This document shows positions 1 to 64,000 of a stretch of DNA of 64,000 nt, in pieces (position 1 is the first letter of the stretch; every line of letters starts with the position of its first letter). Origin of the DNA: Lactobacillus pasteurii DSM 23907 = CRBIP 24.76 (lineage in GTDB: Bacteria > Bacillota > Bacilli > Lactobacillales > Lactobacillaceae). The translations under genes and the position numbers were made by a program. The notes below the pieces were generated by a model. It was not told the DNA's origin. It did not search any database and was given only the letters and a program-made list of their open reading frames with translations. The stretch is taken from assembly GCF_000297025.1 (NCBI RefSeq), contig NZ_CAKD01000001.1:98944-162943 (forward strand), in the 5' to 3' direction.

Positions 1-3
1 GTT

Positions 4-111
4 TCAAAAGATATTCAACCTTCCCTCTTTAAAAGCCCTTTTAATGACGATATTGGTCAACAATTTTGAAATGACAACAAACAACAAAACAATTAGTAAG
101 TATGAAATCAT
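4..111 (-). pseudogene. C-terminal fragment of an ABC-2 type permease
   Basis: A 35-codon open frame from an ATG at 111 to TGA at 4-6. It encodes one hydrophobic segment followed by a basic tail (KRAFKEGRLNIF), the usual ending of an ABC-2 membrane subunit. It lies downstream of, and on the same strand as, two other broken pieces of an ABC exporter (159-1018). I read it as the end of the same permease after a frameshift, or as the end of a second permease. It has no good ribosome binding site of its own. It is not a functional gene as seen here. Confidence 0.35.
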
Positions 112-158
112 AAAATCTCATCGAAAATTATGATGATAGATAATCCTAATTGGGAAAC

Positions 159-701
159 TTAATGGGCTAAATAACCGAATTGGTTTGATAAAAGCAGAAT
201 TGGCAATAAAATTAATTCTTCGTATTCAAGAGCATTTCTACTCAAAATAAATAGTAGGCTAATAAAATAACTCAAAACTGTTGATGCAAACCAAAATAAG
301 ATAATACCTATTAATAATTGCAGATCGAAATAATCAACAGGAATATTTAAAATTTTAACTTCTAATCCTGCAATCGGAAAAGAAATCAACCCATACAAGG
401 CAGCTGGCGATAGGACGGAAATTAGCACTTTCACTGAAGAAAGACCAGAATTCAACAAATGGGCCAAGGTTCCCTGCCACTGCTAAAAACCTAAGGCTCC
501 AGCACTAGTTGTACAAGAAGCCCACATCCCCATAATTCCAGCTATCAGCCACTCTTTTCCAGAATAGGACTGGTTGGTGAAATTTGCCAAATATTGGTAT
601 AGTAGCATTGAACTTGTTTCGATCAAAACTAAACTAACGAAATAAGAGTTTTTCACATAGAGCTTCAGTTGAAACAAAATCATCCTCAATAGCTTCATCA
701 A
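159..701 (-). pseudogene. ABC-2 type exporter permease interrupted by an amber codon
   Basis: The frame starts with MKLLRMILFQLKLYVKNSYF just after 701 and runs to GALGF. It stops at TAG (483-485) and continues in the same frame as QWQGTLAHLLNSG to the stop at 159. The two halves together look like the N-terminal two thirds of an ABC-2 membrane subunit: cytoplasmic N-terminus, several hydrophobic segments and a QGT loop. Because the frame is kept across the TAG, a single point mutation explains the break. The end at 159 is also premature. It follows the ATPase remnant at 705-1018, so this was an ATPase-permease operon. Substrate unknown. Confidence 0.6.
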
Positions 702-704
702 TAA

Positions 705-1018
705 TCACCCTAACTTTCGCTTTAAAGTAGGTGCGATTGCTAGATATGCATCAGCTAAGGAAGCACTATCTGGTACTGCAGCATACTTTTTTACATCTGA
801 AACAGAACCACGGTAATGTATTCTGCCATTACCAATTAAATATATACGATCAGCCGGGGTTTCAATATCTGTCATGTTGTGACTAGTAAGAACAATTGCT
901 CGTCCACTTTCAGCTAATCTTTTAATCAACTTTCGGACTGCAATCACAGACTCAACGTCCAAGCCCACAGTTGGCTCATCCAGCATTAAGATTTGAGGTC
1001 GGTTAATGTATGCAATAA
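705..1018 (-). pseudogene. ABC transporter ATPase, C-terminal remnant
   Basis: The surviving frame begins inside the gene with INRPQILMLDEPTVGLD (Walker B plus D-loop). It continues through the H-loop (LTSHNMTD) and a C-terminal tail ending TLKRKLG. Walker A and the LSGGQ signature are absent: the sequence upstream is replaced by the terminator hairpin of the next operon at about 1018-1045. The protein therefore cannot bind ATP normally. It belongs to the CcmA/ABC-2 exporter type by its Walker B context and by the permease downstream. The deletion junction close to 1018 marks the edge of the decay. Confidence 0.65.
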
Positions 1019-1046
1019 AAAAAGCTACCTTTATAGGTAACCGTTT
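1016..1046 (-). terminator. Terminator of the TetR-FtsX-ATPase operon
   Basis: On the minus strand a stem GGTTACC/GGTAGC-type hairpin is followed by a run of T, directly downstream of the ATPase gene ending at 1081. Imperfect stem. Confidence 0.45.
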
Positions 1047-1080
1047 TCACTGAAATTCAGGAGATTAGGTATAACTTCTT

Positions 1081-1755
1081 TTAAGCCTCCTTACTCAACT
1101 GACCATCCATCATCTCATAAATGTGATCCGCATATTCCTTAAGTCGTGGATCATGCGTCACTAAGATGACAGCCTTATTCCTCTCTTTAGCCATTGTCTT
1201 AAATAGCTGACCTACTTCTTTGACTTTCTCACTGTCTAAGGAAGCAGTTGGCTCATCTGCCAAGATAATTGCCGGATCAGCATACAAAGCCCGCGCAATC
1301 GCTACTCTTTGCTTTTGACCACCTGACAATTCGCCTGGATACTTTTTGGCTAAGTCGCTGATGCCTAATTGCTCCATCAGCTTGGCTAACTCTTCTTTGC
1401 TCAGGTTGCCTTGCCTTTTTACCTTATCAACCAAGACAAATTGATCTTGCACTGTTAAATAAGGTACTAAGTTGTAAGCTTGCAAGATAAAGCCTATCTT
1501 GTTCAAACGCAAGGCACCAGTCTTTTTAGCAGATAGCTGACTGATTTCTTCTCCATCAACTTTAACGCTACCAGAAGTTGGCTTTTGCAAAGAACCAATA
1601 ATTGTTAAAAATGTACTCTTGCCCGCACCTGATGGTCCCATAATCAAGACAACTTCGCCACTTTCTGCTTCAAAGTCAACGTCCTTCAAGGCTCTTACCT
1701 GAGCGCCGCCTTTGCCATAAACTTTATTTATCTTTTCTAATTGAATTGCTGCCAT
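1081..1755 (-). CDS. ABC transporter ATP-binding protein (MacB/LolD type)
   Basis: 224-residue ATPase with Walker A GPSGAGKST (about residues 40-48), Q-loop, signature LSGGQKQRV, Walker B IILADEPT and an H-loop (VTHDP). Length and motifs match the stand-alone ATPases that pair with FtsX/MacB-type permeases in Gram-positive antimicrobial-peptide or lipid exporters. It is the third gene of a minus-strand operon: TetR regulator, FtsX-type permease, then this ATPase 2 bp after the permease. It powers the permease on the inner face of the membrane. The substrate cannot be read from the sequence. Expression is probably repressed by the upstream TetR protein. Confidence 0.9.
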   Translation of the reverse strand: MAAIQLEKINKVYGKGGAQVRALKDVDFEAESGEVVLIMGPSGAGKSTFLTIIGSLQKPTSGSVKVDGEEISQLSAKKTGALRLNKIGFILQAYNLVPYLTVQDQFVLVDKVKRQGNLSKEELAKLMEQLGISDLAKKYPGELSGGQKQRVAIARALYADPAIILADEPTASLDSEKVKEVGQLFKTMAKERNKAVILVTHDPRLKEYADHIYEMMDGQLSKEA

Positions 1756-1757
1756 AC

Positions 1758-2819
1758 TTATTCACCAATCGCCTTTACTGGATCTACTTTCAAAATAGAT
1801 CTTACTGGAATCAAACTTCCGATAATTCCCATCAATAACATGCCACCTACTCCTGCAAGCATAATCGCTGGCGTAAAGTCCATTGGCACGCTCTTTGGCA
1901 TCATTAAAATTGTCAATTCCATCAACAACAAACCAATGACTGCGCCTGTGACAACCAAAATTACTGCCTGGCCAATCGTAGCTGCTACCAAGGTCTTAGC
2001 TGGAATGCCTTGTGCGCGCATAACTGCATAATTCTGCATCTTCTGCATAGTCAAAATGTATAAAAAGACTGCAATGATAATCAGCGAAATAATAAACAAG
2101 AAGCCAATCATCAATTCAAAAGTCATATTCTGAGCCGTGTAGCCTGGCAACTTGTTGATAAAGGTCTTAACATCATAAGTTTTGGCATTTTTATGATTTA
2201 ACTTGTAATCAGCATTCTTAGAAATTATTCCTGAAGCAACAACGTTAGGCATGGCTACCTTTAGCTTTTTCCAAGTCGCTAAATCTCCATAGATAATTGG
2301 CGCAATATTGATTTTGGCATTTTTGACAAAACCAACAATTGTGTACTTTTGCTTTGAATCATTTAGCTTGATCTTGTCGCCTAATTTGTAGCCTTTCAAT
2401 TGCAAGGCTTGATCGGCGGTAACTTCGCTCTTATTCTTAGATTTGCGACCAGCAATCAGTTCTTGATCTTGATAGATAAATTGATCGCGCTTGACGCCTA
2501 AAAATTGGGCCGAAATCGAGCTACGCTTGTTAGCCTTGACTACTACTGGGACTTGCCCTAAGTAAGCTTCATTTTTGCTTAAAGAAGCATTCTTTAGGTC
2601 ATCTTTATTTAGGACTGACTGACTCAAACTAATGTTGGCATTTTTATTCAAAACAACCTTCTGAGTCTGCCAAGATTCAAGCGCTTGCGTATTTTCCTCA
2701 GCTAGGCCAATTGCTAGCGATGACAACATGAAAATCAAGTAGCTAATCAAAAAGATCATCATAACGATCAAGCCATAGCGTATTTTCTCATGTTTAATTT
2801 CTTTAAATGCTAAAAACAT
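1758..2819 (-). CDS. FtsX-like ABC transporter permease
   Basis: 353 residues. The N-terminus carries one membrane segment (about 12-37) after a short basic stretch (FKEIKHEKIRYG). A large extracytoplasmic domain of the MacB periplasmic-core type follows. Three membrane segments lie in the last 140 residues, with the FtsX-typical cytoplasmic loop MRAQGIPAKTL and the end PVRSILKVDPVKAIGE. This is the usual topology of a type VII (MacB-like) exporter half-transporter working with the ATPase at 1081-1755. The gene starts 1 bp after the TetR stop codon, so the three genes are translated from one message. Confidence 0.88.
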   Translation of the reverse strand: MFLAFKEIKHEKIRYGLIVMMIFLISYLIFMLSSLAIGLAEENTQALESWQTQKVVLNKNANISLSQSVLNKDDLKNASLSKNEAYLGQVPVVVKANKRSSISAQFLGVKRDQFIYQDQELIAGRKSKNKSEVTADQALQLKGYKLGDKIKLNDSKQKYTIVGFVKNAKINIAPIIYGDLATWKKLKVAMPNVVASGIISKNADYKLNHKNAKTYDVKTFINKLPGYTAQNMTFELMIGFLFIISLIIIAVFLYILTMQKMQNYAVMRAQGIPAKTLVAATIGQAVILVVTGAVIGLLLMELTILMMPKSVPMDFTPAIMLAGVGGMLLMGIIGSLIPVRSILKVDPVKAIGE

Positions 2820-2820
2820 T

Positions 2821-3345
2821 CTACTTCATTCCTTTAGCTATTAATTCTAAACTAGTTCTTAATCGCTCAAGGATTTCATTGGTGTGATCAGGATCATTGA
2901 AGCAGGCATTGATTGCATCATGGCTTAAGACCATGGCACTCCACATCTGTGGCGGCATTTTCAGCATCTGTCCAGGATTGCCTTGCATCGTACCCAAAAC
3001 TATTTCATTGCGGGTCATATGCAATTTCATCAAGGGCCAATATTGACTATTTTGGGCCTTTTCGACAAAATTCTTCACCCTTTGATAGTAGAAATCTGGA
3101 TCGAATCCACTTGATGGCCTGATCCCCGTATGAATTTCCTTGATTGCGATCTTATAAACGTACATATAAGCATCTGTTAAATCATCGAAATATTTATAAA
3201 AAGCTCCCCGAGCGATTTCGGCATCTTTGACGATTCGACTAACTTGGGCGTCAGTTAAAGGGTACGTACTAAATTCCTTTAAGACGGCTTGCGTTATTCT
3301 TTGCTTTTTTTCGTCCGGTAAATTTAAAAATGTTGATTTAACCAT
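2821..3345 (-). CDS. TetR family transcriptional regulator
   Basis: 174 residues from the ATG at 3345, chosen because GGAAAGGAAG sits just upstream; an upstream in-frame extension to 3408 runs through the promoter and is unlikely. The N-terminal 50 residues form a TetR-type helix-turn-helix (TDAQVSRIVKDAEIARGAFYKYFDDLTD). The C-terminal part is an all-helical ligand-binding domain of the group seen with multidrug exporters. First gene of the operon with an FtsX permease and an ATPase. It probably represses its own operon through the inverted sites at 3364-3413 and is released by a ligand linked to the exporter. The ligand is unknown. Confidence 0.88.
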   Translation of the reverse strand: MVKSTFLNLPDEKKQRITQAVLKEFSTYPLTDAQVSRIVKDAEIARGAFYKYFDDLTDAYMYVYKIAIKEIHTGIRPSSGFDPDFYYQRVKNFVEKAQNSQYWPLMKLHMTRNEIVLGTMQGNPGQMLKMPPQMWSAMVLSHDAINACFNDPDHTNEILERLRTSLELIAKGMK

Positions 3346-3363
3346 ATTCTTCCTTTCCAAGTA

Positions 3364-3416
3364 ACACAGTGTCACTTGACGGTATAAATAATATAACCTT
3401 GGTGACACTGTGTCAA
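3364..3416 (-). promoter_or_regulatory. Promoter and TetR operator pair of the exporter operon
   Basis: On the minus strand: -35 TTGACA (3411-3416), 17-bp spacer, -10 TATTAT (3388-3393). Two inverted copies of GTGACACTGTGT lie at 3402-3413 (overlapping the -35 box) and 3364-3375 (downstream of the -10 box, upstream of the ATG at 3345). This layout fits repression by the TetR protein. Confidence 0.8.
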
Positions 3417-3441
3417 CTTTAAAACTCTATTTTTTAAAAAA

Positions 3442-4041
3442 TTATGCTAAAACGCGGTTGTAATAAAGCATTCTGCTGGTATTTTTCTTTACTTCGAACT
3501 TAGCTAAGCCGCAATTGTCCATAGTCTGGAAATTGCTCATCTTGCCCGCTTCAACTAAACAAGCAGCCATCATTCTAATCAAAGTTCCATGCGCTACTAC
3601 CAATACTTTGCCATCAGGGTACTTCTGCCTTAATTCATCAATAAACTCTTGGCAGCGTTGACCTAAATGCACTTGGCTTTCGGCATCAGTAGCATAAGTC
3701 AGATACTTGTCTGTGACCTTGCCCCATTCATCAAAGGCATCTGGGTAATTTGCTCTTAACTCGCTAATTAATTGTGCATCCCAGCTGCCAAAATCAAACT
3801 CCTTAATTCGCTCGTCAGTAATCAATTCCTTTTGACCCTTAGTGAAAATTTTGGCTGTTTCTTGGGCTCTAGCCAAAGGGCTGACAAAGACCACATCATA
3901 CTGACTAGGGTCAAAATTAGCAGCTGCAGCTTGCGCCTGACTTCTTCCTTCTTCATCCAAAGGATAGTTGGTTGCTGAACCTTGAATGCGATTTTCCTTA
4001 TTTAAACCAGTTTGTCCGTGACGAATAAAAGTTAACTCCAT
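3442..4041 (-). CDS. Histidine phosphatase family protein (phosphoglycerate mutase-like)
   Basis: 199 residues beginning MELTFIRHGQTGLN. RHGQT carries the catalytic His phosphorylated during the reaction. NRIQG, SPLARAQETA and the second catalytic His in VVAHGTLIRM complete the histidine phosphatase fold. Size and motifs fit the cofactor-independent-looking GpmB/CobC-like branch rather than the glycolytic mutase. The substrate is therefore not certain: a small phosphorylated metabolite is likely. GAGGAAG precedes the ATG. It may be co-transcribed with yaaA, which ends 17 bp upstream. Confidence 0.85.
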   Translation of the reverse strand: MELTFIRHGQTGLNKENRIQGSATNYPLDEEGRSQAQAAAANFDPSQYDVVFVSPLARAQETAKIFTKGQKELITDERIKEFDFGSWDAQLISELRANYPDAFDEWGKVTDKYLTYATDAESQVHLGQRCQEFIDELRQKYPDGKVLVVAHGTLIRMMAACLVEAGKMSNFQTMDNCGLAKFEVKKNTSRMLYYNRVLA

Positions 4042-4058
4042 ATTTACTTCCTCAAAAA

Positions 4059-4820
4059 TTATTTCCTAGTAAAATCAAAATCTGTCCGAAAGACATAATT
4101 GTCTTCGCTACTCTCTTCTTCATTATAACTGAAAGCAAAATCATTAAAATCCTTCAAGCCATCTAAGCTATCAATTTGGTTTTGGCAGATGAAACGGGTC
4201 ATTTCGCCTCTAGCCATTTTGGCGTGAACGCCAACTGTCTTCCACTTGCCGGCCTTTAATTCTTGAAAATCTATCGTGACCATTTTTCGATTTTCAGTTA
4301 AATATGGGGCAATCATGCGCGAATATTCTTTTGAAGCTAAATTGATGATGGTGGTTTCATCTTTGAACAATTCATCAGCCACTTGTCCTGCCCAAAAATG
4401 ATAAAGATTGCCATCTTGAAAGCCTGCCACTTTATTTTTGACTTCTAGCCGGTAGGGCTGCACCCCATCAAAGGGACGCAAAATACCATAAAGGCCTGAT
4501 AGAATTCTTACATGTTCTTGCAAAAAGTCCAAAGCTTCCTTAGATAGTAAATCCGCTGCCATGTACTGATATTGGATTCCCTGATAGGACATAATTGCTG
4601 GCGTTAATTGCCGTTCAAAATCTAGCTGCTCTAGCTGCTTTTGCCCTTGGGCTACAATCCGGTCGCTTGCCTCCCAGATTTCCTTTAACTCTTTGGCAGT
4701 TCTACTCTTTAAAAAATCAGCCAAAATCCTGGCCTGCTCAAGCATCACAGCTTGAGTCAACACTGGAAAGGCATCCTGATCAACGACCATTTTTTTGGCG
4801 GGAGAGATAATTATTTTCAT
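4059..4820 (-). CDS. yaaA: Peroxide stress protein YaaA (DUF328)
   Basis: 253 residues from the ATG at 4820 (MKIIISPAKKM). This start is preferred because AAAGGA lies upstream and YaaA proteins begin with this SPAKKM motif. A longer frame to 4925 overlaps the divergent gene. The body shows family features: SGLYGILRPFDGVQPYRLE, LASKEYS and the C-terminal HAKMARGEMTRF. In E. coli YaaA lowers free iron and limits oxidative DNA damage; here the role is by homology. It is divergent from the gene at 4876, with only 55 bp between the starts. Confidence 0.92.
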   Translation of the reverse strand: MKIIISPAKKMVVDQDAFPVLTQAVMLEQARILADFLKSRTAKELKEIWEASDRIVAQGQKQLEQLDFERQLTPAIMSYQGIQYQYMAADLLSKEALDFLQEHVRILSGLYGILRPFDGVQPYRLEVKNKVAGFQDGNLYHFWAGQVADELFKDETTIINLASKEYSRMIAPYLTENRKMVTIDFQELKAGKWKTVGVHAKMARGEMTRFICQNQIDSLDGLKDFNDFAFSYNEEESSEDNYVFRTDFDFTRK

Positions 4821-4875
4821 AATTTTTCCTTTTACTGTACAATTTGATAAGTTACTAATAGAGAGGACCAATAAA

Positions 4876-5517
4876 ATGAATCCTGATTTTGCAATCATTT
4901 TAAATTTCGACTTAAAAACTAGCAATGTCGATCAAGACTACTTGGTAAAAGAAGCTCGCAACATTGGCGTGCGTGCAATCATGGCTGATGACAGCTTCTT
5001 AGAAGCTTGTCAAAAATACAGCATTGCCTTGTTAGACAAGCAAGCTGGCCTTGATTTAACTGCTGAAAACGTCATCGACACCATCGTCGAAAATCGCATC
5101 AAAGGCCAAGCAACCATCATCAATCTTGCAGTTGAAGCTGATGGCAAACTAGCTGATGACAATTTGAAGATGCTATCAGCAATCAACGATTGGATGCACT
5201 TGTTCGGCCATGCTTTAAACGAAAGCGAGCCTAGTGAGCTTAAGACTAGCTATGGCTATATTTTAACCAATCGTCACGCCACTTATCAAAAATATATTTT
5301 CGTCAAAACTCCTCTACCAGACAAACTAACTGTTTCTGGTTTAAAGCAAGCACCAAACCGCGTGGAATGGATTGCAGACCGCACTGAAGCTAAATTTAGC
5401 TACGACAAGCAAGAATTGACGATTGATTTATCTGCTTCTAATAGCGAATTTGCTTGGGAAATCATCCGCATTCAAGCTCACCGCCCTGAAGACGACTTAG
5501 GCGAAACTAAATTCTAA
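4876..5517 (+). CDS. Protein of unknown function, weakly alpha-L-fucosidase-like
   Basis: 213 residues from the ATG at 4876, preceded by GAGAGGA; a longer frame would run back into yaaA. The first 120 residues look like part of an alpha/beta fold (IGVRAIMADDSFLEACQKYSI, QATIINLAVEADGK). The last 80 look like a small beta domain (YGYILTNRHATYQKYIFV, then VEWIADR). The pattern recalls the end of a GH29 barrel with its beta-sandwich, but the protein is far too short for a fucosidase and I see no catalytic residues. No signal peptide. Acidic C-terminus. Function not assigned. Confidence 0.7.
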   Translation: MNPDFAIILNFDLKTSNVDQDYLVKEARNIGVRAIMADDSFLEACQKYSIALLDKQAGLDLTAENVIDTIVENRIKGQATIINLAVEADGKLADDNLKMLSAINDWMHLFGHALNESEPSELKTSYGYILTNRHATYQKYIFVKTPLPDKLTVSGLKQAPNRVEWIADRTEAKFSYDKQELTIDLSASNSEFAWEIIRIQAHRPEDDLGETKF

Positions 5518-5518
5518 A

Positions 5519-6322
5519 CTAGCTAAGGCTAGTTTTTTTATTTTGCTCAAAAAACTCCCTAAAACGCTTGGCTTCTTTCACTAAAGCTTCATCATCATTG
5601 ACTTGCGATAACTTATAGCCAACAAAATAAGGCGGTGCATCATAGCGCGTAATGTACTTGGCACAAATTCCCCCATCTGCGCGCGGGTAAAAGAACAAGT
5701 TATATGATTTAAAGCGGCCATTGTACATCACGTTTAGCAAATACTCAGCCCCAGCCTGAATCCAATCAGCCCATAGGTCTAGATCAGATAGTTCTAGGGC
5801 ATTGATATTGATTTCGGTGTAGCCTTGCACCGGATGAGTAGCAATATTAACTTCAACTTGATCATTTTTGAATAAGCTATGCCCTTCAAAATTGTTTTGA
5901 TGAAGATACTTGTAGGCATCTTCTTTTTTGAAGCCAACAATCTGCATATGCGGATGAATCAAGGAGCCTCCTGAATGGGGGCCATAATTTTTGTACCAGA
6001 CAACCGAGCGATATTGCTTATCCTTTGCCATCTCCAAATACGCATCCAGGGCAAAGCGCATCAACTTGCGATTATGCTCTTTAGAATAAGTGGAAATATC
6101 CCCCAAATGATCATGCGATTCAATCAAAACGGTTTGCGTCGTGTCTCTAAGCGTTGGGAACTTATTATGCAGCCAGATGAATTCTCCATCTTGACGGTAA
6201 ATATCCGTTAAATGCTCCGTATCACAAAAAGGACAAACCTTGACTTTAGGCTTATCTTTGCGATAAGAGTGCGGCTTATTTTTGGCAATACTCAATTCAA
6301 AAACTATCGGATCATTGTTCAA
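5519..6322 (-). CDS. GalT-like HIT-superfamily protein (DUF4931)
   Basis: 267 residues if started at the TTG at 6322, which has AAGAGGG at a good distance; a TTG at 6340 would add six residues but has no ribosome binding site. It carries CPFC near the N-terminus and the HPHMQ nucleotidyl-transfer motif of the histidine-triad/GalT superfamily, following GPHSGGSLIHP. The layout is that of galactose-1-phosphate uridylyltransferase (zinc-binding CxxC, then HxHxQ), but sequence and length fit the small DUF4931 group. It is probably a nucleotidyltransferase or phosphorylase whose substrate is not known. Confidence 0.75.
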   Translation of the reverse strand: MNNDPIVFELSIAKNKPHSYRKDKPKVKVCPFCDTEHLTDIYRQDGEFIWLHNKFPTLRDTTQTVLIESHDHLGDISTYSKEHNRKLMRFALDAYLEMAKDKQYRSVVWYKNYGPHSGGSLIHPHMQIVGFKKEDAYKYLHQNNFEGHSLFKNDQVEVNIATHPVQGYTEININALELSDLDLWADWIQAGAEYLLNVMYNGRFKSYNLFFYPRADGGICAKYITRYDAPPYFVGYKLSQVNDDEALVKEAKRFREFFEQNKKTSLS

Positions 6323-6467
6323 TCTTTTCGCCCTCTTCAATCAAAAAATTCTAGGAGCCTTCATTATACCGCTAATAGACTCAAATCTTTACTAATTAAC
6401 TTATAGATGATAAGCTTACATGTAAATGGACACTTTTTACATTCATCAGAATAAGGGTTGATTTATT

Positions 6468-7676
6468 ATGGAATCTAGAAGAAATTTACATAAACGCAAC
6501 AACCGCAACAATATCATCTTGGTCCTAGTTGGCCTGGTTGCGGTCCTTGCATTGATCTTCGGCGTAGTTGCCCATAATAAGCGCGTTCAAGGCGAGGCCC
6601 GGGCACGCAAGTTTGCTACAACTCACTTCAATCCCAACGTTACAATCTATGGGGTTAAAGTTGGCAATTTAACTGTAGCTAAGGCAACTAAGAAGATTAA
6701 CGAAAAAGCTAATAACACTGCAAGCTTAGTCGATAACAAGGTTGTCTTATCAAGAAATGCTGCTAAGACAACGATTAGTTCGGCCGAAGTTGCCAAATAC
6801 TTCAAAAAGCAGCACACTGAATCACCAAATAACAAGACCTACACTTACGAATCAGCTAGCTTAAATGAAGCTAAAAGCAAGCTAACCGCTCTTGATCAAG
6901 CAAGCGTAGAATTCAAGGTTAACGGCAAAACTTACGACTTGAAAGCTAAAGACTTAGTCAACAAGGTCGAATACCAAGATGGCAAGTTCAACTTCAAGGA
7001 TGACAAGAAGTTAGCTAACAAGCTTGAACAGATCGATCGCGAAAATACCACGATCAAAAAGAGCTATAAGTTTACTGTTCCATCCGGCAGTTCTGTCAAG
7101 GGCAAGACCATCACCGTCAAAAACGAAAGCTACGGCTGGGGCGTTTACGTTAAAAAAGCCCGCGAGGCAGTCAAGGAAGCTTTTGCTAATGGAACTAAGC
7201 AGTTAGATGGTGGAAACTACCTCTATGGCTTAGGCTACAGTACTTATCCACACGGTTATCAAGAATCTAACCACGGCATTGGTCAAAACTATGTCGTTGT
7301 TTCGCTCAAAAAACAAGAGCTTTGGGTTGTTCGCCATGGCCAAGTTGCTGTCCATCTAACAGATGTCGTTACTGGAACTATGACTGGCGACAAGAGCGAT
7401 CAAACTCCAAAGGGCGTATGGTACATCCACTATAAGGAGTCCCCAAGCGTACTTAGAGGCTACAATGACGATGGTTCAAAATACGCTTCTAAAGTTCAAT
7501 ACTGGATGCCATTTACTTTAAGTGGCTGCGGCTTGCATGATGCTAGCTGGAGAACTGACTGGTCCAAGACTGCCTACCTCAAGGGTGGTTCACATGGATG
7601 TGTCAACATTAAGCCAGGCGAAGTTAAGAAGGTCTGGGATAACGTAATCAAGAACGAACCTGTCATCGTTTACTAG
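6468..7676 (+). CDS. L,D-transpeptidase (YkuD domain), membrane-anchored
   Basis: 402 residues. A short basic N-terminus is followed by one membrane anchor (about 16-36). Next comes an extracellular putative peptidoglycan-binding domain rich in Lys/Asn/Thr (about 50-220). A YkuD catalytic domain ends the protein, with the active-site motif GGSHGCVNI near residues 373-381 (Cys378, His376). L,D-transpeptidases make 3-3 cross-links or attach proteins to peptidoglycan, acting outside the membrane. AGGG lies upstream of the ATG. Single gene with its own terminator at 7690-7721. Confidence 0.9.
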   Translation: MESRRNLHKRNNRNNIILVLVGLVAVLALIFGVVAHNKRVQGEARARKFATTHFNPNVTIYGVKVGNLTVAKATKKINEKANNTASLVDNKVVLSRNAAKTTISSAEVAKYFKKQHTESPNNKTYTYESASLNEAKSKLTALDQASVEFKVNGKTYDLKAKDLVNKVEYQDGKFNFKDDKKLANKLEQIDRENTTIKKSYKFTVPSGSSVKGKTITVKNESYGWGVYVKKAREAVKEAFANGTKQLDGGNYLYGLGYSTYPHGYQESNHGIGQNYVVVSLKKQELWVVRHGQVAVHLTDVVTGTMTGDKSDQTPKGVWYIHYKESPSVLRGYNDDGSKYASKVQYWMPFTLSGCGLHDASWRTDWSKTAYLKGGSHGCVNIKPGEVKKVWDNVIKNEPVIVY

Positions 7677-7689
7677 AAATAAGTACTAA

Positions 7690-7721
7690 AAAAGGAGATA
7701 TCGGCGATATCTCCTTTTTTG
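7690..7721. terminator. Bidirectional terminator
   Basis: Perfect stem GGAGATATC/GATATCTCC flanked by A and T runs, between convergent genes ending at 7676 (+) and 7732 (-). Confidence 0.85.
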
Positions 7722-7731
7722 ATAGTCAATT

Positions 7732-9225
7732 TTAGTTAATTCCGGCCATCAAAGCATGAATTCTCTTGCTTAATACAAGCATAATCAAACCAAAGACTAC
7801 GCTGACAATTCCAACAATCAAGAAATATTGAACTTCTGTATTTGCGGAATAGTACTTAACGATCTGAGAGTTGACTGCTTGACCTGTTGCATCAGCTAAG
7901 AACCACATACTCATCATCTGAGATTGGAAGGCTTTTGGCGCTAATTTAGTTGTTACAGATAAACCGATTGGAGAAATTAGCATTTCGGCAATTTCAACGA
8001 TAAACCATGAACCAACTAGCCATAATGGACTAACTCGACCACTTGTACCATAAAGCATCCCTGGCAAAGCCATCCAAGCATATGAAAGTCCGGCAAAGAC
8101 TAAACCAATAGCAAACTTCTTTGGTGCAGTTGGTTGACCCTTCCAGTGTTCCCAAAGCCAAACAAATAATGGCGTCAAGATCATGATAAAGACTGGGTTC
8201 AAGGTCTGGAAGTTGGCTGCTGCAAAGTGCCATGAGCCAATATGCAAGATAGTTCTTTGTTCGGCAAAAAGTGCTAAAACTACGGAACCTGATTCTTCAA
8301 TTCCCCAGAAAATAGCCCCAGCGATAAATAATGGAATATAAGCCAAAACTCTAGAACGTTCTGTCTTAGTTACCTTGTCGCTTTTAAGCATAATGGCAAA
8401 GTAGTAAATTGGAATCGCAATAGCCAAAATGGTAATCAAAGAAATAATGTTGTTGATGTTCAACTTGCCCAAAAGCTGCATTGCTACTAAGACAATTGCC
8501 AAAATCACAAGTGCTACAACTATCTTCTTAATGATTGATTGCAATTCTTCCTTGCTGATTGGATCGTTAGGCTTATTGCTATCTTTAGATAGGTGCTTTC
8601 TACCACCGTAGTAGTATTGGATAAGTCCTAATAACATACCAAAGGCTGCTAAAGAGAAGCCAGCGTGGAAGTTAGTAGTATTGCCAAAAGCATGGAAACC
8701 AAAACCATCAGCTGCCCAAGGAACTAACCAAGGTGCAATTGCTGACCCTAAGTTGATTCCAAATACAAACATACTAAAACCGGCATCTCTCCGGCGATCT
8801 TCTGGACTATAAAGTCCACCAACCATATCTGAGACATTTGGCTTAAGCAAACCTGTTCCGGCAACAATCAAAGCAATTGAACAGTACAAAGCAGCTGTAC
8901 CTAGTGGCAATGATAAGACAATATGACCAAACATGATCAAGACGCCACCAATAAAGACTGTCTTGCGCGAACCCCAGATTCGATCTGATAGCCAGCCACC
9001 TACAGTACTTGATAGATAAACCAAGGAACCATAGATAGACATAATTGAGGCGGCGGTAACCTCATCCATTCCCAAACCGCCTTTATCTACTGCATAATAA
9101 ATGTAAAAGAGCAGGATCGCTCTCATGCCGTAGTAACTGAAACGCTCCCACATTTCAGTGAAAAATAGAGTCGATAAGCCTTTAGGTTGTCCAAAAAAGG
9201 CTGTATCTTCACTTTTTTGCTTCAT
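7732..9225 (-). CDS. dtpT: Proton-dependent di/tripeptide transporter (POT family)
   Basis: 497 residues, with about 12-14 hydrophobic segments. POT signatures are GFSYYGMRAILLFY-like near the N-terminus (ERFSYYGMRAILL, the E-x-F-Y-Y-G region) and the PTR2 motif around GFSMFVFGINLGSAIAP. It imports di- and tripeptides with protons, feeding the peptidases PepN and the cysteine aminopeptidase also in this window. GGAAGGAAAA precedes the ATG. Monocistronic: it shares a terminator with the convergent L,D-transpeptidase gene. Confidence 0.93.
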   Translation of the reverse strand: MKQKSEDTAFFGQPKGLSTLFFTEMWERFSYYGMRAILLFYIYYAVDKGGLGMDEVTAASIMSIYGSLVYLSSTVGGWLSDRIWGSRKTVFIGGVLIMFGHIVLSLPLGTAALYCSIALIVAGTGLLKPNVSDMVGGLYSPEDRRRDAGFSMFVFGINLGSAIAPWLVPWAADGFGFHAFGNTTNFHAGFSLAAFGMLLGLIQYYYGGRKHLSKDSNKPNDPISKEELQSIIKKIVVALVILAIVLVAMQLLGKLNINNIISLITILAIAIPIYYFAIMLKSDKVTKTERSRVLAYIPLFIAGAIFWGIEESGSVVLALFAEQRTILHIGSWHFAAANFQTLNPVFIMILTPLFVWLWEHWKGQPTAPKKFAIGLVFAGLSYAWMALPGMLYGTSGRVSPLWLVGSWFIVEIAEMLISPIGLSVTTKLAPKAFQSQMMSMWFLADATGQAVNSQIVKYYSANTEVQYFLIVGIVSVVFGLIMLVLSKRIHALMAGIN

Positions 9226-9307
9226 TTAAAAATTTTCCTTCCTAGTCAAATAAGAACACAATTAAGTATTTTATAATTTTTTATCGACTCTAGTCAAATT
9301 ATGACAA

Positions 9308-9346
9308 GAAAAAATCCCTAAGTGTTATAGCACTTAAGGATCTAGC
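9308..9346 (-). terminator. Terminator of the carrier/condensation gene
   Basis: On the minus strand, a CCTTAAGTGC/GCACTTA-type hairpin followed by GGGATTTTTTC, 20-60 bp after the stop at 9367. Confidence 0.6.
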
Positions 9347-9366
9347 TCTCTTAATTTTATTTTTAA

Positions 9367-10815
9367 TTAGCTATGCCGACTAGCTGTCGTAATAGTGACT
9401 ATCTCATCACCAAGCTTAACTTTATATTCCTTCTTTCTCAACAATTGACCATAGGAAATACAGTATAAAATACCATTTTTGCTAACCAGCGTAACGTAAT
9501 TTGCCTTAAACGGTAACCGCAAAATTTCTGCTATAATTGCATCCACGTCTTCAACTTCACCAAGATAATTTGGTGAAATATTCATACTTTTCCACTTCTT
9601 ATCTAATTCAGGTAAGTATTGCAAATTCTTACCTACAGCGTTAAAAATGCAATAACGATAATCTATTCCCTTTGTATAAATATTTAGCCAATCTTTATAG
9701 CTATTGGCAAAATCAGTAAAACTATCCTGCTTGTTAACCTGCCAAGGCAGAGTAGCATGAACATCACCAATAACATTATTAGCATCAAATTTGTCAAAAC
9801 TTCTAATATTCAAGGCAATTTTACCAGTGATCTTATGCATCTTATGATCTTGCATCATAGCTTGTGAAAGCAGATAGATTCCTTGTGTATATACCTGATC
9901 TGTTGTCTTAGCAGAGCAAGCAAATTTGCTAATGTATACATAGGTATCCTTTTTCGTCAACTGCAAGCTTTGCTCAGTCTCAGAAATTAAACTAATTGCC
10001 TTTTTTACATCTGTATTTTGATTAGTTTCGCGTATAAAATCCATGAAATCAGCATATGAACTCGGTTTGATTTGGTCAATGGATAAATTTTGCTGATATA
10101 AGTCAACAAATAGCTGTTTGAACTTGTTAGATGACGATGCATCCAGCGTGTGATGTGAAAATACGATCTCCAACTGGCATCTATTTAGGTTAAAGATTAA
10201 ACAATATATTGGTCTGCCTTGTTTAGAATACATCACTTGCTCTAAATTATCATTAGAGAACCCATTCAATGAAACAAAAGAAATCGGATAAACATTTTTT
10301 GCTTTTTTAAAATATAGTCTATCTTGTTCATCTCTAAACCAAGTAAAAGTCAGCAAATCGATTTTAGTAGTCAAATCTACAAAAATCTTTTTAATCTTTT
10401 CTATTTCTTGGTAGTTTATTGTTGGCATAGCTATGCACAAACGATCAAATGAGGTTTTTCCCTGCAAAAATAAGCTTTGCTGAGTAGATGATGCTGTAAT
10501 CTTATATTGTTCATATTGACTTTCAAAATCATCAAATAGCATCTTAAAATTCATCAATTCTGCTTCAATAGTTTGTTGATCTATTGAAGAATCAACCGTT
10601 TTTGACCACTTTTTATGTTTGATAAAATCAGCCAAACGTTTAGTTGTAGTTAATAATGCTAATTGTTCATCATTAATATGTATAGTAAAAGCATTTTCTA
10701 CTTCAATGATAAAACGAACTAAATCAAGAGAATCCAGTTGTGCAATCTCATTGACATGATACTTTGTCAAAAGATTTCTAAGTTTATCGAAAATACCTTC
10801 ATCACTTTTTCTCAT
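9367..10815 (-). CDS. Carrier protein fused to a condensation-like domain
   Basis: 482 residues. Residues 1-80 look like an acyl/peptidyl carrier protein: a helical domain with DSLDLVRFIIEVENAF, where Ser29 would take phosphopantetheine. The rest resembles an NRPS condensation domain, with HHTLDA at about 221-226 matching the HHxxxD(G) catalytic motif. It could join or release an acyl or aminoacyl group carried on a partner. No adenylation or other NRPS gene is nearby, so its job is open. The start is uncertain: the ribosome binding site is poor and the 5' end abuts a broken MFS gene at about 10804, which suggests a deletion removed the original upstream region. Confidence 0.65.
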   Translation of the reverse strand: MRKSDEGIFDKLRNLLTKYHVNEIAQLDSLDLVRFIIEVENAFTIHINDEQLALLTTTKRLADFIKHKKWSKTVDSSIDQQTIEAELMNFKMLFDDFESQYEQYKITASSTQQSLFLQGKTSFDRLCIAMPTINYQEIEKIKKIFVDLTTKIDLLTFTWFRDEQDRLYFKKAKNVYPISFVSLNGFSNDNLEQVMYSKQGRPIYCLIFNLNRCQLEIVFSHHTLDASSSNKFKQLFVDLYQQNLSIDQIKPSSYADFMDFIRETNQNTDVKKAISLISETEQSLQLTKKDTYVYISKFACSAKTTDQVYTQGIYLLSQAMMQDHKMHKITGKIALNIRSFDKFDANNVIGDVHATLPWQVNKQDSFTDFANSYKDWLNIYTKGIDYRYCIFNAVGKNLQYLPELDKKWKSMNISPNYLGEVEDVDAIIAEILRLPFKANYVTLVSKNGILYCISYGQLLRKKEYKVKLGDEIVTITTASRHS

Positions 10816-11108
10816 TCAGTCATTATTTTGGCAATTCCAATCATTTTATTTGATTTCTTTTGTCGATCTTTAACATTCAATTTATGACCTTTGTTCAAAC
10901 AAATACTGACCTAAATTACATCGGTAGAGTCTTTGGCATTATTTTTTCAGTTGCCATCTTATTCATGCCGTTTGGTACTTTCTTCTTCCAACGGATCTTT
11001 AATTTGAAGAATCCATTCAATTATTCAATTATTGGTCTTGTTCTGATCACTGTATCACTAGTTACACTACTTTTAAATATTGCTCTTTCAGCTACTACTA
11101 AAGATTAA
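10804..11108 (+). pseudogene. MFS transporter, C-terminal remnant with a frameshift
   Basis: One frame from about 10804 reads VIILAIPIILFDFFCR. The next frame continues IFNIQFMTFVQTNTDLNYIGRVFG and two further hydrophobic segments, to a stop at 11108. Together they resemble the last three helices of a major facilitator efflux protein, with a -1/+1 slip near 10855-10862 and everything upstream missing. It starts head-to-head against the carrier/condensation gene, so both look like edges of one deletion. Confidence 0.6.
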
Positions 11109-11178
11109 TAGATCTCATTAAATTAAGTACTTGATAATTGTTCAACTCAAGAAGCAAATTGTTTTTCTAATTCCACAC

Positions 11179-11207
11179 AAAAAAGCGACTCAAACGAGTC
11201 GCTTTTT
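11179..11207. terminator. Terminator of pepN
   Basis: Stem AGCGACT/AGTCGCT with flanking A and T runs, just beyond the pepN stop (minus strand). It may also stop transcription of the MFS remnant. Confidence 0.85.
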
Positions 11208-11215
11208 CTGATACA

Positions 11216-13741
11216 TTATAAACTTGCTTCGACAGCCTTGTTAACAGCTGCTTTTTCGCTTTCAATCAAGTCAACGCGAGCAGCGATAAACTTAATATCC
11301 ATCTTAATTTCACGAGTAAGCATAGCTTGTGACAATTTTGGTTCAAAGAATTCCTTGAATTCTGCTAGACGCTTAGCGGTTCTGAATTGACGAGCTACTA
11401 CTGTAATGAAGGTAGCAAATTCCATGTCGCCACCGATCTTTTCATCTAGCCAGCTCCATTCATCGCGGATCCAAGTCCAAGCTGCTTCTTCTGATGCATC
11501 ATTTGCAAGCATTCCTGCAAACCAACCGCGAAGGTCTTGTGGCTTAACTACGTCTGCATCCTTGAAGTAGCCGATAATCTTAGCAATTTCAGCTTCATCC
11601 TTGGTCTTAGTAATTGCAACGCGCAAGTCTAACTTGTATGAAGCATCTGAAGTCTTCTTGTATTCGTCAATCAATTGATCAATTAAACCAGCTGCTGGGA
11701 AGTTCTTGACTTCGTTCATGATGACATGAGCACGAACATCAGCATTCAAGCTGTACAAGTCATCCTTGTGTGCTTCAAATAATTCATGAGCTTCCTTAAT
11801 TGAGGCAGCATTTTCAGCGTAAAGGCTAGCGCTTAAAACGTCTTGACGAACTTGTTGGTCATCATCGCTGTCGCTATCCTTAACTTCCCAACCAAGGCGT
11901 GCAACTTGACCTGCAGAAAGCTTGTCGTACAACTTCTTCAAGTTCTTTTCTTCATCGCTACCAACTTCAACGAATTGACGCAACTTAGCAGCAGTAGTGT
12001 ATAAAGCATCGTTTACTAAACCTGACTTGTCATCTGCAAGCTTAGTCAACAATGGCACGATTTCAGCGTATGAAATTTGACGACCTTCAGCAAGCAAGCG
12101 CAAGTCTTGAAGCAATTGCAACTTAGCGATTGGGTCAAGGCTGGCTACATCAGCTAAAATATCCTTCATTAAAGTATCGTCGTACTTAACGATGAAGTGT
12201 GAGCTGTTGCCTACGTTCAAGCGCAAAGCTTCACCTGCTTGCTTACGCAAGTCTTCGTAGTTGCCAAGGTCAAGTTCAGTTTCAGACATGATTTGTGGTG
12301 CATCAAAGTTAGCGTTCAATGGAATAGCCCACTTGCGGCCTACTTCTTCGCCTTCACCAACGAAGAATTGCTTTTGAGTCAACTTCAAGTGACCATCTTC
12401 AACAAAGGCATTAACTACTGGGTAACCTGGTTGGTTAAGCCAAGTATGCATAATTTCGCCAATGTTAAGGTCAGTAGCAGTTGATAAAGCATCCCATAAG
12501 TCGTCACCAGTAGTGTTGCCGAACTTGTGGTGGTCGAAGTAGTACTTAAGGCCCTTACGTAAAGCTTCATCGCCAAGCAAAGCTCTAACCATAACCAACA
12601 TTCTTGAACCCTTTGCGTAAACGATCGCGCCATCAAAGAGGGCATCAATTTCTGCTGGGTCGTTAACTTCAACGTAAACTGATTGTACGCCGTCAGTTGC
12701 ATCCCTAGTCAAAGCTTGAGCAGCTTCGCTAGATTGGAACATTTCCCAAATGTGCCAGTCTGGTTCAATTGCGTCAATTGCTACATATTCCATCATGTTG
12801 GCGAAACTTTCGTTAAGCCATAAGTTGTCCCACCACTTCATGGTTACTAAGTCACCGAACCATTGGTGAGCTAATTCGTGGGCAATTACAGTCGCAACTA
12901 ACTTCTTCATTTGCAATGAAGTGTTATCTGGGTCAAGGGTTAAGTATGCTTCACGGTAAGTTACCAGACCCCAGTTTTCCATGGCACCAGCTGAGAAGTC
13001 TGGCAAGGCCAATTGCCATGAGTGTGGCAATGGGTATGGAGTTTGGTAGAAGTCTTCGTAGAATTCGATTGAGCGCTTAGCAATATCAAGGGCAAAATCT
13101 AATTCCTTAGCTTGGTGAGCCTTAGTAGCAAAGACGCCAATCTTAACGCCGCTCTTAGTTTCAGTCATCTTTGATTGCAAATCACCAAAGGCAAAAGCAA
13201 CAAGGTAGCTGGACATGCGAACAGTTTCTTCGAAGTAGTGAACGCCATCTTCAACCTTGATTTCTGGCATGTTGGCAAGAGCAATTTCGCCTTCTTCTTC
13301 ATCCCACTTAAGCGCTAAAGTGAAAGTAGCCTTAGCTTCTGGTTCGTCAATACTTGGGAAAGCTTGACGAGCAAAAGTAGTTTCGAATTGCGTACCGATA
13401 ATTTGCTTCTTTTCGCCATTAAGTTCGTAATATGAAGGGTAAATTCCCATCATTGTATCAGTAAGTGGTGCAGAGTAGTCAATTGCTACAGTAGTCTTGC
13501 CAGTCTTTGGCAAGTCAATCTTGATAACTTCATCAGCGTCAATTACTTCAAAAGGTACATCTTGACCATCAGCTTTAACAGCCTTGATTGTCATGTACTT
13601 TTCATTGACGAAGATAGTAGTTTCCATAGCTTCACCAGTGATGGTTGAAGTACCAGTGATCAACTTTTCTTTACGGTTGACATCGATAAACAAATCATAG
13701 TGTTCTGGATGAAATGTTTCATAAATACGTTTTACTGCCAT
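11216..13741 (-). CDS. pepN: Aminopeptidase N (M1 zinc metallopeptidase)
   Basis: 841 residues, the usual length of lactobacillus PepN. GAMEN exopeptidase motif at 252-256. Zinc motif HELAH at 288-292, with third ligand Glu311 in NESF. The helical C-terminal domain is complete. It removes N-terminal residues, especially Lys/Leu, from imported peptides in the cytoplasm. No signal peptide. A strong AGGAGG precedes the ATG. Single gene with its own terminator. Confidence 0.97.
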   Translation of the reverse strand: MAVKRIYETFHPEHYDLFIDVNRKEKLITGTSTITGEAMETTIFVNEKYMTIKAVKADGQDVPFEVIDADEVIKIDLPKTGKTTVAIDYSAPLTDTMMGIYPSYYELNGEKKQIIGTQFETTFARQAFPSIDEPEAKATFTLALKWDEEEGEIALANMPEIKVEDGVHYFEETVRMSSYLVAFAFGDLQSKMTETKSGVKIGVFATKAHQAKELDFALDIAKRSIEFYEDFYQTPYPLPHSWQLALPDFSAGAMENWGLVTYREAYLTLDPDNTSLQMKKLVATVIAHELAHQWFGDLVTMKWWDNLWLNESFANMMEYVAIDAIEPDWHIWEMFQSSEAAQALTRDATDGVQSVYVEVNDPAEIDALFDGAIVYAKGSRMLVMVRALLGDEALRKGLKYYFDHHKFGNTTGDDLWDALSTATDLNIGEIMHTWLNQPGYPVVNAFVEDGHLKLTQKQFFVGEGEEVGRKWAIPLNANFDAPQIMSETELDLGNYEDLRKQAGEALRLNVGNSSHFIVKYDDTLMKDILADVASLDPIAKLQLLQDLRLLAEGRQISYAEIVPLLTKLADDKSGLVNDALYTTAAKLRQFVEVGSDEEKNLKKLYDKLSAGQVARLGWEVKDSDSDDDQQVRQDVLSASLYAENAASIKEAHELFEAHKDDLYSLNADVRAHVIMNEVKNFPAAGLIDQLIDEYKKTSDASYKLDLRVAITKTKDEAEIAKIIGYFKDADVVKPQDLRGWFAGMLANDASEEAAWTWIRDEWSWLDEKIGGDMEFATFITVVARQFRTAKRLAEFKEFFEPKLSQAMLTREIKMDIKFIAARVDLIESEKAAVNKAVEASL

Positions 13742-13927
13742 ATTTTTCCTCCTAATTAAGGTATTACAATTAACTAAATTTTACCAAAAACGGCCAAATA
13801 TTACATTAAAATTAGCTTTTCTGCGGAGATTGTAAGAGCTACGTTTTTGTTTTGTAACAGAGCTGAAACATTCGCCAGGTAGTATATGGCTTGTAAGGTT
13901 TAAGAGATTAATAATTAAGTATAGGGA

Positions 13928-14293
13928 ATGAAAACATTGAATAATTTGAAATCAACTTTCGTAAAATTTATCGTGGCTTTAGCCTTAGTCTTAACTGGTG
14001 CTTCTGCTACTCAAACTATTGCTACTAACGTAGCTGGTCAAAACAATACTGTTCAAGCAGCTATGTCTAAGAGCGAAAAGGCTGCTAAGCGCTGGATCGC
14101 AATGCGCGAATCTGGTGGTAGCTACTACGCTAGAAACGGCGTTTGTTACGGTCGTTACCAATTAAACATCGCTTACTTGCACGGTAACTACTCTCCAGCC
14201 AACCAAGAAAGAACCGCTGACAGATATGTTTACGGTCGTTACGGCTCATGGGTTAACGCTAAGAGATTTTGGTTAGCTCACCACTGGTACTAA
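13928..14293 (+). CDS. APF-like secreted cell-wall protein
   Basis: 121 residues. Signal peptide (basic start, hydrophobic core FIVALALVLTGASA, cleavage near AQ/VQA, about residues 35-45). It is followed only by the C-terminal domain typical of lactobacillus aggregation-promoting factors: WIAMRESGGSY, YGRYQLN, SPANQERTADRYV, YGSWVNAKRFWL. This domain resembles a lytic transglycosylase-like fold. It lacks the usual central linker, so it is a short family member. AGGGA touches the ATG at 13928, which is too close to work. The in-frame TTG at 13937 has ideal spacing and may be the true start. Confidence 0.85.
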   Translation: MKTLNNLKSTFVKFIVALALVLTGASATQTIATNVAGQNNTVQAAMSKSEKAAKRWIAMRESGGSYYARNGVCYGRYQLNIAYLHGNYSPANQERTADRYVYGRYGSWVNAKRFWLAHHWY

Positions 14294-14328
14294 TATTCCA
14301 AAGTATCCAATATTTTCCCCAGATATAA

Positions 14329-14372
14329 AAGAATACCGATTAGGATAATCCTTCCTAGTCGGTATTTATTTT
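14329..14372. terminator. Bidirectional terminator
   Basis: Long imperfect stem AATACCGA(C)TAGGA/TCCTAGTCGGTATT between convergent genes, with A/T-rich flanks. Confidence 0.75.
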
Positions 14373-14376
14373 GCTT

Positions 14377-15333
14377 TTATTCGAATTGATCTTTTTTGAT
14401 GAAGCGGTATAAAGAAATGCCCATCACCAAGATGGCGCATCCCATCGCTACATAGGCCATCGTGCCGATATTGACGGCATTACTTGCTGCTTGCTGGGAC
14501 ATTTGATTTTCTATAGCATACTCTACAACCCACTTCTTCATTAAGCCAGGCGTCAAAATAAAGCTAATCATTGCAATTAGTGAACTAATTAAGCTGCAGT
14601 TGCGCGAATATGGCTCTCTAAAAAATTGGGCCAACACGCAAAAGGCTGGTGCAATCATCAAGAGCAAGACCCAGACCACGATATTTCTACCTGAATCAGA
14701 GCTCATCATTTGAGCGCTATTAGTCGCATAGCGGTAAGAACTCCATAAGCTTCCACCGGTAACTGTGTTCAACAAGCTCAAAAAGTATGACCCTTGCTGG
14801 CCATAATAGCCATGATTGGACAAAACGCCCTCGATTATTTGCAAACTATCGGTTGAACCAGCAGATGAAAAGTCAACTGAAACTACCTGCTTCATATAAG
14901 TAGACAAAAACATCAATAGCGATCCCCCTAGTTGCAAGGAGCGCAGCATGCTCAATTTTCTTGAGGCCTTGAGCCTAAATTCAATACTAAGAATCTGATC
15001 TGGGTGGTGGGATTTAGCAATTACATAAATACCAATTGCCACAATAATTCCTAAAATTAGTAGCCCGACCCAGAACTTGATCATCACTAAAAAAATCGCC
15101 AAGACAATAATGGCTACTGAAACATATGGTCGGTCTGAGAAGATCTTCCAGAAATTCAAGTTAGTATGAGTATATTCAATTCTTGAGGTATCAATCTGCG
15201 GCGCCCGCAAGGGATCCGGCTTTCTCAATTCATCGCGATTAAGTTCTTTTTTGGAATAGCGGCGCCTTCTTTGCATGCTTTCTTTAGCCTTTTGGCTTCT
15301 CATGCGATATTCGCGCCGGGACATATTAGTCAT
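14377..15333 (-). CDS. Integral membrane protein of unknown function
   Basis: 318 residues. The first 65 are strongly charged and cytoplasmic (SRREYRMRSQKAKESMQRRRR). Then come a pair of close membrane segments (about 73-110), a third near 140 and three more near 215-310. An extracytoplasmic loop rich in Ser/Gly lies between segments 3 and 4. I do not recognise a family. AGAAAGGGG precedes the ATG. It stands alone, divergent from the MFS gene at 15461. Confidence 0.75.
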   Translation of the reverse strand: MTNMSRREYRMRSQKAKESMQRRRRYSKKELNRDELRKPDPLRAPQIDTSRIEYTHTNLNFWKIFSDRPYVSVAIIVLAIFLVMIKFWVGLLILGIIVAIGIYVIAKSHHPDQILSIEFRLKASRKLSMLRSLQLGGSLLMFLSTYMKQVVSVDFSSAGSTDSLQIIEGVLSNHGYYGQQGSYFLSLLNTVTGGSLWSSYRYATNSAQMMSSDSGRNIVVWVLLLMIAPAFCVLAQFFREPYSRNCSLISSLIAMISFILTPGLMKKWVVEYAIENQMSQQAASNAVNIGTMAYVAMGCAILVMGISLYRFIKKDQFE

Positions 15334-15460
15334 AAATTTACCCCTTTCTCTAAGTTATCCTAGCACAATTTTTTAAAAGTAAACTAAAGATCTTGCTAGT
15401 TTCAATAAAATTTACAAATCCTTGTGCTAAAATAACGAAGAAAGAAAGGCGATGCATTTA

Positions 15461-16690
15461 ATGGAAAAATCGACAAAATTATCAGCTAACTGGTATCGGG
15501 CATTTTATACCCTTTGGGCAGGCTGCTTTATTACTGGAATGGGATATTCAATGACCATGCCCTTTATCTCACTTTTTATTGCTGACTTAGGCAATTACAG
15601 CAAGCTAGAAATCAGTTTGTATTCAGGACTAGCCTTTGCCATGACTTTTGTCGCTCAAGCGATTGTTTCTCCTTACTGGGGCAACTTAGCTGACCGCAAA
15701 GGCCGAAAATTGATGTGCATGCGCGCGTCTGGCGTTATGGCTTTAACCATCACTTTAACTGGTTTTGCACCAAACGCCATCTATATCGTTATCATGCGCT
15801 TTATTCAGGGCTCTTTTTCAGGCTATATCAACAACGCTACTGCGCTAATGGCTAGCGAAACTCCCCATAATAAAAGTGGCTGGGTAATGAGTCAAATGAT
15901 GACTGCCGGAACTGCTGGCAACTTAATCGGCCCACTACTTGGCGGGGCACTATCTAGCTACTTTGGCAATTTATTAGGCGGAGCCTGGGGCTATCGAATT
16001 CCCTTCTTCATCACTGGGGCATTGATGTTTATTACCTTCTTAGGTACTACTTTCTTAGTTCATGAAGACTTCACGCCTATTTCTCGCGAAGAAATGAAGC
16101 CAATGAAAGAAATCATGGCCGACTTGCCTAATATCAAATTAATCATCGGCATGTTCATTACTACCCTGATCGTTCAAGCATCGACTTTATCAATTGATCC
16201 AATTGTTTCCTTATATGTTAAGTCCATGATGCCGGGCGCAAAAAACGTTGCCTTCATCGCCGGAATTGTTGCTGCTACGCCTGGTCTTGGAACTTTAATT
16301 GCTGCTTCAAAGATTGGCCATAAGATGGACGAAGTTGGGCCATTGAAGGTTTTGCGAATCGGATTGATTGTTGGATTTGTTTTATTTGTTCCAATGGCTT
16401 TGACCAATTCTCCATGGATATTAGCTGGACTTAGATTCTTGCTTGGAATGGCTAGTGCAGGGATGATGCCAGCTGCTCAAGCAGTCTTAACCTTGAATAC
16501 TCCAGCAGAAAGTTTCGGCCGTATCTTCAGCTACAATCAATCCTTCCAGGCCTTTGGCGCTATGGCGGGCTCAATGATTGGCTCGACCATCTCTGGTGTA
16601 TTTGACTATGCGGCCGTCTTTTGGATTACTGGCCTTACCTTGTTAATTAACTTTATAATCGTTATGGCACTTGGCCAAAGTAAAAAATAA
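15461..16690 (+). CDS. MFS multidrug-type efflux transporter
   Basis: 409 residues from ATG 15461, which has a better distance to AAAGG than the ATG at 15452. Twelve hydrophobic segments. The MFS loop-2 motif GNLADRKGRKLM is conserved and its counterpart is visible in the second half (GHKMDEVG). It resembles the MdtG/PmrA drug-proton antiporter group. The substrate is unknown. Single gene, with a terminator at 16700-16742. Confidence 0.85.
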   Translation: MEKSTKLSANWYRAFYTLWAGCFITGMGYSMTMPFISLFIADLGNYSKLEISLYSGLAFAMTFVAQAIVSPYWGNLADRKGRKLMCMRASGVMALTITLTGFAPNAIYIVIMRFIQGSFSGYINNATALMASETPHNKSGWVMSQMMTAGTAGNLIGPLLGGALSSYFGNLLGGAWGYRIPFFITGALMFITFLGTTFLVHEDFTPISREEMKPMKEIMADLPNIKLIIGMFITTLIVQASTLSIDPIVSLYVKSMMPGAKNVAFIAGIVAATPGLGTLIAASKIGHKMDEVGPLKVLRIGLIVGFVLFVPMALTNSPWILAGLRFLLGMASAGMMPAAQAVLTLNTPAESFGRIFSYNQSFQAFGAMAGSMIGSTISGVFDYAAVFWITGLTLLINFIIVMALGQSKK

Positions 16691-16699
16691 TTTACATGC

Positions 16700-16742
16700 A
16701 AAAAATGCTTGATAAGTTCGTTGCCTATCAAGCATTTTATTT
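16700..16742. terminator. Bidirectional terminator
   Basis: Stem AATGCTTGATA/TATCAAGCATT between A and T runs. It follows the MFS gene (+) and a small minus-strand frame ending at 16743. Confidence 0.8.
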
Positions 16743-16862
16743 TTATCCTAAATGAATTTCTCGATCAAACATTTGATGCATTTCTTCAGCAACTATTGTT
16801 AGTAATAAAAATATTAAAGAAAATCTCAGCTTATTACTTTTAACAAGTCCACTTGGTGTCAT
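16743..16862 (-). CDS. Possible small membrane protein (39 aa)
   Basis: In the 363-bp gap between the MFS and DUF4097 genes. ATG at 16862 preceded by GTAGGCGAAAG, stop TAA at 16743-16745. It encodes a short basic start, one hydrophobic helix (FSLIFLLLTIVA) and a charged tail (EEMHQMFDREIHLG), ending right at the shared terminator. Small membrane peptides of this shape are common, but coding is not proven. The rest of the gap (16870-17010) is AT-rich with nothing recognisable. Confidence 0.35.
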   Translation of the reverse strand: MTPSGLVKSNKLRFSLIFLLLTIVAEEMHQMFDREIHLG

Positions 16863-17012
16863 TTCTTTCGCCTACTTTGTATTCATTTAACATTATCTTT
16901 ATTGTAATCATACTTCTCATAAATTTAAATATTTTTAAATAAAATATCATTTTTATAAAAAATTCGAGATAAATAATATTTTAACTAACTTTATGCTGTC
17001 AAAATTACAAAA

Positions 17013-17050
17013 AAATACCGATAAATTCGATAGAATTCATCGGTATTTCC
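17013..17050 (-). terminator. Terminator after the DUF4097 gene
   Basis: Minus-strand hairpin AAATACCGATGAATTC/GAATTTATCGGTATTT followed by T residues, directly after the stop at 17054. Confidence 0.8.
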
Positions 17051-17053
17051 AGA

Positions 17054-17800
17054 CTAATTCACCCTAATATCGCCATCTGCCGTCGAGATATGCAAGACGT
17101 TGCGGCTATTGATCTTTTTCTTAACTGTGCCTGAATCAAAGCTTGATACACGCTTACCCTTGAAATCAAGATCACCATCCGTAGTCGTCAAGTAATACCC
17201 TGTCGCATTATTCTGACTAACTGAAATATCGCCATCAGCTGAAGAAATACTAAAGCCAGTCTTAGATGCTAGATCTAGTATATCTACATCCCCATCAGAA
17301 CTGCTTAGCTTACCGCTATCTGCGACTAATTTCCGAGCTGATACATCTCCATCTGCCAAATCAACAATCATTTGCCCAACCTTAAGATCATCAATATCTA
17401 AATCGCCATCGCTATTCTTAACGGTCAAACTAGTTAGCTTTTTAGGCACATAGACAATAATCTTTGGCTCTTCTTCAACATAGACTCCACTCTTCTTAGA
17501 ATCTGTAATCTTCAAAGTTTGGCCAATAACTTTTGCATTTATGCGTGAATCTTTTACACCCTTATAAAGCACTTCTGCCTTATTTGATTTTCTGATTTCA
17601 ACGTCCAAATCACTAACATTAATGTCGATCTTGTTAAAGGTCTTCTCAGTCAAAGTCTTAGTAATTCTGGTTTTAGCCTTATTTGTCTGGCTTGATTCAC
17701 TTGCTGGCTTTTGCACTACAACTTTATAACATCCAGATAAACTTGCACCTATACCAGCAATTAAGATAGCTGATAGGATTTTTGTTTTGAATTTAGTCAT
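17054..17800 (-). CDS. DUF4097 beta-strand repeat lipoprotein
   Basis: 248 residues. Type II signal peptide with lipobox LSGC (Cys near residue 24), so it is probably anchored to the outer face of the membrane. The rest is a right-handed beta-solenoid built from repeats of the SSxDGDIxV/STADGDIRVN kind, typical of DUF4097 proteins. GGAGGG precedes the ATG. Single gene with its own terminator. The family is often linked to cell-envelope stress, but the role is not established here. Confidence 0.85.
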   Translation of the reverse strand: MTKFKTKILSAILIAGIGASLSGCYKVVVQKPASESSQTNKAKTRITKTLTEKTFNKIDINVSDLDVEIRKSNKAEVLYKGVKDSRINAKVIGQTLKITDSKKSGVYVEEEPKIIVYVPKKLTSLTVKNSDGDLDIDDLKVGQMIVDLADGDVSARKLVADSGKLSSSDGDVDILDLASKTGFSISSADGDISVSQNNATGYYLTTTDGDLDFKGKRVSSFDSGTVKKKINSRNVLHISTADGDIRVN

Positions 17801-17849
17801 GATTTCCCTCCGAATCTATCTAACTCATCACTATCATTTTATAACAAGA

Positions 17850-17884
17850 AAACACCCCATGCATAGCATGAGGTGTTATTAGCA
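17850..17884 (-). terminator. Terminator of the maltodextrin operon
   Basis: Minus-strand hairpin AACACCTCATGC/GCATGGGGTGTT with a following T-rich stretch, downstream of malG. Confidence 0.7.
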
Positions 17885-17899
17885 TAAGCAAATATTCGA

Positions 17900-18757
17900 C
17901 TAACCCTTGTCAGCACCAGCAGTAATTCCGTTTACATAGAACTTCTGCATGAAGATGAACAAGATTGTAATAGGGATAGCAATGATTACACATCCAGCAA
18001 CGAATTGTGCAAAGTATGCAGTGGCGTTACCTTTAGCTGTGTGAACCATGTTGTAAAGTCCATAGGCAATGGTGTAGTTCTTAGCATTACCTGAAGTTGA
18101 TAAGATAATACCTGAGAAAATGAAGTCTGTCCATGGTCCGATGAAAGCTGTCAAAGCAGTGTAAACGATCATTGGCTTGGATAGGGGTAAACCAATGTTC
18201 CAGAATACTTGCCACTTGGTAGCTCCGTCGATTTCGGCAGCTTCATCTATTGCCCGGGGAATAGTGTCAAAGAATCCTTTGGCAACGTAGAAACCAAGTC
18301 CGGCACCACCTACATAAACAAGGAGCAAACCGCCTAAGTTAAGCATGTTCAAACCTTTTAAGATGTAGTACAAAGCGATCATAGACATGAAGCCTGGGAA
18401 CATTCCTAAAACCAAAGCAATTTGCAAGAATGGCTTTCTAAGCTTGAAACGTAATCTTGATAATACGTAGGCAACTGTGATTGTTAAGAATGTTGAAATT
18501 ACCATTGAAGCTAAAGAGATAATCAAAGTATTGATAATCCAGTTGACGAATGGATACTGAGGATTAGTAAAGATTCCAACATAGTTTTTCAGAGTGAATT
18601 GTTCAGGCCAGAAGGTTGAAACAAATCCAGTGTCGTTATATGAAAAGCTGGCTAAGATGATCCATACAATTGGTAAAATCCAAAGAACTGCCAAAATAGT
18701 TAAGAGGATATACCGGAAGATCAGTGAGAGCCGTCTTTGATTTGAATATGACTTCAT
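17900..18757 (-). CDS. malG: Maltodextrin ABC transporter permease MalG-like
   Basis: 285 residues, six membrane segments. The EAA loop that contacts the ATPase is EAAEIDGATKWQVFWNIGLP near residues 190-209. It pairs with the MalF-like protein encoded 6 bp upstream. Together with MalE and MsmK it forms a carbohydrate uptake-1 (CUT1) importer for maltose and maltodextrins. Last gene of the operon, followed by a hairpin at 17853-17880. Confidence 0.93.
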   Translation of the reverse strand: MKSYSNQRRLSLIFRYILLTILAVLWILPIVWIILASFSYNDTGFVSTFWPEQFTLKNYVGIFTNPQYPFVNWIINTLIISLASMVISTFLTITVAYVLSRLRFKLRKPFLQIALVLGMFPGFMSMIALYYILKGLNMLNLGGLLLVYVGGAGLGFYVAKGFFDTIPRAIDEAAEIDGATKWQVFWNIGLPLSKPMIVYTALTAFIGPWTDFIFSGIILSTSGNAKNYTIAYGLYNMVHTAKGNATAYFAQFVAGCVIIAIPITILFIFMQKFYVNGITAGADKG

Positions 18758-18763
18758 GTTCTA

Positions 18764-20122
18764 TTAGCCCTCCTTGAAAGCATTAGTACGTCTATATGCG
18801 ATTAATGAGAATGTCGCACTAATGATAAAGATTAAAATACCTAATACCGCAGATGCGTTGTAACGTTGTTCCTGACCGAATGTCAAGTTGTACAACCACG
18901 TTACTAGCAAGTCGGTTGAACCCGCACCGTTGTAGTTATTGTTCATTGGTGCACCACCAGTCAACAGGAAGATAACATTGAAGTTGTTGATGTTACCGAT
19001 GAATTGTTGAATCAATGATGGAGCCATTACGAATAGAATTTGTGGGAAAGTGATTGAACGGAAAATTTGTACGGCGTTGGCACCATCGATTCTTGCAGCT
19101 TCAATTTGATCTTGGGGTAAGTTTTGAATAATCGCAGTTGAAACTAACATAGAAACTGGGATACCAATCCACATGTTAACAATAATTACCGTAATACGAG
19201 CCATCAATGGTGAAGCTTGGTTATCAATAAAGTGAATTGGGTGGCTAATCCAACCAAGGTTCATCAAAATACCGTTTAAAGCACCTTGGTAGTCCAAGAA
19301 TTGTGCCATCATCAATAAGGAGACAAATTGAGGCACAGCCCAAACAATAACGAATATTGTTCTCCAAAATCCCTTATGCTTAATACCCTTAGATTCGATC
19401 AAGAGAGCTAACAACACGCCAAAGAAGAAAGTGGTTGCTGTAGCAGCTACGGCCCAAATTAGAGTCCATCCTAATACTGGGAAGAAAGTACCTGCTAATT
19501 CACCATTAAGCACGTTTCCAAATGCCTTGAAGGCAGTCCATGAAAAGGCGATTGGGTGTTGGCGATCGTAGTTAGTGAAGGCCATTGAAATCATGAACAG
19601 AGTTGGCAAAATGTTGAAGAATAAGATACCTAATACAGGCAATACCATCAAAGTGGTATGTAATCTACCATCAAACAAGCTTGCTAATTCTTCACGGTTA
19701 GTTGCAAGATGTTCACCATCACGCTGCAGAATGTAGTTGTGACGTGTTGAACGCAAGTTGACAATGTAAAGGTAAATCATACCAATACAGATCATAATTG
19801 CTAACACACCAAAGAGCAGAATCAAAACTGAGTTAGATGGTTGTTTAGTTATATAAACGCCTTGCGCAGCGTCATATACAACTTTCTTTTCTTTAATTGT
19901 TCCTAATGTGGTTAACATGCTCAAAGCTGACGTACCACTAAAGATAAACCAAAGAATGAAGACGATTTCTGATAATAAAAGTGAAATTCCTTTTACCCAT
20001 TGTTTATTGGCAAGGGCTTGACTACCCATTATGATAAAAGATAATTTGGTAGCTGCATTTCCTTTAGTCCATACCTCTCGATAAGTCGCTTTAGGAGCTA
20101 CATGCTTTTTCTTTTTAAACAT
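18764..20122 (-). CDS. malF: Maltodextrin ABC transporter permease MalF-like
   Basis: 452 residues from ATG 20122 (AAGGAG upstream). A longer frame to 20170 lacks a binding site. A cytoplasmic basic start is followed by two N-terminal membrane segments, an intervening domain and six core segments. The EAA loop is IEAARIDGANAVQIFRSITFP. The long N-terminal extension is the MalF hallmark and separates it from MalG. Second-last gene of the operon, between malE and malG. Confidence 0.92.
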   Translation of the reverse strand: MFKKKKHVAPKATYREVWTKGNAATKLSFIIMGSQALANKQWVKGISLLLSEIVFILWFIFSGTSALSMLTTLGTIKEKKVVYDAAQGVYITKQPSNSVLILLFGVLAIMICIGMIYLYIVNLRSTRHNYILQRDGEHLATNREELASLFDGRLHTTLMVLPVLGILFFNILPTLFMISMAFTNYDRQHPIAFSWTAFKAFGNVLNGELAGTFFPVLGWTLIWAVAATATTFFFGVLLALLIESKGIKHKGFWRTIFVIVWAVPQFVSLLMMAQFLDYQGALNGILMNLGWISHPIHFIDNQASPLMARITVIIVNMWIGIPVSMLVSTAIIQNLPQDQIEAARIDGANAVQIFRSITFPQILFVMAPSLIQQFIGNINNFNVIFLLTGGAPMNNNYNGAGSTDLLVTWLYNLTFGQEQRYNASAVLGILIFIISATFSLIAYRRTNAFKEG

Positions 20123-20194
20123 AACTTCTCCTTCTCTTAAGCGAAAAGGTTGGACTAAATATTTGACCAACCTTTGCTTATGCTTTAAAACTTA

Positions 20195-21415
20195 CTATTT
20201 CTTTTCGATGTTCTTAGCAAATTTTTCAAGTTGAGCCTTGTATTGTGCAGGCTTAATCTTGCCATCGTAAGCACCACTGATTAATGGAGCTGCACCGTTC
20301 CAGAAGGCAGCCATTTGTGGAAGCTTAGGCATCAATACTGAGTTCTTACCTTGTTCGATAACTGCTTCTGCAACTGGGTCACTCTTAACTGCGCTTGATT
20401 CAACTGCTGACTTAAGAACAGGAATTTGACCAGCGTGTTCGTGAACGATCAATTGTGCCTTCTTGTTAGTAATGTATGAAGCTAATTCTGAAGCAGCCTT
20501 AGCACTCTTAGTGTGTGAGTTAACTGCGAAGCCTTCGATACCAAGGAATGCTTGCATTTGAACCTTCTTACCAGCAATAGTGATAGTTGGGTACTTAGCA
20601 ACTGCAAAGTCCTTGCCCAAGATCTTCTTGATGTTAGCAGCGTTCCAAGGACCATCTAAGATAGCTTGAGCGTTGCCCTTCTTCAATTGGTTCAAAGCGT
20701 TTGAAGTTTGCATTACACCCTTGTTGTTCTTTTGAGCTGCGAACCACTTCAAACCGTTGATACCTTCTTGTGAGTTGATAGTTGAACCCTTAAGGTCTTC
20801 ACCGTTGTCACCGTACAACTTAGTACCTGCTGAGAAGAATACTGGGTACATTACGTAAGCATTAGTAAAGTCAGTAGCAACTACACCCTTCTTAGTCAAA
20901 GTGTCCCAATCCTTAACATCGCTAGCTGAAAGCTTGGACTTGTTGTAGTAGATAGTTTGTGCTTGTTGTGCGTATGGGAATGCGTAAACCTTGCCCTTCC
21001 AAGTTACACCCTTAACAGCAACATCTACGTAGTTAGCTTTAATGTCCTTAGTAGCATCTGGTGAAAGTGGGTTGATGTAACCAGCTTCAGCCATTTGACC
21101 TAATTGGTCGTTAGGAACTTCAAATACGTCTGCGGCCTTTGAAGGGTCCTTACCAACGTCAGTCTTAGCGTTTGCTGAACCGTTAGGACTTTGAGTTACG
21201 CGAACCTTAATGTTCTTGTGAGTCTTTTGGAAGTCCTTTACGATGTCCTTGTAGTATGATACTTGTTCAGTATCTACCCAAAGAGTCAAGTTTGCCTTTT
21301 CATCACTGCTCTTGCTGCTTGATGATGAATCTGATGATCCATTTGAACAAGCTGCTAATGAAAGTGCTGCTAATGCAGCTGTACTACCCAAAGCTAATTT
21401 TTTCCAAAACTTCAT
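20195..21415 (-). CDS. malE: Maltodextrin-binding lipoprotein MalE-like
   Basis: 406 residues from the ATG at 21415 (AGGAGG upstream). Lipoprotein signal with lipobox LAAC and a Ser-rich linker, so it is tethered outside the membrane. The body is a type I solute-binding protein (NLTLWVDTEQ, YNKSKLS, AILDGPWNAANIKK). It captures maltose and maltodextrins and delivers them to MalFG. Codon use suggests high expression. An 89-bp gap separates it from msmK, room for an internal processing or regulatory site. Confidence 0.93.
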   Translation of the reverse strand: MKFWKKLALGSTAALAALSLAACSNGSSDSSSSSKSSDEKANLTLWVDTEQVSYYKDIVKDFQKTHKNIKVRVTQSPNGSANAKTDVGKDPSKAADVFEVPNDQLGQMAEAGYINPLSPDATKDIKANYVDVAVKGVTWKGKVYAFPYAQQAQTIYYNKSKLSASDVKDWDTLTKKGVVATDFTNAYVMYPVFFSAGTKLYGDNGEDLKGSTINSQEGINGLKWFAAQKNNKGVMQTSNALNQLKKGNAQAILDGPWNAANIKKILGKDFAVAKYPTITIAGKKVQMQAFLGIEGFAVNSHTKSAKAASELASYITNKKAQLIVHEHAGQIPVLKSAVESSAVKSDPVAEAVIEQGKNSVLMPKLPQMAAFWNGAAPLISGAYDGKIKPAQYKAQLEKFAKNIEKK

Positions 21416-21504
21416 GATTTTCCTCCTAAAAATCAATAAATATTCTTACTCTTACTAACGCAGTTACATTCTGCTATTTGTAAGCTTTAATTAAATACCT
21501 CGGC

Positions 21505-22611
21505 TTAGTTTACGATTGCCTCGGTGGTATCCTTGTCGAAGAAGTGAGCCTTGTTAACATCAAAGCCCATCTTCACCTTGTCGCCAGGCTTGTGGTAATC
21601 ACGAGCGTTCACAATAGCAACAAATTCAGTTCCGTTGATCTTTTGGTAGAGCTGAATAGTTGCACCCAAAAGTTCTGAAACGACAACTTCTGATTCAATT
21701 ACAGCGTCTGGCCAAGTTTCAAGGAAGGCCTCTTCGGAGTGAATGTCTTCTGGACGAATTCCGAATACTAGATCCTTGTCAGCGTAACCCTTGTCTTCAA
21801 GCATTTTGGCCTTACCAGATGGGATAGCGATATCTAATCCCTTACCGTCAGAAATGCGACCGTCTTTGTAGTGAACGTTAAAGAAGTTCATTTGTGGCGA
21901 TCCGATAAAGCCGGCTACGAACATGTTTACTGGCTTGTTGTAAACTTCAAGCGGGGTGCCGATTTGTTGTACCTTACCTACTGACATAACGACAACTCTG
22001 TCTGCCAAAGTCATGGCTTCAGTTTGGTCGTGAGTTACGTAGATAGTAGTAGTTCCAAGTCTTTGGTGAAGCTTGGCAATTTCAGCACGCATTGATACAC
22101 GAAGCTTTGCATCTAGGTTTGACAAAGGTTCGTCCATCAAGAAGATAGGTGCGTCACGCACGATCGCACGTCCCAAAGCTACACGCTGTCTTTGACCACC
22201 GGAAAGTTCACCTGGCTTTTTGTCAAGGTAATCTTCCAAGCCTAAGATCTTAGCAGCATTCTTCACTCTCTTGTCGATTTCATCTTTTGCGTAGTGACGA
22301 AGCTTCAAACCAAAGGCCATGTTGTCGTAAATGGTCATGTGTGGGTACAAAGCGTAGTTCTGGAATACCATCGCAATGTCGCGGTCCTTTGGAGCCACAT
22401 CGTTCATTACTTTGTGGTCAATTTCCAAAGTACCTTCTGAGATGTCTTCAAGTCCAGCAACCATTCTCAAGGTAGTTGACTTACCACAACCGGAAGGACC
22501 AACGAAAACGATGAATTCCTTTTCCTTAATGTGCAAATCAAAGTCATTTACTGAGTTTCTGTCATTTCCTGGATATCGTTTATAGATATGATTTAAATCA
22601 ACTTCAACCAT
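21505..22611 (-). CDS. msmK: Sugar ABC transporter ATPase MsmK/MalK
   Basis: 368 residues. Walker A GPSGCGKS at 38-45, signature LSGGQRQRV at 136-144, Walker B FLMDEP near 157-162. The C-terminal OB-fold regulatory domain of CUT1 ATPases contains FGIRPEDIH. It energises MalFG. Its position directly after pgmB in the same operon makes it the dedicated ATPase of this importer. In lactobacilli such ATPases can serve several importers. Confidence 0.94.
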
Positions 22612-22618
22612 AGGCTCC

Positions 22619-23287
22619 CTACTTTCTCTTACTACTAAATACTTCCGTTATTTGCTTTAAGTCTAGTTCAGCCGTAGTTGGAACAATGTAGTCGGCTTCT
22701 TTCAAAAGTTCGCTGTCACCAATTCCAACTGCAAATTGCTTAGCTGCCTTGATTGATGCAACACCAGCTGCTGCATCTTCAAAGCTGACCACTTCGTCTG
22801 CTTCAAGGCCTAAGATTTCTTGTGCCTTGATGTAGATTTCTGGATCTGGCTTACCCTTGCTTAAGGTTGCTGGATCAACAATGCCATCGAATTGTCCCAT
22901 GATTCCCAACTTGTTAAGAATCTTTGGTGCATTCTTAGAAGCTGACGCAATTGCCATCTTCAATCCTTGCTCTTTAGCATCTGCCAATAATTTAGGAATT
23001 CCTGGCAAAATATCTTCAGGAGTCATTGTTTCAACTTGTTCGAGGAACTTAGCATTCTTTTCAGCTGCAAACTTTTCTTTTTCTGCTTCTGAATACTTGT
23101 CTTCTTGACCGCCATATTTCAAGATCAATTCCAATGAATCCATTCTTGAAAGTCCTCGTAAGCCATCAAGTTGAGCATCAGTTAAAGTAATGCCTAATTC
23201 TTTGGCTAAGTTGTTCCATGCCCCTAGATGGAATTTAGCTGAGTTAGTCAAAACTCCATCAAGATCGAATAACAATCCTTTAAGCAT
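22619..23287 (-). CDS. pgmB: Beta-phosphoglucomutase
   Basis: 222 residues from ATG 23287, overlapping the maltose phosphorylase stop by 8 bp with GGAAGG upstream. HAD superfamily: nucleophile DLDGV (Asp8, Asp10), cap domain, SASKNAP, and acidic motif SFEDAAAGV. It converts beta-glucose 1-phosphate, made by the adjacent maltose phosphorylase, to glucose 6-phosphate for glycolysis. Translational coupling with mapA fits the shared pathway. Confidence 0.95.
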
Positions 23288-25547
23288 TGATTGTTTCACC
23301 TTCCTTAAGTTCTACTTCCTTACCGCTTACTAGAACTGGTAAGTTTTCACCCTTGATCAAAGTCAACTTGCTGCCAGCTTGATCAACTTCTACTTGGATC
23401 AAACGATCGCGGTAGTTAATCTTAAAGCTGTACTTATTCCAGTCATCAGGAATAAATGGCTTGAAGCTCAATTGGTCGTTGTTGTAACGCATTCCAGCAA
23501 AACCTTGAACGATTGCCAACCATGAACCACTCATAGAAGTGATATGCAAGCCATCAACAGTATCGTTATTGTAGTTGTCAAGGTCAAGACGAGCTGTTCT
23601 TTGGTACAATTCAACAGCCTTTTCCTTCTTGCCAAGTTCTGCTGCCAAGATTGAGTGAATACATGGAGAAAGTGAACTTTCGTGAACTGTCAATGGTTCG
23701 TAGAAGTCGAAGTTCTTTTCCTTTTGTTCCATAGTGTATTCATCATTCAAGAAGTAGATACCTTGCAAAACATCAGCTTGCTTGATAAATGGTGATCTCA
23801 AGATCTTGTCCCATGACCAGTGTTGGTTAATTGGACGTTGACCTTCAGGAATTGAGCTTACTGGACGAATGTCTTTGTCTAAGAAGTCATCTTGTTGCAA
23901 GAAGATTCCTAAGTTCTTGTCTTCGCCCAAGTACATGTTGTCAACAATGTCTTGCCACTTAGCCTTTTCTTCTTCAGTTACGTTTACTCTCTTTTGAGCT
24001 TCTTCAGTAGCCTTAGGCAAACGTTCCAAAGTGTACTTGATCAACCATCTTGCCATGGTGTTAGTGAACCAGTTGTTGTTGACGTTGTTTTCGTATTCAT
24101 TTGGACCAGTTACGCCGTGAATTACGTACTTGTTGCGCCACTTAGAGAAGTGAACGCGGTCTGCCCAAAAGCGTGCAGTTCCAACCAAGACGTCCATACC
24201 TTCATCTTTGACGTAAGATTCATCACCAGTGTAGTTAGTGTATTGGTAGATGGCAAATGGGATATCTGCGTTACGGTGAATTTCTTCAAAAGTAATTTCC
24301 CATTCGTTGTGGCATTCAACACCAGTGAAAGTTACCATTGGGAACAATGCACCTGCTAAGCCCTGTTGCTTAGCGTTGTGGTAAGCACCTTCCAATTGGT
24401 CGTGACGGTATTGAAGCAAAGCCTTAGTTACTTCTGGCTTAGTGATGCCTAAGTACATTGGAACAATGTAAGCTTCTGTATCCCAGTAAGTTGCACCGCC
24501 GTACTTTTCACCAGTAAAGCCCTTAGGGCCAACGTTAAGTCTTTCGTCTTCGCCGTAGTAAGTCATGAAGAGTTGCAAGATGTTGAAGCGGATACCTTGT
24601 TGAGCAGCTTCGTCACCTGCGATTACTACATCACTCATGTCCCAACGCTTTTGCCATGCTGCAGTATGGTCTGCCAAGTTTTCTTCAAAAGTCTTGCTTT
24701 GCAATTGAGCCATCAATTCTGAAGCCTTAGCCTTTTGATCTTCATCTGCTACATCGCGGCTAGTAACAACAATTACGTCCTTTTCAACTTCGTAGCTTTC
24801 GCCTTCTGCTAAGTGGATTGCAAAAGTTTCTGCTAATTTTGCTTCTTGGCTAGCTACTTCAGTAGTAACTGCTTGACCTTCATGACGCAAGCTTTCCTTA
24901 AGCAAAACTGTAAATTGTGGAACGCCAAAGTTGTTTTCCTTAGTCTTGACTTGGATAGTTCTTGCTTCTTGATCTTCTTCAATTGGCAGCCAGAAGTATT
25001 CATCGTAGTTACTGTCTTCGTTGACAACCTTGCCATCTAAAGTAGATTTGTATTCGATGTGTGCTTCACCTGAAAGAACAGTGGCCTTAACCTTGATTAA
25101 AGCTGCTTCTTTCAAAGTAATATGAAGGAATCTTTCAAATTCAAATTTTACTTTGACATCTTTGCCTTCATAAATGAAGCTTCTAGTCAACAAACCTTGG
25201 TGCATATCAAGTGACAATTCAAAGTCGCTGAAGTTAACCTTAGCTAAGTCTAACTTTTCGTCATTGATTGTGATTTCCAAACCAATAAAGCTTGGGGCGT
25301 TGATACTTTTACCAAAGTATTCTGGATAACCATTCTTCCACCAACCAACACGAGTCTTGTCAGGGAACCAAACACCTGCTAGGTAAGTTCCTTGAAGGCT
25401 GTCGCCTGAGTAGCCTTCTTCGAAGTTTCCTCTAAGACCCATATAGTCGTTACCAATTGCAGTCATACTCTCTTGCAATCGTTTGTCTTCTTCTTTAAAT
25501 TGATGAGTTACAACCCGCCAAGGGTCGATTTCAAAAATTCGTTTCAT
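23280..25547 (-). CDS. mapA: Maltose phosphorylase (GH65)
   Basis: 755 residues from ATG 25547 ([10 protein letters not shown], the family's usual start); two earlier in-frame ATG/GTG codons are less likely. The GH65 barrel contains [10 protein letters not shown], whose Glu484 is the expected general acid, and [11 protein letters not shown]. It phosphorolyses maltose to beta-glucose 1-phosphate and glucose in the cytoplasm. First gene of a segment mapA-pgmB-msmK-malEFG, behind a promoter with cre-like and MalR-like sites at 25589-25659. Confidence 0.96.
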
Positions 25548-25588
25548 TATATCTTTATTCTCCATCGGACTCATTTGTTTACGGTTTT

Positions 25589-25659
25589 ATTATGTACTAG
25601 CTGAAAACGCTTTACAATAGGAAAACGACTGTTACCGGTATCAGAAAAAAGCGTTTACA
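25589..25659 (-). promoter_or_regulatory. mapA promoter with cre-like and MalR-like sites
   Basis: Minus strand: -35 TTGTAA (25612-25617), 17-bp spacer, -10 CATAAT (25589-25594). A cre-like TGTAAAGCGTTTTCA (25602-25616) overlaps the -35 box. A second, TGTAAACGCTTTTTT, is at 25645-25659. Between them is GATACCGGTAAC (25632-25643), like the sites upstream of the GH13 gene at 29133-29177. This suggests CcpA repression plus MalR control. Confidence 0.65.
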
Positions 25660-25670
25660 AAAGATAAGTG

Positions 25671-25698
25671 CAAAAAAAGGCGCTGTGGCGCCTTTTCT
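25671..25698 (-). terminator. Terminator after neopullulanase
   Basis: Stem AAAGGCGCC/GGCGCCTTTT with flanking A/T runs, immediately after the stop at 25705, separating the two halves of the maltodextrin cluster. Confidence 0.8.
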
Positions 25699-25704
25699 GC
25701 ATTT

Positions 25705-27423
25705 TTATTCAAATACAATGGCAAAACCATCACAAGCTAGCTTGCCATCAACCAAGTTCTGACTCAAAACGGCGTTTTCCTTGAATTCATGGGCTTTGTC
25801 GGTGGTATTGAAGTAAGCAGTGATCTTTTCATCACCGGTTCTTTCTACCTTAATTAGGCCTGAATTTGTTACAGACATAACAATGTCGCCATGACCTAAG
25901 GTTGAGTGACTATTTCTGAATTCAATCAAGTCGTGAACACGATGCCATACTGGTCCATCGATCTTGTCCCAGTCCATTGGCTTGCGGCAGTCTGGATCGT
26001 TATCGCCGCTCATACCCATTTCTGTACCATAGTAGATACATGGAGAGCCTGGTTGCATAAACATGAAGCAGACAGCTTGCAAGGCTAAATCTTGATTGCC
26101 ATTAGCAACAGTCAAGATTCTGGCTGTATCATGTGAGTCAAGCATGTTCATCATTGCATGGTTAGTGTTGTCGCGGTAGAGCATTAATTGATCAGTTAAA
26201 TGTTCAGTCAAATCTTGAGCTGACATCTTCTTTTGGAAGAAGTGATCTTCAATTTGCAAAGTATATGGGTAATTCATTACGCCAGTAAATTCATCCCCAT
26301 TAAGCCAAGGTCTAGCTGAGTGCCAAATTTCCCCAACAATATAGAAGTCTGGCTTGATTGCAACTAGAGCATCGTGGAATTTTCTCCAGAAGTGGTGGTC
26401 GACTTCGTTAGCAACATCAAGTCTCCAAGCGTCAATGTCAAAGTACTTCACCCAGTAAGTTGCAATGTTTAATAGGAAGTCTTGCACCTCCTTGTTAGCA
26501 GTATTGAGCTTAGGCATATGTGGCTCAAAGGCAAAAGTTTCAAATGGTGCATCGCCTTCGCCCTTGCTTGGATCGCGGTATGGCTCAACTGGGAAGGAAT
26601 TGATGTGGAACCAATCTACAAAGCGAGACTTTTCGCCATTTTCTACAACATCTTGCCATTGCATTGACTTATAGCCTAAGTGATTAAAGACTGCGTCAAG
26701 CATTACTTTCATTCCACGCTTGTGGGCTTCACTGACCAACTTGCTAAACAAGTCCTTGTCGCCGAAGTTTGGATCGATTTCCAAGTAGTCGATTGTGTCG
26801 TACTTGTGGTTGGAGCTAGCCTTAAAGACAGGGCAGAAGTAAATACCGCTAACGCCTAAACTCTTAAGGTAGTCCAAGTGATCAATCACCCCTTGCAAGT
26901 CTCCTCCATAGTAGTCTTCTCTGCCAGGATGGTCTTCTGGATTCCAAGCCTTAACACCTGCTGGGTCATTAGACTTGTCGCCATTAGCAAAACGTTCTGG
27001 GAAAATTTGGTACCAAACAGTATCGCTAACCCAGCTAGGAGTCTTGACCATATCAATGTCATGCAAGTATGGAACCTTGAAGTAAGAGCTATCTGCTAGC
27101 AAATTCTTTTGGCTGAATTCGCTAATGCCGCGGTCACCTAAAATTACGCGTTCGCCATTTTGGTCAACAACTTCAAAAGTGTACTTCAAGCGGTGATATG
27201 GAGCAGTCAAAGTAGCTGCCCAGTGGTCGCTGACTTGTCCTTGGCCGCTTTTGGTCAACTTAATTGATTGATCAGTTTCAGGTGATAAATAGTTATCAGT
27301 ATAATGGGCAATAATTTCCTTAATGTCGCCCTTAGCAGTATGTACTCTTACTCGTACATGACTGTGATCAACTACAAAACAATCTTCGCTTTCTGTTCTG
27401 TGACGTAATGCTGCTAGTTGCAT
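25705..27423 (-). CDS. Neopullulanase/maltogenic amylase (GH13_20)
   Basis: 572 residues. An N-terminal domain of about 120 residues (CBM34-like) precedes the GH13 barrel. The barrel motifs are DAVFNH, WRLDVANEV with the nucleophile Asp, VGEIWH with the acid Glu, and LDSHDT. This architecture is that of cyclomaltodextrinase/neopullulanase. It lacks a signal peptide, so it works on imported maltodextrins or cyclodextrins in the cytoplasm. It starts 12 bp after the upstream GH13_31 gene. Confidence 0.9.
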   Translation of the reverse strand: MQLAALRHRTESEDCFVVDHSHVRVRVHTAKGDIKEIIAHYTDNYLSPETDQSIKLTKSGQGQVSDHWAATLTAPYHRLKYTFEVVDQNGERVILGDRGISEFSQKNLLADSSYFKVPYLHDIDMVKTPSWVSDTVWYQIFPERFANGDKSNDPAGVKAWNPEDHPGREDYYGGDLQGVIDHLDYLKSLGVSGIYFCPVFKASSNHKYDTIDYLEIDPNFGDKDLFSKLVSEAHKRGMKVMLDAVFNHLGYKSMQWQDVVENGEKSRFVDWFHINSFPVEPYRDPSKGEGDAPFETFAFEPHMPKLNTANKEVQDFLLNIATYWVKYFDIDAWRLDVANEVDHHFWRKFHDALVAIKPDFYIVGEIWHSARPWLNGDEFTGVMNYPYTLQIEDHFFQKKMSAQDLTEHLTDQLMLYRDNTNHAMMNMLDSHDTARILTVANGNQDLALQAVCFMFMQPGSPCIYYGTEMGMSGDNDPDCRKPMDWDKIDGPVWHRVHDLIEFRNSHSTLGHGDIVMSVTNSGLIKVERTGDEKITAYFNTTDKAHEFKENAVLSQNLVDGKLACDGFAIVFE

Positions 27424-27435
27424 TTGAATAATTAC

Positions 27436-29100
27436 CTAACCTTTTCCTTTTCTTAAAACTACGCCTGAATAAGGCATTAATGTCAATTTGTTGTCTGTCT
27501 TGTTGTAACTGCCCGCTGCTAGCAATTCCTGATCATAGCCCTCAGGCAAGTCTACAGTGAGTTTTTCTGGGCTAAGAGAAACTGCTACGATTGCGCTATC
27601 GCCCTGATTATCGCGCTGATAAATGTAAGAATTCTTATCAGTGGTCAATAAGTAGTAGCTACCTTGCTCAAAGAGCTCGGTCTGTTTCAACTTAAGCAGT
27701 TGACGATAGAAATTAAGCATAGAGTTATCATCAGCTTCTTCGCTATCAACACTGGCTGTATCAACCTTTTTGCCCACAATCCATGGCGTAGCCTTGCTAA
27801 AGCCGCCATTTTCTTCGTCAGTCCAAGGCATTGGACCACGGGCTGGCAGTTTGTGAACCAAGCTGGCCATTTTAATTGCTTCTTCTTTAGTTTTGCCGGC
27901 TTTTATAGCTGATTTAATAAAGCTGTCGACAGTTTGGTCAGCAAATTGCTCAGCTGAATCAAACTCTAAATTCTGCATCCCTAATTCTTCGCCATAGTAG
28001 ATGATTGGAATACCGCGCTGCAAGTACATCAACATTGCTAAGCTCTTGGCTTGGGTGTCATTTTTGGTAAGTCTAGTTCTGGTTCTAGCCATATCGTGGT
28101 TGCTCAAATATAAAGTTGGCTGCGATACGCCAGCCAAAGTCTGTTGCCAGATGGCTTGATTTTGCTTAAAGGCAACTAAATCAAGCTCTTTAGGTTGATA
28201 TTGCGCTGAAAAGCTTGGATCTAGCTTGCTATCATCTTCAGTAAAGTAGCGGAAAGTTACCACGCTATCCATCAATTCGTTGCGCTTAGCAGTATAATCA
28301 ACCGCCAAATTGACGCTGGCGCTGGCTGCTTCGCCTAGTAGCAATGTTTCTGGATAATCTTGTTTGATTTGCTGACAAAATGCCCGCATCCACTCTTGAA
28401 CTTGTGGCAAATTAGCGAAAAATGGTTCTGCGATGACTGGTTCATCGCTACCATCTTCATTTGGAAAACTTTGTCTTAAGTCAGCTTTAGCAATATGAAT
28501 AAAAGCATCTAGCCTCAAGCCATCGATACCCTTTTCTAGCCAGTATTCGGCTATTTCAAGCATTGCATGGCGAACTTCATAGTTGTTCCAATTTAAGTCG
28601 GGCATTTTTTTGTCGAACAAGTGGAAATAAAATTCGCCTGTGCCAGCAGGATCTTCTTCCCAAACGCTGCCACCAAAGAAGCTGCCCCAGTTGTTTGGAC
28701 GCTTGCCATCTTTACCAGCAAAAATATAGTAGTCGCGGTAAATGCTGTCAGGATTACTGATTGCGTCTTGGAACCAAGGGTGTTGATCTGAAGTATGGTT
28801 CAAAACGAAGTCCATGATGACCTTGATTCCAGCTTCATGAAACTTCTCAATTAGATTTTCCATATCCTCCATTGTTCCCATATGCGGATCAATGGCAAAG
28901 TAATTCGATACATCATAGCCATTATCTACTTGAGGAGAAACGAAGATTGGATTAAGCCAAACAGCATTGACGCCTAGCTTTTTCAAGTAAGAAATTCGCT
29001 TGGTAATTCCGTTTAAATCGCCGATGCCATCATTATTCGAGTCTTGAAAAGACTTAGGGTAAATTTGATAAATTATTGCGTTGTCATACCAATGTGCCAT
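27436..29100 (-). CDS. Oligo-1,6-glucosidase/alpha-glucosidase (GH13_31)
   Basis: 554 residues. GH13 motifs: DFVLNHTSDQHPW, GLRLDAF with the nucleophile Asp, LLGEAAS with the acid Glu, and LSNHDMARTR. The start WYDNAIIYQIYPKSFQDSN and the C-terminal beta domain are typical of subfamily 31 (oligo-1,6-glucosidase, dextran glucosidase, sucrose isomerase). Cytoplasmic. It probably trims isomaltose-type ends left from imported maltodextrins. GCAGGAGG precedes the ATG. First gene of its operon, downstream of MalR-like sites. Confidence 0.88.
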   Translation of the reverse strand: MAHWYDNAIIYQIYPKSFQDSNNDGIGDLNGITKRISYLKKLGVNAVWLNPIFVSPQVDNGYDVSNYFAIDPHMGTMEDMENLIEKFHEAGIKVIMDFVLNHTSDQHPWFQDAISNPDSIYRDYYIFAGKDGKRPNNWGSFFGGSVWEEDPAGTGEFYFHLFDKKMPDLNWNNYEVRHAMLEIAEYWLEKGIDGLRLDAFIHIAKADLRQSFPNEDGSDEPVIAEPFFANLPQVQEWMRAFCQQIKQDYPETLLLGEAASASVNLAVDYTAKRNELMDSVVTFRYFTEDDSKLDPSFSAQYQPKELDLVAFKQNQAIWQQTLAGVSQPTLYLSNHDMARTRTRLTKNDTQAKSLAMLMYLQRGIPIIYYGEELGMQNLEFDSAEQFADQTVDSFIKSAIKAGKTKEEAIKMASLVHKLPARGPMPWTDEENGGFSKATPWIVGKKVDTASVDSEEADDNSMLNFYRQLLKLKQTELFEQGSYYLLTTDKNSYIYQRDNQGDSAIVAVSLSPEKLTVDLPEGYDQELLAAGSYNKTDNKLTLMPYSGVVLRKGKG

Positions 29101-29132
29101 AGTTTTTTCCTCCTGCGTTAAGTCTGAAGGAT

Positions 29133-29177
29133 TATGTTATCGGTTTCAAGACCTTTTGTCGATGTTATCGGTATCAA
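29133..29177 (-). promoter_or_regulatory. Paired MalR-like operator sites
   Basis: Two direct copies of GA(T/A)ACCGATAACAT, minus strand, about 25 bp apart between malR and the GH13_31 gene. The core is shared with GATACCGGTAAC in front of mapA. The adjacent LacI-type regulator is the likely binder. Confidence 0.6.
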
Positions 29178-29204
29178 AAAAATGGCCGCTTTTTTGAGGT
29201 CAAA

Positions 29205-29236
29205 TAAAAAAGACCTCACTATTAGTGAGATCCAAT
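29205..29236 (-). terminator. Terminator of malR
   Basis: Hairpin GATCTCACTA/TAGTGAGGTC followed by a T run on the minus strand, overlapping the malR stop region. Confidence 0.7.
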
Positions 29237-29238
29237 CA

Positions 29239-30189
29239 TTATCTAGTTGAGCCGCGTCTAATTAAGGTTGGCTTAATTAGCACTTCGCCTTGTGGCGAGC
29301 CCGATTGAGCAATTTTTTGCAGTAGCATCGTAGCTAGCAATTCGCCCATCTCAAAGATAGATTGGCGAATGGTGGTTAGTTTTGGATTGGCTACTTGATC
29401 CAAAAAGACCCCATCAAAGCCAATTACACCAAAGTCATCTGGCACCTTAGCTCCTTCTTCTGCAAGCTGCCGCTCAACGCCTAGAGCAATTCGGTCACTA
29501 GCACAGATAAAGCAAGTATCTTTCTTGAATTCTTTAAAGTGTTCTTTGATTAGGTCTTGGGCTGCATGACTATGATTGCCAATTCTAAAGATCTTCGGAA
29601 TCAGCTGATTCTTCTGCAAAGTGTTGATGTAACCAGCTTCTCTTGAATATTCAAACGGCTCTTTCAAGTCGATGCCGATGAAAATGATATTCTTGTATAA
29701 ACGCGACAAGGCATATTCTGTCGCCATCTTAACGCCTAATTGATTATCCGTATCGACAAAATCAAAACCGCGGTGATTTTCGCCAAATAAGATAAAAGGC
29801 TTATCTAATTGATCGAACATATCATAGTCGCTGCTTCTTGCCCCAGTAATAATATAGCCATCTGAGCGCCCAGCTTCGATCTGCTCAGGGTCAGTTACCA
29901 ATTGAAAAGCATACTGTTTCTTAGTCAAGCCTTTAGCAACGCCAAAGAGCAGGTTCATATAATAAGGTTCAGTGGTATCAATATCCTCCAAAGTAACGAA
30001 TTTCACGACATTGGTTCGATTGTTGACCAAGGCCTGGGCAATCGAGTTGGGATGGTAGTTGAGCGTGGCCATGGCGCTTTCAACTAAGCTCCGCAACTCT
30101 GGCGTTACTTGTTCAGGGTGATTAATCACCCGTGAAACGGTCATTTTCGATACATTTGCAGCTCTAGCTACATCTGAGAGTGTTACCAT
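29239..30189 (-). CDS. malR: LacI family regulator of maltodextrin use
   Basis: 316 residues. Classic LacI helix-turn-helix at the start (VTLSDVARAANVSKMTVSRVINHPEQV), followed by a periplasmic-binding-protein-like sensor domain ending LIKPTLIRRGSTR. Its position ahead of the GH13 genes and the GATAACC-type repeats in both maltodextrin promoters make it the likely local repressor. It begins 8 bp after the tyrosine phosphatase gene and is probably co-transcribed with it. AGGA precedes the ATG. Confidence 0.88.
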   Translation of the reverse strand: MVTLSDVARAANVSKMTVSRVINHPEQVTPELRSLVESAMATLNYHPNSIAQALVNNRTNVVKFVTLEDIDTTEPYYMNLLFGVAKGLTKKQYAFQLVTDPEQIEAGRSDGYIITGARSSDYDMFDQLDKPFILFGENHRGFDFVDTDNQLGVKMATEYALSRLYKNIIFIGIDLKEPFEYSREAGYINTLQKNQLIPKIFRIGNHSHAAQDLIKEHFKEFKKDTCFICASDRIALGVERQLAEEGAKVPDDFGVIGFDGVFLDQVANPKLTTIRQSIFEMGELLATMLLQKIAQSGSPQGEVLIKPTLIRRGSTR

Positions 30190-30197
30190 ATCAATTC

Positions 30198-30971
30198 CTA
30201 TTCTAAGTATAATTTCTTCAACTGTTCAAGATCCTTGGAACTAAAGCCCAATTCTTTCTTGAAAAAGTTCTCAAAACTGCCCCAGCCAGCCCTAATCGTC
30301 TCGGTTATTCCTAAAATAGCCTTGCCTTCGCCATGAGTGACGTTCATCCTGGCCACCATTTCTGAAATTTCATCATTGCTTGGCAACTGTCTTGAGCGGG
30401 CAAAGTCATAAAGCTGATTGGTCAAAAGATAGTCCCCAGCAATAGTGTCGTCTGGAACATCTAAGGCCATCAAAATCAGGGCAGTCATCATCCCTGTTCG
30501 ATCTTTTCCTGCGCTGCAGTGATATACCAAGCCATTTTCTGCTGGCAAAGCTAGCAATTCTTGGAAAACCTTGCGAAATTCTTCTTGACTATGGGTATTG
30601 AGCAAGGTGTTTTGATAAATTCTACCAATAAAATTATCCTGTAAATCTGGCAGATGGTGAAAGAAGCGATAAAGCTTATTGCCGGCCTTGTCTTCGCTAA
30701 GATCATTCGAATATAGCGGTACGTCAACAAACTTGGCCCCAGCCCATAAATTATCTGGAGCCATGGTCTTTTCGTAATCTGATCGCAAATCGCAATCCAC
30801 GCTGACCTTCAACTTAACCAATTTAACCTTGTCGCGGACGCTTAACCGACTTAGAGAATCTGAGCGATAGATCTTGTTCCATTTGACATGCTTGCCATCC
30901 TTGTTCTCATATCCTCCAATATCTCGGAAATTTAGCGGTCCATCCAATTCAATAATTCTATCTTGTGTCAT
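30198..30971 (-). CDS. Tyrosine-protein phosphatase (Y_phosphatase3)
   Basis: 257 residues from ATG 30971, chosen for TTAGGTGAC just upstream. N-terminal motif NFRDIGGY, and the phosphatase loop HCSAGKDRTG with Cys152 and Arg158. Proteins of this group dephosphorylate phosphotyrosine or related substrates in Gram-positive bacteria. Upstream partner of malR in one transcript; a functional link to sugar control is only suggested by position. Confidence 0.88.
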   Translation of the reverse strand: MTQDRIIELDGPLNFRDIGGYENKDGKHVKWNKIYRSDSLSRLSVRDKVKLVKLKVSVDCDLRSDYEKTMAPDNLWAGAKFVDVPLYSNDLSEDKAGNKLYRFFHHLPDLQDNFIGRIYQNTLLNTHSQEEFRKVFQELLALPAENGLVYHCSAGKDRTGMMTALILMALDVPDDTIAGDYLLTNQLYDFARSRQLPSNDEISEMVARMNVTHGEGKAILGITETIRAGWGSFENFFKKELGFSSKDLEQLKKLYLE

Positions 30972-31029
30972 TTTGTCACCTAAATAAATAACATTCAACC
31001 AAAATTATACCTGAGTTAGCCCTTTTCTT

Positions 31030-32592
<1,563 letters not shown>

Positions 32593-32710
32593 TTAATTGT
32601 TTTGGTCTATTTGTGAAAGTCTTTTGATCAATAAATTTTTAAGCAGTCAAGCTAACTGTTACAATAGGATTAACCAATCTTTCGTTAAATCTTGTTAAGG
32701 GGGAAAATTA

Positions 32711-33514
32711 ATGACTCAAGAACCTATCGCTGTTACTATCGCTGGAAACGATAGCGATGGTAGTGCCGGCATGCCTGCTGACTTGCATGCTTTTTATGCG
32801 CGCAAAGTCTATGGCATGGGCTTAATGACAGCTGCCGTTGCTGGCAATACTACTGGAATTTATGCCGCTCAGATTATGCCAATCGACTTTATTCAAAAAC
32901 AATTCGACGTTTTGGCAGCTGATTTCGACATTAAAGCCACTAAAACTGGCATGGTCGCAGATTCTACCGTAATGAATGTAGTGGCCGACAATTTAGAAAA
33001 GTATGATTTTGGCAAAATTGTCATCGATCCAGTAATCTCAACTAAACATGGCAATAGCTTGATGGACGAGGACTCTTATCAAACCTTCATCAAGCGCTTA
33101 GTGCCACTAGCTGACATTATTACGCCAAATTATTACGAACAGAAAAAACTTACCGGCTTAGAACTAACTAGCCTAGATGAAGTCAAACAAGCCGCCAAAT
33201 TATTGCAAGACATGGGAGCTAAGAACGTCTTGATGAAAGGTCGTCATGATGGCTCTAATAGCCAAGTAACTGATTTGTTATTGACTCAAGATGGCCAATT
33301 CCATACCTTTGCCAAGCCATATTTTGCTACTGACAGAGTTAATGGCACCGGCGATACCCTCTCAGCCGTAATTGCAGCTGAACTAGCTAAAAAAACGCCT
33401 TTAATTGATAGCGTCAAGATCGCCATCGACTTCACTTATCAGGCCTTAAGTCATCCGATTATCGTTGGTTCTAAATATGGTCCAATCAACCACTGGGCCG
33501 GCGAAAATTTGTAA
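32711..33514 (+). CDS. Pyridoxal/hydroxymethylpyrimidine kinase family protein
   Basis: 267 residues. Ribokinase-like: AGNDSDGSAGMPADLHAF at the substrate/phosphate end, KTGMVADSTVM, DPVISTKHGNSL, TPNYYEQKKLTG, and the anion-hole motif NGTGDTLSA. The pattern fits ThiD/PdxK-type kinases; sequence alone does not separate pyridoxine from HMP activity. Replacement of GGxxS by NDSDGSAG is typical of the group. AAGGGGG precedes the ATG. Single gene with a terminator. Confidence 0.85.
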   Translation: MTQEPIAVTIAGNDSDGSAGMPADLHAFYARKVYGMGLMTAAVAGNTTGIYAAQIMPIDFIQKQFDVLAADFDIKATKTGMVADSTVMNVVADNLEKYDFGKIVIDPVISTKHGNSLMDEDSYQTFIKRLVPLADIITPNYYEQKKLTGLELTSLDEVKQAAKLLQDMGAKNVLMKGRHDGSNSQVTDLLLTQDGQFHTFAKPYFATDRVNGTGDTLSAVIAAELAKKTPLIDSVKIAIDFTYQALSHPIIVGSKYGPINHWAGENL

Positions 33515-33515
33515 G

Positions 33516-33555
33516 AAAAAAGCTAAGATTCCCATCGAGGATCTTAGCTTATTTT
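33516..33555. terminator. Bidirectional terminator
   Basis: Stem AGCTAAGAT/ATCTTAGCT with A and T runs between convergent genes. Confidence 0.8.
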
Positions 33556-34871
33556 TATAATCCAATATGTTGCCATGGCTTGACGTCAATTGCTGGCTCT
33601 TCAAGCAAGGCTTGTCGCTCTTTAGTTAAGTACTTCTTGTTAACAACAACGTCATAAACGTATTCCTTGAACCATTCGTGGCTAGCAGTGTAAAAACCAT
33701 TGTGGCCCATCTTGTCGCCCCAAGAGTTTTCAATCTTCCATTTGCGAATGTCGCCCCTGTCTTCGTCAACGCCAACTAAAGTCATATCGTGAGTGGCGCT
33801 TCCTTCGCCAGTTGCCAAGCGATCTGCCTTGCTCATTTGCGTATCAACGCCAAACAATTCATCAGTTTGATACAAGTTTGGATCCATGAAACCACTCTTG
33901 CGTTCCATTTGCTTAGAAACGTCATTGCCAAACATAACTGCTTGTCCGTCTTTAAGTTGCGCCATGGCTGCTTGAGCTAAGTCTTCAATTGGCAAGTTCA
34001 AGCCAACAATTGGTTGACCATCAGCAACATTGTCATAGATATCTTGGTGGTAACGCTTGTTGTATTCGAAGTTTGGCACATTCAATAAGAGAACATAGTC
34101 ATCAAATGGGAAGTCGCCCAAGTACTTTTGCAAGAATTGACGTGGAGTCAAGTTTTTGTCCAAATGATATTCTTTCTTATCATCGCGATATTCTAAGTCA
34201 AATTGCTTTGGCGGCTCGCCAAAAGCAATAGCTAGCATGCGGTAGACCTCGTTTAGATATTGCTTTTTTGCCTTTTGGGCTTCTTCAAGCTTGCCGTCTT
34301 GCACTAACTTGCGCAAAGCCAAGGCATCTTTTCTTTCCTTGCGGGCCAAAGAATCATCAATTGCATTAGTGTGGTTGGTGTTGAAATTTTCTGGCATTGC
34401 GTATGATGGCACGACGCCGTATTTTTTAATTAAGTTAACAGCCATTGGCCAAAGACCACCATCTTGTCCAACAAAATTAAGCCAAGCTTGTACTTCGCGA
34501 TCGTCTAAGGGCTTGTCTGCCAAGGCAATAGTAGCATTGTAGAAGGCATTGGCACGCTCTATTTTATCCCAGAAAAAGGTGTAGGCTTGAGAGAAGGTAA
34601 AGTCCTTGATGTTGTACTTTTTGCCAAAGAAATGACGAAGCAAGTTCAAACTAGAAAATTCCCAGCAACGACCTGATTGTTGTTGGTTAGTTACCCCCCC
34701 AATCTCTAATTCAGTTGAAAAAACATGATTGAAGTTTTGGCTAACCTGATCATTGAATGAGGCTTCAAGAAGGCCGCTGCGACGAGCAGCTCTTGAAAGC
34801 ACTGGGTTTTCTTTCTTGCTGTTGAAATCAGCTGAAAATTCAGCTAAGCTTTGTTCAGTTAATGCTGTCAT
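33555..34871 (-). CDS. pepE: Bleomycin hydrolase-type cysteine aminopeptidase (PepC/PepE/PepG)
   Basis: 438 residues, the length of PepE/PepG rather than PepC (about 449). Papain-like catalytic residues: Cys69 in NQQQSGRCWEF, His361 in SATHDMTLV and Asn382 in IENSWG. No signal peptide. It degrades imported peptides inside the cell. The final residues (KPWQHIGL) set the self-processing C-terminus that decides exo- or endopeptidase behaviour. The exact paralogue name is a best guess. Confidence 0.85.
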   Translation of the reverse strand: MTALTEQSLAEFSADFNSKKENPVLSRAARRSGLLEASFNDQVSQNFNHVFSTELEIGGVTNQQQSGRCWEFSSLNLLRHFFGKKYNIKDFTFSQAYTFFWDKIERANAFYNATIALADKPLDDREVQAWLNFVGQDGGLWPMAVNLIKKYGVVPSYAMPENFNTNHTNAIDDSLARKERKDALALRKLVQDGKLEEAQKAKKQYLNEVYRMLAIAFGEPPKQFDLEYRDDKKEYHLDKNLTPRQFLQKYLGDFPFDDYVLLLNVPNFEYNKRYHQDIYDNVADGQPIVGLNLPIEDLAQAAMAQLKDGQAVMFGNDVSKQMERKSGFMDPNLYQTDELFGVDTQMSKADRLATGEGSATHDMTLVGVDEDRGDIRKWKIENSWGDKMGHNGFYTASHEWFKEYVYDVVVNKKYLTKERQALLEEPAIDVKPWQHIGL

Positions 34872-35033
34872 AATATACCTCGTGATTTAAGTAAATATTA
34901 ATAAATTTAATATATCATTGCTATCGTTAGCTTGTAAACCTTTTGACTTATAGAATAAGTACTAATATTTTTGCGAGTTATAGAAATTTTGGCTATAATT
35001 TACAATAGTTTATAACTAAAATGAGGAAACAAT

Positions 35034-35702
35034 ATGGATGACAAACTAATCAAAATCGCATACTTATACGAAGACCTGATGAACACTTATGGCGACTCAG
35101 GCGACGTTAAAATTTTGAAATTCCTACTAAAAAAAGAAGGCTACGACACTCAAGTTGACAATATCTCCTTGGGCGATGAATTCGATACCGACGACTATGA
35201 CTTTGTCTTTTTTGGTGGTGGACAAGACTTCGAACAGACTGTTGTTGCTAAAGACCTGCCTCGTCACAAAGAGACTTTAGAAAAATACATCAATGACAAA
35301 AATCCAATGCTCTGCATCTGCGGCGGCTATCAATTGCTTGGAGACTACTACAAGACCAACTCAGGCGTAACAATCAAGGGATTAGGTATTTTGCCTTTAC
35401 ACACTATCTTCAAGTCTGACAAGCGGATGATTGGCGATACCCGCTACATGACCGAATGGGGCGAAGTTAAAGCCTTTGAAAATCACTCAGGTCAAACTTA
35501 TTTTGATGATACTGATAAATTGCATCCCTTCGGCGAAATGATCGAAGGCTATGGCAATAACCCTCAAGACAAAGTCGAAGGCTTGCGCTACCGCAATTTA
35601 ATCGGTTCATACTCACATGGTCCACTACTTAAAAATATCAATGTAGCCAATGCCATTATCAAACAGATTCTCGAGCGCCACGAAAAGCGTCTAGCAAAAT
35701 AA
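35034..35702 (+). CDS. gatD: CobB/CobQ-type glutamine amidotransferase (GatD-like)
   Basis: 222 residues. Class I amidotransferase core with the nucleophile Cys in MLCICGGYQLLG and the His in GSYSHGPLLKN. This form matches GatD, which with the MurT ligase amidates the D-Glu of lipid II. MurT is normally encoded next to gatD, but here the neighbour is a peptidase on the other strand, so the partner must lie elsewhere or the role differs. ATGAGGA precedes the ATG. Confidence 0.78.
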   Translation: MDDKLIKIAYLYEDLMNTYGDSGDVKILKFLLKKEGYDTQVDNISLGDEFDTDDYDFVFFGGGQDFEQTVVAKDLPRHKETLEKYINDKNPMLCICGGYQLLGDYYKTNSGVTIKGLGILPLHTIFKSDKRMIGDTRYMTEWGEVKAFENHSGQTYFDDTDKLHPFGEMIEGYGNNPQDKVEGLRYRNLIGSYSHGPLLKNINVANAIIKQILERHEKRLAK

Positions 35703-35706
35703 CTAA

Positions 35707-35760
35707 TAAAAAGGATGACAATCACTGATTAGCTAAGATCAAGTGATTTGCCATCCTTTA
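35707..35760. terminator. Bidirectional terminator
   Basis: Stem AAAGGATG/CATCCTTT with a large loop and a T run, between convergent genes ending at 35702 and 35758. Confidence 0.65.
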
Positions 35761-36678
35761 TTTTTGCTTTAAATTTTTATCTTTCTTCTTAGGAGTAATA
35801 TTCAAAGCCATGGCTGCTAGCACAACTAAAATCGAGCCTAGCCAGTCCATCGGCATCATTACCAAGCCAAAGATCAAGACTGAACCAACAGTTGCTGAAA
35901 ATGGTTCAAACGCATCTAATAAACTTGCAGTTGAAGGCTTAATGAATCTCAAAGAATTAGCCATCAACTGAAACGGAATCAAAGTTCCTATCACAATTAC
36001 CCCGCCTGTACATAGCCAAACTTGGGCAGTATTAGGAATCTTAGGCATAGATGGATGAATCAGCAACAAACAAATCCCAGCAATCAACAAGCCCCAACCC
36101 GTAACAATCAAGCTTGATTGCCTTTTTAAGACTTGAATCGGGATCAAGGTATTGGTTGCAACCCCTACAGCTGAAAGTAGGCCCCAGAAAAGCACCTGTG
36201 GGGTAATAGCAAAGTGATTGAAATTGCCATGGGTAGCAAGCAAGACCACGCCGATAAAGGCAACAATTGCAGCTAGCCAGTCAATCCGGCGCATTACCTG
36301 CTTATGAGTGATCGCTAAATATCCCATTACGAAAAACGGCCCAATAAACTGCAAGATTGTCGCAATTGAAGCATTAGCCTTTTGAACAACGATAAAGTAA
36401 AACAATTGAACCGGCAATAATCCTAATAAGCCATAGGCAATAATGTCGCGGGCATTGTTTTTATCAATGATTGCCTTTATGGGATGTTGCTTTAAGCATC
36501 CTGCCAAAATTAATAAAATAATTCCGGCAACAATCATTCTGACTTGAGTCAGCCACATCGGGGTAATTTGCGAGCTGATATTGAATAAGGCCTTGGCAAA
36601 TAGCCCTGAAATTCCCCACATAATGCATGCTAGTGCTGCCATCAATGCCCAAAAGCGACGCTGCTTTACTGTTGTCAT
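35758..36678 (-). CDS. EamA/DMT family transporter
   Basis: 306 residues from ATG 36678 (GGAGGATTTT upstream). Ten hydrophobic segments in two repeats of five: the EamA drug/metabolite pattern, with PVQLFYFIVVQKANASIATILQF at the end of repeat one and the matching SLRFIKPSTASLLDAFEP in repeat two. The substrate is unknown; relatives export amino acids or nucleotides. Last ordinary gene before the accessory island. Confidence 0.85.
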   Translation of the reverse strand: MTTVKQRRFWALMAALACIMWGISGLFAKALFNISSQITPMWLTQVRMIVAGIILLILAGCLKQHPIKAIIDKNNARDIIAYGLLGLLPVQLFYFIVVQKANASIATILQFIGPFFVMGYLAITHKQVMRRIDWLAAIVAFIGVVLLATHGNFNHFAITPQVLFWGLLSAVGVATNTLIPIQVLKRQSSLIVTGWGLLIAGICLLLIHPSMPKIPNTAQVWLCTGGVIVIGTLIPFQLMANSLRFIKPSTASLLDAFEPFSATVGSVLIFGLVMMPMDWLGSILVVLAAMALNITPKKKDKNLKQK

Positions 36679-36758
36679 CAAAAATCCTCCATCATAAAAC
36701 ACTAAATTCCATGATAACACACGGTAATTTGGCAATGGAAAAATTTTTCAATATTTAG

Positions 36759-36824
36759 GATCGATCGTAAAACGGTCGAAAAAACGGTCGAATCATGAAT
36801 CGACCGTTTTTTTGCGTGCGTATT
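36759..36824. repeat. 66-bp direct repeat, left copy, containing a terminator hairpin
   Basis: Identical except for one base to 38135-38200. It starts with GATCGATCGTAA, the last codons and stop of the gene at 36881-38146, though no such gene ends here. It contains the stem ACGGTCGA/TCGACCGT and T7, then GCGTGCGTATT. It probably stems from a lost neighbouring copy or a recombination event. Confidence 0.85.
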
Positions 36825-36880
36825 AGTATTATACTTGTAATAAGAACTTTCTAAAGGGCGGTAGTAAAGGAGGTAATTTT

Positions 36881-38146
36881 ATGCGAGAAACAAGAAATTT
36901 GGAATTCAAAGAACAACTTACCAATACATTTCTAAAAACTGTTAGTGCTTTTGCAAATTATGGTACTGGAACAATCAAGTTTGGGGTGAAAGATGATGGA
37001 ACAATCATCGGAGTACAAAACCCCGTTGATTTTTGCTTAAATATTGAAAATAAGATCAATGATTCAATTAACCCACATCCAGATTACAGTCTAAAAATAG
37101 ATGACGAAACAAATGTTGTTATCCTTACTGTCAAACAGGGGAGCAATCCTCCGTATTTATACAAATCCAAGGCCTATAAAAGAAATGATACTGCTTCAAT
37201 TGAAGTAGATAGATCTGAATTATCCCAATTAATATTAATTGGTGAAAACAAGACATTTGATAGTTTAAATTCTACAAACCAGCGTCTTACTTTTTCCATT
37301 CTCGAAGAAGCCCTGCAAGATAAATTAGGAATTGAAAAACTATCCTCAGATATCTTGATTACTCTTAATTTAAAACAAAAAGATGGCAGTTATACCAATG
37401 CTGGTGAATTGATAGCAGACAGAAATAATTATCGCGGAATAGATATAGTCCGTTTTGGCGAAAATATCAATATTATCCTTGATCGAGTAAGTTTTGAACA
37501 TGTATCTATTTTGAAACAGTATCAGCAAAGTATTCAAAAATACCAGCAATACTATCAACACGAAGAAATTATAGGTTCAACTCGCAATATAGTAAGCTTA
37601 ATCCCTGAAGAAGCCTTTCGCGAAGCTATTGCCAATGCAATAGTTCACCGAATTTGGAATATTAATTCACAAATTAAAGTTTCCATGTTTGAAGATAGAA
37701 TCGAAATCGTTTCACCTGGTGGCTTACCACAAGGGTTAAGCAGAGATGAATATCTTTCTGGACAAATTTCTATCTTACGAAATCCAATTATCGCAAATAT
37801 CTTTTTCAGATTAGGTTTAATTGAGCAATTTGGCACAGGAATTCGAAGAATTATGAATACCTATCAAAAAAGTTTGATTAAGCCTCAATTTGAAATCTTT
37901 GCAAATTCTATCAAAATAGTTTTACCTGTTTTAAAATATATTATGAATGATTTATCTGATGAATCCGCCAAAATTTATGAAGCTATTAGACTAGGATCAA
38001 ACACGACCGCCAAACTTGTCAAAGAAAGCAAATTTGGTAAGACCAAAGTATTAAAAATACTGAATCAATTAATAGAGCAAGGCTACATAGCTAAAATTGG
38101 CAGAGGTAAAGCAACTAAATACGTTATAAGCAGCGATCGATCGTAA
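36881..38146 (+). CDS. AlbA_2/GHKL-type ATP-binding protein (putative transcriptional regulator)
   Basis: 421 residues. The N-terminal AlbA_2 (formerly AAA_4/Schlafen-like) domain reads RETRNLEFKEQL and GTGTIKFGVKDDGTIIGV. The central ATPase-like module has EAIANAIVHR (N-box), EIVSPGGLPQGL and QFGTGIRRI (G-box). A C-terminal winged-helix tail (about 365-420) ends TKYVISSDRS. Such proteins are common accessory genes next to mobile elements; some act in DNA/RNA binding or defence. AAAGGAGG precedes the ATG. The gene is bracketed by 66-bp repeats and is AT-rich against its left neighbours. Confidence 0.8.
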   Translation: MRETRNLEFKEQLTNTFLKTVSAFANYGTGTIKFGVKDDGTIIGVQNPVDFCLNIENKINDSINPHPDYSLKIDDETNVVILTVKQGSNPPYLYKSKAYKRNDTASIEVDRSELSQLILIGENKTFDSLNSTNQRLTFSILEEALQDKLGIEKLSSDILITLNLKQKDGSYTNAGELIADRNNYRGIDIVRFGENINIILDRVSFEHVSILKQYQQSIQKYQQYYQHEEIIGSTRNIVSLIPEEAFREAIANAIVHRIWNINSQIKVSMFEDRIEIVSPGGLPQGLSRDEYLSGQISILRNPIIANIFFRLGLIEQFGTGIRRIMNTYQKSLIKPQFEIFANSIKIVLPVLKYIMNDLSDESAKIYEAIRLGSNTTAKLVKESKFGKTKVLKILNQLIEQGYIAKIGRGKATKYVISSDRS

Positions 38147-38200
38147 AGCGGTCGAAAAAACGGTCGAATCATGAATCGACCGTTTTTTTGCGTGCGTATT
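38135..38200. repeat. 66-bp direct repeat, right copy, with terminator
   Basis: It overlaps the last four codons and the stop of the AlbA_2 gene and supplies its terminator (ACGGTCGA/TCGACCGT, T7). One mismatch against 36759-36824. Confidence 0.85.
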
Positions 38201-38234
38201 TGGTAGATATACTTATCGTTACCTTTTTTAGATA

Positions 38235-38607
38235 TCAAGCTAATTTAACAACTTGAGTAAATTGAGCCCTTTCTTCATCACTAACTTTATGCGCAACTTC
38301 AATTATATATTGGAAATATTCTAGCATAATAAGTGGACAAGTCTTTAGATTCTAACACAGAAAATAAAGATTTATGACCTTTCAAAATTATAGACATCAA
38401 TAAACTTAGCGCGAGCATCTTTTCATTCGAAGCTTCTCGATTTACCACAGGTTTTATATACGATACCGCAACTAGCTCGTTATTACTATTTTCGATATTT
38501 ATTTTTTTATAGTTATTAAATATGTCTGTGTTGCTATCAACTCTATCTTTTATATTTCGGTTAATAATTGCGCTAAATACTTTTGATATTTGAATCTGTT
38601 TATAATG
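38235..38607 (-). pseudogene. Relic open frame of unknown origin
   Basis: This is the content of the 546-bp gap between the AlbA_2 and rgg genes. A minus-strand frame of 102 codons (38607 to a TGA at 38299-38301) has no start codon before the middle. A second frame overlaps its end: ATG at 38327, 30 residues MLEYFQYIIEVAHKV..., stop at 38235. A frameshift joining the two would give one helical protein of about 125 residues. I do not recognise it. Base use is as AT-rich as the lanthipeptide genes. Confidence 0.3.
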
Positions 38608-38633
38608 TATTATACAAATTTACAAACAAAATA

Positions 38634-38665
38634 AAGGTGTCCCAGCTGTGGGACACTTTTTCCAC
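38634..38665 (-). terminator. Terminator of rgg
   Basis: Perfect stem GTGTCCCA/TGGGACAC around a 4-base loop at 38637-38656, with flanking T and A runs, after the rgg stop at 38693. Confidence 0.75.
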
Positions 38666-38692
38666 TAAAGCAAATTTTTTATTATCATTAAC

Positions 38693-39538
38693 TTAAGACT
38701 TTTGTCCTGCCTTGACTTGCTGAAATGAATACTCACATACCTCGTGCAAGAGATCCAGATTATTCATCTTCAAAAAATCAAGCTCTACTTTTATCTTGCT
38801 GTCATCTCGACTCTCACAGTAGTCCAGCAACAAGGTCATAAAGTAGTACCTAATTCTTTCAAAAGCATATTTTTGCGGAATCAAATCACTACTAAAATAC
38901 GATAGTAGCCTTTTTGCAAGATCAGTATTTCCTCTGATCAAGATATAAACTGCATTAATCAAAGTATTGTAGACGATTTGGTAATTTTCGTTATCCTGTA
39001 ATTCGGCAAATTTGACATAATTTACTATTTGAGCACTAATTCTAAAAATATCTGAACTATCTAATAACAAAGCTGTATTGCCAAAATTCATAAAGTCTTC
39101 GTAATACCAGTCTTCAATCTTTAAAAAATAGTTCTTCAATCTTTTTCTATTAGTCTGAGTAAAAATATTCTTGCCAGTTAATTCCATATAACAATTGCAA
39201 GCCAAGGCAACCTTCCAAAAGTCTCGTCCAGATAAAATTACGTGATCCTGAAGTTGACAAATTCTCAATAAGAAATCTGTATTGTTTTCTAAATATGCAT
39301 CTTCAACTTCACGAATGTCTTGGACAATTTCCTTAGCAAGGCCATTATTAATCAATTCAATCGGTCTGATGTGTAGTTTCTTAATCAACTGCAACACCTG
39401 ATTGAAGGATAGATTATCCTGGCCTCGCTCCCAGCGATCTAAACTCGATTTAGAGGTTATGCCCTCGCTTGTCAATCGTAAACTTTTATTTCTATTTTGA
39501 CGTATCAATCTAAATTTATTACCATAGCTATTTTCCAT
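38693..39538 (-). CDS. Rgg/GadR/MutR-type transcriptional regulator
   Basis: 281 residues from the ATG at 39538 (AGGACTCC upstream); a longer frame to 39559 would overlap the divergent peptide gene. Residues 1-65 are an XRE helix-turn-helix (FRLIRQNRNKSLRL, SKSSLDRWERGQDNLS). The rest is an all-helical repeat domain, as in Rgg proteins that bind short peptide pheromones. A 37-residue hydrophobic peptide gene starts 15 bp away on the other strand, the arrangement of Rgg/SHP quorum-sensing pairs. It is the likely regulator of the lanthipeptide genes at 39817-44756. Confidence 0.85.
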   Translation of the reverse strand: MENSYGNKFRLIRQNRNKSLRLTSEGITSKSSLDRWERGQDNLSFNQVLQLIKKLHIRPIELINNGLAKEIVQDIREVEDAYLENNTDFLLRICQLQDHVILSGRDFWKVALACNCYMELTGKNIFTQTNRKRLKNYFLKIEDWYYEDFMNFGNTALLLDSSDIFRISAQIVNYVKFAELQDNENYQIVYNTLINAVYILIRGNTDLAKRLLSYFSSDLIPQKYAFERIRYYFMTLLLDYCESRDDSKIKVELDFLKMNNLDLLHEVCEYSFQQVKAGQKS

Positions 39539-39539
39539 A

Positions 39540-39550
39540 GAGGAGTCCTC
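39540..39550. promoter_or_regulatory. Palindromic Shine-Dalgarno shared by rgg and the peptide gene
   Basis: GAGGAGTCCTC is a palindrome around its central base. It places a GAGGA ribosome binding site in front of both divergent ATGs (39538 minus, 39554 plus). The two 5' leaders must overlap, so each promoter lies in the opposite gene. Confidence 0.75.
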
Positions 39551-39553
39551 AAG

Positions 39554-39667
39554 ATGCAAAGATCTAAATTAATCAGTTTATTAAGCAAGTTAATCATTGG
39601 TGGCGGCATCGTAATCAGCCATATCGCCTTGCCAGCAATCACTGCATTATCTACTTTTTCACATTAA
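39554..39667 (+). CDS. Short hydrophobic peptide, putative Rgg pheromone precursor (copy 1)
   Basis: 37 residues, starting MQRSKLISLLSKLI. A basic N-terminus is followed by a hydrophobic stretch with a Gly triplet (residues 16-18), Pro27 and the end LSTFSH. GAGGAG sits ideally upstream, and a hairpin at 39730-39758 follows. Divergent to, and almost touching, an rgg-type gene, as SHP pheromone genes are. It is longer than most SHPs, so the active peptide would be an internal or C-terminal piece. An identical second copy lies at 45047. A small toxin or bacteriocin-like peptide is the alternative. Confidence 0.6.
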   Translation: MQRSKLISLLSKLIIGGGIVISHIALPAITALSTFSH

Positions 39668-39727
39668 CACTTAACTATAAATTATAACAGGATAGCGATT
39701 GTAACAAAAATCTTGCTCATAGAAAGC

Positions 39728-39760
39728 AAAAACGGCTGAAAATTATTCGACCGTTTTTTT
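39728..39760 (+). terminator. Terminator of peptide gene copy 1
   Basis: Imperfect stem AACGGCTGAA.../TTCGACCGTT with T7. A member of the ACGGTCGA-type hairpin family found at four places in the island. Confidence 0.65.
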
Positions 39761-39816
39761 GATGTCAAAAAAATTCTTTTCGAAAAGGAAATTAAATTAG
39801 CTAAACTTTTCGTCAA

Positions 39817-40542
39817 TTACTTTATTTCCATATCTTGTAGAACAATTCTACTCACATTTAGTCTAATTTCAATTGGGGCGTGTGGATCTTGAGTAAATAT
39901 CTGAATCATTTCTACGTTAGATCTTGGATAGTAAAACATTTCCTCAAACTTTATCCAATTCTCGTTAGTAAATAAATTCGGATATTTTTCTTTCGCGACT
40001 ATCAAAGCAATTAGATCCGGCATTATTTCATGAACAATTCTTTTTACATTTAGCTTTAGTCGCTTTTGATCAACTAATAAAAACACATCATCGTATAACT
40101 CAGCAGCATATGATAACAGATTTACAATCTTTTCTTTTTTATAGCCTTGTACTTGATCTATCAACATGTGTGACAGTTCATGAAATACAAAAAAATCATA
40201 TACTATCCTTGTTTCGTTGCTTATTTTGGACAAATACAAGAACTTTATAGGCATAATTATCTTATTAGTTTTCCTACTATAACTAGGCGCTATCCCTTTG
40301 TCAATCACTTCAAAACTTGGTTTAAGGTTAGATTTGATCTGCAATCGCTCACAGACAACTTTCTCAAACAGATCTAAATTATTAACAAAGTCCTGTTTAT
40401 AGTTGCTAACATCTACTTTTATATCACAAATCCCATATCCTAATAACCGTGCAACCTCCGATACATCGCTACACTTTACTTTGACACTTTTATTACCTAA
40501 AAGAAGAAGCCAGTTATTATCTTGCATGTAATCTTTGACCAT
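39817..40542 (-). CDS. HExxH metallopeptidase, candidate leader peptidase
   Basis: About 241 residues from ATG 40542 (an ATG at 40527 is also possible). The zinc motif HELSH lies near residues 121-125, followed about 45 residues later by HEIMPD, whose Glu or Asp could be the third ligand. This resembles the ImmA/IrrE-type gluzincin layout. No signal peptide or membrane segment, so it is cytoplasmic. It overlaps the exporter gene by 26 bp as the last gene of the lanthipeptide operon. The exporter lacks a C39 peptidase domain, so this enzyme is the natural candidate for removing the leader. That role is inferred. Confidence 0.65.
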   Translation of the reverse strand: MVKDYMQDNNWLLLLGNKSVKVKCSDVSEVARLLGYGICDIKVDVSNYKQDFVNNLDLFEKVVCERLQIKSNLKPSFEVIDKGIAPSYSRKTNKIIMPIKFLYLSKISNETRIVYDFFVFHELSHMLIDQVQGYKKEKIVNLLSYAAELYDDVFLLVDQKRLKLNVKRIVHEIMPDLIALIVAKEKYPNLFTNENWIKFEEMFYYPRSNVEMIQIFTQDPHAPIEIRLNVSRIVLQDMEIK

Positions 40543-42112
40543 CAAACTCTAAAACCTTAATATTACCTTTTTCAATCAAGTCTTCATCTAAATTATGTGC
40601 AACTTCAATCACTGTTATCGGAAGATTATATATTAGTTGACGAATTTTTCTTGCATTTGTTTTATCCAAACTAGAAGTAATTTCGTCTAAAAGCAATATA
40701 GATCTTTGTCGCAACAATCCCCTCGCAATTGTTAATCTTTGTAATTGTCCCCCTGACAAATTATCGTTAATCACAAATGATAACGGATCTTCGCCTAATT
40801 CTTTATCCAAATGGACCAACTCCAAAACCTTATTTAAAGTTTCGATATCATAGTTTTGATAAAGTGTAAGATTATCTTTCACAGTTCCTACAAAATACCA
40901 TGGCTTTTGTGAGATCAAAATAGAATCAGATAATTTAATTGGACTCCCTTCTAACAAAACTTGACCTTTTCTTGCTTTTAATTGACCAGAAATCAGACTC
41001 AAAATAGTCGATTTTCCAACACCAGACGGGCCCGTTATTATAACCTTATCCAATTTCGCTATATTTAAATTTAAATTCGAAATGACAGTCTTATCTCCAT
41101 ACCCAGCAACTACATCTTTTAACTCTATAAAAGATTTTTCTGGAGTCGATATACTTTGTACCTCTTTTTCTTCAGAAGATAATTCATAATACTCAATTTT
41201 TCTGATCTTTTTTGTACCTGTTATTTGAGTATAATAATTAGTCAACTCCCTAATTCCCCCGAGAACATGATCAGCAGTCAAAGATAGAGTTACTACAGTT
41301 CCAATTTTGACACCTAGCCAACCTTTAGCAATACATATCAATCCGATAATAATCGGAAACACGCTTGATAATACTGCACCTATCCAAGTGTAATACTGAG
41401 CGGTAAATCTAGCATGATTTAATTGGTAGTATGCCCCTTCTTCAGATCTGAGTTTTTTATCAAAAATATTCAAAAAAGCTGGCATTACGCTATATTTGTT
41501 AATTTCAAGTTTTCCTGAAGTTATTTCCTTAATAATTGAAATGAGTTTATTATTTTTGTTACTCCAATCTTTAGTACTGCCACTTAATTTATTACGGGAC
41601 AAATAAGAAGGTACCATACTGATAAATGACATCAAAATATAAATACTACCTAGATATAGATTAGTTCCCAATACTACAATTGCTGTAGATATAATCGTAA
41701 TAAAGCATTGAACTAAATAAAATATTGGTTCAAAATATCTTTGCTCAATTTGAGAAGAAATATTTGTCAGCAAATTAAGTGATTCTGTAGTATCTGTTGA
41801 AATATCCTTTAATTGATATTTAAATAGCTCTGATTTAAGTTTGGTGTTTAAATGTTTTATCGCAAGCTGCTTACAGACTAAAAACAAATATGCTGAAGTG
41901 TAGGTTACTAAATATGCTAAAAAAATACCCAAACCAAATATCAATACCTCATTCAAATTGTTGAAATCAATACTAGTTATTTTCCCTAAAACATATCCAT
42001 TTATTACTCCTTCAAAGGAACTAAAAACAGATAGTAATAAAATGGCAGTTAGTAAAAGAGATGGAATAGACTTCAATACCCACTTCAAATCAATAGTCTT
42101 CTCTTTCTTCAT
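40517..42112 (-). CDS. ABC exporter (fused membrane and ATPase domains) of the lanthipeptide locus
   Basis: 531 residues. An N-terminal membrane domain has about six segments (residues 12-290). The ATPase domain has Walker A GPSGVGKST, signature LSGGQLQRL, Walker B ILLLDEITSSLD and the H-loop VIEVAHN. There is no N-terminal C39 peptidase domain, so it exports but does not cut at a double-glycine site. It overlaps the synthetase gene by 23 bp and the metallopeptidase by 26 bp, so the three are translationally coupled. It probably exports the modified peptide and may give self-protection. Confidence 0.88.
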   Translation of the reverse strand: MKKEKTIDLKWVLKSIPSLLLTAILLLSVFSSFEGVINGYVLGKITSIDFNNLNEVLIFGLGIFLAYLVTYTSAYLFLVCKQLAIKHLNTKLKSELFKYQLKDISTDTTESLNLLTNISSQIEQRYFEPIFYLVQCFITIISTAIVVLGTNLYLGSIYILMSFISMVPSYLSRNKLSGSTKDWSNKNNKLISIIKEITSGKLEINKYSVMPAFLNIFDKKLRSEEGAYYQLNHARFTAQYYTWIGAVLSSVFPIIIGLICIAKGWLGVKIGTVVTLSLTADHVLGGIRELTNYYTQITGTKKIRKIEYYELSSEEKEVQSISTPEKSFIELKDVVAGYGDKTVISNLNLNIAKLDKVIITGPSGVGKSTILSLISGQLKARKGQVLLEGSPIKLSDSILISQKPWYFVGTVKDNLTLYQNYDIETLNKVLELVHLDKELGEDPLSFVINDNLSGGQLQRLTIARGLLRQRSILLLDEITSSLDKTNARKIRQLIYNLPITVIEVAHNLDEDLIEKGNIKVLEFDGQRLHAR

Positions 42113-44588
42113 CTTTTAACACCTCCGTCAACAAATCTAGAATAAAAATTATCCCTAAATTTCCAGCTCCTAAATCCTGTTTGATATCAATTCCCTGATC
42201 TGCTTTCCATCCTAGCTCAGATTTAGTAGATCTAAAATTAGTTAAGATATATGATTGCCAGTATTTTAATATATGTCTGACTCTTTTTCTATTAGTCAAC
42301 GAAATTCTTCTATTTTTCATTCCAATTATCAATGGCAAAATGAATCCTGCCACACCATTATTAACACCACTATTAGCCATAAATGGAACATCATATAAAT
42401 CTAAAAAATTATTTTTTAAGAATCTACTATCGCTAGTACACATCGCATAAAGTACTAATCCGGCTCCTCCTGTCATCAAAGAGGGATACACTACTCCGTC
42501 AGTATTTAATCCTATAAAGATACCATCCACAAAGGATTCATTATAAATATTATAAATTTTGTTTCTCACTTTATCTAATAAAGTCTCTCTGACCATATAT
42601 CCATTAGATACTAAATATTCTAAAGTTAATCCAATTCCTATATCCCCATACTCCAAATTACTCTCTGGAACCATATCAATATTTTCTTCTATGGATAATA
42701 ATAAATCTTCTATAATATTACTGAAGTTCGGATAATTTTTTATTCTGCTTAAATACTCTAAGCCTAATATTATCCCACTAATTCCATTGGCCAAACTAAG
42801 ATCTTTGTTTAAGCCCTCCCTATGGTATTCTATAAGAAGATCTACTAATGGCATATTTTCTTCATAGCTGCAATCTAAATTTGCTAAGACACATGCCAAA
42901 CCTATTTTTCCAAAAAATAGTCCCTGGCTGATTAATTTCTTATGATATTGTTCTAGAATCCATATTCGACATCTTTTTCTATCTTCTTTGTTTAGTTTTT
43001 TTATACTGTTCAAGTACAGCAAAGTGCCTGGAATACCGTATGACAAAGATAGATTTGACTTAATATAATTTGTAGTTGATATATCAGCAATAGTACCACA
43101 CTCTATTTTTTTGATGATACTAGTTATAATTGCATCCTTCGCCGGTTGAATTATTTTATCTTGTTCAAGATCTGCTACTGTCTTATCTATAGACAATAGA
43201 TCTAAAATCATGTTAACCATATTTTTCAAACTAGGATATTGGTTCACAATAAGATTTAAATAGTACTTTATTAGTTTAGGATCTTTATCAACTTCTTGAT
43301 TTTTTTGAGTCAGTATCCAAAACATAGACATTCCTAATTTATAGTTATCTGCTTCAAGTTCTGAAAACTTTTCTTCTGATACAGGTGCAAACAACTCTGT
43401 TTTTAAATTCAAATATGGTTCTCCCATCCCTATTTTATGAACACTCTCGATATCAATTGCGTGAATATTCAATTCATCATCAACAATAAAGTTATCAGGT
43501 GATACATCACCGAATACATATCCCCTACTATGAAGTTCTTTTATTAACTTTTTTAAATTACAAAATATCATACGTACTTTTTGCAAATCTAAAGTAGTAA
43601 CTATCTTTTTTGGTTTAGTTATCCCCAATTTAGCCGAATAGTCTCTCAAACTAATTCCATTCACAAATTTTTCAGCCAGAAAATAATCTTTGCCAATATA
43701 AAAGTCATCTATAAAATCTGGCAAATTCAAAATACTACTTAATTCTGTATTTAATAGATTACTTTTCTCATTTTTCTTAAGTAGTTGTTGTGTACCTTCA
43801 GGGTATTCTCTACTGGATAGAGCACCATACTTTGCCATTTTTATGATTACTTTAGTATTTTTATTTTTACCTAAGTATATATTTCCACTTGCGAGTCTCC
43901 TAAGTATTTTATGGACTTCAATCTCTTTTCCATATGTATCTCCTATAAATACTAGGCTCGTATTTTTCAGATCATTATGAGTATCCCCGCTAATGAATTG
44001 AGGTATCATAATATTCTTAGGAACAAAGAAATATGGTCGACGTACATCTTCTACCTTTATTCCTAAATTATCTACGATATAACTGCGAACAGTATTATCA
44101 TCATCTACCTCAATAATTGGATTAATTGCACCATATCTGTAATGCACTATTGTAGAATTTCGAAATGAGTTATCACTAGGAACCTTTAATCCATCAAATT
44201 TTTTCAATGCATCTGTTAACTCTACTAAAATACACTCAAAATCATCTATATTATTTGGATATATAGTTATTATTTTTCCAAACTGAGACGGTGATACAAC
44301 TTTCCCAGTCATAACCGCATATCCTTCCAAACTCCAAATAAATTTGAATGATGTTTTTTTCTTATCACATATTGTATTTACTACTTTTAGAGTAACTTCA
44401 AAATTCGATAATAACGGAGAAACATGTATTTTCCAACCAGAAATTTTATTATTTAGACCATAATTTACATATTGAAATATTCCCTCTCTGCTTATTCCCC
44501 CCTGAAATTTAACTTTATTGATAAATGAAAATGCGTGTTGGCTTTCAAATTCTTTATATATACCCAAGTTAGTAGTTATTTCTCTCAT
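42090..44588 (-). CDS. Class III-like lanthipeptide synthetase (LanKC: lyase-kinase-cyclase)
   Basis: 832 residues. Residues 1-200: lyase domain, with the family's WKIHVSPLLSN, GKIITIYP and HYRYGA blocks. Residues 210-450: protein-kinase-like domain with VIIKMAKYG and the catalytic loop GYVFGDVSPDNF (Asp361), then AIDIES. Residues 490-832: LanC-like alpha-toroid with repeated glycine turns (SYGIPGTLLYL, ANGISGIILGL, NGVAGFILPL). I see no Cys-Cys-His zinc site: the spot near GWKADQGIDIKQDLGAGN lacks it. That places it with class III rather than class IV. It would phosphorylate and dehydrate Ser/Thr of the precursor at 44637-44756 and form the ring. The gene is very AT-rich. Confidence 0.9.
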   Translation of the reverse strand: MREITTNLGIYKEFESQHAFSFINKVKFQGGISREGIFQYVNYGLNNKISGWKIHVSPLLSNFEVTLKVVNTICDKKKTSFKFIWSLEGYAVMTGKVVSPSQFGKIITIYPNNIDDFECILVELTDALKKFDGLKVPSDNSFRNSTIVHYRYGAINPIIEVDDDNTVRSYIVDNLGIKVEDVRRPYFFVPKNIMIPQFISGDTHNDLKNTSLVFIGDTYGKEIEVHKILRRLASGNIYLGKNKNTKVIIKMAKYGALSSREYPEGTQQLLKKNEKSNLLNTELSSILNLPDFIDDFYIGKDYFLAEKFVNGISLRDYSAKLGITKPKKIVTTLDLQKVRMIFCNLKKLIKELHSRGYVFGDVSPDNFIVDDELNIHAIDIESVHKIGMGEPYLNLKTELFAPVSEEKFSELEADNYKLGMSMFWILTQKNQEVDKDPKLIKYYLNLIVNQYPSLKNMVNMILDLLSIDKTVADLEQDKIIQPAKDAIITSIIKKIECGTIADISTTNYIKSNLSLSYGIPGTLLYLNSIKKLNKEDRKRCRIWILEQYHKKLISQGLFFGKIGLACVLANLDCSYEENMPLVDLLIEYHREGLNKDLSLANGISGIILGLEYLSRIKNYPNFSNIIEDLLLSIEENIDMVPESNLEYGDIGIGLTLEYLVSNGYMVRETLLDKVRNKIYNIYNESFVDGIFIGLNTDGVVYPSLMTGGAGLVLYAMCTSDSRFLKNNFLDLYDVPFMANSGVNNGVAGFILPLIIGMKNRRISLTNRKRVRHILKYWQSYILTNFRSTKSELGWKADQGIDIKQDLGAGNLGIIFILDLLTEVLKDEEREDY

Positions 44589-44597
44589 AATAATAAA

Positions 44598-44626
44598 AGC
44601 TGGATACCTAGATCCAGCTCTCCTTT
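44598..44626 (-). promoter_or_regulatory. Shine-Dalgarno and hairpin in front of the synthetase gene
   Basis: AAAGGAG (44620-44626) lies about 31 bases before the ATG at 44588. An 8-bp perfect stem AGCTGGAT/ATCCAGCT (44598-44619) separates them. Folding the hairpin would leave 9 bases between site and start. It could also be a weak terminator that lowers synthetase expression relative to the precursor. Confidence 0.55.
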
Positions 44627-44636
44627 CACAGAAAAA

Positions 44637-44756
44637 TTAATTAGTCTGGTTAAAACAATTTTGACTTAGAGTTGACCAACTAAGTTGCTCAGACTCCTTA
44701 TCTTCAGCTTCTAACTTTTCTAATAATTCTTCTAATGCTTCAGTGTTTTTGGACAT
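44637..44756 (-). CDS. Lanthipeptide precursor peptide (39 aa)
   Basis: 39 codons with a strong AGGAGGTT eight bases upstream, 48 bp ahead of the synthetase gene. Residues 2-24 form an acidic amphipathic helix (TEALEELLEKLEAEDKESE), like class III leaders. The rest is a Ser/Thr/Asn-rich core (LSWSTLSQNCFNQTN) with a single Cys34. Ser28-x2-Ser31-x2-Cys34 fits the class III pattern Ser-x2-Ser-x(2-5)-Cys that yields a labionin or methyllanthionine-type ring. There is no double-glycine site. It is too short for usual gene calling. The final structure is inferred. Confidence 0.8.
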   Translation of the reverse strand: MSKNTEALEELLEKLEAEDKESEQLSWSTLSQNCFNQTN

Positions 44757-44891
44757 CGTTAACCTCCTATAATTCTAATAGCCCGAAATATTCAGGTAAT
44801 TAAATAACAACTTTGGATCTTGATTAGATATTAAATACTATCCACGAGATCTAAAATTATTATGGCACAAATATTTGTAAAAAATAAATAT

Positions 44892-44907
44892 GTCCCATAT
44901 ATGGGAC
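44892..44907. promoter_or_regulatory. 16-bp perfect palindrome upstream of the precursor gene
   Basis: GTCCCATATATGGGAC, 136 bp ahead of the precursor ATG, with CATAAT-like -10 sequence downstream on the minus strand (about 44868-44873). A possible operator for the Rgg-type regulator. The half-site GTCCCA also occurs in the rgg terminator. Confidence 0.4.
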
Positions 44908-44956
44908 GGATTTATTGATCTTAAATTATAAACAGTTATATATTTTGTAATTTTTT

Positions 44957-45031
44957 CTAATCTATCAATCGTAAACTTTTATTTCTATTTTGACGTATCA
45001 ATCTAAATTTATTACCATAGCTATTTTCCAT
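44957..45031 (-). pseudogene. Truncated duplicate of the rgg 5' end
   Basis: The ATG at 45031 and the first 22 codons are identical to rgg. Identity then ends and the frame reads I-D-stop (TAG 44957-44959). It lies in repeat copy 2. Its promoter, which must sit inside the peptide gene, points toward the lanthipeptide precursor 200 bp further on. Confidence 0.85.
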
Positions 45032-45229
45032 AGAGGAGTCCTCAAGATGCAAAGATCTAAATTAATCAGTTTATTAAGCAAGTTAATCATTGGTGGCGGC
45101 ATCGTAATCAGCCATATCGCCTTGCCAGCAATCACTGCATTATCTACTTTTTCACATTAACACTTAACTATAAATTATAACAGGATAGCGATTGTAGCAA
45201 AAATCTTGCTCATAGAAAGCAAAAACGGC
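44965..45229. repeat. 265-bp direct repeat, copy 2
   Basis: Same sequence and orientation as 39472-39736, 5,493 bp away, with one mismatch. Recombination between the copies would remove the synthetase, exporter, peptidase and precursor genes while leaving one intact rgg and peptide pair. Confidence 0.95.
45047..45160 (+). CDS. Short hydrophobic peptide, putative pheromone precursor (copy 2)
   Basis: Its 37 codons are identical to copy 1 at 39554-39667, including the GAGGAG binding site. The regulator beside it is truncated, so this copy could only raise peptide dosage or be a by-product of duplication. A terminator hairpin follows at 45222-45256. Confidence 0.55.
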   Translation: MQRSKLISLLSKLIIGGGIVISHIALPAITALSTFSH

Positions 45230-45258
45230 CGAATGATAAATCGACCGTTTTTTTGCGT
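45222..45258 (+). terminator. Terminator of peptide gene copy 2
   Basis: Stem AACGGCCGA/TCGACCGTT with T7 then GCGTGCATATT, the same family as the hairpins at 36759 and 38135. Confidence 0.75.
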
Positions 45259-45265
45259 GCATATT

Positions 45266-45661
45266 TTAAGCTTCTTGTAAGGTCTTACCCTTAGCTTCAG
45301 CGATGAATTCTTTGAGTTCATCATCAGTGAAGTAGTCGCCATATTTGTGTTTTGCCTGTGTAAAGATAAAACTATCTTACATTGATGCAGCGATTAGCGC
45401 ATCAATAAAATTCTTCACACCAACCAGCCGTTCTCTTTCTTCGCCATACAAAGTCCAGTCTAATTTGTTCGTTTCGTAACTCACGATGCTCGCCCTCCTG
45501 TCTTGGTTTAGTTCGTTAACTCTATTTTGAGCCCAAATAAATTGCTCATTCAGGCTAACTTTTTGATCATTCATCAGCTTTGCCAGTTCTTTAAGTTCTG
45601 CGCTTTCGCCGGCAAAGTCTCCTTTCGAGTTAATGATAACCTTTGTGGCACCGTCGATCAA
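45266..45661 (-). pseudogene. Rpn-type nuclease, truncated copy with a nonsense codon
   Basis: Matches the C-terminal half of the intact gene at 45714-46628 (GATKVIINSKGDFA, LNEQFIWAQNR, DRRASIVSYE). The frame stops at TAA (45377-45379) but continues in frame as DSFIFTQAKHKYGDYFTDDEL to LQEA and a second stop at 45266-45268. The catalytic N-terminal half is missing. Probably a tandem duplicate in decay. Confidence 0.85.
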
Positions 45662-45713
45662 TTTCGCAGAAATGAGTGCAACAAAAAGACGAGATTGCTC
45701 TCGCCTTTGTTAT

Positions 45714-46628
45714 CTATGCTTCTTGCAAGGGCCTGCCTTTGGCTTCATTCATGAATTGTTTGATCTGTTTATCAGTGAAGTATTTGCCGTATCTCTTTTG
45801 GGCTTGAGTGAAAATCAGCTCATCAGAAAGTCCACTTTCACTAAAACCGATAATCAAGTTGTTTAGACCTTCACATCTTGCTTCGTTGCGACCTTCTTCA
45901 AGACCTTCTTCACGGCCTTTCTTTATGCCTTCTTGTCTGCCATACAATTCACGGTCCATCAGTTTTGCTTCATAACTCACAATATCCGACCTCCTGTCTT
46001 TGTTTAGTTCATCAATTCTGTTTTGTGCCCAAATAAATTGCTCATTCAGGCTAACTTCTTTATCATTCATGAGATTCGCCAGCTCTTTAAGTTCTGCGCT
46101 TTCGCTGGCAAAGTCTCCTTTTGAGTTAATGATAACCTTTGTGGCACCGTCATTCAACTTTAAGTCACTATCTTTGGTATCGACGGTTTTGAAGAAATGC
46201 ACTGCTCGATCATCTTTCTTGCTAAAGGCATCGGATGGATCTTCCGAACAAAGAAAGATGATATAAGTGTCTGGTAATTGAGAATAGTCTTTGCCGACTT
46301 TCAAGATTCCATCTCCATCGATGATCGACTGATAGTAACGCACCCTGCGCCCTAAGTAAGCACTAGCTGTCGTCTGCATCTCGATGTCAAAGATTCGTCC
46401 TCGATCATCAACTACCTTGATGTCTAAGCGAATATCCTTAGCTTCGCGATCATCATTGCCGATGGCATCTTGCTTATGGAATTCAATGATTTTCTTGATG
46501 TTCAAGTCAGGCAATATAATCTGCAAGAGATACAGGCAGAACTCCTGGTTTTCCATCACCCAGCCAAAGATCTTATCCTCAGTGAAAGGATATTTCTTCA
46601 GCGGAACGTATTTTGCTTCATGAGACAT
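45714..46628 (-). CDS. Rpn family recombination-promoting nuclease/putative transposase
   Basis: 304 residues from ATG 46628 (GAGGAAAC upstream). The N-terminal half is a PD-(D/E)xK nuclease domain: DIRLDIKVVDDRGRIFDIEMQ has the Asp and the Glu-x-Gln variant of the third motif, and YYQSIIDGD follows. The C-terminal half is helical and charged, with a KKGREEGLEEGRNEAR repeat. Rpn proteins nick DNA and raise RecA-independent recombination in E. coli; here that is by family. The gene sits at the right border of the accessory island. Confidence 0.85.
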   Translation of the reverse strand: MSHEAKYVPLKKYPFTEDKIFGWVMENQEFCLYLLQIILPDLNIKKIIEFHKQDAIGNDDREAKDIRLDIKVVDDRGRIFDIEMQTTASAYLGRRVRYYQSIIDGDGILKVGKDYSQLPDTYIIFLCSEDPSDAFSKKDDRAVHFFKTVDTKDSDLKLNDGATKVIINSKGDFASESAELKELANLMNDKEVSLNEQFIWAQNRIDELNKDRRSDIVSYEAKLMDRELYGRQEGIKKGREEGLEEGRNEARCEGLNNLIIGFSESGLSDELIFTQAQKRYGKYFTDKQIKQFMNEAKGRPLQEA

Positions 46629-46754
46629 GAAGTTTCCTCGTTTCAAATAGTAGTAGAGGTAAAATTACCCCTCCATTATCTAAATACGTAAAAAATCTCG
46701 ATTTATTTTTTTGATTTTTCTATCTTTACTATTTCTTAAGATTTTGCCGGATGC

Positions 46755-46788
46755 TACAAAAAAGGCGGATCAAATATCCGCCTCAAAT
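46755..46788 (-). terminator. Terminator after the interrupted secreted-protein gene
   Basis: Stem GGCGGATAT/ATATCCGCC-type hairpin with a T run on the minus strand, just past the stop at 46794. Confidence 0.75.
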
Positions 46789-46793
46789 CATTA

Positions 46794-47225
46794 TCAATCT
46801 TGTTTTGCTAGTAGCCACATAGTTCCATCTGCCGTGTAGTATGAACCATCTCTTTTAATGGTGAAGTTAACCGTCAATTTCTTCGTCTTAACAATCAATT
46901 TGCCTTTTTGCTTTGAAACTTCAGCTCTGCCAAGATCAGCCTTTTGCCCTGCCGTCAACATGTTGCCCTTCTCATCGATTGCCTGTCGAAACTGCTTAGC
47001 TGTTGCTGTATCGACCTTAGCAACACTGGTCATAGCAACAAGATACGCTTTATTTTTTTCAAAACGCAAGCTATACTAACCGCCGAGCTTATTATCGGAG
47101 ACGCTTTGCGAAGTTGTTAAGCTTTTTCCGATCAAGTCTGAAGGAACGGTCTGCTTGTTTTGATAGTAGAACACGCCACCAGCAGCGATTAAGATTAATC
47201 CAATCACCGCAATTATCTTTTTCAT
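46794..47225 (-). pseudogene. Small secreted or membrane-anchored protein split by an amber codon
   Basis: ATG at 47225, then KKIIAVIGLILIAAGGVFYY (one membrane helix or signal anchor) and a linker to NKLGG. TAG follows at 47076-47078, and the same frame continues YSLRFEKNKAYLVAMTS to the stop at 46794. Read through, it would be a 142-residue protein with an extracellular domain of about 110 residues ending TADGTMWLLAKQD. The family resembles small YxeA/DUF-type lipobacillus proteins only loosely. A point mutation is the simplest reading. Confidence 0.7.
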
Positions 47226-47321
47226 AATCGATTACCACCTTTCTGTTAGGTACGATTATCTCTTGCTTTTTAAAAAACTTATCATATTTTATTATAATTT
47301 TTATTTTATAAAAATGCAATA

Positions 47322-47348
47322 AAAAAGAGACCTTATCAAGATCTCTGC
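47322..47348 (-). terminator. Terminator after the small membrane protein gene
   Basis: Stem AGAGATCTTG/CAAG(G)TCTCT with a T run (minus strand), overlapping the end of the gene at 47348. Confidence 0.6.
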
Positions 47349-47713
47349 TATTTCTTTCTATCTAATACAAATGGTCCGCTAACTCCTGCAACTAGTCCAT
47401 AGAAAAAGTACAGCGAATAAATATCTGTCTGCTGAGGATATCTAACCCATAAAATTCCCGACATCAAAACCAACAAACCAGCTAGAAAAAGGGTTGAGGA
47501 ATAGTGCATATTCGACATATAGCTAACTGATGCGCCAATAGTTAGCAGTAGCAAAATACTAAATACTACAACAATCAATGGACCCTTTCCTCCAAGATCA
47601 ATATCTAACATTCTTGCACCGGAAAACAGCTGCCAAATCATATAAAATGCCAGGCTTAGGCCCAATACCAACATAATAATTCGAATAATTAAACATATCT
47701 TTTTGGGGATCAT
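47348..47713 (-). CDS. Small integral membrane protein of unknown function
   Basis: 121 residues from ATG 47713 (AGGGAAG at eight bases). Four hydrophobic segments: about 7-28, 42-62, 70-90 and 100-117. It ends in a basic tail (VLDRKK). No motif I recognise. It stands alone with its own terminator. Confidence 0.65.
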   Translation of the reverse strand: MIPKKICLIIRIIMLVLGLSLAFYMIWQLFSGARMLDIDLGGKGPLIVVVFSILLLLTIGASVSYMSNMHYSSTLFLAGLLVLMSGILWVRYPQQTDIYSLYFFYGLVAGVSGPFVLDRKK

Positions 47714-47821
47714 AAACACACTTCCCTATATCTAAATCCTACTTAAATTATAGCCAAATTTATCCAGATTCCCAACAATAACCCACCCCTAATGATGAAT
47801 TTTCTAAGCAAGTCAAATAAT

Positions 47822-47852
47822 AAAAAAGGCCTCTGATTTCTCAGAGGTCTTT
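47822..47852 (-). terminator. Terminator of the purA-purB operon
   Basis: Stem AGACCTCTGA/TCAGAGGCC with a T run on the minus strand, after purB. Confidence 0.8.
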
Positions 47853-47854
47853 GC

Positions 47855-49150
47855 TTAATCTAAGCCGCATTGTTTAAAGATGTCATCGACATAGCGCAAG
47901 TGATAGTGATAGTCGAAAGCATCGTCTAAGTCCTTGTCGGACAAGTAGTTCATCACATCGCTAGCTTCAACTAAACCTCTAAATGAAGTCTGGGTTTGCC
48001 ATGCCTTATTGGCTAATTTTTGAACCATATCATAGGCTTGTTCACGTGACAACCCTGCTTCATCGATCAACTTAAGCAAGAGACGTTGTGAGTAGATCAA
48101 GCCATATGTTCGATCCATGTTCTTGAGCATTGTGTCTGGGAAGACATCAAGGTTAGTCAAGATTCGGTTAAAGCGGTTAAGCATGTAATCAATGCCAATG
48201 GTGCTATCTGGCAAAATGATTCGTTCAGCACTTGAGTGAGAAATGTCGCGTTCGTGCCACAAACTTACATCTTCTAAAGCTGTAACTACTTGTCCGCGTA
48301 GCACTCTAGCCATTCCACAAAGATTTTCTGAGCCAATTGGATTGTGCTTGTGAGGCATGGCAGATGAGCCTTTTTGACCGGCTCTAAAGTGTTCTTCAAC
48401 TTCATGAATTTCGCTTCTTTGCAAGCCGCGAATTTCAGTTGCCCAGTTTTCGATACTGGTAGCGATCAAGGCAATGGTTGAAATGTATTCTGCATGCAAG
48501 TCTCTAGGCAAAACTTGACTGGTAATTGGCTGCTTGGTTAAGCCAAGTTGCTTCATTACGCTATCTTCAATTTGTGGTGGAACGTTGGCATAAGTACCAA
48601 CTGCTCCTGAAATCTTGCCTGATTCTGCACCTTTAGCAGCATGTTCAAAGCGTTCAATGTCACGGTTAATTTCAGCATACCAGCGCGCCAACTTCAAACC
48701 AAAAGTTGTTGGTTCTGCTTGTACGCCGTGGGTTCTACCCATCTCTACCGTGTACTTGAATTCTTTAGCACGCTTAGCAATTGTTTCCTTTAAGGCTAAT
48801 AAATCTTGGCGAATCAATTCGTCGGCTTGCTTTAATAAGTATCCTTGGGCAGTGTCGACAACATCAGTTGAAGTCAGGCCAAAGTGAACCCACTTCTTTT
48901 CTTCTCCTAAGCTTTCAGAAACAGTTCTGGTAAAAGCTACCACGTCATGGTGAGTAATTGCTTCTAATTCAGCAACTCGCTCAGGCGTAAAGCTTGCGTT
49001 TTCAGCGATCTTCTTAGCATCTTCAACTGGCACTTCACCCATTTCTGCCCAGGCATTAGTAGCAGCAATCTCTACCTTAAGCCAAGCAGCGTAGCGGTTT
49101 TCTAGTGACCAGATTTTTCCCATTTCAGGGCGAGTGTAACGTTCTAACAT
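47855..49150 (-). CDS. purB: Adenylosuccinate lyase
   Basis: 431 residues from ATG 49150, one base after the purA stop. Fumarase/aspartase superfamily, with the signature SSAMPHKHNPIGSEN carrying the catalytic Ser and the flexible loop. HHDVVAFTR and RTHGVQAEPTTFG supply the catalytic His residues. It splits SAICAR and adenylosuccinate in purine synthesis. Translationally coupled to purA, so both AMP-forming steps are made together. Confidence 0.97.
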   Translation of the reverse strand: MLERYTRPEMGKIWSLENRYAAWLKVEIAATNAWAEMGEVPVEDAKKIAENASFTPERVAELEAITHHDVVAFTRTVSESLGEEKKWVHFGLTSTDVVDTAQGYLLKQADELIRQDLLALKETIAKRAKEFKYTVEMGRTHGVQAEPTTFGLKLARWYAEINRDIERFEHAAKGAESGKISGAVGTYANVPPQIEDSVMKQLGLTKQPITSQVLPRDLHAEYISTIALIATSIENWATEIRGLQRSEIHEVEEHFRAGQKGSSAMPHKHNPIGSENLCGMARVLRGQVVTALEDVSLWHERDISHSSAERIILPDSTIGIDYMLNRFNRILTNLDVFPDTMLKNMDRTYGLIYSQRLLLKLIDEAGLSREQAYDMVQKLANKAWQTQTSFRGLVEASDVMNYLSDKDLDDAFDYHYHLRYVDDIFKQCGLD

Positions 49151-49151
49151 C

Positions 49152-50441
49152 TTATAATTCCCATGGGTTCTTAAGTACAATGGTTTGTTCGCGGTCTGGA
49201 CCAACAGAAACAGTTACCAATGGTACGCCAACTAATTCAACGATTCTGTTCAAGAACTTCTTAGCATTTTCTGGAAGTTCATCCCAGCTCTTAACTTGGG
49301 TAATATCTTCTTGCCAAGCTGGCAATTCTTCGTAAATTGGGTGGCAGCGGTCAAGTTCCTTCAAGCTTGCTGGGTAGTAGTCGATTTCCTTACCATCTAA
49401 TTCATAAGCAGTAGCAACCTTAACAGTGTCAAAGCCTGAGAAGATGTCCAATAAGTTCAAGCTCAAGCCAGTAATGCCGGCTACGCGCTTAGCGTGACGC
49501 AAAGCAACTGAGTCAAACCAACCAACTCTACGTGGACGGCCAGTTACAGTACCATATTCATGAGCAGTTTCACGGATGCGGTCACCAATTTCATCATGAA
49601 GTTCAGTTGGGAATGGGCCAGCACCTACTCTAGTGGTGTAAGCCTTGCAGACACCGATAACTGTGTTGATGCGGTTAGCACCAACACCAATTCCGGCAGC
49701 AAGTCCACCTGAAATAGTGTTTGATGAGGTTACGAATGGATAAGTACCTTCGTCGATATCAAGCATAATTCCTTGGGCACCTTCGAATAAGACCTTTTCG
49801 CCCTTGTCTAAAGCATCGTTAACCAAAACAGAAGTATCAGTTACGTATGGCTTCATTCTTTGACCATATTCGTAGTACTTGTCAAAAATGTCTTCGAACT
49901 TCAAAGCGGGCTTGCCATAAACCTTAGTAAACAAAGCGTTCTTAGTTTCAAGGTTGGCGCGCAATTTTTCTTCAAAAGTATCCTTTTCTAATAAGTCACA
50001 AACACGGATACCGATTCTTGAAGCCTTGTCCATGTAAGTAGGTCCAATACCGTTCTTAGTAGTACCGATCTTGCCAGCACCCTTAGATTCTTCTTGGTAT
50101 TCATCTTGCAAGATATCGTAAGGCATAATAACGTGCGCACGGTTAGAAATGCGCAACTTACTGATATCGATGCCACTCTTTTCCAAATTATCCAATTCTT
50201 GGAACATAACTTCAGGATTGATCACTACGCCGTTACCAATAACTGCACCTTGATCAGCCGCAAAGATACCTGATGGAATCAAGCGCATCTTGAATTCTTG
50301 ACCATCGATTTCAATTGTATGTCCAGCGTTGTTACCACCGTTAGAACGTACTGCCATAGCAGCTTCTTTACTCAAAAAGTCGGTAATCTTTCCTTTACCT
50401 TCGTCGCCCCATTGGCTTCCTACAACCGCAACTGCTGTCAT
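49152..50441 (-). CDS. purA: Adenylosuccinate synthetase
   Basis: 429 residues from ATG 50441 (TGAGGTG upstream). P-loop [11 protein letters not shown] at the start, NNAGHTI, and [10 protein letters not shown] near residue 300. It makes adenylosuccinate from IMP, Asp and GTP. Promoter on the minus strand: TTGACT (50511-50516), 17 bp, TAGAAT (50488-50493). It shares a control region with the divergent guaC, so IMP flow to AMP and GMP salvage are adjusted together. Confidence 0.97.
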
Positions 50442-50487
50442 TATTTTCACCTCATAAAAATTTTTCTCTATCTACATTACCTGTGTA

Positions 50488-50586
50488 ATTCTAGCAATCT
50501 AATAACTAATAGTCAATGAAAATCCGAATTATTTTATTTTTGGAGAAAAATAAAGTTCGTTTTAATAGTTGACTTTTAGAAAAAGT
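50488..50586. promoter_or_regulatory. Divergent purA/guaC promoters with PurBox-like sites
   Basis: purA: TTGACT-17-TAGAAT (minus). guaC: TTGACT near 50569, 17 bp, TATAGT (plus). Between the promoters, ATCCGAATTATT (50522-50533) and inverted AAAGTTCGTTTT (50552-50563) resemble the PurR PurBox pair (CCGAAC-type cores facing each other). Confidence 0.6.
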
Positions 50587-50637
50587 TCACTTATAGTTGA
50601 GTTCGTTCAGAGAAGACTTACCAAAAGGAGTAGAACA

Positions 50638-51630
50638 TTGAGTAATTATTTTAGCATGGAAGCCTTTGATTATGATGATATCCAATTAGTTCCTAGCAAA
50701 GGAATTATTAAAAGTCGGAAAGATGCTGATACTAGTGTTAAATTCGGAAACCGAACATTCAAGATTCCGGTTGTACCTGCTAACATGGAAAGCGTCATTA
50801 ATGAAGATCTAGCTGTTTGGCTAGCAGAAAACGACTACTACTATGTTATGCACCGTTTCCAACCTGAAAAGCGGATCGATTTCATCAAGATGATGCATGA
50901 GAAGGGACTGTTTGCTTCAATCTCAGTTGGAATCAAGGATGATGAATACAAGTTCATCGACCAATTAGTAGAAGAAAACGTGATTCCAGAATATATCACG
51001 ATTGATGTAGCCCACGGCCATTCAGTTTACGTAATCGACATGATTCACTACATTAAAGAAAAATTGCCTGATAGCTTCTTGACTGCTGGAAACATCGCTA
51101 CTCCAGAAGCAGTTCGTGAATTGGAAAATGCTGGTGCCGATGCAACTAAGGTTGGCGTTGGACCTGGCAAGGCCTGCATTACCAAGCTCAAGACTGGTTT
51201 TGGTACTGGCGGATGGCAACTTGCTGCTTTAAGAATGTGTTCAAAAGCTGCCAGCAAGCCACTGATTGCTGACGGCGGTATCAGACATAACGGCGATATC
51301 GCCAAGTCTGTTCGCTTTGGCGCTTCAATGGTCATGATCGGTTCAATGCTTGCCGGACACGAAGAATCACCAGGCAACGTTATCAAGATCGATGGCAAGA
51401 CCTTCAAGCAATACTGGGGTTCTGCATCTGAAGTTCAAAAAGGTGCCTACCGCAATGTTGAAGGAAAGCAAATGCTCGTTCCATATCGCGGATCAATTAA
51501 AGACACTTTGCAAGAAATGCAAGAAGATTTGCAATCATCTGTCTCCTATGCTGGCGGCAAGGATCTTAATGCCATCAAATTAGTCGATTATGTTATTGTC
51601 AAAAATACCATTATGAATGGTGATTACTAA
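50638..51630 (+). CDS. guaC: GMP reductase
   Basis: 330 residues from the TTG at 50638, chosen because AAAAGGAG precedes it at the right distance; ATG 50656 is the next option. IMPDH/GMPR barrel: [12 protein letters not shown] near the start, and the active-site loop [18 protein letters not shown] with the catalytic Cys. There is no CBS domain, which separates it from IMP dehydrogenase. It converts GMP to IMP with NADPH, linking GMP back to the PurA-PurB route encoded on the other strand. Confidence 0.95.
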
Positions 51631-51811
51631 AAAATGTCCTTTTAGTCTCCAATTCATAGAGAATTTATGGTATATTGGGATGTATCACTATGAACAGCGA
51701 CATTTGTCGCAGATAATTTAGTTTAAATTATTGTTTCATATTGTTTATCTTACTGTTAAATGACGCAATACTTCTAGTATGTTAGCGACATTTTCGGTAA
51801 AATAATTATGG

Positions 51812-51847
51812 TCTAGTACTGTTAGGTAGTCAGTACTAGATCTTTTT
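51812..51847 (+). terminator. Strong terminator upstream of the tRNA genes
   Basis: A 10-bp perfect stem TCTAGTACTG/CAGTACTAGA with a 9-base loop and T-rich tail. It lies 180 bp after guaC. The sequence before it (51660-51810) contains the hairpin GCGACATTTGTCGC (51698-51711) but no frame, so it could be the end of a small RNA. Confidence 0.8.
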
Positions 51848-51913
51848 CTTTTTTAAAAATTTTTCGTGACAAACTGCAAAAATGTGTTATACTATTCTAG
51901 TTGATAAAATTAT

Positions 51914-51987
51914 GCACCCATAGCGCAACTGGATAGAGTGTCTGACTACGAATCAGAAGGTTGAAGGTTCAAATCCTTCTGGGTGCA
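51914..51987 (+). tRNA. tRNA-Arg (anticodon ACG)
   Basis: 74 bases. Acceptor stem GCACCCA/TGGGTGC, T-arm GGTTCAAATCC and anticodon loop CTACGAA with ACG at 51948-51950. CCA is not encoded. Confidence 0.95.
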
Positions 51988-51992
51988 TTCAA

Positions 51993-52066
51993 CGGGAAGT
52001 GGCTCAGCTTGGTAGAGCACCTGGTTTGGGACCAGGGGGTCGCAGGTTCGAATCCTGTCTTCCCGA
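51993..52066 (+). tRNA. tRNA-Pro (anticodon TGG)
   Basis: 74 bases. Acceptor CGGGAAG/CTTCCCG, D-arm GGCTCAGCTTGGTAGAGC, T-arm GGTTCGAATCC and anticodon TGG at 52027-52029. It lies 5 bp after tRNA-Arg, in one transcript. Confidence 0.95.
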
Positions 52067-52071
52067 TATAT

Positions 52072-52106
52072 TGAAGAGCAAGCCTGATGGCTTGCTCTTT
52101 TTTCGT
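52072..52106 (+). terminator. Terminator of the tRNA operon
   Basis: Stem AGAGCAAGCC/GGCTTGCTCT with T6. Confidence 0.9.
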
Positions 52107-52189
52107 TCGATAAAAAATAAAATTTTTTCAAGCAAAATCCTTGCTTTTTTCGTTTTCATAAAATAAAATATAAGCAATAAATTAAAAGG

Positions 52190-52450
52190 CTATGAAAAGA
52201 CGAGTAGATTAGTTAAGTCTTGCAGTGAGCTAGTGCCAGTGAAAAACTAGCAGATCCTGGCTAATCGAAAAACACTTTGAGCATGCTAGCTGAACCATTT
52301 AGATGTAGTAAGCGAGGCCGTCGTCGGTACGTTATCACGCCGAAATGCATAATTGTGCATTATGAGTTGGTCTTTAATCAAGACAATTTGGGTGGTACCG
52401 CGGAAAAAGCCTTTCGTCCCGATCATACTTGGGGATGAAGGGCTTTTTCT
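52190..52450 (+). promoter_or_regulatory. T-box leader (asparagine) upstream of asnA
   Basis: A 260-bp leader with the T-box motif GGTGGTACCGCGG (52391-52403) and a terminator stem AAAAGCC...GGGCTTTTT (52404-52447). The upstream stem I region contains CTGAACCATT (52290-52299), offering AAC (Asn) as specifier codon. Uncharged tRNA-Asn would favour read-through into asnA. This explains most of the 417-bp gap before asnA. Confidence 0.88.
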
Positions 52451-52483
52451 TCACCTTGAATTTTCTAGAGAGAGGTTTTAAAT

Positions 52484-53494
52484 ATGCCATTACTTTTACC
52501 AACAGATTACCATCCTAGTTTATCAGTTAGAGATACGGAAGCAGCAATTGTTTTCATTCGCGAAAACTTCCAAGCAATTTTATCAGAAAAGCTAAACTTG
52601 CAAAGAATGTCTGCTCCAATGTTCGTTGAAAAAGATACTGGATTAAACGACAACCTTAACGGAATCGAACGTCCAGTTGATTTCGACATGTTGGCAAATC
52701 CTGGACATACCATTGAAGTCGTTCACTCTTTAGCAAAATGGAAGAGATTGGCTCTTAAGCAATACGGATTTGGAATGCATGAGGGTTTATATACCAACAT
52801 GAATGCTATCAGACGCGATGAAGAATTAGACAATTTCCACTCGATCTACGTTGACCAATGGGACTGGGAAAAGATCATCAGCAAGGAAGAAAGAACAACC
52901 GATACTTTGGAAATTACCGTTGATCAAATTTTCTCAGCTATTAAGGCCATCGAACACGAAGTAGCTGTTCGCTATCCTGGATCAGTTTATCATTTACCTG
53001 ATCATGTCTGCTTCGTAACAACTCAAGAGCTTGAAGATCGCTGGCCTGATCTAACTCCAGATGAGCGCGAAGTTGAAATTACCAAGCGCGAAAAGGCGGT
53101 CTTCTTGATGAAGATTGGTGACAAATTGCAAAGAAGCGGCAAGCCACATGACGGCCGTGCCCCAGACTACGATGATTGGCAATTGAACGGCGATCTTTTA
53201 TTCTGGTATGAACCTTTGCAAACTAGAATCGAAATTTCCTCAATGGGTATTAGAGTTAGCGAAGAAAGCCTCAAGGAACAACTTAAGAAGGCTCATTGCG
53301 AAGATCGCGCAGAATTGCCATTCCACAAGATGCTTTTGGCTGGAGAATTGCCTTACACAATCGGTGGCGGAATCGGCCAATCTCGTCTATGTATGTTACT
53401 ACTCGGCAAGGCCCACATTGGTGAAGTTCAAGCCAGCGTCTGGCCTGAAGATTTAACCAAGAAGTGTGAAGCAGCCGGTATTGAATTCTTATAA
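52484..53494 (+). CDS. asnA: Aspartate-ammonia ligase
   Basis: 336 residues, the normal AsnA length. Class II aminoacyl-tRNA-synthetase-like fold: [55 protein letters not shown] (split here as the final ATP/Asp-binding block). It makes asparagine from aspartate, ammonia and ATP. AGAGAGG precedes the ATG. Controlled by the T-box leader at 52190-52450. Confidence 0.97.
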
Positions 53495-53501
53495 TAAAAC
53501 A

Positions 53502-53534
53502 AAAGCGTCGCAGCTGTGCTGCGACGCTTTTTTG
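53502..53534. terminator. Bidirectional terminator
   Basis: Stem AAGCGTCGCAGC/GCTGCGACGCTT with T run, between asnA and the convergent gene ending at 53540. Confidence 0.9.
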
Positions 53535-53539
53535 CGTTC

Positions 53540-54268
53540 TTATTTAGCCTTATTGATAAGCCATTTAAAAATATTATTCATAAAAGCAACCTTCTTGTTA
53601 CGATGCATCATTTCTGGGTGCCATTGAATACCAATGACGGTCCCTTGCTTATTTTCTAAAGCTTCAACTACACCATCAGATGCCTTGCCCACGACCTTTA
53701 AGTCAGGAGCTGGCTCGTGGACGATTTGATGGTGGAAAGAATTAACCATGAAGTCAGTCTTGCCTAAAACTTCTGCTAGCTTGCTGCCTGCCTCTAAATT
53801 CATCTTATGCGTTGGCAAGTCTGGCGTATGGTCTTGCGAATGCTTAAGCGTTAATTCCTTGCGATATGATAAATCTTGGTAAAGACTGCCACCATGGGCC
53901 ACATTGATAATTTGAAAGCCACGGCAAACTCCAAGAACTGGGATGCCCTTTTCTTCGGCTAGCTTTAAGAGCAGCATATCAAAGTGGTCCCTTTCAGGCC
54001 AAGTCTTGCCTAACTTTTGCAATGGTTCTTCGCCATACAAATGAGGATCAACATCATGACCTCCAGACAAGATCAATCCTTGCACCTGGTCTAGTTGGGC
54101 AGCAATTACTTCATCATCTTCAGTAAAAGGAATAATTAATGGTATGCCGCCATTTTGAACAACTGAATCAACATAGTCTTCATTGACATAGCTGCGACGG
54201 TAGCCTGGGAAAATTCCACCATCGTCAATAATTTCAGAACCAGATATTCCGATAATTGGTTTAGTCAT
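53540..54268 (-). CDS. Gamma-glutamyl-gamma-aminobutyrate hydrolase family (class I amidotransferase)
   Basis: 242 residues. PuuD-type amidotransferase: GLILSGGHDVDPHLYGEEP, nucleophile Cys in VLGVCRGFQIINV, and catalytic His/Glu in GIQWHPEMM. The family cleaves gamma-glutamyl amides; the exact substrate here is unknown. AAAGGGG precedes the ATG. It is followed on the same strand by nothing until the asnA terminator, and preceded by an amino-acid permease, so a link to amino-acid use is plausible. Confidence 0.85.
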   Translation of the reverse strand: MTKPIIGISGSEIIDDGGIFPGYRRSYVNEDYVDSVVQNGGIPLIIPFTEDDEVIAAQLDQVQGLILSGGHDVDPHLYGEEPLQKLGKTWPERDHFDMLLLKLAEEKGIPVLGVCRGFQIINVAHGGSLYQDLSYRKELTLKHSQDHTPDLPTHKMNLEAGSKLAEVLGKTDFMVNSFHHQIVHEPAPDLKVVGKASDGVVEALENKQGTVIGIQWHPEMMHRNKKVAFMNNIFKWLINKAK

Positions 54269-54339
54269 AACAAGACCCCTTTCAATTTGTACTTACTTTT
54301 TATAGGTATAATTGTAGAAAATATTCCCCCTGCTGTCCA

Positions 54340-55713
54340 TTAATTGCTCTTACGGTGTCGAACCATGTAGCTGATTGTAGCAATGGCCAAAACTACTGCC
54401 CCCACAGTGACAGAAATTCGTGTCTCTGGATTGATGAACATAAAGATCACAATCACCGTCAACATGATCAAAGCAAAGAAATTGGAATATGGATAAAGCG
54501 GCAATTTAAATGGATGATCTTTCATCAATTCCGGATTGTTCTTGCGGAATTGATACTCAGCTAGCAGAATTACAAACCAAGCAACCATCCCTGGCAAAAC
54601 GGAAGAACTGTAAATAACGACAAAGATATTGGCCAAGGATTTATTGAAAATTTGAATCAAAACATTCAATATAAATCCGCCCATAATTCCGGCAGTAATC
54701 CCAATGATGGCATGACTTGGAACAATTCGCTTTGAAACATAGCCAAAGGTAGCAGGCGCTTCGCCATCGTGGGCTAGTTTATACAGCATTCGACTTGATG
54801 AGTAAATACCTGAATTAGCGCCAGATAGCGATGCAGTTAATACGACAAAGTTGATAATCGAAGCTGCAGTAGTAATGCCGACTTTGGCAAAAGTATTAAC
54901 AAATGGAGAACCTACTTGGCTTAATTCATTCCATGGGTAAAGGGTCACGATTACAAAGATTGCCCCAACATAGAAAATCAAGATCCGCCATAAAACTGAC
55001 TTAACACTCTTAACGATCGCCTTTTGTGGATCAGCAACTTCACCAGCCGAAATACCAATCAATTCGATTCCTTCATATGATCCAACAATGATAGCCATGG
55101 AGAAGAAGAAGCCTTTAACTCCTCCAGCAAAAAAGCCGCCATGGCTCCAAAGATTGCTAAAGCCAATTGGATGTCCATTGATACCAAAAAGAATCAAGAA
55201 TAAGCCTAGCACAATCATCAAAATAATCGTCACTACCTTGATCATGGCAAACCAAAATTCCAGCATGCCATATGCTTTGGCACTAACCAAATTGGCAGCT
55301 AATAAGGCCAAGATCACGATTATTCCGGCAATCCAATCCGATGAATCTTTCCACCAAAAGCGCAGATATTCCGTTGTAGCTACTACATCCGAAATACCAA
55401 CCACGATAAACTGGAAGACATTAGCCCATTCGGCCAGGTATCCAGCAATTGGATGAATATGGTCAGTGGCATAATCCGCAAAGGATCCAGTACCTGGATC
55501 AATATAAAGCATCTCTCCCAATGCCCGCATTACGATGTATAAAATTAAACCTACAAAGATATAGGCTAATAAAACTGACGGGCCTGTCCACTTAATGGTT
55601 GAAGCAGAACCCATAAATAGGCCAACTCCAATCGCGCCGCCTAAGGAGATCATCTCCATCTGACCGGCAGTCATGGAGCGTTTTAGTTCGGGTGCTTTCT
55701 TTTCCTGCGCCAT
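54340..55713 (-). CDS. APC family amino-acid permease
   Basis: 457 residues, 12 hydrophobic segments. Amino-acid-polyamine-organocation signature at the start: MEMISLGGAIGVGLFMGSA, and GSYEGIELIGISAGE in the sixth segment. It belongs to the AAT group (YfnA/GabP-like). The substrate cannot be fixed. It starts upstream of, and may be co-transcribed with, the gamma-glutamyl hydrolase gene (71 bp gap). Confidence 0.9.
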   Translation of the reverse strand: MAQEKKAPELKRSMTAGQMEMISLGGAIGVGLFMGSASTIKWTGPSVLLAYIFVGLILYIVMRALGEMLYIDPGTGSFADYATDHIHPIAGYLAEWANVFQFIVVGISDVVATTEYLRFWWKDSSDWIAGIIVILALLAANLVSAKAYGMLEFWFAMIKVVTIILMIVLGLFLILFGINGHPIGFSNLWSHGGFFAGGVKGFFFSMAIIVGSYEGIELIGISAGEVADPQKAIVKSVKSVLWRILIFYVGAIFVIVTLYPWNELSQVGSPFVNTFAKVGITTAASIINFVVLTASLSGANSGIYSSSRMLYKLAHDGEAPATFGYVSKRIVPSHAIIGITAGIMGGFILNVLIQIFNKSLANIFVVIYSSSVLPGMVAWFVILLAEYQFRKNNPELMKDHPFKLPLYPYSNFFALIMLTVIVIFMFINPETRISVTVGAVVLAIATISYMVRHRKSN

Positions 55714-55799
55714 TTAATCCCTACTTTCATTCAATTATTTCCCAGGAAATTAGTTAGAATCTATTATAACAGAATATTATCGAATGCTTTAAAATACAA

Positions 55800-55838
55800 T
55801 AAAAAAAGTCTAAGAGAATTTTCTCTTAGACTTTTGAT
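55800..55838 (-). terminator. Terminator of the Clp ATPase gene
   Basis: Stem AAGTCTAAGAGAA/TTCTCTTAGACTT with A/T runs, after the stop at 55852. Confidence 0.85.
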
Positions 55839-55851
55839 CAATTAGCTAGCT

Positions 55852-57897
55852 TTAGGCAGCCTTGTTTTCATCATCAATGGTAAAGAGCTTTTCGCCGTTT
55901 AACAAAAAGTCTTGCCCTTCTACTGTGAAGTTAGCTTTCTTAGTATCTGGATGAGCCATGACCAACTTAGCGATTGGGGTTTGAAGGTCTTGTTCAATTA
56001 CCCGGCGCAATGGTCTTGCACCAAACTTCTTGTCATAGCCTCTCTTAGCCAAAACTCGCTTAGCTTCTGGGCTAACTGACAACTTGATTTCTTTCTTAGC
56101 AAGAACATTTTCCATCTTGTTTAAATACAATTCCAGAATCTTGCCCATGTCCTCTTGGGTCAAGGAATTGAATGGCACGATTGCATCCAATCTGTTCAAA
56201 AATTCTGGTCTGAAGTAATGACCTAAAGCGTCGATCAACTTAGCTTGATCTACTTCGCCATCCTTAAGCAGGCTATCAGAGTAACCGGCGTTTGAAGTCA
56301 TAATCAAAATCGTATCCTTGAATGAAACGGTTCTACCTTGTGAATCGGTCAAGCGACCATCATCCATAATCTGAAGTAAGGCATTGAAAACTTGTGGGTT
56401 AGCCTTTTCAATTTCGTCAAACAAGATCAAGCTGTATGGTTGGTGGCGAACTTTTTCTGTTAATTGGCCGCCTTCGCCGTAGCCAACATAGCCCGGAGCA
56501 GAACCGATCAACTTGTTAATTGCCATTTGATCTTGATATTCAGACATATCTAATCTGATGAAGTGGTCGCGGCTGCCGAACAACTTAGTTGCCAGTTGCT
56601 TAGCAAGTTCAGTCTTACCAACCCCAGTTGGACCCGTTAGCAAGAAGGAGCCAGTTGGACGGTTGCTGTCTTTAAAGAGTTGCTTGCGGGCAACTGCATC
56701 AGTGATCACATCAATTGCCTTATCCTGGTCAATTACGACTTCTTTCAAGCTCTTAGCTAAATCAAGATTCTTTTTCGCTTCATCGGCATGCAATTCGCTC
56801 ATTGGAATTCTAGTCTTTTGCTCGATCAAGCTGTAGATATCATCGACCGTAACAGTTGGAAGTTCAGTCTCAGTTTGCTTTGAAGCTTGGCCAGTCAATT
56901 TTTCAATTTCATTCTTTAATTCGCTAGCCTTGCGGTAGTCTTCAGCATTTACGGCAGCATCTTTATCAGCTTGCAATTGCTTGATTTGAGCTTCTAAGTC
57001 ATCCTTGCTCATCGCTACATTGCTTAAGCCTTTCTTAGCGCCAGCTTCATCCATTAGGTCAATCGCCTTATCTGGTAAGTAGCGACCTTGAATATAGCGC
57101 TCTGACAAAGCAACGGCTAATTTCAAAGCTTCATCGCTATATTTCACATGGTGGAATTTTTCGTATTTGTCCTTCAATCCTTGCAAAATCTTTACCGCTA
57201 CTTCTGTACTTGGCTCTGGTACTTCAACTGCTTGGAATCTCCGTGCAAGTGCTGGATCCTTTTCAATTCGTTGATATTCGCTAGTCGTAGTTGCACCAAT
57301 TAGCTTCAATTCACCACTAGCCAAGGCTGGTTTCAAAATATTGGCAGCATCACCATTGTTGTTTTCTGAATCAGTTGAACCTGCACCAACGATATTATGC
57401 AATTCATCAATAAATAAGATGATGTTTGGATTCTGCTTAGCTTGATCGATTACTTTCTTGAGCTTTTCTTCAAAAGAACCTCTCAAACTCGTTCCTGCCA
57501 CCATATCATTGATGTTGATCGCAACAATATGCATGTTCTTCATCTTAGCAGGCACCTTGCCAGCAGCAATTCTTTGCGCCAAGCCTTCAACGATTGAAGT
57601 CTTACCAACACCAGCAGGTCCAATCAAGACTGGATTGTTCTTCTTGCGGCGACTAAGAATCTCGATAACATTGTCGATTTGTTCATCGCGGCCAATCACT
57701 GGATCGTACTTGCCGTGTTTAGCCTCTTCAACTAAGTCAACGCCGAGTTTTTGCTTATCTGCTTGCTGATTGTTATTAATTTCACTTGGCTTTTCCATAG
57801 CTTTGAATTGCATTGGCTGCATTGAAAAGTCATCGTCAAAAAATGTTGAATTTAATTGTCTAAATAAAGAATCAAAATCATTGTCAAAATATGCCAT
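55852..57897 (-). CDS. clpE: ATP-dependent Clp ATPase, ClpE/ClpC-like
   Basis: 681 residues. Two AAA+ modules: Walker A GPAGVGKTS with LFIDELHN in the first, GPTGVGKTE with LILFDEIEKA in the second. Between them is a coiled middle domain with a UVR-like segment (DYRKASELKNEIEKL). The N-terminus is short and acidic, without the ClpC repeat domain; I see no Cys4 zinc finger, so it is an atypical ClpE or ClpL-like member. It unfolds or disaggregates proteins, perhaps with ClpP. A CIRCE element precedes it. Confidence 0.85.
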   Translation of the reverse strand: MAYFDNDFDSLFRQLNSTFFDDDFSMQPMQFKAMEKPSEINNNQQADKQKLGVDLVEEAKHGKYDPVIGRDEQIDNVIEILSRRKKNNPVLIGPAGVGKTSIVEGLAQRIAAGKVPAKMKNMHIVAININDMVAGTSLRGSFEEKLKKVIDQAKQNPNIILFIDELHNIVGAGSTDSENNNGDAANILKPALASGELKLIGATTTSEYQRIEKDPALARRFQAVEVPEPSTEVAVKILQGLKDKYEKFHHVKYSDEALKLAVALSERYIQGRYLPDKAIDLMDEAGAKKGLSNVAMSKDDLEAQIKQLQADKDAAVNAEDYRKASELKNEIEKLTGQASKQTETELPTVTVDDIYSLIEQKTRIPMSELHADEAKKNLDLAKSLKEVVIDQDKAIDVITDAVARKQLFKDSNRPTGSFLLTGPTGVGKTELAKQLATKLFGSRDHFIRLDMSEYQDQMAINKLIGSAPGYVGYGEGGQLTEKVRHQPYSLILFDEIEKANPQVFNALLQIMDDGRLTDSQGRTVSFKDTILIMTSNAGYSDSLLKDGEVDQAKLIDALGHYFRPEFLNRLDAIVPFNSLTQEDMGKILELYLNKMENVLAKKEIKLSVSPEAKRVLAKRGYDKKFGARPLRRVIEQDLQTPIAKLVMAHPDTKKANFTVEGQDFLLNGEKLFTIDDENKAA

Positions 57898-57931
57898 TGT
57901 TAAGCACTTCCTATCCCATTTCTATAAAATT

Positions 57932-57958
57932 TTAGCACTCTACAAGTTAGAGTGCTAA
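57932..57958. promoter_or_regulatory. CIRCE operator (HrcA)
   Basis: A perfect TTAGCACTC-N9-GAGTGCTAA, 34 bp upstream of the Clp ATPase start. It predicts heat-shock control by HrcA. Confidence 0.95.
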
Positions 57959-58171
57959 CTCCTTACAATTAAATAGTATAGCACGTTATCCACAGGATGC
58001 AATATAAAAGCTCAATTTTTTCCACAGATTTTTAAAAATTGTGATTCTGACTAAAAAAGCCACTTATCCCCTATTATTAGTGGAATAAGCAGCTTCACAA
58101 TTTTGCATAATCTTACCGATTTTAGCAAGTTTATTCAATTTTTATTTTTAAAAGCTATCCACATGTGGATA

Positions 58172-59083
58172 TTATTCTTCATGTTCATTTTCCTTGCGAT
58201 TTTTTTGTTTATGTTTGATGCCGGCTAGTTTTTTATCAGTCTTTTTGTCTAACAAGTACTGTTTGATTACTTCTTCTACCTGTTTATTTTGTGGCAAGTC
58301 CGAGTGCTGGGCATCTGAACCAGTCACCGTCATTTGGGTAAAATGCTTGACCCGATTCTGGAAAATATACTTGGCAGCTTCAACGCTCGCTTCAGGAACA
58401 ATTCCATCTGAAGTGTAGTTGCGTCCTCCAGATAAAGAGTAAACCGTCAGATCGCTAGGCAAGTTCTTGCGATACTTGATAAAATCGCTCAGCATCGTAG
58501 TCCGGCGATTGATATTGCTTTCGCTAAAGTTGTAAGGCGATCCCAAGGTCATCAGGCGCTTCATCTTTATTTCTGATTTATAGTCGCTATAGTAATGCTC
58601 AAGCCAATAGGTCCAGATCAAGCCACCATTTGAGTGGCCGAAAGCCTTAAAATTATTGAACTTGTAGCTTTGCGAAATCTCATAAAAAGCATTATCCAGC
58701 CAGCGAGCTTGCTTTTGAATATTCGCATAACCATCATGATTGTTGCTAAAACCAATAACAATAATTGGCTCATTGTCTCCTCGGCTAATTGAGCCATGGT
58801 AGGTAATTTTTCCATCAGTCGCAACTTGTACTTTCAATACGCTATGAGGACGGGGATTCTTCTTGTTCAGATCTTCGATCAACTCATCAAAGCGATTAAT
58901 CGTTGCGCTCGAGCCCGGGACCATAATTACTGGCGAAAGCAGCGATTTATGTCGCTGTGCTCGTTCTAAATTCGTCTTTTTCATCCATAAAAAAGCTGGA
59001 ATCGTCAATAGAATCAAAAAGGCAATGATGACGCCCACCCAGAGCAAGTTGTGGCGATTAAAATATTGTCGCAGTTTCGTCAT
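58172..59083 (-). CDS. Membrane-anchored alpha/beta hydrolase (DUF915-like)
   Basis: 303 residues. N-terminal membrane anchor (about 13-33), then VIMVPGSSATINRFDELI, the nucleophile elbow GHSNGGL with Ser near 150, Asp in SDGIVPEASV and His in AQHSDLP. This is the alpha/beta hydrolase group often annotated DUF915 in lactobacilli, probably working outside the membrane. It ends in a very basic tail (KHKQKNRKENEHEE). It overlaps the EIIC gene by 26 bp. GAAGGA precedes the ATG. Confidence 0.8.
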   Translation of the reverse strand: MTKLRQYFNRHNLLWVGVIIAFLILLTIPAFLWMKKTNLERAQRHKSLLSPVIMVPGSSATINRFDELIEDLNKKNPRPHSVLKVQVATDGKITYHGSISRGDNEPIIVIGFSNNHDGYANIQKQARWLDNAFYEISQSYKFNNFKAFGHSNGGLIWTYWLEHYYSDYKSEIKMKRLMTLGSPYNFSESNINRRTTMLSDFIKYRKNLPSDLTVYSLSGGRNYTSDGIVPEASVEAAKYIFQNRVKHFTQMTVTGSDAQHSDLPQNKQVEEVIKQYLLDKKTDKKLAGIKHKQKNRKENEHEE

Positions 59084-60368
59084 ATTCCTTCAACCTCTCA
59101 TTAACCTTGATTCCAATGTAGACAAACGGAATCAGCAAAGCAATATCCAGCAAAAATAGCAATAAAGTAAAGAAGAAGCTACTCCAATTGCCATTCGTTC
59201 CCAAAAATGAAGTTAGTATCCCTGGCGTCCCCGAGAGCACTGGATAAGCTGGAGTTGGGATCAACTTAATACTAATAGCGGCAGCCGCAAGGAGTTCATT
59301 AATTGCCGGAATAAAAATCAAAGGACGCAAGAAAAGCGGGTTCAAAATCATTGGCAAGCCAATAATTAGCCCAAACGGCGAATTGAAAATGATCGGCAGC
59401 AGGTTCCATTTAACAATCGTTTCGATCTGCCGGCTATTGGTGAATAAGAGCAAGACGACTGCCAAAGCTAAAATTACGCCGCCTGTTCCCATTATCCCAT
59501 AGCCACGAATCAAAGAACTGCCCAAAAATTTATATGGCAAATTCATCGAATCGCCATGACGTAAGGCATAATTCATGTTAGCCACCGCAGATCCATCACT
59601 GATAGTCGCAGTCAAAGCAAGCAAGGGGCCATCAATTCCTAGCCAAGACAAGGCCAAAATCAAAATAGTCAAAAAGACAACGATTAAAACATTATTACTC
59701 GAGCGAGCTTGCTCAGCCAATTTGGTCATATAGTTAAATTCAACTAAATTGATCTTAAAATAGTAAACCAACGTCGAAAAAATTACTCCCAATAAAACAG
59801 AAATTCCGGCAGGCAAAAGTGAATTTAAAGTTCTGCTTCTAACAGCCACAACATTTTCAAGTTTAACGTGAACATATCTATTTCCCAGGAAATGAAAGAC
59901 TTGTCCAACCAAATAGCCAATAATCATGGCAAACAAGAGATTGTGAAAGCCTAACATTTTTAAATAGGACATATTGCGCAGCTTGCCGTAGTTATCGGCA
60001 TTAATCATGTAAGCATAAAAAGTTAACACGATCACCGCACTTATTCCGGCAACAGTTGCATCCCTATGATACAAGCGCGCTGTATAAACCGCTGAAAAAT
60101 AGGCTACATAAAGACCAAATAAGCCTAAAGTTACCGATACTAGACCAGAACTAATGGCATCCCCTAAATTCCAAACCTGATCGCTCATCGTGTAATCGAA
60201 ATTCAGTAAGTTGTAAATCAGACTGTTGGGCGAAAAAATGCTACTATTGATAAATTCAAAAAAAGCCCCCAAAGTTGCTACCGGCATCAAGATCATAAAT
60301 GTTCGCTGGGCAACTCTAAAAAAGGACCGCCTTCTCAACCACAAAAATCCGTTGACTATTTTTTCCAT
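59058..60368 (-). CDS. PTS sugar transporter EIIC component
   Basis: 436 residues, about ten hydrophobic segments, with the lactose/cellobiose EIIC (LacE/CelB) pattern: RNMSYLKMLGFHNLLFAMIIG, GTGGVILALAV and NSPFGLIIGLPMILNPLF. It forms the membrane channel for a beta-glucoside- or cellobiose-type sugar. No EIIA or EIIB gene is adjacent, so these must be encoded elsewhere. It is coupled by overlap to a secreted-type hydrolase, which is unusual for a PTS gene. Confidence 0.85.
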   Translation of the reverse strand: MEKIVNGFLWLRRRSFFRVAQRTFMILMPVATLGAFFEFINSSIFSPNSLIYNLLNFDYTMSDQVWNLGDAISSGLVSVTLGLFGLYVAYFSAVYTARLYHRDATVAGISAVIVLTFYAYMINADNYGKLRNMSYLKMLGFHNLLFAMIIGYLVGQVFHFLGNRYVHVKLENVVAVRSRTLNSLLPAGISVLLGVIFSTLVYYFKINLVEFNYMTKLAEQARSSNNVLIVVFLTILILALSWLGIDGPLLALTATISDGSAVANMNYALRHGDSMNLPYKFLGSSLIRGYGIMGTGGVILALAVVLLLFTNSRQIETIVKWNLLPIIFNSPFGLIIGLPMILNPLFLRPLIFIPAINELLAAAAISIKLIPTPAYPVLSGTPGILTSFLGTNGNWSSFFFTLLLFLLDIALLIPFVYIGIKVNERLKEYDETATIF

Positions 60369-60440
60369 TTGATCAACTCCCTATGATTAACCAATTATAC
60401 ACGCTAAGCATGCTATAATTAAATTATAGAGGTGATAAGA

Positions 60441-60674
60441 ATGCCAAAAAAGAAATTTGAATTAGATACCAATATCGAGCAAGCTTTGAATAAATATCTT
60501 GAAAATAGTCGGCTAGACTTTGATCAAGTAGTCAACCAAGCTTTAAAAGAATACCTGCTCAAGCAGCTAGGTTGTAAGGATTGTCGCAAGCTATTCAACA
60601 AGCCAGGCAAAGATGCTGATCTTTCTAAATATGCCGATGAATTCTTGCGAAACTCAATCAACGATAATTATTAA
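60441..60674 (+). CDS. Small protein of unknown function with a helix-rich N-terminal half
   Basis: 77 residues from ATG 60441 (AGAGGTG upstream). Residues 5-42 (ELDTNIEQALNKYLE, then VVNQALKEYLLKQL) look like a ribbon-helix-helix or short helical pair. Two Cys (CKDC) follow, with an acidic C-terminus. No recognised family. Divergent from the EIIC gene and ended by a terminator at 60691-60738. Confidence 0.6.
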   Translation: MPKKKFELDTNIEQALNKYLENSRLDFDQVVNQALKEYLLKQLGCKDCRKLFNKPGKDADLSKYADEFLRNSINDNY

Positions 60675-60690
60675 AAATGCTTCAGTAGCA

Positions 60691-60738
60691 AAAACCCCCG
60701 AAATTCAACTACGAAATTTCGAGGGTTTTGTTTTTTAT
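60691..60738. terminator. Bidirectional terminator
   Basis: Stem AAACCCCCGAAATT/AATTTCGAGGGTTT with A and T runs, between the small gene and the convergent flippase gene. Confidence 0.85.
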
Positions 60739-60747
60739 ATCAAATAT

Positions 60748-62361
60748 TTACCGATAATGCTTGTATTTATAATACTTATAGCCAACCTTTTGGCCTAGAA
60801 TCTGCTCAGAGACATCTGCTTTGTTCGTTAACCAAATGTACACCATTAAGCCTATTAAGCCATAAACAGCTAAATACAAAAAGCTGTTCAAGCGACTAGT
60901 CATTCCATCAAAGCGCACGCCGATTAGGAAGTAATACCCTGCTACTAGCAAAAAGAAGACCAGATTTACTCCTACAAGGCGCGTCAAACTGCCCAGCTTG
61001 ATTTCATATTTGCGATTGATCAAATAGTAGCTAACCACTACAACCAAGAGCATGGCTAAATTAGTGGCCCAGATGGCGCCGCTAGTATGATATAGAGTCA
61101 ATAATGGCACCTGTAAAACCAGCTTGACTGCAAGTCCGACAAGCATTACAAGAACTGCAAGCTTATTCATGCTCAAAGCCAAAAGCAAGGTCAACACATT
61201 CATCGTCAAGGCAAGCAACAGACTCTGAAGGATATTTTGCATCAAGTAGTAGCTGCCGACCATATCATATGAAAATAGCACCGTGTAGATTTGAATGCTG
61301 GCAAAGGTTGCTAAAGTCACCAATGGCAAAAGAACAAACAATAAGAGGCGATAATTTTCTAAGAGCAATTCCTTAATTGCCTTCTTTTCCCCATTAGCTC
61401 TAAGGCCCGACAACAGCGGCAGGCTTGTTTCAGATACCGCGGTAGCTAGGGAAATAATTACTGTAGTTATCTTGCTAGGATTGGCTGAAAAAACGGTATA
61501 TAAGTAGCTGACATAATCCTGGCTCCAATTAGTTGTCTTAAGCAAAATCTGCTTAAAGAACACTTGATCAACAAACTGAGTCAGAGTAATAAAAGCACCT
61601 AATAAAACAAAAGGAATTGAGCGATACCATAAAGAAAGCAGACTTTTACCTACATTATTTAATGTACGCGGTTGACTATCCTGCAAGGCCTTTTGATAAC
61701 TTGGCAGTTGCTTTTTGCCGTAAAAAAGCAAATATAAATATGAAGCCAGTGCTCCGATAAATGCACCGAAAACGCTCAAATAAACTGCCAAGACGTAATT
61801 TTGCTTGAAGACTTCAACCACAGCAAATGTGGCAACTAGGATAAATAAGACCCGGGAAAATTGCTCCCAAAGTTGAGAAATTCCATAAGGCTTCATATCA
61901 TTATTACCTTGAAACCAGCCTCTGACCATACTCATCGATGGCAAGATCATGACTGCTGGCACCAATACCCGAATAGAAAAAGTCGCCTGCTCGACTGAGG
62001 CAACCGGGCTATTTTTTGCGATCATTGGCGCGATTACATATAGAAGAACTCCACAAATAATCCCCATCACAACCATGACCAAAAAACCCAATTTAGTTAA
62101 ATAGATACTGTCTTTATAGCGTTTTTTCGAGTTTAAGGCTGCCACTTCTCTAGCAATTACTGATGGCAAGCCGGCAGTTCCAATTGATAAAAATAATGCA
62201 TATGGCGTATAAGAAGAATTGAAGATCGCCTGGGCATTAAGTTGATTATGGTAATCCCCTAACATGATTAGCCAAGGAATCAGGTATATAACTCCGAGTA
62301 CGCGCGAAAAAATACTACCAAAAGATAGCCAGAACGAACCGGAGAGAATCTTTTTATTCAC
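60748..62361 (-). CDS. Polysaccharide/lipid flippase (MATE/PST type)
   Basis: 537 residues from the GTG at 62361, chosen for AGGTGAT upstream; a GTG at 62370 lies inside that site. About 14 hydrophobic segments. Family features are SGSFWLSFGSIFSRVLGVIYLIPW at the start and the MVRGWFQGNNDMKPYGISQLWEQ loop. This is the Wzx/SpoVB-like flippase superfamily, moving a lipid-linked oligosaccharide across the membrane. No glycosyltransferases are adjacent, so the role (exopolysaccharide or wall polymer) is open. Confidence 0.85.
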   Translation of the reverse strand: MNKKILSGSFWLSFGSIFSRVLGVIYLIPWLIMLGDYHNQLNAQAIFNSSYTPYALFLSIGTAGLPSVIAREVAALNSKKRYKDSIYLTKLGFLVMVVMGIICGVLLYVIAPMIAKNSPVASVEQATFSIRVLVPAVMILPSMSMVRGWFQGNNDMKPYGISQLWEQFSRVLFILVATFAVVEVFKQNYVLAVYLSVFGAFIGALASYLYLLFYGKKQLPSYQKALQDSQPRTLNNVGKSLLSLWYRSIPFVLLGAFITLTQFVDQVFFKQILLKTTNWSQDYVSYLYTVFSANPSKITTVIISLATAVSETSLPLLSGLRANGEKKAIKELLLENYRLLLFVLLPLVTLATFASIQIYTVLFSYDMVGSYYLMQNILQSLLLALTMNVLTLLLALSMNKLAVLVMLVGLAVKLVLQVPLLTLYHTSGAIWATNLAMLLVVVVSYYLINRKYEIKLGSLTRLVGVNLVFFLLVAGYYFLIGVRFDGMTSRLNSFLYLAVYGLIGLMVYIWLTNKADVSEQILGQKVGYKYYKYKHYR

Positions 62362-62396
62362 ACAAATCACCTAAACTTCTAACTATCATAATTATA

Positions 62397-64000
62397 ACTT
62401 AAACTTCCCACTTGCAAAAGTGGGCTTGTACCTTGAAAATTCAATAGTTTAGCCAATAAAAAAGCACAAGGCCTTTGTTCGCTTGATATAATTTAGTCAA
62501 CCACAACATCATCAATATCAAACGAAAGGCTTGTGCTATGTCTAGTTTACCATCATTCGATACTGAAAATGAACCTAAAATCGCCCGTTCTGTTGAAAAG
62601 TTCTTCAAGGACTACAAAGTTATGGAGCTTCTCCGTAGATGTGGGCTCCGCAAGTCAAAAGGAATCCCTCTTTGGTCGATCCTTTCATACATCTTCAGTA
62701 ATGTGTTTCGAGACAGAAGCATGTACATGCAACAGAAGTCTGGCAAGTGTACTGCTGGCTTCTCCAAAAACACCTACTATCGATTCATGCAGAACCCACA
62801 TATCAACTGGCTCCGCTTCACTATTCTGCTAGCTGAGAAGATCGTCAATGGGCATCTGAAAGATCTGACCTCTGACCAACGTGCGGATTGCTTCGTCTTT
62901 GACGATTCGCTCTACTCCAGAACTGGATACAAGAAGACTGAGCTGGCTGCCAAAGTATTCGACCACGTTTCGATGACCTACAAGAAGGGCTTTCGGATGA
63001 TGACCATGGGTTGGACTGATGGATCCTCCTTCGTCCCAATCGCTTCATCTCTCTTGTCCTCAAAGAATGATCAGAATGTCATCGGGACAACCAAGAAGAT
63101 CGACAAGCGCACAATCGCGGCCAAAAGACGAATTATGGCCCAATCAAAGGGGACCGATGTAGTTATCCAGCTACTCGATCAAGCTTTGAAAGCAGGGCTT
63201 ACTGCTAAGTACGTCATGTTTGACACTTGGTTCTCCAATCCTCATCAGATCGTCCAGATCAAGCAACGTGACCTAAACGTAATTGCCATGGTGAAGAAGA
63301 GTTCCAAGATCACATACGAGTTCGATGGTAAGCGGATGAACGTCAAGCAGATCTTCAGCGCATGCAAGAAGCGGCGAGGTCGTTCAAGATATCTCTTGTC
63401 CGTCCCTGTAAAGGTTGGAGATCCTGCCAAGGATGGTGCCCAGGTTGATGCCAGAATAGTCTGCGTAAGAAATCGCTCCAACCGCAAAGATTGGATCGCT
63501 CTTATTTGCACGGACATGATGATCGATGAAAATGAGATCATCAGAATTTACGGCAAAAGATGGGACATCGAAGTCTTCTTCAAGACCTGCAAGAGTTTCT
63601 TGAAACTTGGTACTGAATACCACGGCCTCTCATATGATGCATTGACTGCCCATACGGCTTTCGTCTTTCTGCGCTACATGTTCATGTCAGTTGAGAAGCG
63701 AGATGATGAAGATGATAGGACAATAGGCGAGCTCTTTTACTGCATGATAGACGAGCTTGCGGACATTACTTTCCATCACTCCCTTCAGATCCTGGTGGAA
63801 GCCATGTTCGAGAGCGTGAAAGAGATCTTCCAACTGACAGAAGAGCAGATGGAAAGGTTCACCAAAGCTTTCATTTCCCGCCTCCCGAAGTACATGCAAG
63901 AGGCTATATCGCCATCACTAGCAGCATAATTGAATATTTACTGGTTAAACTATTGAGTTTTCAAGGCTTCATAGTTCTTTTTGGTGTGGGAAGTTTAAGT
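62397..64000 (+). mobile_element. Complete insertion sequence, IS4-like, about 1.6 kb
   Basis: Left end ACTTAAACTTCCCAC (62397-62411) and right end GTGGGAAGTTTAAGT (63986-64000) are perfect 15-bp inverted repeats. A second inner inverted block (CTTGAAAA(T/C)TCAATAGTTTA) lies about 20 bp further in on each side. One transposase gene fills it. The right flank is outside the window, so target duplication cannot be checked. Confidence 0.9.
62538..63929 (+). CDS. IS4-like DDE transposase
   Basis: 463 residues, with AAAGG upstream of the ATG. DDE-type core: FVFDDSLYSRTGYKK (first Asp), MFDTWFSNP (second Asp) and the YREK-like block IRIYGKRWDIEVFFKTCKSFL (Glu). The N-terminus has a helix-turn-helix-like region (STFSKNTYYRFM-type). 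Base use is more GC-rich than the neighbouring flippase gene, a sign of recent arrival. The gene is intact and probably active. Confidence 0.92.
   Translation: MSSLPSFDTENEPKIARSVEKFFKDYKVMELLRRCGLRKSKGIPLWSILSYIFSNVFRDRSMYMQQKSGKCTAGFSKNTYYRFMQNPHINWLRFTILLAEKIVNGHLKDLTSDQRADCFVFDDSLYSRTGYKKTELAAKVFDHVSMTYKKGFRMMTMGWTDGSSFVPIASSLLSSKNDQNVIGTTKKIDKRTIAAKRRIMAQSKGTDVVIQLLDQALKAGLTAKYVMFDTWFSNPHQIVQIKQRDLNVIAMVKKSSKITYEFDGKRMNVKQIFSACKKRRGRSRYLLSVPVKVGDPAKDGAQVDARIVCVRNRSNRKDWIALICTDMMIDENEIIRIYGKRWDIEVFFKTCKSFLKLGTEYHGLSYDALTAHTAFVFLRYMFMSVEKRDDEDDRTIGELFYCMIDELADITFHHSLQILVEAMFESVKEIFQLTEEQMERFTKAFISRLPKYMQEAISPSLAA

Follow-up and report, generated by a model that had tools for sequence, protein, structure and literature searches.

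A probable class III lanthipeptide operon in Lactobacillus pasteurii, with a putative Rgg switch and a candidate maturation peptidase of its own

Does a compact gene set of Lactobacillus pasteurii, in which a lanthipeptide synthetase stands beside an Rgg-type regulator, encode a class III lanthipeptide made in response to a peptide signal, and which enzyme would free the product from its leader? The set lies in a stretch of 64,000 nucleotides (hereafter the window), to which all positions refer. The locus is probably a class III lanthipeptide operon that is controlled by Rgg and brings along a small maturation peptidase of zincin type, its regulation, chemistry and product being predicted from the genes and their relatives. 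A reading of the sequence alone had named its parts, and all of them are present; open reading frames and family scans place the precursor, synthetase (LanKC), exporter and HExxH protein on the minus strand, with the overlaps described earlier amounting to 23 bp between LanKC and exporter and 26 bp between exporter and HExxH protein. For LanKC, the exporter and Rgg, the family scores exclude chance. Precursor, synthetase, exporter and HExxH protein probably yield a ringed peptide under the neighboring Rgg-type regulator, and that peptide would likely be made and released upon cell-cell signaling. As the sequence-only reading had supposed, searches of the open literature found no described product of this gene combination. 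New relative to that reading are the peptides at rgg starts, the recurrence of TCCCATATATGGGA, a relic of rgg, relatives of the peptidase, and a second peptide with the motif ELxWSTxS.

The synthetase and its precursor

LanKC (42090..44588, minus strand, 832 aa) combines a lyase (RamC_N), a kinase and a cyclase free of zinc ligands, as judged by Pfam, NCBIfam and individual residues. Pfam recognizes RamC_N (121 bits) and LANC_like (36.8 bits), while Pkinase, at 21.8 bits, falls under its cut-off of 31.7. Among all NCBIfam families the best is lanthi_synth_III (NF038151) at 266 bits, short of the equivalog cut-off of 575 bits, so that no equivalog status is claimed. In the PDB, the sequences that match best are those of LanKC structures (8sao, 8sap and 8sam). 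For residue comparisons we relied on the roles given for ThurKC in PMC10604976, using P0026, which is taken to be ThurKC, all 15 looked-up residues named in that paper falling on the right letter. The eight ThurKC lyase residues correspond to K53, H55, K82, K96, K105, D139, R151 and R183 of LanKC. The kinase residues K, D, N and D(F/I)E are found as K250, D361, N366 and D379, invariant in both alignments, and E381 corresponds to the DF(G/E) glutamate of ThurKC. At the zinc-ligand positions of the cyclase stand M705, N743 and N744, which bears out the earlier description of a synthetase without zinc ligands; the Cys/Cys/His site that would mark class IV (LanL) is absent. Best family, best structures and residues thus all support the class III assignment. 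Four ThurKC residues tied there to labionin formation (F770, D771, R519 and D657) are not retained in LanKC, though PMC10604976 states that labionin producers, too, fail to conserve R519 and D657.

As a single query against the named genomes the synthetase returned no match; alignment A1 returned seven distant loci at 24-29% identity, with one fragment at 41%. Viral contigs yielded one distant LanKC (24%), and plasmids 77 records with distant matches, all below 60% identity.

The precursor gene (44637..44756, minus strand) encodes the 39-residue peptide MSKNTEALEELLEKLEAEDKESEQLSWSTLSQNCFNQTN, preceded by the ribosome-binding site AGGAGG, and confirms the small open reading frame picked out earlier. 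The peptide has an acidic leader and a single Cys, spaced as S28-x2-S31-x2-C34. Class III precursors have a helical leader and a core motif SxxSx(2-5)C, for which S28xxS31xxC34 is a candidate. A relative is encoded at the corresponding position in a single further species (G059), the two peptides having ELxWSTxS in common, and none of 5000 shuffles scores as high. When the remaining 74 congeneric genomes were searched directly, no match had an E value below 0.3, and the precursor was not found on the plasmids searched. The G059 peptide lacks Cys and its genome lacks a LanKC match; the Ser/Thr residues of ELxWSTxS may hence be conserved for another reason. Between the precursor and synthetase genes lies a stem-loop of 11 pairs (44595..44622, minus strand), a possible attenuator, from a terminator-like scan that found five sites in the region against 2.4 expected.

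The conserved catalytic residues suggest that LanKC would phosphorylate Ser/Thr toward the C terminus of the precursor and then eliminate the phosphate. By the same token, addition of the single Cys34 would close one ring, of lanthionine or labionin type, within SxxSxxC.

The Rgg-type regulator and its candidate operator

The intact rgg gene (38693..39538, minus strand) encodes 281 aa if translation begins at ATG and 288 aa if it begins at a TTG at 39559. That an Rgg-type regulator adjoins the lan genes, as first proposed, agrees with its Rgg_C score of 48.3 bits (cut-off 27); HTH_3 (20.2 against 23) and TIGR01716 (36.5 against 36.9) remain just under their cut-offs. A relative in the related species G015 is 66% identical. 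Divergent from rgg lies a gene for a hydrophobic, SHP-like peptide of 37 aa (39554..39667, plus strand; ribosome-binding site GAGGAG), so that a small hydrophobic peptide gene does stand next to rgg, as in Rgg/SHP systems. The arrangement recurs: among 52 rgg-like places found, 25 were examined, and 12 of these have a divergent hydrophobic peptide at the rgg start, compared with 153 of 5000 random windows. One of the 12 adjoins another LanKC (G033).

A second peptide gene (45047..45160, plus strand) encodes an identical protein. The sequence-only reading had counted two hydrophobic peptide genes; both are there, but they are probably the ends of a rearranged duplication, of which one has lost the body of rgg. 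The duplication is a direct repeat of 269 bp, its copies 99% identical, and each copy includes a peptide gene and also the start of rgg (~29 codons), a feature that had gone unmentioned. Copy 1 (39472..39740) spans the rgg 5' end, the SHP gene with a promoter-like site and the start of a terminator-like element; copy 2 (44965..45233) spans a relic of the rgg 5' end (~29 codons) and the whole SHP gene. In G015 the order is rgg, a LanKC relic (a 26-codon scrap), an intact exporter gene and a peptidase relic. Judged by this related species, the right-hand repeat is likely what remains of an rgg formerly located ahead of the lan operon: this gene would have been intact at first and have lost its body afterward, leaving an intact shp-rgg unit at the other end.

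Upstream of the lan genes lies a palindrome, GTCCCATATATGGGAC (44892..44907), the predicted Rgg operator, followed by TGC-CATAAT at 28 nt (counted from TGGGA). A second, GTCCCAGCTGTGGGAC (38639..38654), lies just 3' of the intact rgg, with TATAAT at 25 nt, and may be an operator, a terminator or both; the -10 scan behind both promoter elements was loose and had no control. The form TCCCATATATGGGA, present in the lan promoter region, occurs at six sites in 75 congeneric genomes, the control having none. Four of the six sites, in four species, are placed between an rgg-like gene or relic, whose 3' side they directly adjoin, and a gene of like direction; the other two do not neighbor an rgg. A relaxed palindrome occurs within 110 bp 3' of four of the 25 rgg genes, and the stretches examined contain it at no other place. 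TTTGTGY recurs downstream in four of seven aligned sites. In the genome itself, relaxed GTCCCA-N4-TGGGAC has seven sites (one mismatched) against three in the control, which is not a clear enrichment. Four further perfect GTCCCA-N4-TGGGAC sites were observed in this genome, two on contig C7 and one each on C17 and C19. The shp promoters of the locus lack the palindrome, and no box common to the shp and lan promoters was found. A palindromic operator has no relevant mention in the Rgg papers PMC3150281, PMC13361665 (a reference title aside) and PMC12445099 (where 'motif' has other senses).

That the palindrome is a mere rgg terminator is the rival to Rgg control, a view weakened by the recurrence of the site and the shared TTTGTGY. 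The palindrome is terminator-like in several loci, A/T-flanked in G015, G046 and G047, and may for that reason be only a terminator. On such an account the lan genes would be constitutive or otherwise driven, and the regulator would have served one or more decayed genes to its left. Both palindromes of the window are terminator-shaped, as are those of G015, G046 and G047, and the shp promoters do without one. A short stretch 3' of the intact rgg (IEVAHK...; 38238..38327, minus strand) may also be left over from the C-terminal tail of another exporter; it is 54% identical over 22 aa to exporters in loci L146 and L147 (E 3e-4, the fetched loci alone being searched). Compared with the lan genes, the 490 bp left of rgg gave only weak matches, of which the best were terminator repeats. 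A terminator, however, does not depend on a particular sequence, whereas TCCCATATATGGGA is found again 3' of rgg-like genes or relics in four species with none in the control, TTTGTGY follows it in four of seven aligned sites, and in G015 rgg directly precedes the lan relics. We therefore consider lan expression independent of Rgg to be unlikely.

Under Rgg control, the preferred reading, peptide from the two shp copies would be exported, trimmed and taken back up, and would bind Rgg, as is known of the family; Rgg would then be predicted to bind the palindrome at 44892-44907 and activate the lan promoter. The quorum link proposed earlier gains from the peptide family, the palindrome before the lan genes and the G015 gene order, its sensing and activation steps remaining predictions.

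The exporter and the HExxH protein

The exporter LanT (40517..42112, minus strand, 531 aa) consists of ABC_membrane and ABC_tran and, as previously described, has no C39 peptidase domain according to Pfam. Its best NCBIfam family is the streptosactin exporter GggC, at 192 bits below the cut-off of 750. LanT would export the product. The intact exporter of G015 is 88% identical to it, with dN/dS of 0.089 between the two compared with 0.014-0.09 for five flanking genes, and a proportion of synonymous differences of 0.468 against 0.516-0.717 for the same five. Since G015 retains the exporter but no longer has synthetase or precursor, that species offers a natural test of whether the exporter confers self-protection.

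The HExxH protein (LanP; 39817..40542, minus strand, 241 aa from ATG) is a predicted zincin-type peptidase with HExxH at 121-125, E172xxPD176 and DxHAxIExR; HExxH, ExxPD and DxHAxIEAR are conserved. Zincins of the gluzincin type have a Glu ligand downstream of HExxH. The protein has no Pfam family above threshold and no significant PDB sequence match. The putative metallopeptidase family DUF4344 scores 13.4 bits for the window protein and 22.7 for its G010 relative, both short of the gathering score of 29.6. A single-sequence fold was discarded (pLDDT 34.5). The predicted fold that was used is of middling quality (pLDDT 51, pTM 0.51); its best Foldseek matches are metallopeptidases, none of which passes E 0.001, and families missing from that list are not thereby excluded. 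Against 5.8 billion proteins, a single query returned only the protein itself, and a two-sequence alignment returned two more, one of which (P0035) is nearly the same as the G010 protein in the alignment. Of the three relatives, two have readable context (G010 and G059), where the gene follows an exporter and LanKC is absent. Weak matches occur in G022 and G073 (E about 0.002), and the viral contigs and plasmids searched contained none. The HExxH protein noted earlier is thus present, with an intact relative at 34%, but its partner seems to be the exporter and not LanKC, two loci holding both without LanKC.

How class III leaders are removed is a recognized gap, since according to PMC8960859 the protease is often encoded elsewhere, outside the cluster; PMC10885120 likewise describes class III leaders that can be trimmed by enzymes encoded outside. 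A HExxH protein beside LanKC is a direct candidate for this step. As the exporter has no peptidase domain and the gene set encodes no other peptidase, it is the HExxH protein that would cleave off the leader.

One alternative would make the unit of peptide, exporter and metallopeptidase the core of the locus and LanKC an accessory decorator, with ELxWSTxS as the site that exporter or peptidase recognizes or cleaves. It would account for the exporter and HExxH genes without LanKC in G010 and G059, for ELxWSTxS in a Cys-less peptide, and for the intact exporter beside a 26-codon scrap of LanKC in G015. The peptidase gene of G059 is frameshifted, though, and the G010 locus has no recognizable precursor, so that LanKC may have been lost from both as the clusters decayed; in the window, moreover, the LanKC gene is intact and overlaps that of the exporter. 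We regard LanKC as a mere accessory as rather improbable. Equally doubtful is a role of the HExxH protein in immunity or in degrading incoming peptide, which its want of a Pfam family and the outside-cluster trimming of leaders (PMC8960859 and PMC10885120) might allow, given that it is the only peptidase-like product beside an exporter without C39, that its gene overlaps the exporter gene and follows the exporter in G010 and G059 as well, and that in G015 the exporter outlived decay and the HExxH protein did not, the opposite of what immunity predicts.

Alongside the preferred operon with leader-cleaving peptidase, a bolder extension can be entertained tentatively: exporter and HExxH protein may form a portable maturation module with a new dedicated RiPP peptidase family that reads ELxWSTxS, serving both a LanKC-free peptide and a class III lanthipeptide, here Rgg-switched through the TCCCATATATGGGA operator. 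If true, it would carry the Rgg/SHP-RiPP logic of streptococci into lanthipeptides of lactobacilli.

Comparison with known systems

Other LanKC loci of the genus are linked to LytTR/kinase genes or to Rgg-like genes, some with split LanKC and most with an ABC exporter, and their LanKC is ~23-35% identical to that of the window over the aligned parts. An Rgg-like regulator occurs in eight of 33 fetched LanKC stretches and a match to the HExxH protein in none of the 33, some of which are short contigs. ThurKC and related Bacillus class III synthetases resemble LanKC in lyase-kinase-cyclase architecture, lyase residues and missing zinc ligands; identity to P0026 (taken as ThurKC) is 23%, and the zinc positions are S/F/D there and M/N/N here. 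Where the present locus has a single HExxH protein and Rgg, the ThurKC system uses a two-component zinc leader protease, and the accessible part of PMC10604976 does not mention Rgg. Among class III leader peptidases, AplP and EryP are M1, PttP and ThurP M16-type, FlaP S9 and AmyP S8 enzymes; compared with these, the HExxH protein has 241 aa, no Pfam match above threshold and no significant PDB sequence match, and its gene stands beside LanKC.

The nearest regulatory parallel is in the RaS-RiPP clusters of streptococci (tryglysin, streptosactin), which are Rgg/SHP controlled and, as here, have Rgg and a hydrophobic peptide beside RiPP genes. In streptosactin clusters the exporter GggC is the closest NCBIfam family to LanT, under its cut-off. 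Those clusters use radical SAM enzymes, however, whereas here there is LanKC, a hydrophobic peptide of 37 aa and another genus; Pfam finds no radical SAM domain in the six scanned proteins of the set, which on that count is no RaS-RiPP cluster. For PdrA of S. mutans, PMC8092268 predicts a site AATTGTXTATATGGGAT near -35 of the shp and wgkA promoters, which shares TATATGGGA with the palindrome described here; that predicted streptococcal site is common to both promoters, whereas here the palindrome is absent from the shp promoters. The locus would thus link Rgg-type peptide signaling to lanthipeptide chemistry outside streptococci, and it provides both a specific candidate operator and a specific peptide for synthesis.

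Organization of the locus

Transcription on the minus strand passes from an rgg 5'-end relic through a palindrome to the genes for the 39-aa precursor (44637-44756), the LanKC synthetase (42090-44588), the exporter (40517-42112) and the HExxH protein, a candidate peptidase (39817-40542), beyond which lie the divergent hydrophobic-peptide gene shp (39554-39667, plus strand) and intact rgg (38693-39538, minus strand). The overlaps seen in the sequence-only reading are 23 bp between exporter and LanKC genes and 26 bp between peptidase and exporter genes. The precursor, exporter and shp genes each have a ribosome-binding site; none is obvious upstream of the LanKC or HExxH gene, and a stem-loop occupies the precursor-LanKC gap. 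A 46-nt terminator-like element occurs at both locus ends (38156-38201 and 45221-45266; 91% identity). Directly beside the locus, at 45377-46646, are two adjacent related ORFs, one of 310 aa and the other a partial copy of 94 aa, with a common 222-nt repeat (84%); blastn found no match to this pair in the contig of G015, a related species.

A class III-type synthetase

LanKC scores 121 bits for RamC_N and 36.8 bits for LANC_like, with Pkinase (21.8 bits) under the Pfam cut-off. Among NCBIfam families it scores best against the class III LanKC model (266 bits), short of the equivalog cut-off of 575, and class III LanKC entries are its top PDB sequence matches (E 7e-28). One relative, P0026, comes from the PDB as a B. 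thuringiensis LanKC chain and is taken to be ThurKC, because 15 of 15 looked-up residues named in the accessible text of PMC10604976 have the expected letter. When aligned with P0026, LanKC keeps all eight lyase residues named there (K53, H55, K82, K96, K105, D139, R151 and R183) and the DF(G/E) glutamate, as E381; R275 of P0026 is replaced by Q268, and the zinc-ligand positions of the cyclase are M705, N743 and N744. The earlier proposal of a class III-like synthetase lacking zinc ligands therefore holds, and LanKC is, judged by its residues, a class III and not a class IV enzyme.

A search of 5.8 billion proteins (7995 candidates scored) gave closest relatives at 40-43% identity, including a partial one (41%) named L. 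helveticus. Some LanKC match, fragments counted, occurs in 28 of 75 congeneric genomes at E 0.001. In two of these loci (L129:3323-6089 in G069; L130:3464-6230 in G021) separate genes encode the two parts of a class III synthetase, first a 502-aa protein carrying RamC_N and Pkinase and then a 370-aa protein carrying LANC_like (domains scanned in L129). Next to them lie genes for a LanT-type exporter, a precursor-like peptide of 45 aa and an Rgg-like regulator; separated ThurKC halves function in trans, according to the portion of PMC10604976 available. LanKC-like proteins of 436-447 aa in L122:4541-5851 (G073), L148:4998-6341 (G057) and L149:5040-6356 (G022) all have RamC_N, two of the three Pkinase, and none a Pfam LANC_like domain. 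Upstream of the gene in L122 and L149 are small ORFs of 83-89 aa with ribosome-binding sites and no Pfam family above cut-off.

The precursor peptide

The precursor has the leader ALEELLEKLEAEDKESEQ, a single Cys and the arrangement S28xxS31xxC34. Direct search of the genus gave nothing significant, its two matches being at E 0.35-0.37, and missed a 46-aa peptide in G059, whose gene has that of an Rgg-type regulator (33.7 bits for Rgg_C) on one side and that of an exporter, 50% identical to the exporter of the window, on the other. The two peptides align without gaps across 30 residues, with EeLxWSTxS in common, a score reached by 0 of 5000 shuffled G059 peptides. As the G059 peptide lacks Cys and LanKC has no match in that genome, LanKC alone does not explain the shared block, unless it was lost in G059.

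Regulator and candidate operator

The window Rgg scores 48.3 bits for Rgg_C. Among 52 rgg-like places in the genus (E 1e-20), 25 were examined, and in 12 of these the 130 bp searched contain a divergent K/R-led hydrophobic ORF of 25-50 aa that starts no more than 26 bp from where rgg is estimated to begin; of 5000 random 130-bp windows, 153 have such an ORF. The nearest Rgg relative is that of G015 (66%), whose hydrophobic peptide has two changes in the first 21 residues and a far more divergent C-terminal part, as would a changing pheromone. In G033 such an rgg/hydrophobic-peptide pair adjoins a different LanKC and exporter. Across 33 stretches fetched around LanKC places (L134 and L150 without a LanKC match in the survey; G021 and G073 among genomes counted twice), regulators are Rgg-like in 8 and a LytTR/kinase pair in 6; the former label is loose, since of six such regulators scanned two had Rgg_C above cut-off, three had it at lower scores and one lacked it.

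GTCCCA-N4-TGGGAC occurs twice in the 64 kb (0.02 expected), 3' of rgg (38639-38654) and upstream of the lan genes (44892-44907), and seven times in the whole genome against three for a control. A relaxed form lies 39-110 bp beyond the rgg alignment end in 4 of 25 loci and nowhere else within those stretches. TCCCATATATGGGA is present at six sites, spread over 4 of the 75 genomes, and the control gave 0; four of the sites lie directly 3' of an rgg-like gene and upstream of a co-directed gene, the rgg being a relic in the window and split over two reading frames in G016, and two lack this setting (G046 at 1201749; G047 C9). A -10-like hexamer follows 25-30 nt after the palindrome in 5 of 7 sites by a loose, uncontrolled scan of A+T-rich DNA, with G046 and G047 below threshold, and TTTGTG(C/T) recurs in 4 of 7 aligned sites. 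The palindrome was not found in the window's shp promoters, and its shape keeps a terminator as a rival reading to the predicted Rgg operator. In L154, L156, L157 and L021 an rgg-like gene is followed by the palindrome and a co-directed gene with a secreted-protein-like start; these genes are likely further targets of this Rgg regulator type.

History of the locus

G015 and the window share chromosomal neighbours, purB/purA at one end and transporter and amidotransferase genes at the opposite end. In G015 the interval between them holds shp-rgg, the palindrome, a LanKC remnant (its final 26 codons), the exporter in intact form (88%) and a 26-codon peptidase scrap. This order makes it likely that rgg preceded the lan genes in the ancestor. 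At that place the window retains only the rgg 5' end, within the right-hand repeat; its intact shp-rgg lies at the opposite end, with a possible exporter-tail relic after it. Exporter dN/dS is 0.089, at the high end of 0.014-0.09 in five flanking genes, and synonymous differences are fewer (0.468 versus 0.516-0.717), which would fit continued selection and perhaps interspecies exchange. With synthetase, precursor and peptidase missing or reduced to scraps, the G015 exporter (L044:6125-7778) is a candidate for exporter-based self-protection.

Comparison with known systems

ThurKC residues F770, D771, R519 and D657, linked there to labionin, are not kept in the window LanKC; R519 and D657 are, in the available text of PMC10604976, not conserved among labionin producers, so the product may hold either lanthionine or labionin. 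For S. mutans PdrA, the accessible part of PMC8092268 gives a predicted site, AATTGTXTATATGGGAT, near -35. Searches of openly licensed papers gave no report of an Rgg-linked class III lanthipeptide. The link between Rgg and lanthionine genes has precedent, since the pneumococcal Rgg939 regulon includes a lanthionine biosynthesis protein, as stated in the accessible part of an Rgg/SHP review (PMC13361665).
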